A stretch of DNA of 42,299 bases from Terriglobia bacterium. GTDB taxonomy: Bacteria; Acidobacteriota; Terriglobia; Terriglobales; SCQP01. Each line of letters begins with the position of its first letter. Positions within the stretch are counted from its first letter, which is position 1. The notes under the pieces are model-generated. The model ran no database searches. It had not been told where the DNA came from and worked only from the letters and a program-made list of their open reading frames with translations. Below, one piece after another: positions 1 through 42,299 of this stretch. The stretch spans positions 1 to 42,299 of the forward strand of contig JAJPKR010000022.1 in the NCBI GenBank assembly GCA_021323595.1. Reading direction: 5' to 3'. A program made the translations under genes and the position numbers.

Positions 1-58
1 CACCAGTACAACTGGCACCGGCCTCATGCTAGCTTGGGTCTGTCACCGCCCATCAGCC

Positions 59-78
59 GTTCCGGCCTTGCACGGAAC
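59..78. terminator. Weak inverted repeat after the phosphatidyltransferase gene
   Basis: A 6-bp perfect stem (GTTCCG at 59-64, CGGAAC at 73-78) with an 8-nt loop lies 20 bases past the stop of the minus-strand phosphatidyltransferase gene. No T-run follows on either strand, so it is not a classical intrinsic terminator. It could stabilise a 3' end or be chance. The rest of 1-98 shows no gene. Confidence 0.2.
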
Positions 79-98
79 AACCTATTGCGCCTCCACAG

Positions 99-728
99 CT
101 AGCGCTTGGCGGCAACAGCTTCGGCCTCGGCCCGATTTTGCCAGGCCAGCCGTTTGGTTTGGCGGTAGGTATAAAGAATGCGGTGCACGACGGTGACGTT
201 GCTGAGCACCGCGATCACCCACAAAACCGCCGCCATGCGATCGAACAAGGCCCCGATGATCACCAGCACGATCCGCTCGGGCCGTTCCATGAAACCCACT
301 TTGCAACTGGGGATCACCGACTCCGCCCGCGCGCGCGCGTAGCTGACCATCACGGACCCGGTCATCACCACGGCGACGAGCACCACATAGAAGAAGCGGT
401 TGATGCGCGCGTAATAGACCAGCAGGCCGAAGTAGAGCGCCAGATCCGAATAGCGGTCCACGACGGAATCGAAGAAAGCGCCAAACGGGCTGACAGTGTT
501 GGTGGCGCGCGCGACGCGGCCGTCCACCATGTCGAAAACGCCGGCAGCAATGATGACCAAGCCGGCGATCCAAAACGCGCCATAGCCGAACAGCACGGCG
601 GCGACCACGTTGATGGCGAGGCCGAAGCCAGTGAGCAGATTGGGATCGATACGCGCGAGCGCCAGCGACTGCACGATGCGATCGAGCAGCTTCTTGCAAC
701 CCAACCCGATGGCCTTGGTGTAGGTCAA
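99..728 (-). CDS. CDP-alcohol phosphatidyltransferase family membrane protein
   Basis: This 209-residue integral membrane enzyme would transfer a phosphatidyl group from a CDP-activated lipid to an alcohol acceptor in phospholipid synthesis. The family signature DxxDGxxAR-x8-GxxxDxxxD is complete: D66, D69, G70, A73, R74, G83, D87 and D91. Hydrophobic segments flank it, and a second conserved stretch (SYARARAE, then ERPER) follows near residues 128-150. That stretch resembles the phosphatidylinositol-phosphate / archaetidylinositol-phosphate synthase branch, but the acceptor cannot be read from sequence. The start is TTG at 728; an in-frame stop lies ten codons upstream with no ATG or GTG between, and a later start would remove the first helix. 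It follows greA on the same strand with a gap of about 100 bases and may be co-transcribed. Confidence 0.85.
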   Translation of the reverse strand: MTYTKAIGLGCKKLLDRIVQSLALARIDPNLLTGFGLAINVVAAVLFGYGAFWIAGLVIIAAGVFDMVDGRVARATNTVSPFGAFFDSVVDRYSDLALYFGLLVYYARINRFFYVVLVAVVMTGSVMVSYARARAESVIPSCKVGFMERPERIVLVIIGALFDRMAAVLWVIAVLSNVTVVHRILYTYRQTKRLAWQNRAEAEAVAAKR

Positions 729-831
729 AGCTTCGCGTCCGTTTCCTGCGCCAGACTACGCGCAGCGGCCTTCCCGCGGGCGCACGGGCCGGCCGCGGCG
801 GCGAACCCCTGCCGGCCTGCAGGCGCGGGAA

Positions 832-1314
832 TTAGAGCGCGGCGCCAGCGTCGTCCAGATCGTAAATCGTGGTCAGGTGGCGCACCTCCAGCTCTTTGGC
901 GCCGCCAGGCGTCTGGATGCGCACGGTGTCGCCCACGCGCTTCCCCAACAGCCCGCGCCCGATCGGCGAAGACGTCGAGATCAGGCCCTTGGCCACGTCG
1001 GATTCTTCGCTCGTGACCAGCCGGTACACGGTCTCCTGGTCGCTGTCAAGATCGAGCACCCGCACCACCGACCCGTAGGCGATGCGGTCGCGCGGGATGT
1101 TGCTGAGATTGACCAGGCTCAGGTCAGCGAGACGCTTTTTCAACTGGCCCAGGCGCGCCCGCACGAACTCCTGGCGCTGCTTGGCCATATGGTACTCAGC
1201 GTTTTCACTGAGGTCGCCCAAAGCCACCGCGCGTTTGAGTTCGGCCGGCAGTTCGACATTCAGCTCATGCTCGAGCTGTTGAATTTCACTTTCCAGCTTC
1301 TCCTTGATCTTCAC
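832..1314 (-). CDS. greA: Transcription elongation factor, GreA/GreB family
   Basis: A 160-residue transcript-cleavage factor that enters the RNA polymerase secondary channel and stimulates cleavage of backtracked RNA. The N-terminal coiled coil carries the family motif GDLSENAEY at residues 33-41, with the two acidic tip residues D34 and E37 needed for cleavage. The C-terminal FKBP-like domain includes TSSPIGRGLLGKRVGD around residues 113-129. Length matches the family (about 158). The GTG start at 1314 is preceded closely by AAGG. A strong promoter lies just upstream (TATAAT on the minus strand at 1355-1350). CarD, another polymerase-binding regulator, is divergent. GreA is favoured over GreB by length and by the tip sequence. 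Confidence 0.9.
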   Translation of the reverse strand: MKIKEKLESEIQQLEHELNVELPAELKRAVALGDLSENAEYHMAKQRQEFVRARLGQLKKRLADLSLVNLSNIPRDRIAYGSVVRVLDLDSDQETVYRLVTSEESDVAKGLISTSSPIGRGLLGKRVGDTVRIQTPGGAKELEVRHLTTIYDLDDAGAAL

Positions 1315-1349
1315 GCCCTTGATCCCAGGCCGCGCGAGGCCCAGCGGAA

Positions 1350-1378
1350 ATTATATCCCGCCACTGCAAACCACCCAA
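1350..1378 (-). promoter_or_regulatory. Sigma-70-type promoter for greA
   Basis: On the minus strand a perfect TATAAT (1355-1350) is preceded by TTGGGT (1378-1373) with a 17-bp spacer. The predicted start of transcription is near 1343, giving a leader of about 29 nt before the GTG of greA. Confidence 0.6.
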
Positions 1379-1682
1379 GCGCGGAGGGGGCGGACAAGGC
1401 GATAGGCGCCGCCGTTCTGCGTTTCCTGCAGCGCGCCCATGCACTGGCCGGCGGCCGGCTGCGGCCGCTCGGGCCGGATCGGCCCTTTCGACGCTCCTCC
1501 CGGCGTTCGCGGGCGCCGCCACCCTTCGCGCGAGTCCCGCTGTTCCGGCGTCTCCCCACGGTTGGGGCCGGGCTTGGTTTTTGCAGCGGCGCCAAGGCCT
1601 GGAATCTTCGCGGGCTTGGGCTACCGGCTGCGCGCGCTGGGAGGCCGCTCCCCCGCCCCACGACGGCTGCAGCGGAAGCATC

Positions 1683-1712
1683 TTGCCAGGCAAGCGTGAG
1701 TTTTGTCATAAT
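1683..1712 (+). promoter_or_regulatory. Candidate sigma-70-type promoter for carD
   Basis: TTGCCA (1683-1688) and CATAAT (1707-1712) are separated by 18 bp. Transcription would begin near 1719, about 38 nt before the carD ATG. An AGGA at 1745-1748 sits 8 nt before the start codon. Confidence 0.45.
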
Positions 1713-1756
1713 GAGAGATGTAGCGATCGTCCTTCCCGGCAAACAGGATTCCCCCC

Positions 1757-2287
1757 ATGAGCGCATGGATGTTTCGGGTCGGGGATAAGGTCGTTTATCC
1801 CAATCACGGCGTCGGCGTGATCGAGCAGATCAGCAGCCGATTCATCGCCGGCGCAGTGCAGCAGTTTTACCTCCTCAAAATCGAAGCCAGCAATTTGCGG
1901 GTGATGGTGCCGATGAAGAACGTGGCCGTCGTCGGCATGCGTCCGGTAGCGCGGGCGCACGATGTGGCGCGCATTCTCGACTATTTGCAGATGGGAGAAT
2001 GCCGCTGCCCGACGGATTGGAAGGGCCGGTTCAAGGAAAACTCCGACAAGATGCGCACCGGCTCGCTGCTGCAAGTGGCGGAGGTGCTCAAGAGCTTGCT
2101 GCAACTGCACCGAGTGAAGCCGCTGTCGTTCCGCGAGAAGAAGATGCTCGATCGCGCCGTGGCTTTGCTCATCAACGAAGTCGCCACGGCCAAAGGCGTG
2201 GATTCGGCGCAGGCGCTGCTGCTTTTGCAAAAGCACTTGGGCCGGGCGCATCTGCAATTGCCCGCTCCCGACACGGCGGACGCGTAA
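1757..2287 (+). CDS. carD: CarD/CdnL/TRCF-family transcriptional regulator
   Basis: A 176-residue CarD-family protein. Members bind the RNA polymerase beta subunit through an N-terminal Tudor-like domain and stabilise the promoter open complex with a helical C-terminal domain; they are often linked to rRNA transcription and stress. The N-terminal domain is clear: FRVGDKVVYPNHGVGVIE, then a YLLKI strand and a VMVPMKN segment (about residues 6-55). The C-terminal half is helical and includes the conserved FREKKMLDRA stretch near residues 115-125. Length is usual for the family (about 160-180). The ATG at 1757 has an AGGA at a suitable distance. It is a single-gene unit divergent from greA. Confidence 0.92.
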   Translation: MSAWMFRVGDKVVYPNHGVGVIEQISSRFIAGAVQQFYLLKIEASNLRVMVPMKNVAVVGMRPVARAHDVARILDYLQMGECRCPTDWKGRFKENSDKMRTGSLLQVAEVLKSLLQLHRVKPLSFREKKMLDRAVALLINEVATAKGVDSAQALLLLQKHLGRAHLQLPAPDTADA

Positions 2288-2405
2288 GCAAGAAGGCAGG
2301 CCAGAGATCAGAAGCTAGCTGGCGCGGGCGTGCGGCGAACCGTGCACCGGCGCTTTCGCCGTTGGCGCACCCGGCAGCCCTCGATATCAGAACTCAGTCG
2401 GCGGG

Positions 2406-4490
2406 CTAACGCTGCGGGGTGGAAGCCGGCTTATCGGCTTGCCCTTGCCGGGCCAGCATCTGGCTGACGGAAGCCAAGCTCTTGCGGGCTCGCTCGACTT
2501 CAGCAGGATCGTAATCGGCGGGCGCCGAGGTGCTCCATTCCGCAAGCGCCTGGCGCCAGCTTTCCGCGGCGGCGCGCAAGTTTCCTTCCAGATAGTAGGC
2601 TTCCGCCAAATGGCCGAGGATGACGGGATCATTGGGCTGGAGACGTACGGCGGCTTGAAGATTCTTGGTCGCTTGCGGCAACTGGTGCAGCTTCAGGTAC
2701 ACCCAACCCAAGCTATCCAAGTAGGCTCCGTTCTCGCTTTCGGCGTGGACCGCCTGGCGCGTATATTCGAGCGCCTGCTGCAAATCCTTGCCCTGATCGG
2801 CGAGCAGATAGCCGAGGTAGTTCAAGGCCAGGGCATTATGCGGATCGAGCTGCAGCGCCTTGCGCAGATGGACTTCGGCCTGAGAGAACTTTTTGCGCCG
2901 GTCGGCGATGTCGCCCAGCATGAACTCTGAAACCGCGCGTTCCCTGTCGTTCGCCGCCAGCGTGGTAGCGGATCGAATGGCGCGCTCGGCCGCCTTCCAA
3001 TTGCGGGCGCGTTCGTTGATTTGCGCGATCGCCAGGTAGATCGGCCGGTCGGCGGGCGTTCCCTTCAGCCAAGGTTTCATCGTCGCCAGCGCCAGGCGGC
3101 TTTGGCCGGTATCGGCGAGCAGCATGGCGTAGTTGACGGCCAGCCCGCGGTCGGCGGGGTATTGTTTGACGCCGGCGGCGGCGGCGCTGACCGCGCGGGT
3201 AAAATCATGCTGCTGCCGGTAGGTCTCGGAGATTTCGAGGACGGCACGCGGCGATTCGGGACTATTCAGCGCCTCCATCTGTTCGAAGGCGGCGAGCGCG
3301 GCTGGGTATTGGCCGGCTTGGCGCTCGATCACGCCGAGCCGCTCATACAAAAGCGTGCGTTCGGAGGCCTCGTCGGCGGGATATTTGCCATCGGGGCGCC
3401 CGGTAATCGCCAGGAGATGCCGCATGGCTTGCGCGGCTTGTTCCTGTTTGCCTTCGGCGGCGTAGAGATCGGCGGAGAAGTAGCTGACTTCGACGCTATC
3501 CGGGGCCAGAGCGCGCGCCTTGGCCAATTCGGCTTCGGCTTCGGATAGATGACCCAAGCGGCGGTCGACCTCGGCCATCCGCACCCAGGCGGAGGCGTCG
3601 CGCGCGTCGGTATCGGTGATCCATTCGTATTGCGCGCGCGCGGCCGGCAGGTCGCCCGCGTAAAAGAGGCTGCGCGCCCAGCCGCGGTGATAGTCCAAGT
3701 TGCCGGGATCGAGGAGCACGGCTTGCTGATAGGCGGCTGCCGCCGGCGCATAAAGATGCTGGCGCTCGTAGGCGCCGGCCATCGCGGCTTGCAGCGAGGC
3801 GGAGCGGTCGGCCTTGGGCACGGACTGAAAGACTTGTTCGGCGGCGTCGAGCTTGCCCTGCTCGGCGTACAGCATGACCAGATTGGCCACCGCCGCCGGC
3901 GCGCCTTTGGTCAGGCGGCGCACGGTTTGCATTTCGGCTTCGGCCGCGTCCAAGTTGCCCTCGGTGCGGTAGAGGCGGCCCAGCGTGAAATGCACGTCGG
4001 GATCGTCGGGCCGCAGGCGCGCCAAGACCTGAAATTGCTCGAGCGCGAGCTTCGCCAACTGCGGCCCTTGGCTGTCGCTGCCGTCGCCAAGCAGGCGTAA
4101 ATAGAGCTCGCCCAGCAGCTCGCGGCCGTCGACATTTTGCGGGTGCTCGTGGACCACGCTGCGCGCCAGGCGAATGGCGTCGCCCGTTCGGCCGACGCGG
4201 AAGAGCAAGCCCGCGAACTCCACCGGGAGGTAAGCGGAGGCGGGATCGGCATGCATGGCGGCACGGTACTGCGCAATCGCCTGGGGAACCAGATCGGCCT
4301 TGCCCTGGTATTCAGCCTGGTATTGGTAATACCGGGCCAGCATGAAGTGGTAATAGGCCGCCGCCAAATCGCCGGCCGCGGGCGGGGCGCCGGCGGAAGG
4401 GCGCGCCGCCAGAGGCTGCTGGGCGCCGCCGCGGCCGGCGGCGGCGAGCAGGCCTGCCATCAGAAACCCAATCAGGACGCCGCGCCGCAT
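2406..4490 (-). CDS. Exported tetratricopeptide-repeat (TPR) protein
   Basis: A 694-residue protein with a cleavable-type signal peptide (residues 1 to about 24, hydrophobic core GFLMAGLLAAA, ending near GGAQQ). Almost the whole mature part is TPR units, with recurring patterns such as AxxxYxxAxxxxPxxxxxHxxLG and NALALNYLGYLLADQG near residue 560. TPR arrays are protein-binding scaffolds, so this is probably a periplasmic or outer-membrane-associated adaptor; no partner can be named and no catalytic motif is seen. The ATG start at 4490 is supported by GGAAGG about 7 nt upstream. It lies 32 bp downstream of the membrane methyltransferase-like gene on the same strand and probably shares its transcript. 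Confidence 0.85.
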   Translation of the reverse strand: MRRGVLIGFLMAGLLAAAGRGGAQQPLAARPSAGAPPAAGDLAAAYYHFMLARYYQYQAEYQGKADLVPQAIAQYRAAMHADPASAYLPVEFAGLLFRVGRTGDAIRLARSVVHEHPQNVDGRELLGELYLRLLGDGSDSQGPQLAKLALEQFQVLARLRPDDPDVHFTLGRLYRTEGNLDAAEAEMQTVRRLTKGAPAAVANLVMLYAEQGKLDAAEQVFQSVPKADRSASLQAAMAGAYERQHLYAPAAAAYQQAVLLDPGNLDYHRGWARSLFYAGDLPAARAQYEWITDTDARDASAWVRMAEVDRRLGHLSEAEAELAKARALAPDSVEVSYFSADLYAAEGKQEQAAQAMRHLLAITGRPDGKYPADEASERTLLYERLGVIERQAGQYPAALAAFEQMEALNSPESPRAVLEISETYRQQHDFTRAVSAAAAGVKQYPADRGLAVNYAMLLADTGQSRLALATMKPWLKGTPADRPIYLAIAQINERARNWKAAERAIRSATTLAANDRERAVSEFMLGDIADRRKKFSQAEVHLRKALQLDPHNALALNYLGYLLADQGKDLQQALEYTRQAVHAESENGAYLDSLGWVYLKLHQLPQATKNLQAAVRLQPNDPVILGHLAEAYYLEGNLRAAAESWRQALAEWSTSAPADYDPAEVERARKSLASVSQMLARQGQADKPASTPQR

Positions 4491-4522
4491 CGCAAACCTT
4501 CCTTTCCGCCGATGCTTTAAGC

Positions 4523-5266
4523 CTACACCGGGTGGTCTCCCGCTTTGGCTCCGATCTCAGGCTTGGCGGGGCGGCTGAGTCGCAAGAAGGCGTAGCGGAG
4601 GACCACGCCCACGACGAAGACCCACGGCAATCCTTGCAATTGGGGCTCGATCGCGTAAGCGACGGGGCCGGCGACAAAGACCCACAAGAAGGATTCGCCC
4701 CAGAACGCCTGCAACCAGCGCGGCTGGACGGGCGCGGCGGGAGGCGCACGGCGCCAGCGCGGCCAAAACCGCGGCACCGCCGCGCCGAAGGCGCGATAAC
4801 GGTCACCATGCGCCGCCGCGAGCGCGGCTTCCTCGCGATTCATCAAGCAAGAATAAAACCATAAGTGCCCGCCCACTAGAATCACGAAGCCCAAACGGCT
4901 GACCATCAATCCATAGGCGGCCGCCAGCAATAGCCCGCCGAAATAGAGAGGATTACGCGTAAAGCGATACGGGCCGGCCGCCACCAGGCGCTCGGAGCGG
5001 ATGCGCGCATCGTGGACCACCTCACTGTTCAGGTAGGCGCTGGCCCAGGTCCGCAGGGCGCCGGCAAGGAGCGCCAATAGCGCCGACAAACCTAGCAGGG
5101 CGCGCCACTCGGGGTACCCCGGCCCGCCATGGATGCCGCCGGCGTGCAACCCGGCGAGCCACGCGGCGGTCTGGCGATGATCGAGGGTATAGGCGCCGAA
5201 CCCAAGAAAATAGATCAGCGCCAAGAACCAAAAGCGATAGCGAAAGGCGAAGTTGGCCGAGGGCAC
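4523..5266 (-). CDS. Isoprenylcysteine carboxyl-methyltransferase-like membrane protein
   Basis: A 247-residue polytopic membrane protein of the ICMT / phospholipid-methyltransferase-like superfamily. The diagnostic part is the RFTRNPLYFGGLL stretch near residues 99-111, followed by a hydrophobic helix and the NREEAALAAAHGDRYRAF segment (about 143-160), which corresponds to the SAM-binding end of the family. Several extra helices follow at the C-terminus. The substrate is unknown; bacterial members methylate varied lipids or remain uncharacterised. The GTG start at 5266 has AGGA 7 nt upstream. It is the first gene of a likely two-gene unit with the TPR protein and is divergent from alaS. Confidence 0.75.
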   Translation of the reverse strand: MPSANFAFRYRFWFLALIYFLGFGAYTLDHRQTAAWLAGLHAGGIHGGPGYPEWRALLGLSALLALLAGALRTWASAYLNSEVVHDARIRSERLVAAGPYRFTRNPLYFGGLLLAAAYGLMVSRLGFVILVGGHLWFYSCLMNREEAALAAAHGDRYRAFGAAVPRFWPRWRRAPPAAPVQPRWLQAFWGESFLWVFVAGPVAYAIEPQLQGLPWVFVVGVVLRYAFLRLSRPAKPEIGAKAGDHPV

Positions 5267-5515
5267 GTCACATCCTAACCAACTTTTTCTGGAGCATTAG
5301 CAAAGCAACATTCGGCCGGGCGCGAGGAACTCGCGGCGGCCTCCTTTGCGGGCGAAACATCGGCTTTGGCGCAGCGAGGGCGGCGGCCGCCCGGAGGAGC
5401 CGGTCGCGGCGCCTATCGCGATCCGGCCGGTTGCCGGGTGACGATTCCGCGGAGCGCAGCGCGGGAGCGGCGGGCCGAAGCCGCCGCGGCCGGCGGTGGG
5501 GGACCGCCCTGCCCC

Positions 5516-5529
5516 TAAAATGAAGGCAT
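5516..5529 (+). promoter_or_regulatory. -10-like hexamer directly before alaS
   Basis: TAAAAT at 5516-5521 ends 8 nt before the alaS ATG, so transcription would begin at or next to the start codon. GAAGG (5522-5526) sits only 3 nt before the ATG. No good -35 is visible. Confidence 0.35.
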
Positions 5530-8250
<2,721 letters not shown>

Positions 8251-8332
8251 GGCGCGCGGGGCCGGGTTTCGCGCGGCGTGCCGGCCGCAGCAACCGCAAA
8301 TCGAGTACATTAGGCGCGGAGGGGAGCAGCTC

Positions 8333-10003
8333 ATGGCCCGAAGATTCCCGCGCCTCCCGCCCGCAGCCCTGCTCGCCACCGCGTTCCTCGCCTCGATGCC
8401 CGCCGCGGCGAACGCCCAGTCGAAGCCGGGCAAGATCGCTCAGTTCACCGCGAATCCGACGATCGTGAACCTGGTGTTGCGCGCCACCGATCGCAAAGGG
8501 CAGCCGGTTTCCGGCTTGACCCGAAAGGACGTGGAGATATTCGAAAACGGGCGCCGGCAGCAGCTCGATTCGTTTGAGCCCGCGGACGCGCCGGTGAAGG
8601 CGCCGGCCGCCGCCCCGCCGCGCACCGGCGGCGCCGCACCGCGCGCCGCGGCGAGCGACGCCCGGCTGGCCTCGCGGTATCTGGCATTTGTGCTCGACTC
8701 GAGCAATTCCGCGGCCGCGACCAAGCGGGCGAAGGCGGCCATCGCGGCGTTCGTGACCCGGGGCGAAGCCGCCGGCCGCCCGCTGGCCCTTTTCACGATC
8801 GGCCGCGAGGCGCTCATCGCCGAAGATTTCACCACCGATCCGCAGCAGTTCTTGAAGGCGCTGGCGGCGCTGCCGGTTCGGCCGTCCTCCTGGAACGAGG
8901 ACGAGCCGCTGCGAACGCTGATCATGACGCTGCGCGCCTGCGCGGACGCCGAGGGCGCGACCAGCGCCTACAACGGCGGCGCGCTGATGCCGCCGCAACG
9001 CACGAGCAACTGCGCCGGTCCCAACGCAAACGCCTATGCCAACGAAGTCGTCTGGCATGCGAACGACGTGCTCGGCGCGTTGCGCGCGGTGATCGAGTTC
9101 ATGGGCAGCTTGCCCGGCGAAAAGACCTTGATTTATCTCGGGCCGGGCTTCACGTTCCGGCCCGGCCAAGTCGCGTATCTCGCCTACCAGGCGTATTTTC
9201 CCAACAGCCCGGAGCTGCAATCGCGGCTGGTGTTCGATGCGCCCGACGTGCGCGGGCTGGCGAGCGACGCGCTGCGCGCGAACGTCACGCTGTACGGCGT
9301 CGATCCCGCCGGGCTGGCCACCACTCGCGATACGCTGGACGACGGCACGGCCCCGCCGAACACGGGCGGGAGCGGACCGCGGCTGGCGGGCGAATTCCAG
9401 CGCGAGGTTCGCGACGGCGATCACGACGGCATGGCGGCCGCGGTCGCGCCCACCGGCGGCGAAGCGCTTTACAGCAGCAACGACCTTACGGCGGAATTGA
9501 ACGAAGCCGCCGGCGGCGAGGCAGGCGTCTACTACGCCTCCTATATCCCGACCGACCGGCGGCTCGACGGCAAATTTCACCGCATCGAGGCGCGCGCCCT
9601 GCGCCGGGGCGTGCGCCTGACCACCCGCGCCGGCTATTACGCGACGGCGCCGCAGCCACTGCCCGCCAAGATCGTAGCCTTCGCGGTAGCGGCACAAGGC
9701 GCCGGCTGGGTGCTGCCGGTCGGCATTGTTTTGCGCAATGGCGACTTGCATTGGACCGGCCGCGGCGATCGCCGCCGGGATCAGTTCAGCGTTGCGGTGC
9801 AGGTCGCGGATGCGAGCGGAGCGCTGCTCTGGAACCAGCTCTGGGCGCCGATCGAGCCGCCGGGCAAAAAGGGCTATGTGGAGATGGCGGTGCGCGTGCC
9901 GATTGCGAAGCGCGGCCTGGCGGTCACTCTGCGCGTGGCCGAGATCGCCACGCGCCGCGTGGCGCAGCGGGAATTGCTCGATCAAAGCGGCCCGAGCCAG
10001 TAG
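8333..10003 (+). CDS. VWFA-related Acidobacterial domain protein (exported)
   Basis: A 556-residue secreted protein. A signal peptide spans about residues 1-29 (PPAALLATAFLASM core, NAQ cleavage region). A strand-rich segment, SKPGKIAQFTANPTIVNLVLRATDRKG then LTRKDVEIFENG, is split by an Ala/Pro-rich linker from a von Willebrand factor A domain with a MIDAS-type DxSxS (D122-S-S-N-S126). A C-terminal beta-rich part follows. This architecture is characteristic of the Acidobacterial VWFA-related family (TIGR03436 type); its function is not known, and metal-dependent protein binding is inferred only from the fold. The ATG is preceded by an AGGGGAG ribosome-binding site. Confidence 0.85.
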   Translation: MARRFPRLPPAALLATAFLASMPAAANAQSKPGKIAQFTANPTIVNLVLRATDRKGQPVSGLTRKDVEIFENGRRQQLDSFEPADAPVKAPAAAPPRTGGAAPRAAASDARLASRYLAFVLDSSNSAAATKRAKAAIAAFVTRGEAAGRPLALFTIGREALIAEDFTTDPQQFLKALAALPVRPSSWNEDEPLRTLIMTLRACADAEGATSAYNGGALMPPQRTSNCAGPNANAYANEVVWHANDVLGALRAVIEFMGSLPGEKTLIYLGPGFTFRPGQVAYLAYQAYFPNSPELQSRLVFDAPDVRGLASDALRANVTLYGVDPAGLATTRDTLDDGTAPPNTGGSGPRLAGEFQREVRDGDHDGMAAAVAPTGGEALYSSNDLTAELNEAAGGEAGVYYASYIPTDRRLDGKFHRIEARALRRGVRLTTRAGYYATAPQPLPAKIVAFAVAAQGAGWVLPVGIVLRNGDLHWTGRGDRRRDQFSVAVQVADASGALLWNQLWAPIEPPGKKGYVEMAVRVPIAKRGLAVTLRVAEIATRRVAQRELLDQSGPSQ

Positions 10004-10106
10004 CGGTTTCGCCGCGTATTCGGGCGAGCCGCTCGCTCCTGCAATCGTTGCCGCGGATGACCAGCGGCTTGCGGCGAGCGGCCGCGCGCTTGGCTCCCGC
10101 GGGAAT

Positions 10107-11345
10107 CTAGAAGACGAGGCGCAACCCGAGCGTGGCGAGACCCGCCAAGATCAGCCCCACGGAAGCGACGGTCAAATTCCGCGCCAGCAGGCGCTGGCGT
10201 GTCTGCTGATACACCACCGGCAAATTGATCAAGGCGCTGGCGACGGAAGCGAGCACGGTACCGACCCCGGCGATCTCGGCCGAGATTCTGCCGTGGGCCG
10301 CGAGGATGGCGGCGGCCGCGACCGTGCTGGCGCTGCTCACCAATCCCCCCAGCGCGCTCACCACGAGAAAGCCGCCCCCGCCCAAATAACGTTGCGCCAG
10401 CGTCGCCGCGATCTCGACCAAGAGGAAGAAGCCGCCGAAGATCAGCACCCGCCGCAGCGACACCGGCGAAGTCAGCTTCAAGGGACCGACCTTCGGGGCG
10501 CCATGGCGATGCGAGCGCCAGGCCATGATGGCGGCGAGCAGCGCCATGAGCGCCATCGGCCACCAAGCGGTGCTGACGGCGTGCGGCGCGAAAATCGCCA
10601 GGATCGCCAGATTGCGCGTGAACATCGCCACCACGGTCAGCAACGTCGCCGCCACGGCCATCGCGGCCAAGCTCTCGCCCGCGGTCACGAACTCGCGCGC
10701 CAACTCGGCGACGGTCGCGGTGCTATTCACCAAGCCGCCGAGCAGGGCGGCGTAGTACATGCCGCGCGCGCCGTACAATCGCAGCAAGACATAGTTCGCG
10801 AAGCCGATGCCGGCGACGACGATGACCGTGAGCCAGACGTCGCGAGGATCGATCAGCCGCCACGGATCCACAAACCGCGCCGGCAGCAGCGGGTAAATGA
10901 CGAACGCGAGCAGGCCGAGCAGGACGGCGCCGCGAATCTCCTCGTGCAGCAGGCCGCCGGCGAAGCGCGCCAACTCCGTTTTCCAGGCCAGCAGCGCGGT
11001 CACCACGATGGCGACGGAGACGGGCAGGATCAGGTCTCCGCGGCCGAAGAGCACGCCCAGCGCATAAGTCACCATGAGGGCGACGGAGGTCGTGATCTCC
11101 ACGGCCCGGCGCGCCAGCAATTCGCGCGCATTGACCGCGAGAACGATCACGAACACGCCGATCCAGCCGATCAGGGCGAAGCGCGGCCCGAGCAGCCAGC
11201 AGAGCGTGCCGAGCAAGGCGGTCAGGGCAAAGGTGCGGACGCCGACGTCCTTGCGCGCCCATTCGCGCTCGAGTCCGATCAGCAGCCCGACGCCGAGGGC
11301 GAGGCCGATCCGCAGGGCGAGAACGCTATAGGGCACAGTCCCCAC
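10107..11345 (-). CDS. MgtC/SapB family membrane protein with DUF4010 domain
   Basis: A 412-residue polytopic membrane protein. The N-terminal third matches the MgtC/SapB fold: ALRIGLALGVGLLIGLEREWARKD at residues 9-32 and a Gly-Val-Arg-Thr-Phe-Ala segment, then helices to about residue 140. The rest corresponds to DUF4010, again all transmembrane. Proteins with this architecture are widespread and of unknown transport role; MgtC itself inhibits the F-type ATPase and acts in Mg2+ or acid adaptation in pathogens, which should not be carried over without evidence. The start is GTG at 11345. It is convergent with the VWFA gene and lies downstream of the anti-sigma gene on the same strand, with a gap of only 35 bp. 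Confidence 0.85.
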   Translation of the reverse strand: MGTVPYSVLALRIGLALGVGLLIGLEREWARKDVGVRTFALTALLGTLCWLLGPRFALIGWIGVFVIVLAVNARELLARRAVEITTSVALMVTYALGVLFGRGDLILPVSVAIVVTALLAWKTELARFAGGLLHEEIRGAVLLGLLAFVIYPLLPARFVDPWRLIDPRDVWLTVIVVAGIGFANYVLLRLYGARGMYYAALLGGLVNSTATVAELAREFVTAGESLAAMAVAATLLTVVAMFTRNLAILAIFAPHAVSTAWWPMALMALLAAIMAWRSHRHGAPKVGPLKLTSPVSLRRVLIFGGFFLLVEIAATLAQRYLGGGGFLVVSALGGLVSSASTVAAAAILAAHGRISAEIAGVGTVLASVASALINLPVVYQQTRQRLLARNLTVASVGLILAGLATLGLRLVF

Positions 11346-11380
11346 CGAGGCAGCTTAACCCCGCCCGCGAAGAGGGACAA

Positions 11381-12046
11381 TCAGCCGCGAACGTGAACCG
11401 TAACCGTATCGAAGGACAGCAAGACTTGGCCCGGGGTCGCTTCCCCCAGGATCGTGGCGGGCCGAAACACCGTCATCAGCAAGGCATTGTTCAAGCGCTC
11501 GATCAAAGCGGGATCATGGGGCCCGGCGAGGACGCGATAACCATCCACCCGGCCCAAGCTGTCGATATCCGCCTCGATGAGCAATGGACGATTGACTTCC
11601 ACGGGCGCCAGGTTCACGAGCGTAGGCGGCGCGGAGAGCGGCAGGGGCACGTCGGCCACGGCGGCGGCGGCCAAAGCGGTGTGGCCCATGGGACCGAAGA
11701 AGAGGGCAAAGACGCAAACCGCGCCCAGCACGCCCGCGACCACCGGCACCGCCAGCGCCCTGGCCCAGTTCTGGAGGCGCATCTGCCAAAACTCAATCAG
11801 TTCATGCCGGGCCGCATAGTGCGAGGCCCTGACCCGCAGCCGCAATGCCAAGTAGCGCGGCGGCGCCGGCGCCGGCAGTTGGCGCAACTCGGCGCTGACC
11901 GCGCGCAGTTGCCGCAAGCGCGCGGCACAGTTATCGCAGCTTTGCAGATGGCGCAGCAACTCGCATCGGCGCTCGGTGGACAGCTCGCCGTCGAGATAAG
12001 GCGAAAGATCGGCCGCGAGCGCGGCGCAAGAGTTCGCGTGCGTCAT
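11381..12046 (-). CDS. Anti-sigma factor with zinc-finger and TonB C-terminal-like domain
   Basis: A 221-residue membrane anti-sigma factor for the ECF sigma encoded just upstream. The N-terminal zf-HC2/ZAS-type motif is visible: YLDGELS at residues 17-23, then H33-x3-C37-x2-C40. One transmembrane helix follows near residues 95-120 (AVPVVAGVLGAVCVFALFFG). The exported C-terminal part has the beta-alpha-beta pattern of a TonB C-terminal domain (LIEADIDSLGRVDGYRVLAGP, then FRPA and VLLSF). The ATG at 12046 overlaps the sigma stop codon as ATGA, implying translational coupling; a further upstream in-frame start would lie inside the sigma gene and is not needed. The TonB-like tail may sense an envelope signal, which is inference. 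Confidence 0.82.
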   Translation of the reverse strand: MTHANSCAALAADLSPYLDGELSTERRCELLRHLQSCDNCAARLRQLRAVSAELRQLPAPAPPRYLALRLRVRASHYAARHELIEFWQMRLQNWARALAVPVVAGVLGAVCVFALFFGPMGHTALAAAAVADVPLPLSAPPTLVNLAPVEVNRPLLIEADIDSLGRVDGYRVLAGPHDPALIERLNNALLMTVFRPATILGEATPGQVLLSFDTVTVHVRG

Positions 12047-12774
12047 GGGTTGCCCCACTCCTCTTTGGAGACACACAGCGGCGCCGGCCGCACGCCGGCT
12101 TTGTCCTCGAAATCGCCCGGCAGGCGGCGCAGCCCAAGCTCGCGGCACAACGCCGGGTGCGCCAGCAAGCGCTGGCGCAGGATTTCCCGCCCGCGCATCA
12201 GGCGGGATTTTACGGTGCCGACGCGCACCCCGACGATTTCGGCGATCTCTTCGTAGCTGAAGCCTTCGATTTCGCGCAGCATCACGACGGTGCGATACGG
12301 CTCGGGCATTTGCTCCAACTCGCGACCGACGCGGCGGCGCGCCTCGGCCCGCATCGCTTGCTGCAGCGGCGATTCGCCGGGATCGGCGAGACGCTCCGCC
12401 AGCGGCGTGACCTGGCCGCCTTCCGGCGGCAGGTCGAGCGGCATTTCCTGCCGCTTATGACGGCGCCACCAGCGGCGATGATTGCTCGCCTCGTGCACGG
12501 CAATGCGATAGACCCATGTCTTGAGGCTGCTCTTTTGCTCGAAGCTGGCCGCAGCCCGGAAAATCTTCAGGAACACGTCTTGGAGAGCGTCGGCGGCGTC
12601 GGCGGGATCGCCCAGCATGCGGCACATCAAACCGAACAGCGGCTGGTGATAGATGGCGATCAAGTAATTGAAGGCTTCGACCGAACCGGCTCGCAGCTCG
12701 TGCACCAAAGCCTCTTCGCTCGCCTGCCAGGCGATCGAAGGCACATATTCGGCGGTGGACTCGTGGGCGCTCAT
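12043..12774 (-). CDS. ECF-type RNA polymerase sigma factor
   Basis: A 243-residue sigma-70-family group 4 factor. Region 2 is clear: ADAADALQDVFLKIFRAA (about residues 57-74) and SLKTWVYRIAVHEASNHRR (about 82-100). Region 4 has the helix-turn-helix GFSYEEIAEIVGVRVGTVKSRL near residues 180-201. The C-terminal extension is longer than in minimal ECFs. The ATG at 12774 with a purine-rich GGGGAAAG before it is chosen. An in-frame start at 12897 would lie upstream of the ECF-like promoter found at 12846-12874, so it cannot be used from that promoter. It is the first gene of the sigma / anti-sigma operon, with a 4-base overlap, and divergent from the PCYC protein gene. Confidence 0.92.
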   Translation of the reverse strand: MSAHESTAEYVPSIAWQASEEALVHELRAGSVEAFNYLIAIYHQPLFGLMCRMLGDPADAADALQDVFLKIFRAAASFEQKSSLKTWVYRIAVHEASNHRRWWRRHKRQEMPLDLPPEGGQVTPLAERLADPGESPLQQAMRAEARRRVGRELEQMPEPYRTVVMLREIEGFSYEEIAEIVGVRVGTVKSRLMRGREILRQRLLAHPALCRELGLRRLPGDFEDKAGVRPAPLCVSKEEWGNP

Positions 12775-12845
12775 CTTTCCCCACTGTACCGCAGGCCAGC
12801 GTCCGTCACCATGCGCGGACGGCCGGCTCTTGGGTTCTAACGAAC

Positions 12846-12874
12846 ACAGACGCCAGTGCGGGCAAGAATGTTCC
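12846..12874 (-). promoter_or_regulatory. Candidate autoregulatory ECF promoter of the sigma gene
   Basis: On the minus strand GGAAC (12874-12870) and GTCTGT (12851-12846) are separated by 18 nt, the arrangement typical of sigma-E-like promoters (GGAAC near -35, GTC near -10). Transcription would begin near 12839, about 65 nt before the sigma ATG. This fits the usual positive autoregulation of ECF genes and supports the 12774 start. Confidence 0.5.
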
Positions 12875-12892
12875 TGGTAGCGGCGGCTGACA

Positions 12893-12909
12893 TACAATAG
12901 GGCAGGAGG
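12893..12909 (+). promoter_or_regulatory. -10 hexamer and ribosome-binding site of the PCYC protein gene
   Basis: TACAAT (12893-12898) matches a -10 element and AGGAGG (12904-12909) is a perfect Shine-Dalgarno 6 nt before the ATG at 12916. No good -35 is visible. The element faces away from the ECF promoter of the divergent sigma gene. Confidence 0.45.
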
Positions 12910-12915
12910 TGCGGC

Positions 12916-13443
12916 ATGGGTCGCAAACTCAACGGGATCAAGCTCTTTTGGCGGATGATGGGGCTGATTATTTGCTTGGGGCTGGTTGTCGGAGGTGCTT
13001 CATGGGCGCAAACGACCCACGGCAGCCAGAAGGAGGGCCGTCATCAAGACTCGGCACCGGCGGAGCCGCCCGTCGTTCACGACGGCAATAGCCCTGCATA
13101 CCATGCCCAGCCGCCGCGCGGCCCCTTGCCGGCAACCCTAAACCCCAGCCAGTTCACCGATCCGCGGGTGCAAAACGCCTATGCCATGGCTGCGAAGATC
13201 AAGCGGGTGCTGTTCCAGGAGCCGTGCTATTGCTATTGCGACAAGGGTTTCGGCCACCACAGCTTGCTCGACTGCTATACCGGCAGCCACGCCGCCGAAT
13301 GCGAGGTCTGCCTCATGGAAGGCATCTATGCTTACCAGCAGACCAAATTGGGCAAGACGCCGGGTCAGATTCGGGCCGCCATCAAGCGCGGAGAATGGAA
13401 GAGCGTGAATCTGAACGATTACCTGAACCCGCCCAGATACTAG
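12916..13443 (+). CDS. Exported PCYC / CYCXC-motif protein
   Basis: A 175-residue protein with an N-terminal signal sequence or anchor (MMGLIICLGLVVGGASWA, about residues 14-31) and a Pro/His-rich linker. The conserved C-terminal domain begins near residue 80. Its hallmark is the cysteine cluster C104-Y-C106-Y-C108, followed by H114, H115, C120, C129 and C132, a set fit for metal binding or redox chemistry in the periplasm. The family is recognised in databases as PCYCGC-motif or CYCXC (seleno)proteins; in this copy all cluster positions are TGC cysteine codons, with no in-frame TGA. No biochemical function is established. A perfect AGGAGG supports the start. It is divergent from the sigma / anti-sigma operon, so membership of that regulon is a reasonable guess. 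Confidence 0.8.
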   Translation: MGRKLNGIKLFWRMMGLIICLGLVVGGASWAQTTHGSQKEGRHQDSAPAEPPVVHDGNSPAYHAQPPRGPLPATLNPSQFTDPRVQNAYAMAAKIKRVLFQEPCYCYCDKGFGHHSLLDCYTGSHAAECEVCLMEGIYAYQQTKLGKTPGQIRAAIKRGEWKSVNLNDYLNPPRY

Positions 13444-13490
13444 ACCCCCGGCGGGGCCAGCGCGAGGCTGGGTTCAGGCGCTGCATGGTC

Positions 13491-13600
13491 GGTATCGGGT
13501 GAAGAGCCCGGCGGGCGTCCGGGGTGAGATTGGGTGAAATTCCCGGCCGGTAGTGCTTTATCCTAAGAGGAATCTGGGGCGGGCGGTTGGACGCCTCCAG
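13491..13600 (+). promoter_or_regulatory. Structured metK leader with two related hairpins
   Basis: The 181-base gap before metK holds two similar short hairpins built on GGGTGAA: CGGG (13496-13499) pairs with CCCG (13507-13510), and GGG (13532-13534) pairs with CCC (13542-13544). AGATT (13527-13531) can pair with AATCT (13571-13575), enclosing the second hairpin and a CCT/AGG mini-stem in a three-way-junction layout. GGCG (82-85 of the 13500s) pairs with CGCC (92-95). It does not match the SAM-I, SAM-II, SAH, FMN or cobalamin riboswitch cores that I can recall. A regulatory RNA is possible but unproven. Confidence 0.3.
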
Positions 13601-13624
13601 TGATCCCATCTTCGAGGCTTTTTC

Positions 13625-14800
13625 GTGCCCCAGCGCCGCCTATTCACTTCCGAATCCGTAACCGAGGGCCATCCCGACAAGATCGCCGACCAAATTTCCG
13701 ACGGCGTGCTCGACGCCGTCCTCGCGCAGGACCCCTACGGCCGCGTCGCGTGCGAAGCGTTGCTGACCACCGGCCTCATCGTCGTGGCCGGAGAGATCAC
13801 CACCCACGCCAAGGTGGACTACCAGCAAGTGGCCCGCGAAGCCGTGCGGCAGGTGGGCTACTGCGACGCGCGTTTCGGGTTCGATTGCGACACGTGCGGC
13901 GTGCTGATCAGCGTCCATCAGCAATCGAGCGACATCGCCCTCGGCGTGGACCGCGAGGGAGCGGGCGATCAGGGGATGATGTTCGGCTACGCCTGCGACG
14001 AGACGCCGGAACGAATGCCGCTACCGGTTTCGCTCGCGCACCGGCTCACGCGCCGTCTTTCGGAGGCGCGCCGCAGCGGCGAACTCGATTTCCTCCGCCC
14101 CGACGGCAAGAGCCAGGTCACCGTGGAGTACGTCGAGGGGCGGCCGGTCCGCATTGACTCCGTAGTCGTCTCCACCCAGCATTCCGAGGCCATCAGCACC
14201 GAAGACCTGCGCGCGGCGGTGAAGGAGCGGGTCATCGCGCCGATCCTCCCCGCCGACATGACCGATCGCAACACCAAATATCACATCAACCCCACCGGCC
14301 GCTTCGTCATTGGCGGGCCCATGGGCGATACCGGCGTCACCGGCCGCAAGATCATCGTGGATACCTACGGCGGCATGGGCCGCCATGGCGGCGGCGCGTT
14401 TTCCGGCAAGGATCCGAGCAAGGTGGATCGCTCGGCGGCCTACATGGCGCGCTACCTCGCCAAGAACATCGTGGCGGCGGGGTTGGCCCGGCAATGCGAG
14501 CTTCAGCTCGCTTACGCCATCGGCGTGGCGGAGCCGGTCTCGGTGCTGGTGGATACGTTCGGCACGGCTACGGTGGTTTCGGAAGAGAAGATCGCGGCGG
14601 CGGTGCGCGAATGCTTCTCGCTGACACCGCGCGGCATCATCGAGAGTTTGCAGTTGCGCCGGCCGATCTACCAGAAGACGGCGGCGTTCGGTCACTTCGG
14701 CCGCAGCGAGCCGGAGTTCACTTGGGAGCGGGAAGACAAGGTCGAAGCGTTGCTGGCCGCCACCGCCGGCAGCGCGCTGGCGGGCGCGGACCGCCGCTAA
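13625..14800 (+). CDS. metK: S-adenosylmethionine synthase (methionine adenosyltransferase)
   Basis: A 391-residue enzyme forming S-adenosylmethionine from methionine and ATP. All family motifs are present: [16 protein letters not shown] at residues 11-26 (H16, D18), [16 protein letters not shown] near 113-128, and [20 protein letters not shown] near 257-276. Length is standard. The start is GTG at 13625, where homology begins ([11 protein letters not shown]), and no better start lies close by. TldD follows after 35 bp and TldE overlaps TldD, so metK-tldD-tldE may be one unit. The leader upstream contains repeated hairpins of unknown role. Confidence 0.97.
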
Positions 14801-14835
14801 ACCACCCACCCGCCGGCCGGGAATCGAGCGGAATC

Positions 14836-16302
14836 ATGCAAGACTACGCCGCCTGGGCGCTGGAAGCGGTCGCCGCGCCGGGCGTCCAATACGCCGACGT
14901 GCGAGTGGTCGAGGAAGCGCATCGCGCGCTTTCGACCAAGAACGGCAAGCTGGGGCATATTTCCGACCTGGAATCGCTCGGGATCGGCATTCGCGTCTTG
15001 CGCAATGGCGCCTGGGGCTTTGCCGCGACCGATGACATGAGCCGCGAGGGCGTGATCGCCGCCGCCCGCCATGCGGTGGCGATCGCCGCCGCCTCGGCCC
15101 GGGTCAAGCGCGAAGGCAGCGTTCTGGCGCCGGAGCCGGCGCACCAGGCGGTGTGGCATTCGCCCTGCGCGATCGATCCGTTCGCCATCGGCGTCGAGCA
15201 GCAGGTGGACTTGCTGCTGGCGGTGGACGCGGAACTGCGCGCCGTCAAGGGGGTGACGCTGGCGGAAGCGGACATGGACTTCCGCCGCCAGCGCCAGTTG
15301 TTCGTTTCCACAGACGGCGCCAGGATCGAGCAAGCGCGCGTGCTCAGCGGCGCCGGCTACGCCGCCACCTCCTTCGGCGAGAACGAGATTCAGCGCCGCT
15401 CGTACCCGAACTCGTTCGGCGGGCAATTCCAGCTCCAAGGCTACGAGCTCATCGGCAGCTTGCAGCTGCTGGAGAACGCGCGCCGCGTCGGCGAGGAAGC
15501 GGTGGCGCTGCATCGCGCCGCGCAATGCCCGCAGCTGACCGGCACGCTGATTCTCGACAGCTCCCAGCTCGCCCTGCAAATTCACGAGTCCATCGGCCAT
15601 CCGATCGAGCTCGACCGCGTACTGGGTTCGGAGGCGAACTTCGCCGGGATGAGCTTCTTGACGCTCGACAAGCTCGGGCGCCTGCGCTACGGCTCGCCGC
15701 TGGTGAACGTCGTCGCCGATGCCCGGCTCGAGCACGGGCCGGGGCTGGGCACCTTCGCTTTCGACGACGAGGGCGTGGCCGCGCAATGCACGGATATCAT
15801 CCGCGGCGGCGAATTCACCGGCTATATCAGCAGCCGCGAAACCGCCGCCAGCATCGGCCAAAACCGCTCCAACGGCTGCATGCGCGCCGAGTCCTGGAAC
15901 CGCATTCCGCTGATCCGCATGACGAATATCAGCATCCTTCCGGGCGCAACGCCGCTGAGCCCGGAAGAACTGATCGCCGACACCGAGCAGGGCGTCTACA
16001 TGGAAACCAACCGCAGCTGGTCCATCGACGACAAGCGCTACAACTTTCAGTTCGGATGCGAGATCGGCTGGGAGATCCAAAACGGCAAGCGCGCACGGAT
16101 GCTGAAGAATCCCAGCTACTCCGGCATCACCACGGAATTCTGGAATTCGCTCGACGCCATCTGCTCGCGCGAGCATTGGACCCTATGGGGCACGCCCAAC
16201 TGCGGCAAGGGCCAGCCGCAGCAGACGATGGGCACGGGCCATGGCGCGGCGCCGGCGCGCTTCCGCAACGTCAAGATCGGCACAGCCTACCGGCAAGAAT
16301 GA
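14836..16302 (+). CDS. tldD: Metalloprotease subunit TldD
   Basis: A 488-residue TldD-type peptidase subunit. With TldE it forms a heterodimeric zinc protease acting on unfolded peptides; in known systems it matures microcin B17 and degrades CcdA. The catalytic HExxxH motif is intact at H250-E251-S-I-G-H255, followed by the substrate-channel region with the conserved GCMRAESW and NTSI-like MTNISILPG segments. The ATG at 14836 is used because it begins the homologous region (MQDYAAWALEA). The open frame extends further upstream, but that part lies inside metK. TldE begins in the ATGA overlap at its stop. Confidence 0.93.
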   Translation: MQDYAAWALEAVAAPGVQYADVRVVEEAHRALSTKNGKLGHISDLESLGIGIRVLRNGAWGFAATDDMSREGVIAAARHAVAIAAASARVKREGSVLAPEPAHQAVWHSPCAIDPFAIGVEQQVDLLLAVDAELRAVKGVTLAEADMDFRRQRQLFVSTDGARIEQARVLSGAGYAATSFGENEIQRRSYPNSFGGQFQLQGYELIGSLQLLENARRVGEEAVALHRAAQCPQLTGTLILDSSQLALQIHESIGHPIELDRVLGSEANFAGMSFLTLDKLGRLRYGSPLVNVVADARLEHGPGLGTFAFDDEGVAAQCTDIIRGGEFTGYISSRETAASIGQNRSNGCMRAESWNRIPLIRMTNISILPGATPLSPEELIADTEQGVYMETNRSWSIDDKRYNFQFGCEIGWEIQNGKRARMLKNPSYSGITTEFWNSLDAICSREHWTLWGTPNCGKGQPQQTMGTGHGAAPARFRNVKIGTAYRQE

Positions 16303-17693
16303 CGATGACGCCCTTGACCGCCGAACGGCCGCAACTCGCACTCGATCCCGAACAGGCGCGGCGCATTTTTCGCCAGGTGCTGGCCGCCAGCCGCTCGGAG
16401 GAGACCGAGGCGATCATTCACTCGACGATCTCGGAACTGACGCGCTTCGCCAACAACGCCATCCATCAGAACGTCGCCGAGCGAACCCTTTCGCTCTCGG
16501 TGCGCACAGTCTCCGGCGGCCGCACCGCCCGCGCCTCGACCAATCGCCTGGACGAGGCGTCGGTGCGCGCGGTGGTGGCGCGCGCCGAGGCGCTGGCCGA
16601 GCGGCAGGAGCCCGATCCGGAGCTGCTGCCGATGGCGGAGGCCCAGTCCTATTCCGCCGTGGCGCGGGAGATTGCCGCGACCACCGCGCTCACGCCGCAA
16701 GACCGCGCGGCGACGGTGGCGGAAATGGTGGCCATCGCCGAGCGCGAGCGCATGACCGCGGCCGGAATCATGGCCAACAGCCACTCCGCGTTCTCGATCC
16801 TCAATTCGCGCGGCCTTGAGGCGCACTATCGCGAAACCAGCGCCGAATATTCGGTCACGATGCTGGCCGCCGACAGCTCCGGCTGGGCCAAGGGCAATGC
16901 GCCCGACGTCCGGCAGCTCGATCCAGTCGGCGGCGCGCGGCGGGCGATGGAAAAGGCCCGGCTGAGCGCGCACCCGATCGAGATTCCGCCGGGGCGCTAC
17001 ACGGTCGTGCTCGAGCCGGCCGCCGTGCTCGATCTGTTGGGCTTCTTGTTCTGGGATTTCGGCGGCCTGGCCGTGCTCGATCAACGCAGTTGCCTGACCG
17101 GACGCGTCGGGACCCAGCTTTTCGGGACCAACATCACGGTCGTGGACGACGTTTACCACCCCTTGCAATCCGGCGCGCCCTTCGACGGCGAAGGCGTGCC
17201 GCGCCAGCGCGTGCCCTTGATCGAGAACGGCGTAGTGCGCGGGCTGGTGTTCGCGCGCCCCAGCGCCGCGCGCGCGCAACGGGAAAAGCCCGAGTTGAAC
17301 GCACGCCCTACCGGCCATGGCTTTCCCCTGCCCAATGAGTATGGCGAAGCGCCGATGAATATCGTGATGGCCGGGGGCGACGGCGACGGCGAAGCGCTAA
17401 TCGCCGGGGTATCCCGCGGCATCTTGGTGACGCGGCTGTGGTACATCCGCGAGGTGGATCCTTACCGCAAAATCCTCACGGGCATGACCCGCGATGGAAC
17501 GTTTCTGATCGAAAACGGGCAGCTCACCCGCGGCGTACGCAATTTCCGTTTCAACCAAAGCGTGATCGAGATGCTGCGGCAGGTGGAACGGCTCGGGCGC
17601 GCCGTGCGCGCGAGCGGCGAAGAGAGCTTCGACATGGTGGTGCCGCCGCTGCTCGTCCGGGACTTCAACTTCACGGAAGTCACCAAATTCTGA
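16299..17693 (+). CDS. tldE: TldE/PmbA-type partner of TldD
   Basis: A 464-residue homologue of TldD lacking the HExxxH motif, as expected for the TldE/PmbA subunit. Family features include the N-terminal LTRFANNAIHQNV segment near residues 45-57, SVRTVSGGRTARASTNRLD around 66-84, and the C-terminal GILVTRLWYIREVDP near 371-385 with NFRFNQSVIEM about 40 residues later. The ATG at 16299 overlaps the tldD stop as ATGA, so the two proteins are translationally coupled, fitting a heterodimer. The open frame extends far upstream inside tldD but shows no homology there. No RiPP precursor-like gene lies next to the pair. Confidence 0.92.
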   Translation: MTMTPLTAERPQLALDPEQARRIFRQVLAASRSEETEAIIHSTISELTRFANNAIHQNVAERTLSLSVRTVSGGRTARASTNRLDEASVRAVVARAEALAERQEPDPELLPMAEAQSYSAVAREIAATTALTPQDRAATVAEMVAIAERERMTAAGIMANSHSAFSILNSRGLEAHYRETSAEYSVTMLAADSSGWAKGNAPDVRQLDPVGGARRAMEKARLSAHPIEIPPGRYTVVLEPAAVLDLLGFLFWDFGGLAVLDQRSCLTGRVGTQLFGTNITVVDDVYHPLQSGAPFDGEGVPRQRVPLIENGVVRGLVFARPSAARAQREKPELNARPTGHGFPLPNEYGEAPMNIVMAGGDGDGEALIAGVSRGILVTRLWYIREVDPYRKILTGMTRDGTFLIENGQLTRGVRNFRFNQSVIEMLRQVERLGRAVRASGEESFDMVVPPLLVRDFNFTEVTKF

Positions 17694-17731
17694 GGGTTGC
17701 AGGCCGTCCACTTCCGCCTGGGAGGATCGGG

Positions 17732-17980
17732 TCAGCCGCGCGACTGCGGAGACGCCGCCCGCTCTTTTTCGAGGTCACGTTCGGCTGACTCCGCCACCCG
17801 GGCGATGCCCCGTGATTCTGGAACATCTTCGCCGCCTTCGCGCGTCAATATGACACTCAGCAACAGGCAGCCCAGGCCGGCAGCCAGCAGCGGGGCGTTC
17901 AGGGCTGCACTATCGAGATGATAAATGCCCCAAAGGATCAACCAGAGAATGAGCAAAACCGCTCCGGCAGCCGCCAGCAT
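17732..17980 (-). CDS. Small two-helix membrane protein, hypothetical
   Basis: An 82-residue predicted membrane protein. Helix 1 is MLAAAGAVLLILWLILWGIY (residues 1-20) and helix 2 is PLLAAGLGCLLLSVILT (about 30-46). A charged, Glu/Arg-rich tail follows. The ATG at 17980 has AAGGG 4 nt upstream, which supports translation. The LLILWLI start recalls small lmo0937-type membrane proteins, but the match is too short to claim a family. It lies antisense in the 412-base gap between tldE and the receiver gene; apart from it and the receiver promoter, the gap shows nothing. Confidence 0.5.
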   Translation of the reverse strand: MLAAAGAVLLILWLILWGIYHLDSAALNAPLLAAGLGCLLLSVILTREGGEDVPESRGIARVAESAERDLEKERAASPQSRG

Positions 17981-18030
17981 GTGCCCTTAGGATGCTTGCG
18001 GCGCTGGGCGAGAACGCTTGGCAATAGGGA

Positions 18031-18059
18031 TTGTCGAAAGGTCCAACTCCAGCTATAGT
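18031..18059 (+). promoter_or_regulatory. Sigma-70-type promoter of the receiver gene
   Basis: TTGTCG (18031-18036) and TATAGT (18054-18059) are separated by 17 bp. Transcription would begin near 18066. The in-frame TTG at 18031 is this -35 element, so translation must start further in, at the ATG at 18106. Confidence 0.55.
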
Positions 18060-18105
18060 TGCCGTGCCGGGAGCCAGAACGGTCCGGCCGGAGCAAGGGC
18101 GCGAT

Positions 18106-18498
18106 ATGGCCGACGCGAGGAGGCCGACCATTCTTTTGATCGACGACGAGCCATTGGTGCGAGAGGCGATTCGCGAGCATCTGGAACTGCGGCAATATCA
18201 ATGCTGGGAGGCGGGCAACGGAGTCGAGGCGCTGCAAATCCTGCAAACGGTGACTCCCGACGCGATCATCAGCGACATCGCGATGCCGCGCATGAACGGC
18301 ATCGAGTTCGTCCTGCGCAGCCGCGCTTTAGGCTGCCGTGCGCCCATCATTCTGCTGACCGGCGTCAACGACTCCTCGGCCCGCGCCCTGGGCACCGATG
18401 CCGGCGCCTTTTTCTGCATCTCGAAGCCGCCGGACTACAACGAGCTCGATCGCTTGATTCGCCGCAGCATCGAGTTGCAGCGCTCGGCGAGCACTTAG
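18106..18498 (+). CDS. Stand-alone response-regulator receiver protein
   Basis: A 130-residue single-domain receiver (CheY-like). The phosphorylation site is complete: acidic pocket D13-D14, phosphoacceptor D57 (ISDIAMPRMNG), switch T85 and K107. No output domain is present, so it would signal by protein interaction. No histidine kinase lies in the window. The ATG at 18106 is preceded by AAGGG at 18095-18099 and by a promoter at 18031-18059. It reads in the same direction as uxaA, 70 bp upstream of it, and could be co-transcribed with it. Confidence 0.88.
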   Translation: MADARRPTILLIDDEPLVREAIREHLELRQYQCWEAGNGVEALQILQTVTPDAIISDIAMPRMNGIEFVLRSRALGCRAPIILLTGVNDSSARALGTDAGAFFCISKPPDYNELDRLIRRSIELQRSAST

Positions 18499-18568
18499 CT
18501 CAAGGCCCTCGCCACCGCGCAGGCGCTGGAGGCGGACGAAGACGGAGAAAAGCCAAGAAGGAAGACCG

Positions 18569-20152
18569 GTGCCGGAGCTGAACCAAGTTGCGATCGTCGT
18601 CAAGCCCGAGGCGGACAATGTCGCGGTGGTGCTGGCCGATCGCCTCGCCGGCGGCATCGAGATTCAAACCGGGCGCCGCAAGATCACGCTGCGCCAGACG
18701 CTGCTCAACGGGCAAAGCTTTGCGCTAGAAACCATCGCCAAGGGTGCGCCGGTGATTTCGCTGGGCGCGCCGTTCGGTTGCGCACGCCGCCGCATCGCCG
18801 CCGGCGAGTCCGTGGATGCCGGCAACGTGGCGGCCGAATTACCGCGGTTAGGCCGGGCCCCGCGCCTCCCGAGCAAGCGGCCGGCACCCCAGAACGCGCC
18901 CATCGGGTTGCCGGCGACGTTTCAGGGGTTCGTTCGGCCCGACGGCCAGGCCGGCGTGCGCAATTACGTCGGAATCGTCACCTCCGGCATGTGCGCCGCG
19001 ACCGAAGTCCGGGAAATCGCCTGGCGCGGCCAGCGCGAAGTCTATTCGCGCGCCAGGTATCCCCATGTGGACGGGGTGGTTCCCATCATCCACGAATCCG
19101 GCTGCGGCATGCCCGACGGCCGCGCGGTGGACCTGCTCAATCGCCTGCTCGCCGCCTGTCTGAATCACCCGAACCTCGGCGCCGCGCTCTATGTGGACCT
19201 CGGCTGCGGCAAGACGTGCATCGAATGCTCCGCGCCGATTCACCGCCAGATGCTGCCTGCGTACAACCAACGGGTGATGAACCTCGGCATCCAGGCGAGC
19301 GGCGGCACGCGCAAAACGATTGCGCGGGGCCTGGAGATGCTGGAGACGGCGCTGGAGCGCGCCAACCGGGCCACCCGTCAGAGCGTTTCCCTGGATCGCC
19401 TGTGTCTCGGCGTGAAGTGCGGCGGCTCGGATCGCTGGTCCGGCATCAGCGCCAATCCCGCGCTCGGCTGGGCGGCGGATCAAATTGTGGCTGCGCGCGG
19501 CAGCGTGCTCATCGGCGAGATTCCCGAACTCCAGGGCGCCGCCCACCGGCAGCTCTTGAGCCGCGCGGCCAGCCGCGAAGTCGCGCGCAAGCTCGAGCAG
19601 GCGCAGCGGCGCTATGAGCGCTATGTCGCGCTGTTCGGCGATGACTTTCGCGAAAACCCTTCTCCCGGCAACATCGCCGGTGGGATTGCAAACGTTTACT
19701 TGAAGTCTTTGGGCGCCCTGGCGAAGGGCGGCGCCACGCCGTTGACGGACGTGCTCGATTACGGTGAGCTGCGCGGGAACCGCCGCGGCCTGATGGTGGT
19801 TTATTCGCCGGGCTACGACCAAATCTCCGTGCCCGCACTGTTCATGGCCGGCGCGCAGATCGTCGCCTTCACGACGGGACGCGGGACCGGAATCGGTTCG
19901 GCCCTCGGGCCCGTGCTCAAGATCGCATCCAATTCGCCGCTGGCTGCGAAAAACGAGGACATCGACGTAGATGCCGGGGTGATCCTGCGGCCCAACGGCG
20001 GCGGCGCCTCGCGCGGCTCGGTCGAGCGCGTCGGCGCGGAAATCCTCGACCGGGTTCTGGCGATTGCGAATGGCACGTTCCTGCCGCGCGCCGAAGCCAG
20101 CGGCCTGCATTACGAGTTCAAAATTTGGGAATCACTCTGGCCGTCGCTGTGA
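18569..20152 (+). CDS. uxaA: Altronate dehydratase (UxaA family)
   Basis: A 527-residue UxaA/GarD-family dehydratase. In this locus it would remove water from D-altronate to give 2-keto-3-deoxy-D-gluconate (KDG). An N-terminal SAF domain (residues 1 to about 90, with VAVVLADRLAGG and LRQTLLNGQSFALETIAKG) precedes the catalytic part. Conserved blocks include GVRNYVGIVTSGMCAA near 131-146, a cysteine-rich GCGKTCIEC near 211-219, CGGSDRWSGISANPALG near 286-302, ENPSPGNIAGGI near 366-377 and FTTGRGTGIG near 433-442. These agree closely with E. coli UxaA. Galactarate dehydratase GarD is a close relative, but the UxaC-KdgK-Eda context favours altronate. The GTG start has AAGGAAG upstream. The gene converges on eda. 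Confidence 0.88.
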   Translation: MPELNQVAIVVKPEADNVAVVLADRLAGGIEIQTGRRKITLRQTLLNGQSFALETIAKGAPVISLGAPFGCARRRIAAGESVDAGNVAAELPRLGRAPRLPSKRPAPQNAPIGLPATFQGFVRPDGQAGVRNYVGIVTSGMCAATEVREIAWRGQREVYSRARYPHVDGVVPIIHESGCGMPDGRAVDLLNRLLAACLNHPNLGAALYVDLGCGKTCIECSAPIHRQMLPAYNQRVMNLGIQASGGTRKTIARGLEMLETALERANRATRQSVSLDRLCLGVKCGGSDRWSGISANPALGWAADQIVAARGSVLIGEIPELQGAAHRQLLSRAASREVARKLEQAQRRYERYVALFGDDFRENPSPGNIAGGIANVYLKSLGALAKGGATPLTDVLDYGELRGNRRGLMVVYSPGYDQISVPALFMAGAQIVAFTTGRGTGIGSALGPVLKIASNSPLAAKNEDIDVDAGVILRPNGGGASRGSVERVGAEILDRVLAIANGTFLPRAEASGLHYEFKIWESLWPSL

Positions 20153-20153
20153 G

Positions 20154-20207
20154 CTAGGGCGCGGGGTTCGAACGCGCTCGGACGATGGGCCTGGGGTTCG
20201 CGCCTAG
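20154..20207. terminator. Inverted repeat between convergent uxaA and eda
   Basis: CTAGGGCGCG (20154-20163) can pair, with one bulge, with CGCGCCTAG (20199-20207). Together they bracket the 51-base gap between the two convergent genes, and the right arm includes the eda stop codon. The interior has direct repeats of GGGGTTCG. There is no T-run, so bidirectional termination is only a possibility. Confidence 0.25.
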
Positions 20208-20878
20208 CGCATGCCGGCTGCCGCTTCCGGCTCGCGCGCGCGCCGCACCGCCGCGAGGAACTGCCGCGCGGATTCGGTGATGGAGGCGGTGTCGTTGCGG
20301 GCCAGAGCGGCCGCCGAGATCAGTTCGCTTCCCACGCCCAAGGCCGCGGCGCCCGCGCGCAAGTAAGCGGGGACGGTTTCCAGGCTGACGCCGCCGGTGG
20401 GGATCATCTCGACCTGGGGCAGCGGCGCCTTGAGCGCTTTCAAATAACTCGGGCCGCCCACCTGGCCGCAAGGGAAAATCTTGACGAAATCGGCGCCGGC
20501 GCGCCAGGCCGCGATGACCTCGGTCGGCGTCAATGCGCCCGGCATCACCACCGCGCCGCTCGGCCCCGCCAGCGCCGTCACCGCGGCGTCAAAGCCGGGA
20601 CTGACCAGAAAGCGGGCGCCCGCCGCCAAGCACCGGCGCGCCGTGGCGGCGTCGAGCACGGTGCCGGCGCCGATCAGCAGCTCTTCTTCCCCGTACCGGC
20701 GGGCCAGGGATTCGATGGCCTCGAACGCTCCCGGCACGGTCATCGTCACTTCCACGACGGTGACGCCGCCGGCCCGCACCGCCTCCGCGGCGCGCACCGC
20801 CAACGCGGCCGATGCAGCGCGAATGACCGGCACGATGCCAATGGCGACGATCCGGGCGCGAATCTCCTCTCGCTGCAT
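20204..20878 (-). CDS. eda: 2-keto-3-deoxy-6-phosphogluconate (KDPG/KHG) aldolase
   Basis: A 224-residue class I aldolase cleaving KDPG to pyruvate and glyceraldehyde-3-phosphate, the last step of the uronate branch of the Entner-Doudoroff pathway. Catalytic features are seen: E43 in VVEVTMTVPG, the GAGTVLD strand near residues 71-77 and the Schiff-base lysine K133 in DFVKIFPC. The ATG at 20878 is chosen. A TTG seven codons further up would overlap kdgK and adds only a Gly-rich stretch. The kdgK stop lies 10 bases upstream, so this is the last gene of the minus-strand galacturonate unit. Confidence 0.93.
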   Translation of the reverse strand: MQREEIRARIVAIGIVPVIRAASAALAVRAAEAVRAGGVTVVEVTMTVPGAFEAIESLARRYGEEELLIGAGTVLDAATARRCLAAGARFLVSPGFDAAVTALAGPSGAVVMPGALTPTEVIAAWRAGADFVKIFPCGQVGGPSYLKALKAPLPQVEMIPTGGVSLETVPAYLRAGAAALGVGSELISAAALARNDTASITESARQFLAAVRRAREPEAAAGMR

Positions 20879-20888
20879 GCCGCCGCCG

Positions 20889-21983
20889 CTAGCGCGCAAT
20901 GCGCGCGCCCACTCCTTTCATGAGATTGAGGACCTCGGGCAGCGTCGCCATCGAGGTATCGCCCGGCGTCGTCATGGCGAGCGCGCCGTGCGCGGCGCCG
21001 CACTCGACCGCGCATTGCGGCTCGCGGCCGGTCAGGAGGCCGTAGATCAAGCCCGAGGCGAAGGAGTCGCCGCCGCCGACGCGGTCGAGGATTTCGAGGC
21101 CCGGGCGCTCGGACGCCCGATAGCACTTCCCTTCCATATACAGCACCGCGCCCCAGTCATTGCGAGACGCCGTCACCGCCCGCCGCAGGGTAGCGGCCGC
21201 TGCTCGCACAGGGAATCGTTTGGCGACCGTCTCCAACATGCGCTCGAAGCCATCGGCATCGAATCGGGTCAGGTGTTCATCGGCGCCGGGCACGCTGAAC
21301 CCCAAGGCGGCCGTGTAGTCTTCTTCGTTGCCCACCAGCACGTCCACGAGCGGGACGAGTTCGCCATTGACCTCTTGCGCGCGCTTCTGGCCGCCCTGGG
21401 CGCGCCACAGCGATTCGCGATAGTTCAGGTCGTAGGAGACTATGGCGCCGTGGCGGCGCGCGGCTCGCATCGCCGCCGCGGCCACGGCAGGCGTGGAGTC
21501 GGACAGCGCGCAGAATATGCCACCCGTGTGGAACCAGCGCGCGCCCCAGCGACCGAAAATTTCTTCCCAATCGAAATCGCCGGGCCGCAGTTGCGAAACC
21601 GCGGTATGCCCGCGGTCGGAGCAGCCCAGCGGGGCGCGAACGCCGAAGCCCCGCTCCGTGAAGTTCAGGCCATTGCGCGCCGCGCGGCCGACGCCGTCAT
21701 AGGGCACCCATTTGACCAACGATTGATCCACGCCGCCCTGCAAAATCAGATCTTCCAGCAAACGGCCGACCGGGTTGTCGGCAAAGGCCGTGATGAGTCC
21801 GGCGCGCAGGCCGAAGCAACGGCGCAATCCTCGCGCCACGTTGTATTCGCCGCCCCCTTCGCAGACTGCGAAGCTGCGCGCGGTCGCCACCCGCCGCTCG
21901 CCGGGGTCCAGGCGCAGCATGACTTCACCCAACGCTAGAATGTCCCAGCGGCAACTTTCAGAAGACCGGAAACTTAGCGGCAT
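20889..21983 (-). CDS. kdgK: 2-keto-3-deoxygluconate kinase (PfkB family sugar kinase)
   Basis: A 364-residue ribokinase/PfkB-family kinase, assigned as KDG kinase (KDG + ATP to KDPG) from family and context. The N-terminal ALGEVMLRLDPGERR segment and the EGGGEYNVARGL substrate motif (about residues 42-53) are followed by the C-terminal signature DRVGGGDSFASG with catalytic base D306. Length is slightly above the usual 310-345. A GTG at 21986 directly precedes the ATG at 21983 and either could start translation; GAGGG inside the end of the transporter gene serves both. It adjoins the transporter stop codon, so translation is probably coupled. Confidence 0.88.
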   Translation of the reverse strand: MPLSFRSSESCRWDILALGEVMLRLDPGERRVATARSFAVCEGGGEYNVARGLRRCFGLRAGLITAFADNPVGRLLEDLILQGGVDQSLVKWVPYDGVGRAARNGLNFTERGFGVRAPLGCSDRGHTAVSQLRPGDFDWEEIFGRWGARWFHTGGIFCALSDSTPAVAAAAMRAARRHGAIVSYDLNYRESLWRAQGGQKRAQEVNGELVPLVDVLVGNEEDYTAALGFSVPGADEHLTRFDADGFERMLETVAKRFPVRAAAATLRRAVTASRNDWGAVLYMEGKCYRASERPGLEILDRVGGGDSFASGLIYGLLTGREPQCAVECGAAHGALAMTTPGDTSMATLPEVLNLMKGVGARIAR

Positions 21984-21986
21984 CAC

Positions 21987-23321
21987 TCAAACACCCTCGA
22001 CTGCCAGCTGCGCCGGCGTCAAACGCGGCACGATGAGGTGAATCAGGAGCAGGGCGGCCAAATAGGCGCTGGCGGCCAGCGTGAAGACGGGAGCGTAGCT
22101 GTGCGTCGTGTGCAGCAAGAAGCCCACGAAGACGGCGATCAGCGCGCCGCCCACGGCGCCAAAGAACTGGCCGATGCCGACCACCGAAGCCACGGCCGGC
22201 TTGGGGAACATGTCGGAGGCCAGCGTGAATAGATTCGCGGACCAGCCTTGATGCGCCGCCGTCGCCAGGCTGATCAGGCCCACCGCGCCCCACAAGCTGC
22301 GCACGCCCGCAGTCAACACAATGGGGACGACCGCCAAAGCACAGATCAGCATCGCCACTTGCCGGGCGCGGTGCCGCGGCCAGCCCGCCTTCATGAAGCG
22401 CGCCGGCAGCCAGCCGCCCACCACGCTGCCGACCGTGGCGGCGTTATAGATCACGACTACCGGCAGCCCGAGCTTGGCGACGGAAAGCGCCGGCAGATGA
22501 AATTTTGAAGTGAGGAACGGCGGCAACCAGAAGAGGAAGAACCACCAGATCGGATCGGTCATGAACTTGCCGAGAACGAACGCCCAGGTCTGGCGATGCG
22601 GCATCAACTTCCGCCACGTGACCTTCGCCGCCGGCACCGGCGGGTCGCTCTCGATATAAGCTAATTCCGCCCTTGACAGGCCCTTCTTCTCGCGCGGCGG
22701 CCGGTAAATCGCAAGCCAGCAGATCACCCAAACCGCGCTAAAGACGCCAGTCAGCAAGAAGCCGAACTGCCAGCCTAAGCGGGCCGCGACGGCCAGCACC
22801 ACCAGCGGCCCGATGGTTGCGCCCACGTTGGTTCCGGAATTGAAGATGCCGGTGGCCAGCGCCCGCTCCTTGTTCGGGAACCACTCCGCTACCACCTTAA
22901 TGGCGGCGGGAAAGTTGCCGGCCTCGCCGATGCCCAGGAAGAACCTCGCGACGCCGAACTCCGCCGCCGTTCGCGCCAACGCGTGTCCCATGGCCGAAAG
23001 CGACCAAATGGCGATGGAGGCGGCATAACCGAGGCGGGCGCCGATCCGGTCAATGAACCATCCCATGCCGATCGCGCCCAAGGCATAGGCAATTTGGAAA
23101 GCGCTGACGATATAGCCGTACTGGAGATCGGTCCAGCCGATCGTGTGCTGCAGCGTGGGCTCGAGCAAGCCCAGCACCTGCCGATCCACGTAGTTGATCG
23201 TGGTGGCGAAGAAAAGCAGGGCGCAGATGCCCCAGCGGTAAGCACCGCCGGCGCCGATTTCCCGGCCGGGCGGCGGCGGCACGCCGGCTGCGGCCGGGCG
23301 GGCGGCTGAGGGAAGGTCCAT
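21987..23321 (-). CDS. exuT: Hexuronate-type MFS transporter (ACS family, ExuT-like)
   Basis: A 444-residue major facilitator with about 12 transmembrane helices. The N-terminal NYVDRQVLGLLEPTLQ motif (about residues 43-58) and the GWFIDRIGARLGY loop 2-3 signature are typical of the anion:cation symporter family that includes ExuT. GIGEAGNFPAAIKVVAEWFP follows near residues 131-150. It would import galacturonate or glucuronate across the inner membrane with protons. It sits between the SDR gene (34 bp upstream) and kdgK (adjacent), inside the uronate unit. Substrate is inferred from neighbours. Confidence 0.87.
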   Translation of the reverse strand: MDLPSAARPAAAGVPPPPGREIGAGGAYRWGICALLFFATTINYVDRQVLGLLEPTLQHTIGWTDLQYGYIVSAFQIAYALGAIGMGWFIDRIGARLGYAASIAIWSLSAMGHALARTAAEFGVARFFLGIGEAGNFPAAIKVVAEWFPNKERALATGIFNSGTNVGATIGPLVVLAVAARLGWQFGFLLTGVFSAVWVICWLAIYRPPREKKGLSRAELAYIESDPPVPAAKVTWRKLMPHRQTWAFVLGKFMTDPIWWFFLFWLPPFLTSKFHLPALSVAKLGLPVVVIYNAATVGSVVGGWLPARFMKAGWPRHRARQVAMLICALAVVPIVLTAGVRSLWGAVGLISLATAAHQGWSANLFTLASDMFPKPAVASVVGIGQFFGAVGGALIAVFVGFLLHTTHSYAPVFTLAASAYLAALLLIHLIVPRLTPAQLAVEGV

Positions 23322-23355
23322 AGGCGTCCGTTCTACCGCGGATTGAGGGCGACGA

Positions 23356-24126
23356 TCATTGATTCACGCCGCTGGCCAAGAACCCGCCATCCACGGCCAA
23401 GACGTGTCCGGTCACGAAGCTGGCGGAGTCCGATGCTAAGAATACCGCCGCGCCCACCAATTCCTCCAAATTTCCGAACCTGCGCATGGGCGTGCGCAGC
23501 AGAAACTCCTGGCCGCGCGGGCCGTCGAGCAGGCGGGCGTTCAAGTCCGTGCGAAACACTCCCGGCGCGATGGCGTTGACGCAGACGCCGCGCGGCGCCC
23601 ATTCGATCGCCAGCGAACGCGTCAGCGACGCCACCGCCGCTTTGCTCGCGGCATAGGCGGCGACCTCGAACAAGGCGACGAAGGAGGAGAGCGAAGCGAT
23701 ATTGATGATGCGGCCATACCCGCGCTCCAGCATGGAGGCGCCGAAGACCTGGCAGCCGCGGAGGGTGCCGTTCAGGTTGGTTTCGAGGATATCGCGCCAG
23801 TCACGCTCGGGAAAATCCAGCGTCGGGCCGCGCTGCGTGCGGCCGGCACAGTTGACCAGGATATCGATCCGGCCGAAGCGCTCGAGCACGGCTTGGCGCA
23901 GCGCCAGCAGGCTGTCACGACTGGTGACGTCACAGGTCTGCTCCAGCGATTGCTTGCCCAAGTCCCGCACCGCTTGCGCCGCCGCTTGCACCAGATTCGC
24001 GCGGCGGCCGCTGGGAACGACGTCGGCGCCCGCCTGCGCCAGACCGCGAGCGAGCGCGAAGCCGATGCCCGAGGTGCCGCCGAGGACGACCGCTGTCTTT
24101 CCGGTTAGATCCAGCAATGTGCTCAT
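23356..24126 (-). CDS. SDR-family oxidoreductase, candidate tagaturonate reductase
   Basis: A 256-residue classical short-chain dehydrogenase. The nucleotide site is GGTSGIG at residues 16-22, with NCAG near 92-95, the catalytic serine near 145 and Y158-x3-K162. The C-terminus has the usual VTGHVLAVDGGF. Sequence type resembles gluconate 5-dehydrogenase / KduD-like SDRs. Between UxaC and UxaA the pathway needs a reductase converting tagaturonate to altronate, and no UxaB or UxuB (long-chain mannitol dehydrogenase family) is present in the window. This gene, placed between uxaC and the transporter, is therefore the best candidate; that role is inferred. KduD or another sugar-acid dehydrogenase role is the alternative. 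Confidence 0.85.
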   Translation of the reverse strand: MSTLLDLTGKTAVVLGGTSGIGFALARGLAQAGADVVPSGRRANLVQAAAQAVRDLGKQSLEQTCDVTSRDSLLALRQAVLERFGRIDILVNCAGRTQRGPTLDFPERDWRDILETNLNGTLRGCQVFGASMLERGYGRIINIASLSSFVALFEVAAYAASKAAVASLTRSLAIEWAPRGVCVNAIAPGVFRTDLNARLLDGPRGQEFLLRTPMRRFGNLEELVGAAVFLASDSASFVTGHVLAVDGGFLASGVNQ

Positions 24127-24134
24127 CTTTCGTT

Positions 24135-24167
24135 ACCGGCTGCCGGGCAGGCCACCGGCTGCCGGGC
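24135..24167. repeat. Short direct repeat between uxaC and the SDR gene
   Basis: A 14-base unit, ACCGGCTGCCGGGC, occurs at 24135-24148 and again at 24154-24167 in the 73-base gap inside the uronate unit. Each copy contains a small CCGGCNGCCGG palindrome. It could form an intercistronic mRNA structure. Function unknown. Confidence 0.4.
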
Positions 24168-24199
24168 GCGGCGGGGGAGCCGGCAACGGCCGCGCCATG

Positions 24200-25639
24200 C
24201 TAGGCGCTGGCCCGCCGCGAGGGCGCGGCCTCCGACGCCAGTGGAAAGCCAAAATAGCGCGCGGCGTTTTCGTAGCATAGGGCGCGGATCATGGGCCCGA
24301 CGAGGTTTTCCTCGTTGGGCAGGTCGCCAGACTCGATTTCGCCGCCGATCAAGTTGCACAGAATGCGGCGAAAGTATTCGTGGCGGGGATAGGACATGAA
24401 GGAACGGGAGTCCGTCGCCATGCCCACGAATCGAGAGAGCAGCCCGCAATTGGAGAGCGCGTTCAACTGCCACTCCATCCCTTCCTTCTGGTCCAGGAAC
24501 CACCAGGCGCTGCCCAACTGCAACTTGCCCGGCTGCTCGCCGCCCTGGAAGTTGCCGAGCAGCGCAGCGAACGCGTAATTGTCGGCGGGGTTGAGGTTAT
24601 AGAAGATCAGCTTGGGCAGACGGTTCTCGCACTCCAGCGCGTCGCAGTAGGAATTCAATGCGACGATATGCGGCCAATCGCCAATGGAGTCGAAGCCGGT
24701 ATTCGGCCCCAGCGCGCGATGCATGCGCGCGTTGCCGTTGCGCAGCGCCCCCAGGTGCAACTGCTGCACCCAGCCCTTTTCGGCGTTCAGGCGGCCAAAA
24801 AAAAGCATGAGGAAAGCAGCGAACCCCACTGCCTCGCCCGCATCGAGCGCCTGGCCGCCGCGCAGCTTGAGGAAGAGGCTTTCCGCCTGGGTCGCGCCGA
24901 TGGGAGGCCAGGGACAAGCATCCAGGCCGTGGTCGGACGCGCGGCAGCCCAACTCGTGGAAGGCGTTATGGCGGCGCTCCAGGGCCTCGAGGAAGTCGGA
25001 CAAGCGGCGTATCTCGAGGCCGGCTTGCGCCGCCAGACGGCCGGTCCAGGCGTTGAAGGCCGCCGCGTCGTGGGTCTGGAGCGCCGCATCGGGCCGGAAG
25101 GTGGGGAAGACCTTGGTCGCCAGCGCCGACTGGCGCAGCTTGACGTGGTGCTCGAGGGAATCGGCGGGATCGTCGGTCGTCGCCAGCGCGCGCACGGAAA
25201 AGGCGCGCAGAATGCCCCACGCGGAAAAATCCTCGGAGCGCAGTCTATCGTTGGCGCGCCGCCAGATCGCGGGCGCGCTCGCGGCGTCCAGCAAATCCTT
25301 GACGTCGAAATAGCGGCGCAGCTCGAGATGCGTCCAGTGATAGAGCGGATTGCGCAGCAACTGCGGCACGGTGCGCGCCCACGCCAGGAACTTCTCGTAG
25401 GGCTCGGCGTCGCCGGTGCAGTAGCGCTCGTCAACGCCGTTGGCCCGCATGGCCCGCCACTTGTAGTGATCGCCATCCAGCCAGATCTCGGTGAGGTTGC
25501 GGAAGCGCCGGTCGGCGGCGATCTCGGCGACCGGCAAGTGGCAGTGAAAATCCAAGATCGGCTGATTCGCGGCGTAGGCTTCGTAAAGGCGCCGGGCGGC
25601 GCGGTTGTGCAGCAAAAAGGCGTGGTCAAGAAAGGCCAT
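24200..25639 (-). CDS. uxaC: Glucuronate/galacturonate isomerase
   Basis: A 479-residue uronate isomerase of the amidohydrolase-like superfamily, converting D-galacturonate to tagaturonate (and glucuronate to fructuronate). It is collinear with E. coli UxaC: the metal-binding DFHCHLP motif near residues 30-36, GDHYKWRAMRANGV near 56-69, NPLYHWTHLELRR near 94-106, GWVQQLHLGALRN near 286-298, and FVGMATDSRSFMSYPRHEYFRRILC near 400-424 carrying the conserved Asp. The ATG at 25639 matches the family N-terminus; an extension further upstream is possible but would overlap the GH28 gene. It follows that gene by 10 bp in the same unit. Confidence 0.95.
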   Translation of the reverse strand: MAFLDHAFLLHNRAARRLYEAYAANQPILDFHCHLPVAEIAADRRFRNLTEIWLDGDHYKWRAMRANGVDERYCTGDAEPYEKFLAWARTVPQLLRNPLYHWTHLELRRYFDVKDLLDAASAPAIWRRANDRLRSEDFSAWGILRAFSVRALATTDDPADSLEHHVKLRQSALATKVFPTFRPDAALQTHDAAAFNAWTGRLAAQAGLEIRRLSDFLEALERRHNAFHELGCRASDHGLDACPWPPIGATQAESLFLKLRGGQALDAGEAVGFAAFLMLFFGRLNAEKGWVQQLHLGALRNGNARMHRALGPNTGFDSIGDWPHIVALNSYCDALECENRLPKLIFYNLNPADNYAFAALLGNFQGGEQPGKLQLGSAWWFLDQKEGMEWQLNALSNCGLLSRFVGMATDSRSFMSYPRHEYFRRILCNLIGGEIESGDLPNEENLVGPMIRALCYENAARYFGFPLASEAAPSRRASA

Positions 25640-25649
25640 CGGCGAATGA

Positions 25650-27140
25650 TTATCCTCGCACGGCGGCCGGCGCCGCACCCGCGGCGGCGGCCGGCCGGCC
25701 GTTGATCATGACGTCTCGCAACGTTAAACCCCGCACATCGCGAATGATATCGGGTTCGGCGGCATGGTCGAACCGGCAGCGCACGAGAGCCACATCTTCG
25801 ATCGGCGCGCGCGGCAAGCCGCGCAGCTCGAGCGCGCGCCGGCAGGCTTCGACCCGCATGCCTTCGACGCGCACGTGGCGGCACACGGGCGTGTAGGGTC
25901 CCGCGGCGCCCTCCTCGTACAAGAAATCGATCGTCACCGCCGCTTGCGCGGTCCGGGAAACCGCCAGGGCGCGCGCTTGCACGTTTTCGATCCGGCCGCC
26001 GCGCATGGCGTTGTTCTTCACCCGCAGCGCCGTCATCACCGCCGGCCCAATCCGGCATTGCTCTACGAAGATGGCGCGGGCGTCGCCGCTGATTTCGCTG
26101 CCGATGGTGACCGCGCCATGGCCGCGCTCCATGCGGCAACGGCGGATCAGGTGGTCGCGCGCGGGCACATGCAGGCGGCGGCCGTCGGCGTTGCGGCCGC
26201 TCTTGACCGCGACGCAATCGTCGCCGGTGGCGAAACGGCAGTCCTCGATCAGCACGCCGCCGCAGGACTCGGGATCGCAGCCATCGGTATTGGGCCCGTC
26301 GCTCGCGACATCCAGCCCGCGGACGATGACATTGCGGCAGAGCACCGGGTGCACGTGATACATCGGCGAGCGGCGCAGGCGCACTCCCTCGATGAGCACG
26401 TTCTCGCAGCGGTACGGCTGGATGAACTGCGGGCGCAGATAGTGGCCCGGGCCAAAAACCCGCCGCGCGACCGGCACGCCCTGTTCCGCCATTTGCCCGA
26501 GGCGGATGCGATCGGCGAACTGCGTGCGCGGCGGATAGGAGGCGGCGGGCCCGGCGGGAGCGCGCTCCATGCCATGGGCCGCGCCGGGCCGCCGGCCGGC
26601 CCAATTCCACCAATGCTGCCAGTCCGCGCCGCCGTCGAGCGTTCCCTGCCCGGTGATCGCGATGTTGCTCGCTCCATAGGCGCGCACGAGCGGCGAATAG
26701 TTCATCAACTCGATGCCCTCGTAGCGGGTCAGCACGAGCGGATAGCGGCTGGGATCGGGCGCAAAGCGGAGGGTGGCGCCGGCCGCGAGATGCAATTCCA
26801 CATTCGACAGCAGCACGACGGGTCCAGTCTGGAACTCGCCCGGCGGCACCAGCACCCGCCCGCCGCCGGCACGATGGCAAGCGGCGATGGCGGCCGCAAT
26901 CGCCGCGCTCGCGTCGCTAGCCCCGCTGGCGCGGGCGCCGAAGCGCGTGATGACGAACTCCCGGCGGGGAAAGCGCGGCGGCTTCAGGGAATCGGCCCAG
27001 GCCGCGAGGCGTTCCCAATCCGTTCCGACGGAGGCCAGGCTGAATCCCGGGCGGCCCGCCCAGGCCCGCGTCGCGCCGCAGGCCGCGAGCGCGGCCGCGC
27101 CGCCGAGAAAGCGCCTGCGGTTCGCCTCCGTCGCCGGCAC
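25650..27140 (-). CDS. GH28 polygalacturonase-type glycoside hydrolase
   Basis: A 496-residue exported right-handed beta-helix enzyme that should hydrolyse alpha-1,4-galacturonosyl bonds in pectin. The N-terminus has a Tat-like signal (NRRRFLGGAAALAAC, residues 8-22). All GH28 active-site motifs are present: N283-T-D285 (NTDGCD), D307-D308 (GDDCVAVKSG), H341 (GHGAVTIGS) and R373-x-K375. These give the three catalytic aspartates and the conserved histidine. The start is GTG at 27140, only 6 bases after the stop of the preceding GH28-like gene. An exo-acting mode is common for such bacterial enzymes, but I cannot settle it here. Confidence 0.9.
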   Translation of the reverse strand: MPATEANRRRFLGGAAALAACGATRAWAGRPGFSLASVGTDWERLAAWADSLKPPRFPRREFVITRFGARASGASDASAAIAAAIAACHRAGGGRVLVPPGEFQTGPVVLLSNVELHLAAGATLRFAPDPSRYPLVLTRYEGIELMNYSPLVRAYGASNIAITGQGTLDGGADWQHWWNWAGRRPGAAHGMERAPAGPAASYPPRTQFADRIRLGQMAEQGVPVARRVFGPGHYLRPQFIQPYRCENVLIEGVRLRRSPMYHVHPVLCRNVIVRGLDVASDGPNTDGCDPESCGGVLIEDCRFATGDDCVAVKSGRNADGRRLHVPARDHLIRRCRMERGHGAVTIGSEISGDARAIFVEQCRIGPAVMTALRVKNNAMRGGRIENVQARALAVSRTAQAAVTIDFLYEEGAAGPYTPVCRHVRVEGMRVEACRRALELRGLPRAPIEDVALVRCRFDHAAEPDIIRDVRGLTLRDVMINGRPAAAAGAAPAAVRG

Positions 27141-27146
27141 GCGCGC

Positions 27147-28769
27147 CTAGAACCTTCCCTCGCCGAGCGCGGTGATGTCGCGATCGGCAACGCCGCGGCT
27201 GCGGTGAATGCTGACATCGCGGACATCCCGCATGACGAACACCGGCGCGCCGCCGGCGAGCGGCGGCCGCACGCGGAAAAACTCGGTCTCGGCCACGTCA
27301 TCGAGCACGAAGGCCGGCCGCTCGTCGGGCCGAGCCAGCGCAAATTCGACGTCGCTCACGTCCAAGCCGCGGACGTGGCGCAGGTAGAAGCCATAGGCGG
27401 GCATGGGACCGAAGTCGCCGGGCTCGGGGTAATGGCTTTCCTGCTCGGGCGGCTGCAGGGCCGCCATGGCCGCCGTGCCGCCGCCATCGGCGCGCACGTG
27501 GACGCCGCGCAACTGCACATCTTCAATGGGGTGGCCGGGGATGCCGGTCAGGATGGAGCAGAGGCGAGTGGCGCTGCCATCCACGATCAAGTTGCTGACC
27601 TGCACCCGGCGCAATCGGCCCACCGCGGTTCCTCGGGGCCCGCGCAAGCGAGCGCCGAGGCGCAGAAACAGCGGCGCCGAGGTGATATTGCGCATCGTGA
27701 CGTTGGTGACGGCGATGTTCTCGAGCAGCGCGCCATCCACGCTTTCGAGCGCCAGGCCTTGGCAGCCGTCGAAGAGGCAGTTGGCGATGGTGATGTTTTC
27801 GAAGCCGCCGTTCGATTCGGTGCCGCACTTGATCCGGCCCGTGCGCGGCACGCGCGCGCCCGCCGGGAACGGCTGGAAGGTCCCGTCCAACACCGATCCC
27901 ATCTGAAAGCTGCCGCTGACGAGGCAATCGGAGATGGTGACGTTCTCGGTAGCGCGCGGGGAGCCCAACGCATACGAGCTTTTGGGGCAGATGCCGTCGT
28001 CCCAGGGGGAGTTCACGGTGCAATGGGCGACGCGCACATTCCGGCAGCAATCCAGGTCCATGCCGTCGCGGTTGGTGTCGATCGTGAGATTGTCGATCGT
28101 CAAGTTGTCCACGCCGGTGGCCAGCACCCCGAAATGGCCGCCCTGCAAGATCGCGAAGTCCCGCAATAGGACGTTGCGGCAGTTTTTCAGGGCGAGGGTT
28201 TTGTCGCCCATTCCCGGGGTGGATTCGCCGCGCCCGCGGGTGAGGCCCTGGCCGTGCAATAAGCCCGGCCCAACGATCGCGACGTCGCTCAGGCCTTCGC
28301 CCCAGAGCAAAGCGTTATGCCAGTGACGATGACCGAAGTCTTCGTATTCGCCGGCTTCGGGATTGGGTTCGGCCGCGTCGTAGTCGCCGGGTCCGCCGAG
28401 GGCGCGGCAGGGGGCGGCCAGAATCGTCGCGCCGGGCAGCAGGCGCAGCGTCACTTTGCTCGCCAAATGAATCGAGTAGGAGAGATAGGTACCGGCGGGA
28501 AACCAGACCTCGCCGCCGCCACCGGCCGCCGCGGCGGCGATGGCGCGATTGATCGCCGGCGTATCCACGCGCCGGCCGTCGCCGGCGGCGCCGAAGAAGC
28601 GGACATCGTAGATGCCGCCTTGCGGGGGCGCCGGCGCGCCGGCGGGGGTGCGCACGCCGGCGGGGGTGCGCACACCGGCGGCCGCGCCCACCGGCGGCGC
28701 CGCCAAGCCGGCGCCGGCGAGCAAGACCCCGCCAAGGGCTTGCCGCCTCGTCCATGCGCCGCGGTTCAT
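27147..28769 (-). CDS. GH28-like beta-helix protein lacking the canonical histidine
   Basis: A 540-residue exported beta-helix protein of the GH28 superfamily. A signal with twin arginines (TRRQALGGVLLAGAGLA, about residues 8-24) leads to a Pro/Ala-rich segment with a duplicated GVRTPA hexapeptide, then IYDVRFFGAAGDG, the usual first helix turn. The aspartates are kept: N233-R-D235 (TNRDGMDLDCC) and D257-D258 (WDDGICPKSS). Where GH28 enzymes have GHG, this protein has G-T-E318-S-N320-G-G. A similar NRD / WDDG / GTESNGG subgroup occurs in polysaccharide-degrading bacteria, so a distinct specificity, perhaps for rhamnogalacturonan, is plausible. It lies between the TonB receptor (49 bp) and the GH28 enzyme (6 bp). 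Confidence 0.82.
   Translation of the reverse strand: MNRGAWTRRQALGGVLLAGAGLAAPPVGAAAGVRTPAGVRTPAGAPAPPQGGIYDVRFFGAAGDGRRVDTPAINRAIAAAAAGGGGEVWFPAGTYLSYSIHLASKVTLRLLPGATILAAPCRALGGPGDYDAAEPNPEAGEYEDFGHRHWHNALLWGEGLSDVAIVGPGLLHGQGLTRGRGESTPGMGDKTLALKNCRNVLLRDFAILQGGHFGVLATGVDNLTIDNLTIDTNRDGMDLDCCRNVRVAHCTVNSPWDDGICPKSSYALGSPRATENVTISDCLVSGSFQMGSVLDGTFQPFPAGARVPRTGRIKCGTESNGGFENITIANCLFDGCQGLALESVDGALLENIAVTNVTMRNITSAPLFLRLGARLRGPRGTAVGRLRRVQVSNLIVDGSATRLCSILTGIPGHPIEDVQLRGVHVRADGGGTAAMAALQPPEQESHYPEPGDFGPMPAYGFYLRHVRGLDVSDVEFALARPDERPAFVLDDVAETEFFRVRPPLAGGAPVFVMRDVRDVSIHRSRGVADRDITALGEGRF
28638..28673. repeat. 18-bp tandem duplication in the GH28-like gene
   Basis: An 18-bp unit is present twice in perfect tandem (28638-28655 and 28656-28673), encoding GVRTPA-GVRTPA just after the signal peptide. 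A third partial copy follows. Being in frame and in a linker, it should be tolerated; it probably arose by replication slippage. Confidence 0.85.
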
Positions 28770-28818
28770 GCAGCGCTCCCTCGGCGCGCCGGCCCGTTGC
28801 CTGCCCGGGGCCTGCCCA

Positions 28819-31800
28819 TCAGAACTCGAACTTCAGCGCGAACTGCATGATGCGAGGGCCGCTCGCGCTGGTGATTTGGCCGAATTGCTTGTCGGTCAGC
28901 GCCGATTGCGGGTTATTGAGGTTGGCATGATTGAACAGGTTGAAGGCTTCCGCGCGCAATTCCAAGCGCTGGCCCTCGCGAACCTGGAAAAAGCGGCTCA
29001 GGCCCGAATCCACGTTCCAGTTGCCCGGGCCGTAAAGAAAATTGCGGCCGGAATCGCCGAAGCCGTCGGGGCCGGCGTGGGTGGCGCAATCGGCGCTGCC
29101 ATCGGGATAGGTCGCGTACCCGTTGCACGCAAACGCGGCGGTATTGAACCAGCCGAGCGCGGAGGGGTTCGCCACCGTGGGATCGCCGATCAAGTTGGCC
29201 CGCTGGCCGCCGGTGCTGCTGCTGGCGTAGTCCTTGCCGGAAGTAACGCTGAACGGCGTGCCGCTGTGAATCGTCAAGATCGTGGAGAATTGCCAATCCT
29301 CCAGGGCCGCCCGCAGCCAGCCGGAGCCGATCGCGGGCACGGCCGCGACCAGCGAAGTGTTGAATACGTGGCGAAGGTCGAAGCCGCAGCTGCCGTAATC
29401 GGCGTTGCGATTGTACGGATTTTGGTACGTCTGCCCGGCGACCTCGCCGCCGAAATCGGTCGTGTCGAGGCAATGCGACCAGGTGTAGTTGCTGAGCAGG
29501 GTGAAATTGCGGCTGAAACGATGGTTCAAGGAGAGGAGCAGGCCGTTGTAATTGGCGACGCCGCCGTCATCCGCCATCGCGAGGCTCGAGTAGGCCTGGC
29601 CGAAGCGCGGCGCCGGGTTTTGCAGATACAGCACCCGCTGGTTGTTCTCGTTGCTCGTCTTGTCGCAATTCTTGAGCGTGATGCCGGCACCGGCGCATTG
29701 CGCCGCCGTGAGCCAGACCGCGGGGTTGGTTTCGCCCTGGAGCCACAGATGGTTCGTGCGGTTGCCTAAATAGCTGATCTCGGCCAGCCAATTGGCGCCG
29801 AACTGCCGCTGCCAGGTCAGGTTCCATTGCTGCACGTAGGTCGGCTGGATGTGCAGGGGCAGGTTGATATACACGCCGAAGGGCGGGAAGAAGATGTCGC
29901 GCGTCGGAGGAAAGGGCAGCGGAAAGGGATCGCCGCCGGGATAGCTCTGATAGGGATCGCTCAGGCCACCGGTGGGACGGGGGATATCGATCGAGCTGCC
30001 GAAGGGGGCATCGTCGGCGAAACGATCGAAATAGAACTCCTCGGGGTAATCGTAGAAAAGACCGTAGCCCGCGCGGATCGTCATGCGGCCATTGCCGGCC
30101 GGGTCCCAGATGGCGCCCAGGCGCGGCGCGAAATCGGCGAGATGGCGGCTGGTGAAGGCAGGCGGCGTCTGCGGATCGCCGTAGAAGAACATGCCGGCGG
30201 GCGCGTTGACGTAGATCGAACTGAACTGGCCGGCGGCGAAGGCGGCGGGATCGAAGTGATTGCCGCGATGGAAGCGATCGATGGCGGGAAAGTACGGGTC
30301 CCACCGCAGCCCGGCATTCAGCGTCAGGCGCGAGCTGGCCCGCCAGTTGTCTTCGGCATAGAGGCCGAGATAGTTGTCGCGCCAGTTCTCTTGCTCGGCC
30401 ATGCCTTGCGTGAAGTCGCTGGGCAAGCCCATCAGGAAATCGGCCAGCTCGTTTCCGGTGCTCTTGCCGTCGAAGCTGAATTGGCCGTTCGATTTGAAGT
30501 TGCTGAGCTCATTCGTCTGGCTGCGGATCCAATCCGCGCCCAAGGCGAGCTGATGCGCCCCCTTCACCCAGGTCAGATCGTCGGCCAACTGCACGCCATT
30601 GGTATTGAAATGGCCCGGCGAGCAGGTACCGCAACCGGCGCTGAAATAGTGGCTGATGCTGAAATCGAGGAAGTCGGGCACCAGGCTGTGGATCTGCACG
30701 CCGAATTGCGTCGGGTTGGGCACGGTGGCGGCGCCGCCGCGATTGATGCGCAGGCGCGTGCCGGTGAGGTGAAACGTGTTCACGACGTTGGGGGAAAGCA
30801 CGTAGTTGTCGCCGAACGCCGCCGACTGGCTGCGAATGTCCTGGCCCGCCTGGGTGGTCGTCAACAAATTCCCGGCGTAGGTCGGCGGCAGGCTATAGGG
30901 CACCAGCAGATAGCGCCCGAACATCGTCTGCTTGGAGCTGTGGATGTAATCGACGCGGCCGACATATTGCTGCTCGGTTTGATTGCCGGGAATGCTGTAG
31001 TAGAGCAGCCCGCAGGGGTCGGTAGAGACGGGCACGAGCTTGATCATCGCCAACGCCGCGCTGTTGTACGCGCTGGGGTTGATCGTGTTGGCGGCAAAGG
31101 GAGCGCTGAGCGTCTTCGCCTTGCCGCCGTTGCAAGCGGCCGATTCCATCGCCGTCCAGTCGCCGGCCAGCACCGCCGCCGTGGCCACGTGCGTGCTTTT
31201 CGTGGGCGGATTGCTTTTCAAAATAGTGCCCTGGAAGCCGCCGAAGAAGAACAGCTTGTTGCGGACGATCGGCCCGCCGAACGTGCCGCCGAACTGGTTG
31301 CGCTTGAGCGAGTCGCGGCCCTTGACGAAGGCCGCCGCTTGGCCCTGGTAATTGACGATCGCCGGCGCGGCGTTGAAGCGGTAATTGCGCACGAATTCGA
31401 AGAGATCGCCGTGGAAGCGGTTGCCGCCGGAGCGGGTCACGATATTGACCACGCCGCCCGGATGCTCGCCGTACTTGGCCGACAAGTCGCTGGTCTGCAC
31501 GCTGAATTCTTGCAGCGCGTCGGGAAACGGAAAGGGCAAGTTGACGTTGGTGAAGTGATCGTTGTTGTCGGCGCCGTCGAGCAAGAAATTCGTGCCGTTG
31601 CCCTGGCCGCCGGCGACCGACATGGTCTGCGACTCGTAGTTGAAGTTCTTGCTGCTGTTGATGTCGCCGGAGCCGTTCTGCGGCGCCGAGGCTCCCGCCA
31701 ACAGCACCAGATTCGCGGCGTTGCGGCCGTTGAGCGGCAGCGCCAGGATGCGGCGCTCATCGATGACCTGGCTGACGGAATTGTCGTGGGTTTCGACCAT

Positions 31801-32241
31801 GGCGCTGTTGGCCGTGACCTCGACCTCCTGATTGACGCCGCCGACGCGCAGGGTGATGTTGATGACCGGATTGGTGCCCACTTGCAGCACGATGCCGTTC
31901 TGGACGTAGGTGGAGAAGCCGCCGGCGCGCACTGTCAAGCTGTAGGCGCCCACCGGCAAGTTCAGCAGTTGATAGGCGCCGCCGGGACCGGTGACGGCTT
32001 CGATGCGCTGGCCGGTGCTGATCTGCGTCGCCGTGACGCGCGCGTTGACCACCGCCGCGCCGGAGGGATCGAGCACGCGTCCGGAAATCTGCACCACGGA
32101 AGTGGACTGCGCCGCCGCGGCGACGGCGAGCGCGCCCAGCGCCAGGGCGGCCAGCCACGCGCCGCCGCCGCGGGCCCCGCGCCGGCTCATCGGCCGAAGC
32201 CTTCGTTCCGACTGCCCCCGTACACCGAGCGCGCTCCGCAT
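28819..32241 (-). CDS. TonB-dependent receptor with carboxypeptidase-regulatory-like domain
   Basis: An 1140-residue outer-membrane receptor of the Oar-like acidobacterial type. After a signal region (hydrophobic WLAALALGALAVAAAA near residues 29-44) comes a carboxypeptidase-regulatory-like beta-sandwich (VVQISGRVLDPSGAAVVNARV, about 49-135). A plug follows with LPLNGRNAANLVLLAGA near 168-184 and EFSVQTSDLSAKYGEHPGGVVNIVTRSG near 248-275, then a long beta-barrel ending in aromatic F (LKFEF). It probably imports oligogalacturonides or other pectin fragments, inferred from the locus. No SusD-like gene accompanies it, as is usual in Acidobacteria. The ATG at 32241 is set by AGGAG 6 nt upstream. 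It heads the uronate unit and is divergent from the LacI gene. Confidence 0.93.
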   Translation of the reverse strand: MRSALGVRGQSERRLRPMSRRGARGGGAWLAALALGALAVAAAAQSTSVVQISGRVLDPSGAAVVNARVTATQISTGQRIEAVTGPGGAYQLLNLPVGAYSLTVRAGGFSTYVQNGIVLQVGTNPVINITLRVGGVNQEVEVTANSAMVETHDNSVSQVIDERRILALPLNGRNAANLVLLAGASAPQNGSGDINSSKNFNYESQTMSVAGGQGNGTNFLLDGADNNDHFTNVNLPFPFPDALQEFSVQTSDLSAKYGEHPGGVVNIVTRSGGNRFHGDLFEFVRNYRFNAAPAIVNYQGQAAAFVKGRDSLKRNQFGGTFGGPIVRNKLFFFGGFQGTILKSNPPTKSTHVATAAVLAGDWTAMESAACNGGKAKTLSAPFAANTINPSAYNSAALAMIKLVPVSTDPCGLLYYSIPGNQTEQQYVGRVDYIHSSKQTMFGRYLLVPYSLPPTYAGNLLTTTQAGQDIRSQSAAFGDNYVLSPNVVNTFHLTGTRLRINRGGAATVPNPTQFGVQIHSLVPDFLDFSISHYFSAGCGTCSPGHFNTNGVQLADDLTWVKGAHQLALGADWIRSQTNELSNFKSNGQFSFDGKSTGNELADFLMGLPSDFTQGMAEQENWRDNYLGLYAEDNWRASSRLTLNAGLRWDPYFPAIDRFHRGNHFDPAAFAAGQFSSIYVNAPAGMFFYGDPQTPPAFTSRHLADFAPRLGAIWDPAGNGRMTIRAGYGLFYDYPEEFYFDRFADDAPFGSSIDIPRPTGGLSDPYQSYPGGDPFPLPFPPTRDIFFPPFGVYINLPLHIQPTYVQQWNLTWQRQFGANWLAEISYLGNRTNHLWLQGETNPAVWLTAAQCAGAGITLKNCDKTSNENNQRVLYLQNPAPRFGQAYSSLAMADDGGVANYNGLLLSLNHRFSRNFTLLSNYTWSHCLDTTDFGGEVAGQTYQNPYNRNADYGSCGFDLRHVFNTSLVAAVPAIGSGWLRAALEDWQFSTILTIHSGTPFSVTSGKDYASSSTGGQRANLIGDPTVANPSALGWFNTAAFACNGYATYPDGSADCATHAGPDGFGDSGRNFLYGPGNWNVDSGLSRFFQVREGQRLELRAEAFNLFNHANLNNPQSALTDKQFGQITSASGPRIMQFALKFEF

Positions 32242-32317
32242 ATCGTCTCCTCCCGGGATTGGCTCATCGCGCCGGCGCCGGGCGAGCGCATCGCCGCCGC
32301 GGGCCTGCGTGGGGGGA

Positions 32318-32347
32318 AATTAATCACGCGGCCGGGAGAGGTGTCAA
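32318..32347 (-). promoter_or_regulatory. Promoter of the TonB receptor / uronate unit
   Basis: On the minus strand a perfect TTGACA (32347-32342) is followed after 18 bp by TTAATT (32323-32318), preceded by TGA as an extended -10. The predicted leader before the receptor ATG is about 70 nt. Confidence 0.55.
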
Positions 32348-32367
32348 GAAAAAAGAACAAACTTTCA

Positions 32368-32379
32368 TGAAACATTTCA
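32368..32379. promoter_or_regulatory. Candidate LacI-family operator
   Basis: TGAAACATTTCA is a 12-base near-palindrome, one base off the perfect TGAAACGTTTCA, a form common among LacI-family operators with a central CG. It lies in the divergent promoter region, about 20 bp upstream of the receptor -35 element and overlapping the expected -35 of the regulator's own promoter, whose TATAAA -10 is at 32391-32396. Confidence 0.45.
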
Positions 32380-32438
32380 CGCCCCGGCGTTATAAAGGGA
32401 CGAGCGGCGCCGCGCCCGGCGCCGCGCCCGGAACCGCC

Positions 32439-33491
32439 ATGCCCCCTCGCCCCAGGAGACCGCGACTCGCCGAGGTCGCCCGCGCCGCCGGCGTGAGCGC
32501 GGCCAGCGTCTCGCGGCTGATGAGCGGGAAAGCGCGCGTCGCCCCGGCCACGCGCCAGCGCATCGTCGCCGCCGCGGAGCGGCTGGGGTTCGATTTGGCG
32601 CGCGGCCGCCAGCCGCGGATCATCGCCTTCTTGCTCAGCAACCGCAACGTGCTGCACCCGTTCCATTCCGCGGTGCTGGTGGGCGCGGAGGCGTATTGCG
32701 CCGAGCACGATTACGCGCTGCTGTTCCTGCCGTATCACTATCCGGCGGCGGCGGCGGCCAAGAGCCTGAGCCTCCCGGAGATCCTGCAGAACCGGCGCAC
32801 GGTATCGGGGGCGATCGTGGCGGGCACGAATTCCGCGGCGCTGCTGGAGCGCCTGACGACGCAAGGACTGCCTTGGGTGGCGCTGGGCAACAACATTTTG
32901 GGCGCGCAGGGGCCATGCAATGGGGCGGTCTATTTCGACGACATCGGCGGCGCCGAGCAGCTCACGAAATACCTCATCGGCCTCGGCCATCGCCGCGTCG
33001 GCTTCGCCGGCAACCTGCGCCTGCCCTGGTACGCGCGCCGCTTCCAGGGCTACCAGGCGGCGCTCGCCGGCGCGGGCCTGACGCCGATGCTGGGCGAGGT
33101 GCACACGCGCGAGGGCGAGGAGATGGGCTACGTGGCAGCCAAGCTCTTGCTGCAGCGGAGCGCGCCGCCGACGGCGATCTTCGCCGGCGACGATTCGGCG
33201 GCGCGGGGCGTTTACCTGGCCGCCCGCGATTGCGGGCTCGAGATTCCGCGGCAGCTCAGCGTGGCGGGCTTCAACGACACCTTGGAAGCCGCCGCCCTGC
33301 ACCCCAAGCTCACCTCCGTGCGCGTCTTCACCGAAGAGCTGGGCAAGCAGCTCGCCGAGACGCTGCTGCAGCGGATCGAGCGGCCCGACAGCCCGCCGGC
33401 CGCCTTGGCGCTGCCGACGCTGCTGATCCAGCGGGAGTCATGCGGCCCGGCGCCGCTGCACCGGCGTTTGGCCGCCGCGCGCGGCGCTTAG
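32439..33491 (+). CDS. LacI-family transcriptional regulator
   Basis: A 350-residue regulator with an N-terminal helix-turn-helix and hinge (PRLAEVARAAGVSAASVSRLMSGKARV begins at residue 8) and a periplasmic-binding-protein-like sensor domain, with GAIVAGTNSAALLERL, the GHRRVGFAGN strand near 180 and PTAIFAGDDSAARGVYLAA near 245. It probably controls the divergent pectin/galacturonate unit, with a uronate-pathway intermediate as inducer (inferred). The ATG at 32439 is preferred because it matches the family N-terminus and lies downstream of a TATAAA at 32391-32396. An upstream ATG at 32367 would precede that -10 and adds a Gly/Ala/Pro-rich extension with a 12-bp tandem repeat. Its stop codon overlaps that of the convergent BlaI-like gene. 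Confidence 0.9.
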   Translation: MPPRPRRPRLAEVARAAGVSAASVSRLMSGKARVAPATRQRIVAAAERLGFDLARGRQPRIIAFLLSNRNVLHPFHSAVLVGAEAYCAEHDYALLFLPYHYPAAAAAKSLSLPEILQNRRTVSGAIVAGTNSAALLERLTTQGLPWVALGNNILGAQGPCNGAVYFDDIGGAEQLTKYLIGLGHRRVGFAGNLRLPWYARRFQGYQAALAGAGLTPMLGEVHTREGEEMGYVAAKLLLQRSAPPTAIFAGDDSAARGVYLAARDCGLEIPRQLSVAGFNDTLEAAALHPKLTSVRVFTEELGKQLAETLLQRIERPDSPPAALALPTLLIQRESCGPAPLHRRLAAARGA

Positions 33492-33889
33492 AGCAAGCTG
33501 GCGTCGAAGGCGCCGGCGGCGCCGTCGGCGCCCGCCGGCGGCCGCGCCGCCGCGCCGGGGCGCGCGCCGGCCGCCGCGCCCAAGTACTCCAGCAATTCCT
33601 CGCGGGAATCGAAATAATTGCGCACCAGGCGCTCGACCGCTTGCGCGCGCATCTGCTGGCGGCTGACCAGAGCGTGGAACAGATACTGGCGGCCGACGCG
33701 GCGCGCGGCGATCACCTGCTTGCGCAGCAGCCGCTGCAAGACGGTCAAGACGGTGGTGTGCGCCAGGCGGCGGCCGCGTTCGGCGAGCACGCCGCGGATG
33801 AGCGCGGCCGAGGCCTCGCCCTGGCGCCAGAGCACGCCGACGCAATCGAGCTCGAGCTGCGGCAATTCGCCCCCGTGGCGCGGAGTCAT
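33488..33889 (-). CDS. BlaI/MecI/CopY-family transcriptional repressor
   Basis: A 133-residue winged-helix repressor of the penicillinase-repressor family. The N-terminal domain fits: LPQLELDCVGVLWRQGEASAALIRGVL, then LAHTTVLTVLQRLLRKQVI with the recognition-helix pattern TTVLTxLxRLxxK, and GRQYLFHALVSRQQ (to about residue 80). An Ala/Gly/Pro-rich tail replaces the usual ending. Such repressors are normally paired with a BlaR1/M56 sensor protease, but none is in the window. The ATG overlaps the stop of the YhaM-like gene as ATGA, and its own stop overlaps that of the lacI-type gene by two bases. Target genes unknown. Confidence 0.85.
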   Translation of the reverse strand: MTPRHGGELPQLELDCVGVLWRQGEASAALIRGVLAERGRRLAHTTVLTVLQRLLRKQVIAARRVGRQYLFHALVSRQQMRAQAVERLVRNYFDSREELLEYLGAAAGARPGAAARPPAGADGAAGAFDASLL

Positions 33890-34980
33890 GAGCGCTCTCC
33901 GCGCAGCGCGGCTTGCAGGCGGCTGGCTTTGGCCTGCACGTCGAGCTCGCCGGCGGGCGGCGCCGCGGGCGCGGCGGCGGCCGGCGGCTGGAGCCAGCGG
34001 TCCAGGTGCAGAATGGTGCGCTCGAGCGAAGCGTTATAGCCGGTCCAATGGCCCGGCTGCAGGCCATCGCGGCGGCGCTGCTGCGCGATCGCCTGCATCT
34101 TGGAATCGAGATCGTCGAGAAAATGCAGCAGCACGGCCTCGGCGAACATCGGCAGCTTGGGCGAGCCGAATTCGTAATGGCCGTGATGGCTGATGATGAG
34201 GTGCTCGAGCGCGACTTGCAGCGGGCGGGGGAAATCGGGCAACTGCGCCAGCTTGGCATGGAGCATTTGCAGCGCCAGCACCATATGGCCGAGCAACTGG
34301 CCCTCGCTGGTGTAGGCGAAGGAGCGCTCGTAGCTCAGTTCCTCGATCTTGCCGAGATCGTGCCAGATGATGCCGGCGAGCAGCAGGTCTTGATCCACGC
34401 CGGGGTAGTTTTGCGCGATCAGGCGCGCGGCGCGGCAGAGCGAGCGGACGTGCTCGAGCAAGCCGCCGAAGTAGGCGTGATGCAGCGACTTCGCCGCCGG
34501 CGCGCGCTTGAAGCGCGCCGCGATCGCGGGATCGTCGAGGACGGCGAGCAGGAGCGCGCGCAAGTGCGGCTCCTCGCAGGCGGCGGCATAGCCGCGCACC
34601 TCGGCGAACATCGCCTCGACGTCTTCGCCGGTGGTGGGCAAGAAGTCGGCGAGGCTGATCTCGCGCTCCTCGAGCCGCCGCAGCTTCTGGATGGTCAACT
34701 GCAGCCGGTCGCGGAAGACGCCGACGACGCCGCGGACCTTGACGAAGTCGTCGCGCTCGAAGGTGTTCTGCACTTCCGCGACGCCGTCCCACATCTTGGC
34801 CTCGAGGTCGCCGGTGCGGTCGCCGAGGATGAGCGAAAGATAGGGCTCGCCGTCTTTCTTCAAGCGCAGTTCCTTGTGCTTGACCAGGAAGGCGGAGGTC
34901 ACGCGCTCCTCGGGCGCGAGCTGCTCCACGAAGCGCGCCTTCAGCGGTTCGGCAGCGGCGAATTGGCCTTCGGCGCTCAT
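33886..34980 (-). CDS. YhaM-like 3'-5' exoribonuclease (OB-fold plus HD domain)
   Basis: A 364-residue protein with an N-terminal OB-fold nucleic-acid-binding domain (LVKHKELRLKKDGEPYLSLILGDRTG, about residues 33-60, to about 115) and a C-terminal HD phosphohydrolase domain. The HD core is H207-D208 in IIWHDLGKIEE, with upstream HHAYFGGLLEHVRSL near 165-179 and the downstream ISHHGHYEFGSPKLP near 262-277. This is the architecture of B. subtilis YhaM, a metal-dependent exonuclease acting on RNA and single-stranded DNA. A Pro/Ala-rich tail follows. It lies 14 bp after the surA-like gene and overlaps the BlaI-like gene, suggesting a three-gene operon. Confidence 0.88.
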   Translation of the reverse strand: MSAEGQFAAAEPLKARFVEQLAPEERVTSAFLVKHKELRLKKDGEPYLSLILGDRTGDLEAKMWDGVAEVQNTFERDDFVKVRGVVGVFRDRLQLTIQKLRRLEEREISLADFLPTTGEDVEAMFAEVRGYAAACEEPHLRALLLAVLDDPAIAARFKRAPAAKSLHHAYFGGLLEHVRSLCRAARLIAQNYPGVDQDLLLAGIIWHDLGKIEELSYERSFAYTSEGQLLGHMVLALQMLHAKLAQLPDFPRPLQVALEHLIISHHGHYEFGSPKLPMFAEAVLLHFLDDLDSKMQAIAQQRRRDGLQPGHWTGYNASLERTILHLDRWLQPPAAAAPAAPPAGELDVQAKASRLQAALRGERS

Positions 34981-34994
34981 CGCTAGAGCCGCGG

Positions 34995-36125
34995 CTAGAA
35001 GCCGGGGCCGCCGCCGCTGATGCCGCCGCTGCTATGGGGTTTTTCGACGGGCTTGGGCAAGTCCTGCGGCAAGACGCGCTCGAAGCGCTCGAGGTTGGGG
35101 ACGGTGGAGGCGCTGGCGCCGGTATCCACGTAGCCGGAGGCGACCTTGATATAGGCCTGCGAGCGCAGATTCGCCAGATACAGCTGCAACTCCGGCTGCA
35201 GCTTTTTCTCGTAGAGGATCTGCTGGATCTTGTTGCGCGCGTCGTCGAAGCTCTCCTGGCCGGCGTGCTGAATCGCGTTGACGCGCAGGATCAGGTAGCC
35301 ATTGGCGGTCTGAATGACGGGCGTGATGCCGCCCACGGGCAGCTTCGCGATCACCGCTTCGAGCTGGGGCGACAAGCTGCCCTGCTTGAAGAACCCGATC
35401 TCGCCGCCGCCGGCCGCAGTCGAGCCCTGCGAGTAGCGGCTGGCGAGCTTGCCGAAATCCTCGCCTTTCACGGCGCGGGCGCGGACCTGATCGGCGAGGT
35501 CCTTCAAGCGCGCGAGCGCGGCGGCGGGCTGGTTCTTGGTCGAGATCAAGATCTCGCTCAGATCCACGCCGGGCTGGCCGACGAACTCCGCTTTGTGCTC
35601 CTCGTAGTATTTCTTCACGTCTTCGGGCGCGAGCGTGATGCGCGGGGCCACGTCCTGCTCGATGACCATCTGCTGCAAGATGCCGTTCTTGATCTGCTGC
35701 TTGAAGTCCTCGTAGTCCTCGCCCTGGGCCTCGACGGCCTTCTGCAAATCTTCCATGGTGGGCAGATTCATGCTGCGGCGAATCTCGTCGAGGCGGTGAA
35801 TGGTCTCGGTTTCGGCGCTGTAGCCGAGATCCGAGGCGCGCTGCAGCAGCAACTGCTGATTGATCAAGTCGCGCAGCAGGTCTTTTTTCGCGGCGGCGGC
35901 CTGCTCGGGCGTGGGCGGCGGGGTTTGGCTTTGCAGGTCGGCCTCGAGCTGCTTTTCCGCGCGCTCGTAATCCACGTTGGTGATGATGGCGTTATTGACG
36001 CGCGCCACCACCGACTCGACCACCACGGCGGCTTCCTTGGGCGGAGTCGTATTGTCCGGGCCTGCGGCAAGGGCGACGGGCGCGATCAGCAGGGCGGCGA
36101 GACCGGCAGCGGCAAGACGGTTCAT
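34995..36125 (-). CDS. SurA-like periplasmic peptidyl-prolyl isomerase
   Basis: A 376-residue exported chaperone/isomerase. Signal peptide about residues 1-20 (LAAAGLAALLIAPVALA). A SurA-N-type helical region follows (VVARVNNAIITNVDYERAEKQL near 38-59; DLLRDLINQQLLLQRA near 85-100). One parvulin domain comes next: VDLSEILIST at about 186-195 and GEIGFFKQGSLSPQLEAVIAKLPVGGITPVIQTANGYLILRV around 240-280. E. coli SurA has two parvulin domains, so this is the single-domain type. It would assist folding of outer-membrane proteins such as the TonB receptors. The C-terminus is Gly/Pro-rich. First gene of the surA-yhaM-blaI unit, with a -10-like TAAAAT at 36152-36147. Confidence 0.87.
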   Translation of the reverse strand: MNRLAAAGLAALLIAPVALAAGPDNTTPPKEAAVVVESVVARVNNAIITNVDYERAEKQLEADLQSQTPPPTPEQAAAAKKDLLRDLINQQLLLQRASDLGYSAETETIHRLDEIRRSMNLPTMEDLQKAVEAQGEDYEDFKQQIKNGILQQMVIEQDVAPRITLAPEDVKKYYEEHKAEFVGQPGVDLSEILISTKNQPAAALARLKDLADQVRARAVKGEDFGKLASRYSQGSTAAGGGEIGFFKQGSLSPQLEAVIAKLPVGGITPVIQTANGYLILRVNAIQHAGQESFDDARNKIQQILYEKKLQPELQLYLANLRSQAYIKVASGYVDTGASASTVPNLERFERVLPQDLPKPVEKPHSSGGISGGGPGF

Positions 36126-36126
36126 G

Positions 36127-36140
36127 ACGAGGAACCTCGT
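36127..36140. repeat. Inverted repeat immediately before the surA-like start codon
   Basis: ACGAGG and CCTCGT flank an AA centre (36127-36140), directly upstream of the ATG. With the TAAAAT at 36152-36147 as -10, transcription would begin at or near the outer end of this repeat. It could be a dimeric-protein operator or a 5' mRNA hairpin that covers the AGG. Confidence 0.4.
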
Positions 36141-36246
36141 AGGGCAATTTTAGCGCAGGCCCGGCGGCGGTTCCCGCGCCCCAGCGGCGCCGCCGACGGA
36201 AGCGGCGCGCGGCGGATGGAGAGTAGCGCCGCGGGAGACGGGCCGC

Positions 36247-36258
36247 TATCATAGCGGG
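36247..36258 (+). promoter_or_regulatory. -10-like hexamer directly before the esterase gene
   Basis: TATCAT at 36247-36252 ends 6 nt before the GTG at 36259, with no Shine-Dalgarno of normal spacing. Transcription would begin at the start codon. No -35 is visible. Confidence 0.3.
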
Positions 36259-37395
36259 GTGTCACGAACCACCTTCTTGCCGATTCTCGCGCTTTGCGCC
36301 CTGATCTCGATGACGGAGTCTATCGCGAACGCGCAACGGCCGGCGCCGGTGAAGTCGCCGGAAGTCGCCGCGGACGGCACGGTGACGTTCCGGTTCCGCG
36401 ATCCCAACGCCCATGAAGTGATGCTGCTGCTCGAGGGCCGCAACCAGCCGATTCCGATGCAGCGCGGCGACGACGGCATTTGGACGCTGACGCTGGGACC
36501 GCTGCCGCCGGAGATCTACGGCTACTCGTTCATCGCCGACGGCGTGCCGCTGATGGATCCGGTCAATCCGCTGATCAAGCCGAACCTGCTGACGCCGCAA
36601 AGCATGGTGCTGGTGCCGGGCGCCGATCCGGAGCCGTGGGAAGCGACGGACGTGCCGCACGGCGTGGTCGAGCACCACTTCTATCATTCGGCGGTGATCG
36701 GCGACAACCGCGACTATTACGTTTACACGCCGCCCGGCTACGACCCGCGCCACGGGACGCGGTATCCGGTGCTCTATCTGCTGCACGGCTATAGCGACGA
36801 CGCCAGCGCCTGGACTTCGGTGGGCCGCGCCAACTTCATTCTCGACAACTTGATCGCGCAGAACCGCGTGCAGCCGATGATCGTGGTGATGACGCTGGGC
36901 TACGGCACGCCGCAGATGCTGAACTTCGGCTGGACCGCGTTTTCGCATACCGAACTCGTCGGCGAAAACATGACGCGCTACCGCCAGGCGCTGCTGCAGG
37001 AGGTCATTCCGCAGGTCGAGGCCGCCTATCGCGTCAAGACCGACCGCAACGACCGCGCCATCGCCGGGCTTTCCATGGGCGGGGCGGAGTCGCTGTTCGT
37101 GGGCCTGAACGATCTCGATCGCTTCTCCTGGGTGGGCTCGTTCAGCGCCGGCGGGCTGGCGAGCGATTACGCCTCGCAGTTTCCCGATCTCTCCGCGAAC
37201 GCCAACAAGAAGCTGCACCTGCTCTGGATCGCCTGCGGCACCAGCGATCCGCTGATCAAGTCGAATCGGGCGTTTCGCGACTGGCTGACGTCGCGCGGCG
37301 TCCGGCACACGGACATCGAGACACCCGGCGTGCATTCGTGGCTGGTTTGGCGCGACAACCTGGTTCATTTCTTGCCGCTGCTGTTCCGCAAGTAG
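36259..37395 (+). CDS. Secreted alpha/beta-hydrolase esterase with N-terminal Ig-like (E-set) domain
   Basis: A 378-residue exported esterase of the enterochelin-esterase / feruloyl-esterase-like (putative esterase D-type) group. A signal peptide covers about residues 1-26. A CBM48/E-set-like domain follows (VTFRFRDPNAHEVMLLLEG, about 40-120). The hydrolase domain has YPVLYLLHGYSDDASAW near 173-189, nucleophile S272 in GLSMGG, acid D330 in CGTSDPL and H359 in HSWLVW. Such two-domain enzymes release acyl groups from plant polysaccharides, which would fit the pectin locus, but the substrate is not determined. The start is GTG at 36259. It is divergent from the surA-like operon. Confidence 0.88.
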   Translation: MSRTTFLPILALCALISMTESIANAQRPAPVKSPEVAADGTVTFRFRDPNAHEVMLLLEGRNQPIPMQRGDDGIWTLTLGPLPPEIYGYSFIADGVPLMDPVNPLIKPNLLTPQSMVLVPGADPEPWEATDVPHGVVEHHFYHSAVIGDNRDYYVYTPPGYDPRHGTRYPVLYLLHGYSDDASAWTSVGRANFILDNLIAQNRVQPMIVVMTLGYGTPQMLNFGWTAFSHTELVGENMTRYRQALLQEVIPQVEAAYRVKTDRNDRAIAGLSMGGAESLFVGLNDLDRFSWVGSFSAGGLASDYASQFPDLSANANKKLHLLWIACGTSDPLIKSNRAFRDWLTSRGVRHTDIETPGVHSWLVWRDNLVHFLPLLFRK

Positions 37396-37962
37396 GCGAG
37401 AACTCGGATCGGGCGCAGCCGAACGGCTGCGGGCGTTCGTCCCGATGAGCGGGCCCGGCGCGAGCTGGAGGCCTCCTCTTGAGCGCCGGTTTGCCGCGTT
37501 CGGCGGGCATGAGCACCCGAAAAGGGGGGGGGGACCACCCTGGTTGAGAGAACCTGATTTATCTCGTTGATAGCAGACGGCTTATCGTGCAAGAAAGGAA
37601 TTGAAAAATGGTCTCCTCCCCAAACGGGGGGAGCGGCGCGCCGCTGGTTTTCGGCCTGGCAGCGCAGGCGCGCGCGGGCACACGCCACCTCTTTCGCCGA
37701 AGGCATAAAAGCTGAGATGCAGACGAAAGTGGAACGGTTGGACGCCAGAATTGGAAGCCCGGGATCGGAGGACGCAGCGGGCGACTGGACAGAGATGCCA
37801 CCTGGGACCGGGGCTAAAGCCCAGGGACGGGTTGACGCCGCGACCCGGGGTTAAAGCCCCGCTGATCCACCCGGAAATGACCCGGCTCTTCCACGGTGAA
37901 ACGATGAAGCCCGGGTCGTCCACTCGGAACCGAAAAAGCTCGGCTTTGCTATAAGCCCCGGC
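37396..37962. other. Gene-free region with REP-like palindromes and a poly-G tract
   Basis: A 567-base gap between the esterase and lolA. Open frames here overlap in several registers and show no protein family. A run of ten G lies at 37524-37533. Two related palindromes, GGGCTAAAGCCC (37811-37822) and GGGGTTAAAGCCCC (37847-37860), stand 36 bp apart, and AAGCCCGGG- and AAGCCCCGG-type pieces follow towards lolA. This looks like a dispersed intergenic repeat family rather than a gene. Confidence 0.55.
37811..37860. repeat. Pair of (T/C)TAAAGCCC palindromes
   Basis: GGGCTAAAGCCC at 37811-37822 and GGGGTTAAAGCCCC at 37847-37860 share a TAAAGCCC core and can each form a short hairpin. Spacing is 36 bp start to start. 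Probably REP-like; lolA converges on this region from the right, so a transcript-end role for lolA and the esterase is possible. Confidence 0.5.
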
Positions 37963-38637
37963 CTATTCCGGCGCGGGGACGATTTTGACGCCGGGCGGCG
38001 GCGTGAAGCGGAACAGCGAGGCGGGCAAGCGCACGTTGCCGGAAACGCCGGCGAGGCGGAAGTCGGTCTGCGTGCCGTCTTGGGCGCGAATGACGATGCG
38101 GCTGATGTCGTAGGCGGGCGTGATTTCGAGCAGCACTTCGCGGAACTGATCGCCCAGGAAGCGCGGCGCGCCGCGAATGACCCAGTCGCCGGGCGTGAGC
38201 GGATCGAGGCCGCCGAAGCTGAGGCCGGCAAGCTCGCGGGGAAGATCCATTTTGCCGAGCAGCCAGCGCAGCGGGGTGCGCAGGTCGTCGGATTGCTTCA
38301 AGGTCTTGCGCTGCGCCTGCCGATCGCCGAGGACATAGAGCCAGACGTCGCGGCCATCCACGAGAAAGATCTTCGGCTGCGGCTGCTGGTAGCGCCAGAG
38401 CATGCGGCCGGGCTTGCGCAGATAGAGCACGCCGGACTCTTCCCTGCTCCGCCCCTGGCCGGTGTAGATCTCGGTGAAGTCGGCACGCAACGTGACGAGC
38501 GAGTTGTAGCGGGCGTCCACGATCTGGATCAGCGTCTTCAGGTCCATCGCGGCGGCGCGCGCCGGCGGCGCGGGCGGAACGGCGCGGAGGCCGCACGCGG
38601 CGGCGAGAACCATGATCAGAGATGCCAACGTCCGCAC
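37963..38637 (-). CDS. lolA: LolA-like outer-membrane lipoprotein carrier protein
   Basis: A 224-residue periplasmic protein with a signal peptide (LASLIMVLAAACGL). The LolA fold is indicated by the tandem strands YNSLVTLRADFTEIYTGQGRSREESGVLYLRKPGRMLWRYQQP (quoted in part here: SLVTLRADFTEIY near residues 45-57 and GVLYLRKPGRMLWRY near 69-83), then KIFLVDGRDVWLYV near 89-102 and the C-terminal FRFTPPPGVKIV. It would shuttle lipoproteins across the periplasm to the outer membrane. The start is GTG at 38637; a CATACT stands 5 nt upstream. It lies 85 bp downstream of recN on the same strand. Confidence 0.85.
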   Translation of the reverse strand: MRTLASLIMVLAAACGLRAVPPAPPARAAAMDLKTLIQIVDARYNSLVTLRADFTEIYTGQGRSREESGVLYLRKPGRMLWRYQQPQPKIFLVDGRDVWLYVLGDRQAQRKTLKQSDDLRTPLRWLLGKMDLPRELAGLSFGGLDPLTPGDWVIRGAPRFLGDQFREVLLEITPAYDISRIVIRAQDGTQTDFRLAGVSGNVRLPASLFRFTPPPGVKIVPAPE

Positions 38638-38722
38638 GTTTCAGTATGGCCGATGGCGCAGGGGGCGCGGCGGGCGAAGGCCGCGAGGGCGGGGCGCGCA
38701 GCTTGCGATTCGGGCGGGCGGC

Positions 38723-40414
38723 TCAGGCGGATTGGGCGCGGCGAAGCAGTTCGGCGGCGTGCTGGCGGGCGGCGGCGCTGGCGAGCCCGCTCAGCATGCG
38801 CGCGACTTCCTCGACGCGCTCGGGGCCGGCGAGAGCGGCGACTTCGGTGATGGCGCGGCCGCCGCGGCGAACCTTTTCGACGCGGAGATGATGATGGGCG
38901 TAGGAGGCGATCTGCGCCAGGTGGGTGACGCAGAGCACTTGGAAGCGGGCGCCGAGCTGGGCGAGCTTGCGGCCGACGGCTTCGGCGGCGCGGCCGCCGA
39001 TGCCGGCGTCGATTTCGTCGAACACCAGAGTGCGCGGGGCGGCGGCGGCGCGCGCGGGGGCGCGGCCTTGCGCGGCGACTTGCAAGGCGAGCAGCAAGCG
39101 CGAGAGCTCGCCGCCGGAGGCGATCTCGGCCAGCGGCTTGAGCGGCTCGCCGGGATTGGTGGTGGCGAGGAAGCGAATGCGGTCCCAGCCGAGCGGCCCC
39201 CAGGCGGCGGGCTCGGGCGCGGCGGGCACCAGCCACTCGACGGCGAGCTCGATCTTCATGGCCAAGTCGGCGGCCTGGCGGGCGACGGCGGCCGCCAGCG
39301 TCTGGGCGGCGGCGCGGCGGAGGGCGGAGCGGCGCTCGGCGAGCTCGCGATAGCGGGCGGCCGCAGCGGCGGCAGCGGCGCGCAAGCGCGCGCGCTCGCC
39401 CTCGGCATCGGCGATGGCGGCGAGGCGCTCGTCGAGGGCGCTCCGCAGCGCGATGGCCTCGGCCAGCGTGGGGCCGTATTTGCGCTTGATGCGATCGAGG
39501 AGGGCCAGACGGTCGCCGACGGCGGCGAGGCGCTCGGGCGAAGCGTCTTCGCCCTCGGTCCAGGGACGGAGCGAAGCGGCGACGTCGTCAATTTCGAGGC
39601 GCGCCGACTCCAGGCGCGGCGCCAGGTCGGCGGCGCGCGCGTCGAACTTGGCCAGCTCCAGCACCTGCTTTTGCGCCAGGCGCAGCGCGCGGCTGGCGGC
39701 CTCGGGCGCGTCGTAGAGCGCGGCATAGGCGGCATGCGCGGCGGCGGCGATGCGTTCGGCATTGGCGAGGCGCAGCCGCTCCTGCTCGAGCTCGGCATCC
39801 TCGCCGTCGCGCAGCGCGGCCGCTTCCAACTCCTGGCGCTGATAGCGCCAGAGGTCGGCCTGCTGCAAGCGGGTTTGCTCGCCCTGCTCCCAGGCCGCGG
39901 CCGCGGCCTCGGCATCGCGCCAGGCGGCGCAGGCGGCGCGCAGGCGCGGGAGGAGGCCGTCGCCGTCGCCAGCGAAGTCATCGAGCAGCTCCAGCTGCGC
40001 GGAGGGGGTGAAGGCGACGAGGGCTTGATTTTGGGCGTGCACTTCGCCGAGCGCGGGCGCCAACTGCCGCAGCGCCGCCACGGTGGCCGGCTTGTCGTTG
40101 ATCAGCACGCGGCCGCGGCCGCCGATCTCGCGGCGCACGATCAGCGGCTCGCCCGCGACGATGCCCAGCGCGTCGAGCGCCTCGGCCGGGACGGCGCCGT
40201 CGTCGAGACGGAAGACGCCGCTCACCCAGGCGCGCTCGGCGCCGCTGCGGACGGCGGCGGCGTCGGCGCGCTCGCCGAGCAGCAGCCCGAGCGCATCCAC
40301 GACGATGGATTTGCCCGAGCCGGTTTCGCCGGTGAGGACGTTGAGGCCGGAGGCAAACTCCACCGCTAGGCGGTCAATGAGGGCGTAGTCCTCGATGTGG
40401 AGCGAGAGCAGCAC
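38723..40414 (-). CDS. recN: DNA repair protein RecN
   Basis: A 563-residue SMC-like ATPase for double-strand-break repair. Walker A is GETGSGKS at residues 29-36. The central part is a long Ala/Glu/Arg-rich coiled coil (about 150-390). The C-terminal half has the ABC signature IASGGELSRLLLAL and Walker B LVFDEIDAGIGG, followed by VLCVTHLAQIASYAHHH. Length and order match RecN. The start is GTG at 40414, where homology begins (LLSLHIEDYALID). There is no Shine-Dalgarno, but a TAAAAT lies on the same strand at 40429-40424, so the transcript may be leaderless. Confidence 0.95.
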   Translation of the reverse strand: MLLSLHIEDYALIDRLAVEFASGLNVLTGETGSGKSIVVDALGLLLGERADAAAVRSGAERAWVSGVFRLDDGAVPAEALDALGIVAGEPLIVRREIGGRGRVLINDKPATVAALRQLAPALGEVHAQNQALVAFTPSAQLELLDDFAGDGDGLLPRLRAACAAWRDAEAAAAAWEQGEQTRLQQADLWRYQRQELEAAALRDGEDAELEQERLRLANAERIAAAAHAAYAALYDAPEAASRALRLAQKQVLELAKFDARAADLAPRLESARLEIDDVAASLRPWTEGEDASPERLAAVGDRLALLDRIKRKYGPTLAEAIALRSALDERLAAIADAEGERARLRAAAAAAAARYRELAERRSALRRAAAQTLAAAVARQAADLAMKIELAVEWLVPAAPEPAAWGPLGWDRIRFLATTNPGEPLKPLAEIASGGELSRLLLALQVAAQGRAPARAAAAPRTLVFDEIDAGIGGRAAEAVGRKLAQLGARFQVLCVTHLAQIASYAHHHLRVEKVRRGGRAITEVAALAGPERVEEVARMLSGLASAAARQHAAELLRRAQSA

Positions 40415-40488
40415 GGATGGATGATTTTATGACGAGGAGCGAGGGCGGGATAGCGGGCGGGGCGATCAGCTTCGCCTCGCTTCGTTTA

Positions 40489-40571
40489 TTGGCGCTCCGC
40501 TCCGCTCCGCTGCGCTTGGATTGGCGCTCCGCTCCGCTGCGCTTGGATTGGCGCTCCGCTCCGCTGCGCTT
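40489..40571. repeat. 27-bp tandem repeat array
   Basis: Three head-to-tail copies of a unit starting TTGGCGCTCCGCTCCGCT. The first copy (40489-40520) has an extra TCCGC and is 32 bases; the second is 40521-40547; the third starts at 40548 and diverges after 40571. CGCTCC/CGCTGC sub-repeats make it internally periodic. There are no unique spacers, so it is not a CRISPR array. Confidence 0.85.
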
Positions 40572-40655
40572 GCCGGTCGCTCGGCCTCCTTCACGTACTT
40601 CCGTGTACGCTCAGTCGGCCTCGCTCCCGGCGCCTCGCGCCGCTCGCTTCTCCCA

Positions 40656-40683
40656 CCCCAAGGCGCGCCGCTGCGCCTTGGGG
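40656..40683. repeat. Perfect 11-bp inverted repeat (strong hairpin)
   Basis: CCCCAAGGCGC (40656-40666) and GCGCCTTGGGG (40673-40683) with a 6-nt loop GCCGCT. It lies about 170 bp beyond the stop of the acyl-CoA dehydrogenase and upstream of recN. It could act as a transcription stop for the dehydrogenase, but no T-run follows on either strand. Confidence 0.6.
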
Positions 40684-40851
40684 ACCCCGGTTCGCCCCGC
40701 TCCGGCGTCCTACCAGGTACGGACCCGCCATGCGGAAGATAGCGGGCGGGGCGATCAGCGCGTCGCAGGGCTGCGATCTCAGACCGCAGCGCACCTACAT
40801 CGCGGGCCGGGGTCCCCGGGGCTCCCACCCCCAAGGCGCGGGGGCGGGCGC

Positions 40852-42009
40852 TTACGCGCCGCGTTCGAGGTCGCGAAGGAGTTCGCGGGCGATGACCAGG
40901 CGCTGGATTTCGCTGGTGCCTTCGCCGATGGTGCAGAGCTTGACGTCGCGGTAGAACTTTTCGGCGGGGTAATCCTTGAGGAAGCCGTAGCCGCCGTGAA
41001 TCTGCACGCACTCGTTGGCGGCGCGCACCGCGGCTTCGCTGGCATAGAGCTTGGCCATCGCCGCCTCGCGGGTGACGGGGCGGCCTTGATCCTTGAGCCA
41101 GGCGGCGCGGCGGGTGAGCAGGCGGGCGGCGTCGAGTTCGGTGGCCATGTCGGCGAGCTTCCACTGGATGGCCTCGAAGGAGGCGATCGGCTGGCCGAAC
41201 TGGCGGCGCTCGGCGGCGTAGCGGCGGGCGGCCTCGAAGGCGCCGGTGGCCATGCCCAGCGCCAAGGCGGCGATGCCGATGCGGCCGCCGTCGAGGATGC
41301 GCAACGCGTCCATGAAGCCGCGGCCGGCTTCGCCGAGCAGGTTGGCGGCGGGCACGCGGCAATCCTCGAAGATGAGCTCGGCGGTGTCGCTGGCGCGCAT
41401 CCCGAGCTTGTTCTCTTTCTTGCCGGCGCGAAAGCCGGGCGTGCCCTGCTCGACGATGAAGGCCGAGATACCGTGCTTGCCGGCTTCGCGGTCGGTGGCG
41501 GCCATCACGACGCAGACCTGGGCGTGGTGGCCGTTGGTCGCGAACGACTTGGTGCCGTTGATGATCCAGGAGTCGCCGTCGCGCCGGGCGTGGGTGCGGG
41601 CGCCGGAGGCATCGGAGCCGGCGCCGGGCTCGGTGAGGCTCCAGCAGCCGAGCCATTCGCCGCGCGCCAGCCGCGGGAGGTAGCGGCGGCGCTGGCAGTC
41701 GCTGCCGGCGAGGAAGATATGGTTGGCGCAAAGGGAGTTGTGGGCGGCAACGATGAGGCCGATGCTGCCATCCACGCGGGCCAGTTCCTCGATCACCAGG
41801 GTGTAGTCCAAATAGCCTAGGCCGGCGCCCCCCAGTTCGGGTGGGAAGATGACCCCCAAGGCGCCGAGTTCGCCGAGGCGGCGGAGCACATCGCCGGGCC
41901 AGAGCTGCTGCTCATCCCACTCGCGGACATGGGGCGCGATCTCGGTTTCGGCGAAGGCGCGCAGCTCGCGCTGGAGGGCGAGCTGGTCGGCGGTCAGGGA
42001 GAAGTCCAC
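40852..42009 (-). CDS. Acyl-CoA dehydrogenase
   Basis: A 385-residue flavoprotein dehydrogenating acyl-CoA to trans-2-enoyl-CoA. The order is typical: N-terminal helical domain ([16 protein letters not shown]), FAD-binding [17 protein letters not shown] near residues 120-136 and [17 protein letters not shown] near 146-162. The C-terminal domain has [21 protein letters not shown] near 260-280, [19 protein letters not shown] near 336-354 and catalytic E363 in [12 protein letters not shown]. The catalytic Glu position marks the short/medium-chain (butyryl-CoA-like) group; chain length is not determined. The start is GTG at 42009. It is transcribed alone, away from the IS remnant. Confidence 0.93.
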
Positions 42010-42020
42010 CCACCTTTATA
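42010..42020 (-). promoter_or_regulatory. -10 element adjoining the acyl-CoA dehydrogenase start
   Basis: On the minus strand TGTTATAAA (extended -10; hexamer 42020-42015) ends 5 nt before the GTG at 42009, so transcription should begin at the start codon. AAGGTGG also overlaps this spot but is too close to act as a normal ribosome-binding site. Confidence 0.4.
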
Positions 42021-42149
42021 ACACTAGTAACCGAATGAAAACATGGGATTTATCATTACCGGCTGGTCGGCAAGCGCGGGCGGGGCGACTGGCGGCGGGG
42101 ACAGGGCGCGGGCGGCGGCGCGGGCTATGCGGGAGGGCGGCGGGTATGG

Positions 42150-42260
42150 ATGGGGCGGGCGGGCCGCGGCCGGCTTCGCCGTTAGCCCCTCTTCCAGCAC
42201 CGCCAACACCAGCGCCTCTCGACCGCGCGGGGTTAATCGTGCATTCTGGTGACAGTCCAT
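42150..42260 (-). pseudogene. Truncated IS481-type transposase N-terminus
   Basis: Reading in from the right edge, an ATG at 42260 with GGAAGAGG upstream begins MDCHQNARLTPRGREAL and continues VLAVLEEGLTAKPAAAR. This matches the start of IS481-family transposases (typically M-x-x-HKNARLTP, then VLEEG). After about 36 residues the similarity stops and a Pro/Ala-rich frame runs to a stop at 42024. The helix-turn-helix remainder and the DDE domain are absent, so this is a deleted remnant. The terminal repeat would lie at or beyond the window edge. The gap 42021-42149 shows nothing else. Confidence 0.6.
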
Positions 42261-42299
42261 TCGATCCTCTTCCTTGAAGCCTTCGGTTTGGTCACCATC

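Follow-up and report, generated by a model that had tools for sequence, protein, structure and literature searches.

No function is given for the protein family named PCYCGC (PF13798) or OS_HP4_CYCXC (NF041379) in the available parts of two selenoprotein reviews, both of which list OS_HP4 as a UxxC protein (PMC13188914, PMC9312934), or of a lipoprotein survey (PMC13068155). The survey, as far as its available text goes, leaves the Bacillales PCYCGC lipoprotein without a function, and the neighbour that it describes is an iron-type, not a copper-type, substrate-binding protein (PMC13068155). In the literature searched, no paper, in the parts available, ties the family to copper; coverage of subscription journals was thin and prior proposals are possible. 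A precedent for such a role is provided by the CutF-like proteins (DUF2946), small exported Cys proteins which, in the available part of the description (PMC8456105), lie beside multicopper oxidases and near copper efflux genes, as several homologues of the gene studied here also do. By that same description, CutF-like proteins carry one CXXXC/CXXC motif, whereas CYCXC proteins combine a CxCxC cluster with two His and a CxxC. CutF-like proteins also have a C-terminal PP motif (PMC8456105, available part); the protein studied here ends in NPPRY by happenstance, and the PP is missing in two relatives that align up to this end and read NPSRY and DPGRY.

Here, we analyse a member of this family from the phylum Acidobacteriota. 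Our reading, which we consider to have about an even chance of being right, is that it is a small, all-helical, exported thiol protein, probably distantly akin to CcmH (a thiol protein that takes part in making cytochromes), that would handle Cu(I) in the cell envelope, and that the sigma/anti-sigma pair beside its gene is unrelated to it.

The window gene and its family

The window, that is, the whole stretch of DNA analysed, comprises 42,299 nucleotides from a Terriglobia bacterium (contig JAJPKR010000022.1). The features referred to below are these:

11381..12046, minus strand: zf-HC2 anti-sigma factor gene (PF13490, 30.0 bits; cut-off 22.2)
12043..12774, minus strand: ECF sigma factor gene, divergent from the CYCXC gene (Pfam/NCBIfam matches)
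12848..12875, minus strand: ECF-type promoter AGGAAC-N15-GGCGTCT, directed towards the sigma gene, 74 bases from its ATG (motif)
12893..12898, plus strand: TACAAT, possible sigma-70-type -10 element for CYCXC (judged by eye alone)
12904..12909, plus strand: AGGAGG, ribosome-binding-like, six bases 5' of the CYCXC ATG (read in the sequence)
12916..13443, plus strand: CYCXC/PCYCGC-family gene, Cys form, 175 aa (profile matches)
12916..13008, plus strand: signal-peptide-like N-terminus, about residues 1-31 (judged by eye on the translation)
13126..13419, plus strand: conserved PCYCxC domain, with an all-helical AlphaFold2 model (profile match)
13225..13239, plus strand: CYCYC cluster, C104, C106 and C108 (alignment conservation)
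13255..13311, plus strand: H114, C120, H125 and the C-terminal CxxC, C129-C132 (alignment conservation)
13625..14800, plus strand: presumably an S-adenosylmethionine synthetase (MetK) gene, judging by the sequence; downstream of the CYCXC gene and recurring in the window's family

By its profile matches, the window gene belongs, as an unexceptional member, to an already named family: its ORF scores 36.1 bits with PF13798 (PCYCGC; cut-off 25) and 104.9 bits with NF041379 (OS_HP4_CYCXC, CYCXC family (seleno)protein; cut-off 90), and it is the sole family match in its own genome. The protein is like the rest of the PF13798/NF041379 family in its Cys/His pattern and in export, as well as in matching over the cut-off. 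An earlier note, made from the sequence alone, had described a small exported protein with a C-Y-C-Y-C cluster, three more Cys and two His, encoded divergently from an ECF sigma/anti-sigma pair; its coordinates, 12774-13443, extend from the start of the sigma gene to the stop of CYCXC. The description holds: the 175-aa ORF encodes CYCYC, three further Cys (C120, C129 and C132) and two conserved His (H114 and H125), and the profile matches confirm the identity of the divergent pair. H115, a third His, shows no conservation. Profile searches of fetched loci give the family a common frame of PCYCxC, GH, Cys, His and CxxC, and all eight of its Cys/His positions (CxCxC, GH, Cys, His, CxxC) are present in the window protein. 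A simple rule detects no lipobox in the N-terminus.

The conservation of these eight residues was counted in 80 aligned Cys-form sequences, the window protein plus 79 homologues out of a dereplicated 102, with Sec forms removed beforehand: C104, C106, C120, H125, C129 and C132 are kept in all 80 sequences, and C108 and H114 in 79. Across 60 genomes, the window's own included, NF041379 finds a match in 54, over the cut-off in 51, with 58 matches in total; among 297 genomes of the phylum (own genome and members of its order included) a family match is found in 65 and lies over the cut-off in 40. A hydrophobic segment is encoded 5' of the domain in 139 of 149 loci, and a crude rule finds a lipobox-like site in 19 of the 149. 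One genome has a second CYCXC copy (L034:9767-10069), in which the third Cys of the cluster is lost (CFCGS). A search of plasmid proteins with the window domain as the query returned 33 records at 28-37% identity, and a search with a Priestia homologue returned 18, partly overlapping the 33. Members were seen here in Acidobacteriota and, on plasmids, in Bacillota, Burkholderiaceae and Thermomicrobium; phages gave no family match. A sequence search of the PDB gave 19 matches to ankyrin and to designed proteins of ankyrin type (best E 0.006), which we regard as chance.

The neighbouring sigma and anti-sigma genes

The ATG of the sigma gene lies 141 bases from that of the CYCXC gene, and the pair is of the same kind as known systems of an ECF sigma factor with a zf-HC2 anti-sigma factor. 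The earlier note suggested that the CYCXC gene and the pair form one metal- or redox-responsive envelope module. A survey of neighbourhoods for ECF sigma genes, however, reveals no conserved linkage. In 40 neighbourhoods of relatives, taken from genomes matching NF041379 (in six of which the gene caller had missed the CYCXC gene, then placed by tblastn), no relative of the sigma gene stands beside CYCXC; a weak sigma match lies several genes off in two of them (L048, L059), and another sigma-like gene, recognized by eye, lies a few genes away in three (cluster c30). Nor does a sigma gene stand beside CYCXC in 108 further loci, viewed five genes to each side and in part drawn from the same genomes; among these loci, L134 alone shows a weak match to sigma, at a distance of five genes. 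The sigma factor itself is matched in 20 of 21 genomes, own included, and in the relatives it is located away from CYCXC: the two genes are linked in none of the 17 relatives that have both, lie on separate contigs in 15 and, where found on one contig (G005, G021), are 137 kb and 2.4 Mb apart.

The promoters are distributed in the same manner. A GAAC...GTC site in a loose ECF-type form, the pattern being chosen from known ECF promoters and counted without a shuffle control, lies 5' of all 20 sigma orthologues examined; the strict site lies 5' of 17 of these 20, as against none of 41 CYCXC genes on their own strand (background, 0.0016 per 600 bases). Counted over the window's own genome with at most one mismatch, ECF-type sites number 16, versus 13 for a reversed control, and offer no discrimination. 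On the absent adjacency and the promoter distribution, we reject the sigma linkage as a conserved module. Of the earlier proposal, an involvement in metal or redox processes is supported by the copper islands around some homologues and the resemblance to CcmH described below; the tie to the sigma factor is not supported.

Could the CYCXC gene nonetheless be a target or an effector of the pair? Anti-sigma factors of the zf-HC2 type can act as sensors of redox state or metal, and the divergent adjacency in the window would suit such an arrangement. However, the counts of adjacency, linkage and strict sites given above all argue against it, as does a different gene, sigma-28-like by eye, that follows CYCXC at a distance of two or three genes in 11 loci from other classes, and we consider such a role very improbable. 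Membership of the CYCXC gene in the regulon of the pair is not supported by linkage or promoter. Rather, the pair looks self-contained and adjacent to CYCXC through a local rearrangement in the window lineage; we judge the ECF sigma and zf-HC2 genes to be unrelated neighbours, and the sigma neighbour of the window gene looks incidental. The eleven loci with the sigma-28-like gene nearby fall, by eye, within the set L183-L208.

Probable kinship with CcmH, and selenocysteine forms

The AlphaFold2 models of the window domain (13096-13440; pLDDT 91.6, pTM 0.85; model 1) and of a distant family member (pLDDT 91.1, pTM 0.84; model 2) are both confident and mainly helical. Foldseek returned nothing significant for either model, the best E values being 2.9 (CcmH) and 3.5 (GlnR). 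Ranked by Z score, the CcmH periplasmic domains 2kw0 and 2hl7 turn up for both: for model 1 these two entries lead, with Z 3.8 each over 65 residues (3.4 and 4.4 Å), and for model 2 2kw0 leads, with Z 5.0 over 67 residues (3.2 Å), followed by 2hl7 at Z 4.6, with CcmH there tied with CueR and GlnR (Z 4.6-4.1), which Foldseek ranks first. By Z score, the helical periplasmic domain of CcmH (PF03918) comes first or joint first for the CYCXC models.

Comparison of profiles points in the same direction. The CcmH set consisted of 21 domains from 21 of 30 fetched loci (seven of a CxCGC/CxCGGC form, eight canonical and six of an APCC form), and hhalign of PCYCGC against CcmH, in six pairings of three overlapping PCYCGC alignments with two overlapping CcmH alignments, gave 66.7, 61.5, 71.0, 84.7, 85.3 and 82.8%. 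As controls, the best-scoring of 30 neighbour families gave 22%, Bfd-like sequences at most 2.6% and zf-HC2 at most 5.7%. Kinship with the latter two, represented by 12 and 23 sequences pattern-cut from 25 loci each, is thus unsupported by hhalign. Of the CcmH subsets, the canonical domains by themselves reached 38.9-59.7%, and the APCC domains 3.5-19.2%. None of 150 column shuffles reached the CcmH-PCYCGC score, and none exceeded 23.5; an earlier 100 column shuffles of the alignment A5 had included at least one odd score (142 and 134 with two queries), with a 95th percentile of about 15. PF03918 is absent from the 18 Pfam families matched, at E up to 1, by any of the 80 aligned members.

The CxCGC form of CcmH found in Acidobacteriota is collinear with the PCYCGC profile over the CxCGC motif, the Cys region that follows and the C-terminal helix, and two further Cys come soon after the motif in six of the seven CxCGC/CxCGGC domains. 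In L231, L239, L243-L246 and the match from 1501 in L247, all from Acidobacteriota, CcmH-family proteins have CxCGC or CxCGGC and more Cys in place of LRCxxC. The differences are equally apparent: CcmH has LRCxxC, a motif absent from the window protein, which has PCYCYC, whereas the CYCXC family has CxCxC and an additional stretch containing GH, Cys, His and CxxC; moreover, unlike CcmH, CYCXC proteins appear by eye to have no membrane helix after the domain. Among the window neighbours of CYCXC there are, by eye, no ccm genes. Taken together, the two AlphaFold models and the profile comparison give weak but concordant indications of a likeness to the periplasmic domain of CcmH, and the CYCXC family is probably a distant relative of CcmH, not a member.

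The earlier note was also right to see a Cys/His cluster of metal or redox type and a family with selenoprotein forms. Besides the NF041379 match of the window gene over the cut-off, an in-frame TGA occupies the codon for C129, the first Cys of the C-terminal CxxC, in eight related loci (L175, L177, L179, L202-L206). The window gene has TGC here, at 13300, and hence Cys at the position that is Sec in the described OS_HP4 form. The TGA forms are spread over several lineages of Acidobacteriota. In L176, flagged by a script as a ninth TGA form, the TGA is an ordinary stop, and a weak TGA fragment (G291:C86, E 7.5e-4) is unconfirmed by the family profile (L209). Each of the eight genomes with TGA forms has at least one of these two: SelB, which passes the cut-off in seven, and a tRNA-Sec, which scores above 60 bits in seven. 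SelB is, however, also over the cut-off in six of eight genomes with Cys forms and, therefore, the Sec machinery is no predictor of the form of CYCXC. The window genome is among the six: it has SelB (346 bits, cut-off 242; G000:C14:13762-15669) and a tRNA-Sec (69.7 bits; G000:C64:32613-32704) despite its Cys-form copy. Folding of SECIS hairpins gave z < -2 for two of seven TGA forms (L205 left out), but likewise for two out of four Cys forms, one of them the window gene (z -3.16).

Copper context and a proposed role of the protein

Sixteen plasmid loci were read, 15 of them annotated (H25 has no annotation). In 12 of the 15 (H1, H2, H3, H5, H6, H15, H18, H22, H26, H27, H33 and H48), the CYCXC homologue has copper or heavy-metal genes no more than 6-8 kb away, although these 12 are not independent and represent about six arrangements by eye, five of them, in Burkholderiaceae, being near-copies of one island. 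Metal genes are lacking within the 6-8 kb shown in H36 and H51, and H50 is doubtful, with no annotated gene at the match and a cation diffusion facilitator 7 kb away; nine further Priestia records with a copy close to that of H36 lie outside the loci counted. In control slices of 50 kb, one each from six of the same plasmids at hand-chosen positions, copper or heavy-metal genes occur in one of the six, a TerC-family gene in one slice not being counted. Genes near the plasmid homologues encode, among others, CueR, a multicopper oxidase, a heavy-metal P-type ATPase, RND efflux proteins, CopC/CopD, a metal-sensitive regulator with CopZ and a four-helix Cu-binding protein. Thiol-redox genes also stand beside the 12 positives: DsbD in seven, CcdA in two and DsbA in two.

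In Acidobacteriota few loci have a similar context. Blast searches with 24 copper-island query proteins against 149 loci (the window, its relatives and other Acidobacteriota, some genomes being represented twice) gave hits in 25, of which about five were judged to have a clear copper context (L062, L149, L163, L172 and L174). The Pfam families matched in L172 and L174, two acidobacterial copper islands, include Cupredoxin_1, MerR, DUF326 and DUF305 as well as a metal-sensitive repressor and P-type ATPases, one of which has HMA and YHS. The window genes gave no hit with any of the 24 queries; this, like the low number of acidobacterial loci with a clear copper context, counts against a copper role. 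In another locus (L178:8683-10290) the CYCXC gene overlaps a DsbB gene followed by a gene for a DsbA-like thioredoxin, in an operon-like arrangement, and DsbD-type matches lie 3.5-8.9 kb from CYCXC in nine acidobacterial loci. Several homologues are thus embedded among copper genes; proximity to copper genes does not, of itself, establish that the CYCXC protein binds copper.

In the mechanism that we propose, the CYCXC protein would bind, hold or pass on Cu(I) in the cell envelope; the CxCxC cluster, the two His and the C-terminal CxxC would act as ligands or redox thiols, and reductases of the Dsb/CcdA type would keep the thiols reduced. The sigma/anti-sigma pair would be an unrelated envelope-stress regulator, brought beside CYCXC by rearrangement. 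We infer the identity of the metal, the chemistry and the partners of the protein. We likewise infer that the window copy would do the same job as the plasmid homologues, and its copper role is uncertain because its identity to them is 28-37% and its own locus is without copper genes. A more far-reaching version, which we regard as possible rather than probable, is that PCYCGC/CYCXC is an unrecognized branch of the CcmH superfamily turned into an envelope Cu(I) relay, repeatedly recruited to plasmid copper islands, chromosomal in most genomes of the window's order and, in some Acidobacteriota, using Sec as one ligand or redox thiol, where it would then be a copper-handling selenoprotein. If a CcmH-like copper role is correct, it would provide a testable function for a family met here both in Acidobacteriota and on bacillotal, burkholderiaceous and Thermomicrobium plasmids, and would link resistance to copper with selenoproteins and the thiol-redox machinery.

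The main rival to the handling of Cu(I) is a pure thiol-redox role. The protein would then be a metal-free, CcmH-like thiol-disulfide oxidoreductase for envelope proteins such as cytochromes and cuproenzymes, its CxxC (UxxC in the Sec forms) would be catalytic, and the copper neighbours would reflect the attack of copper on thiols. Redox selenoproteins have Sec in place of the first Cys of a CxxC, the position at which TGA occurs in the eight relatives, and the resemblance to CcmH, the DsbD, CcdA and DsbA/B neighbours on plasmids and in L178, and the DsbD-type genes of the nine acidobacterial loci all fit this role, as does the UxxC listing of the family in the available part of a 2026 review. 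The CxCxC cluster and the two His are, however, conserved as well as the CxxC, beyond what a dithiol enzyme needs, and copper ATPases and Cu-storage proteins would be unusual partners for a general oxidoreductase; we think this role unlikely, though far from negligible. It is also conceivable, but improbable, that the protein is an envelope protein with structural zinc or another metal, whose site only holds the fold and takes no part in copper traffic. The Cys/His pattern would fit zinc too, and the copies in the window's order lie among housekeeping genes that vary by group (names by eye), yet the copper-island context of the plasmid and some acidobacterial homologues speaks against a site of this kind. 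The handling of Cu(I) is the reading that we prefer.

Other neighbours were considered as clues to function and set aside. A MetK homologue lies directly beside CYCXC in five of 14 loci of the window's own family, and one gene off in a sixth; this linkage, recurring within that family, we regard as housekeeping synteny. Pterin dehydratase, GlmU, DegP-like, PA2778/PA2779-like and PAS kinase neighbours, named by eye, vary by group and offer no clue. In L105-L143 a run of genes for a PA2779-type protein, a PA2778-type C39 peptidase and a TPR protein recurs downstream of CYCXC (by eye), and a PAS-type histidine kinase gene lies one or two genes downstream in 19 of the 26 loci L183-L208 (by eye). 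In the window itself, positions 20204-25678 hold what appears by eye to be a uronate-catabolism-like cluster, with genes for an aldolase, a sugar kinase, a transporter, an SDR and a UxaC-like protein.
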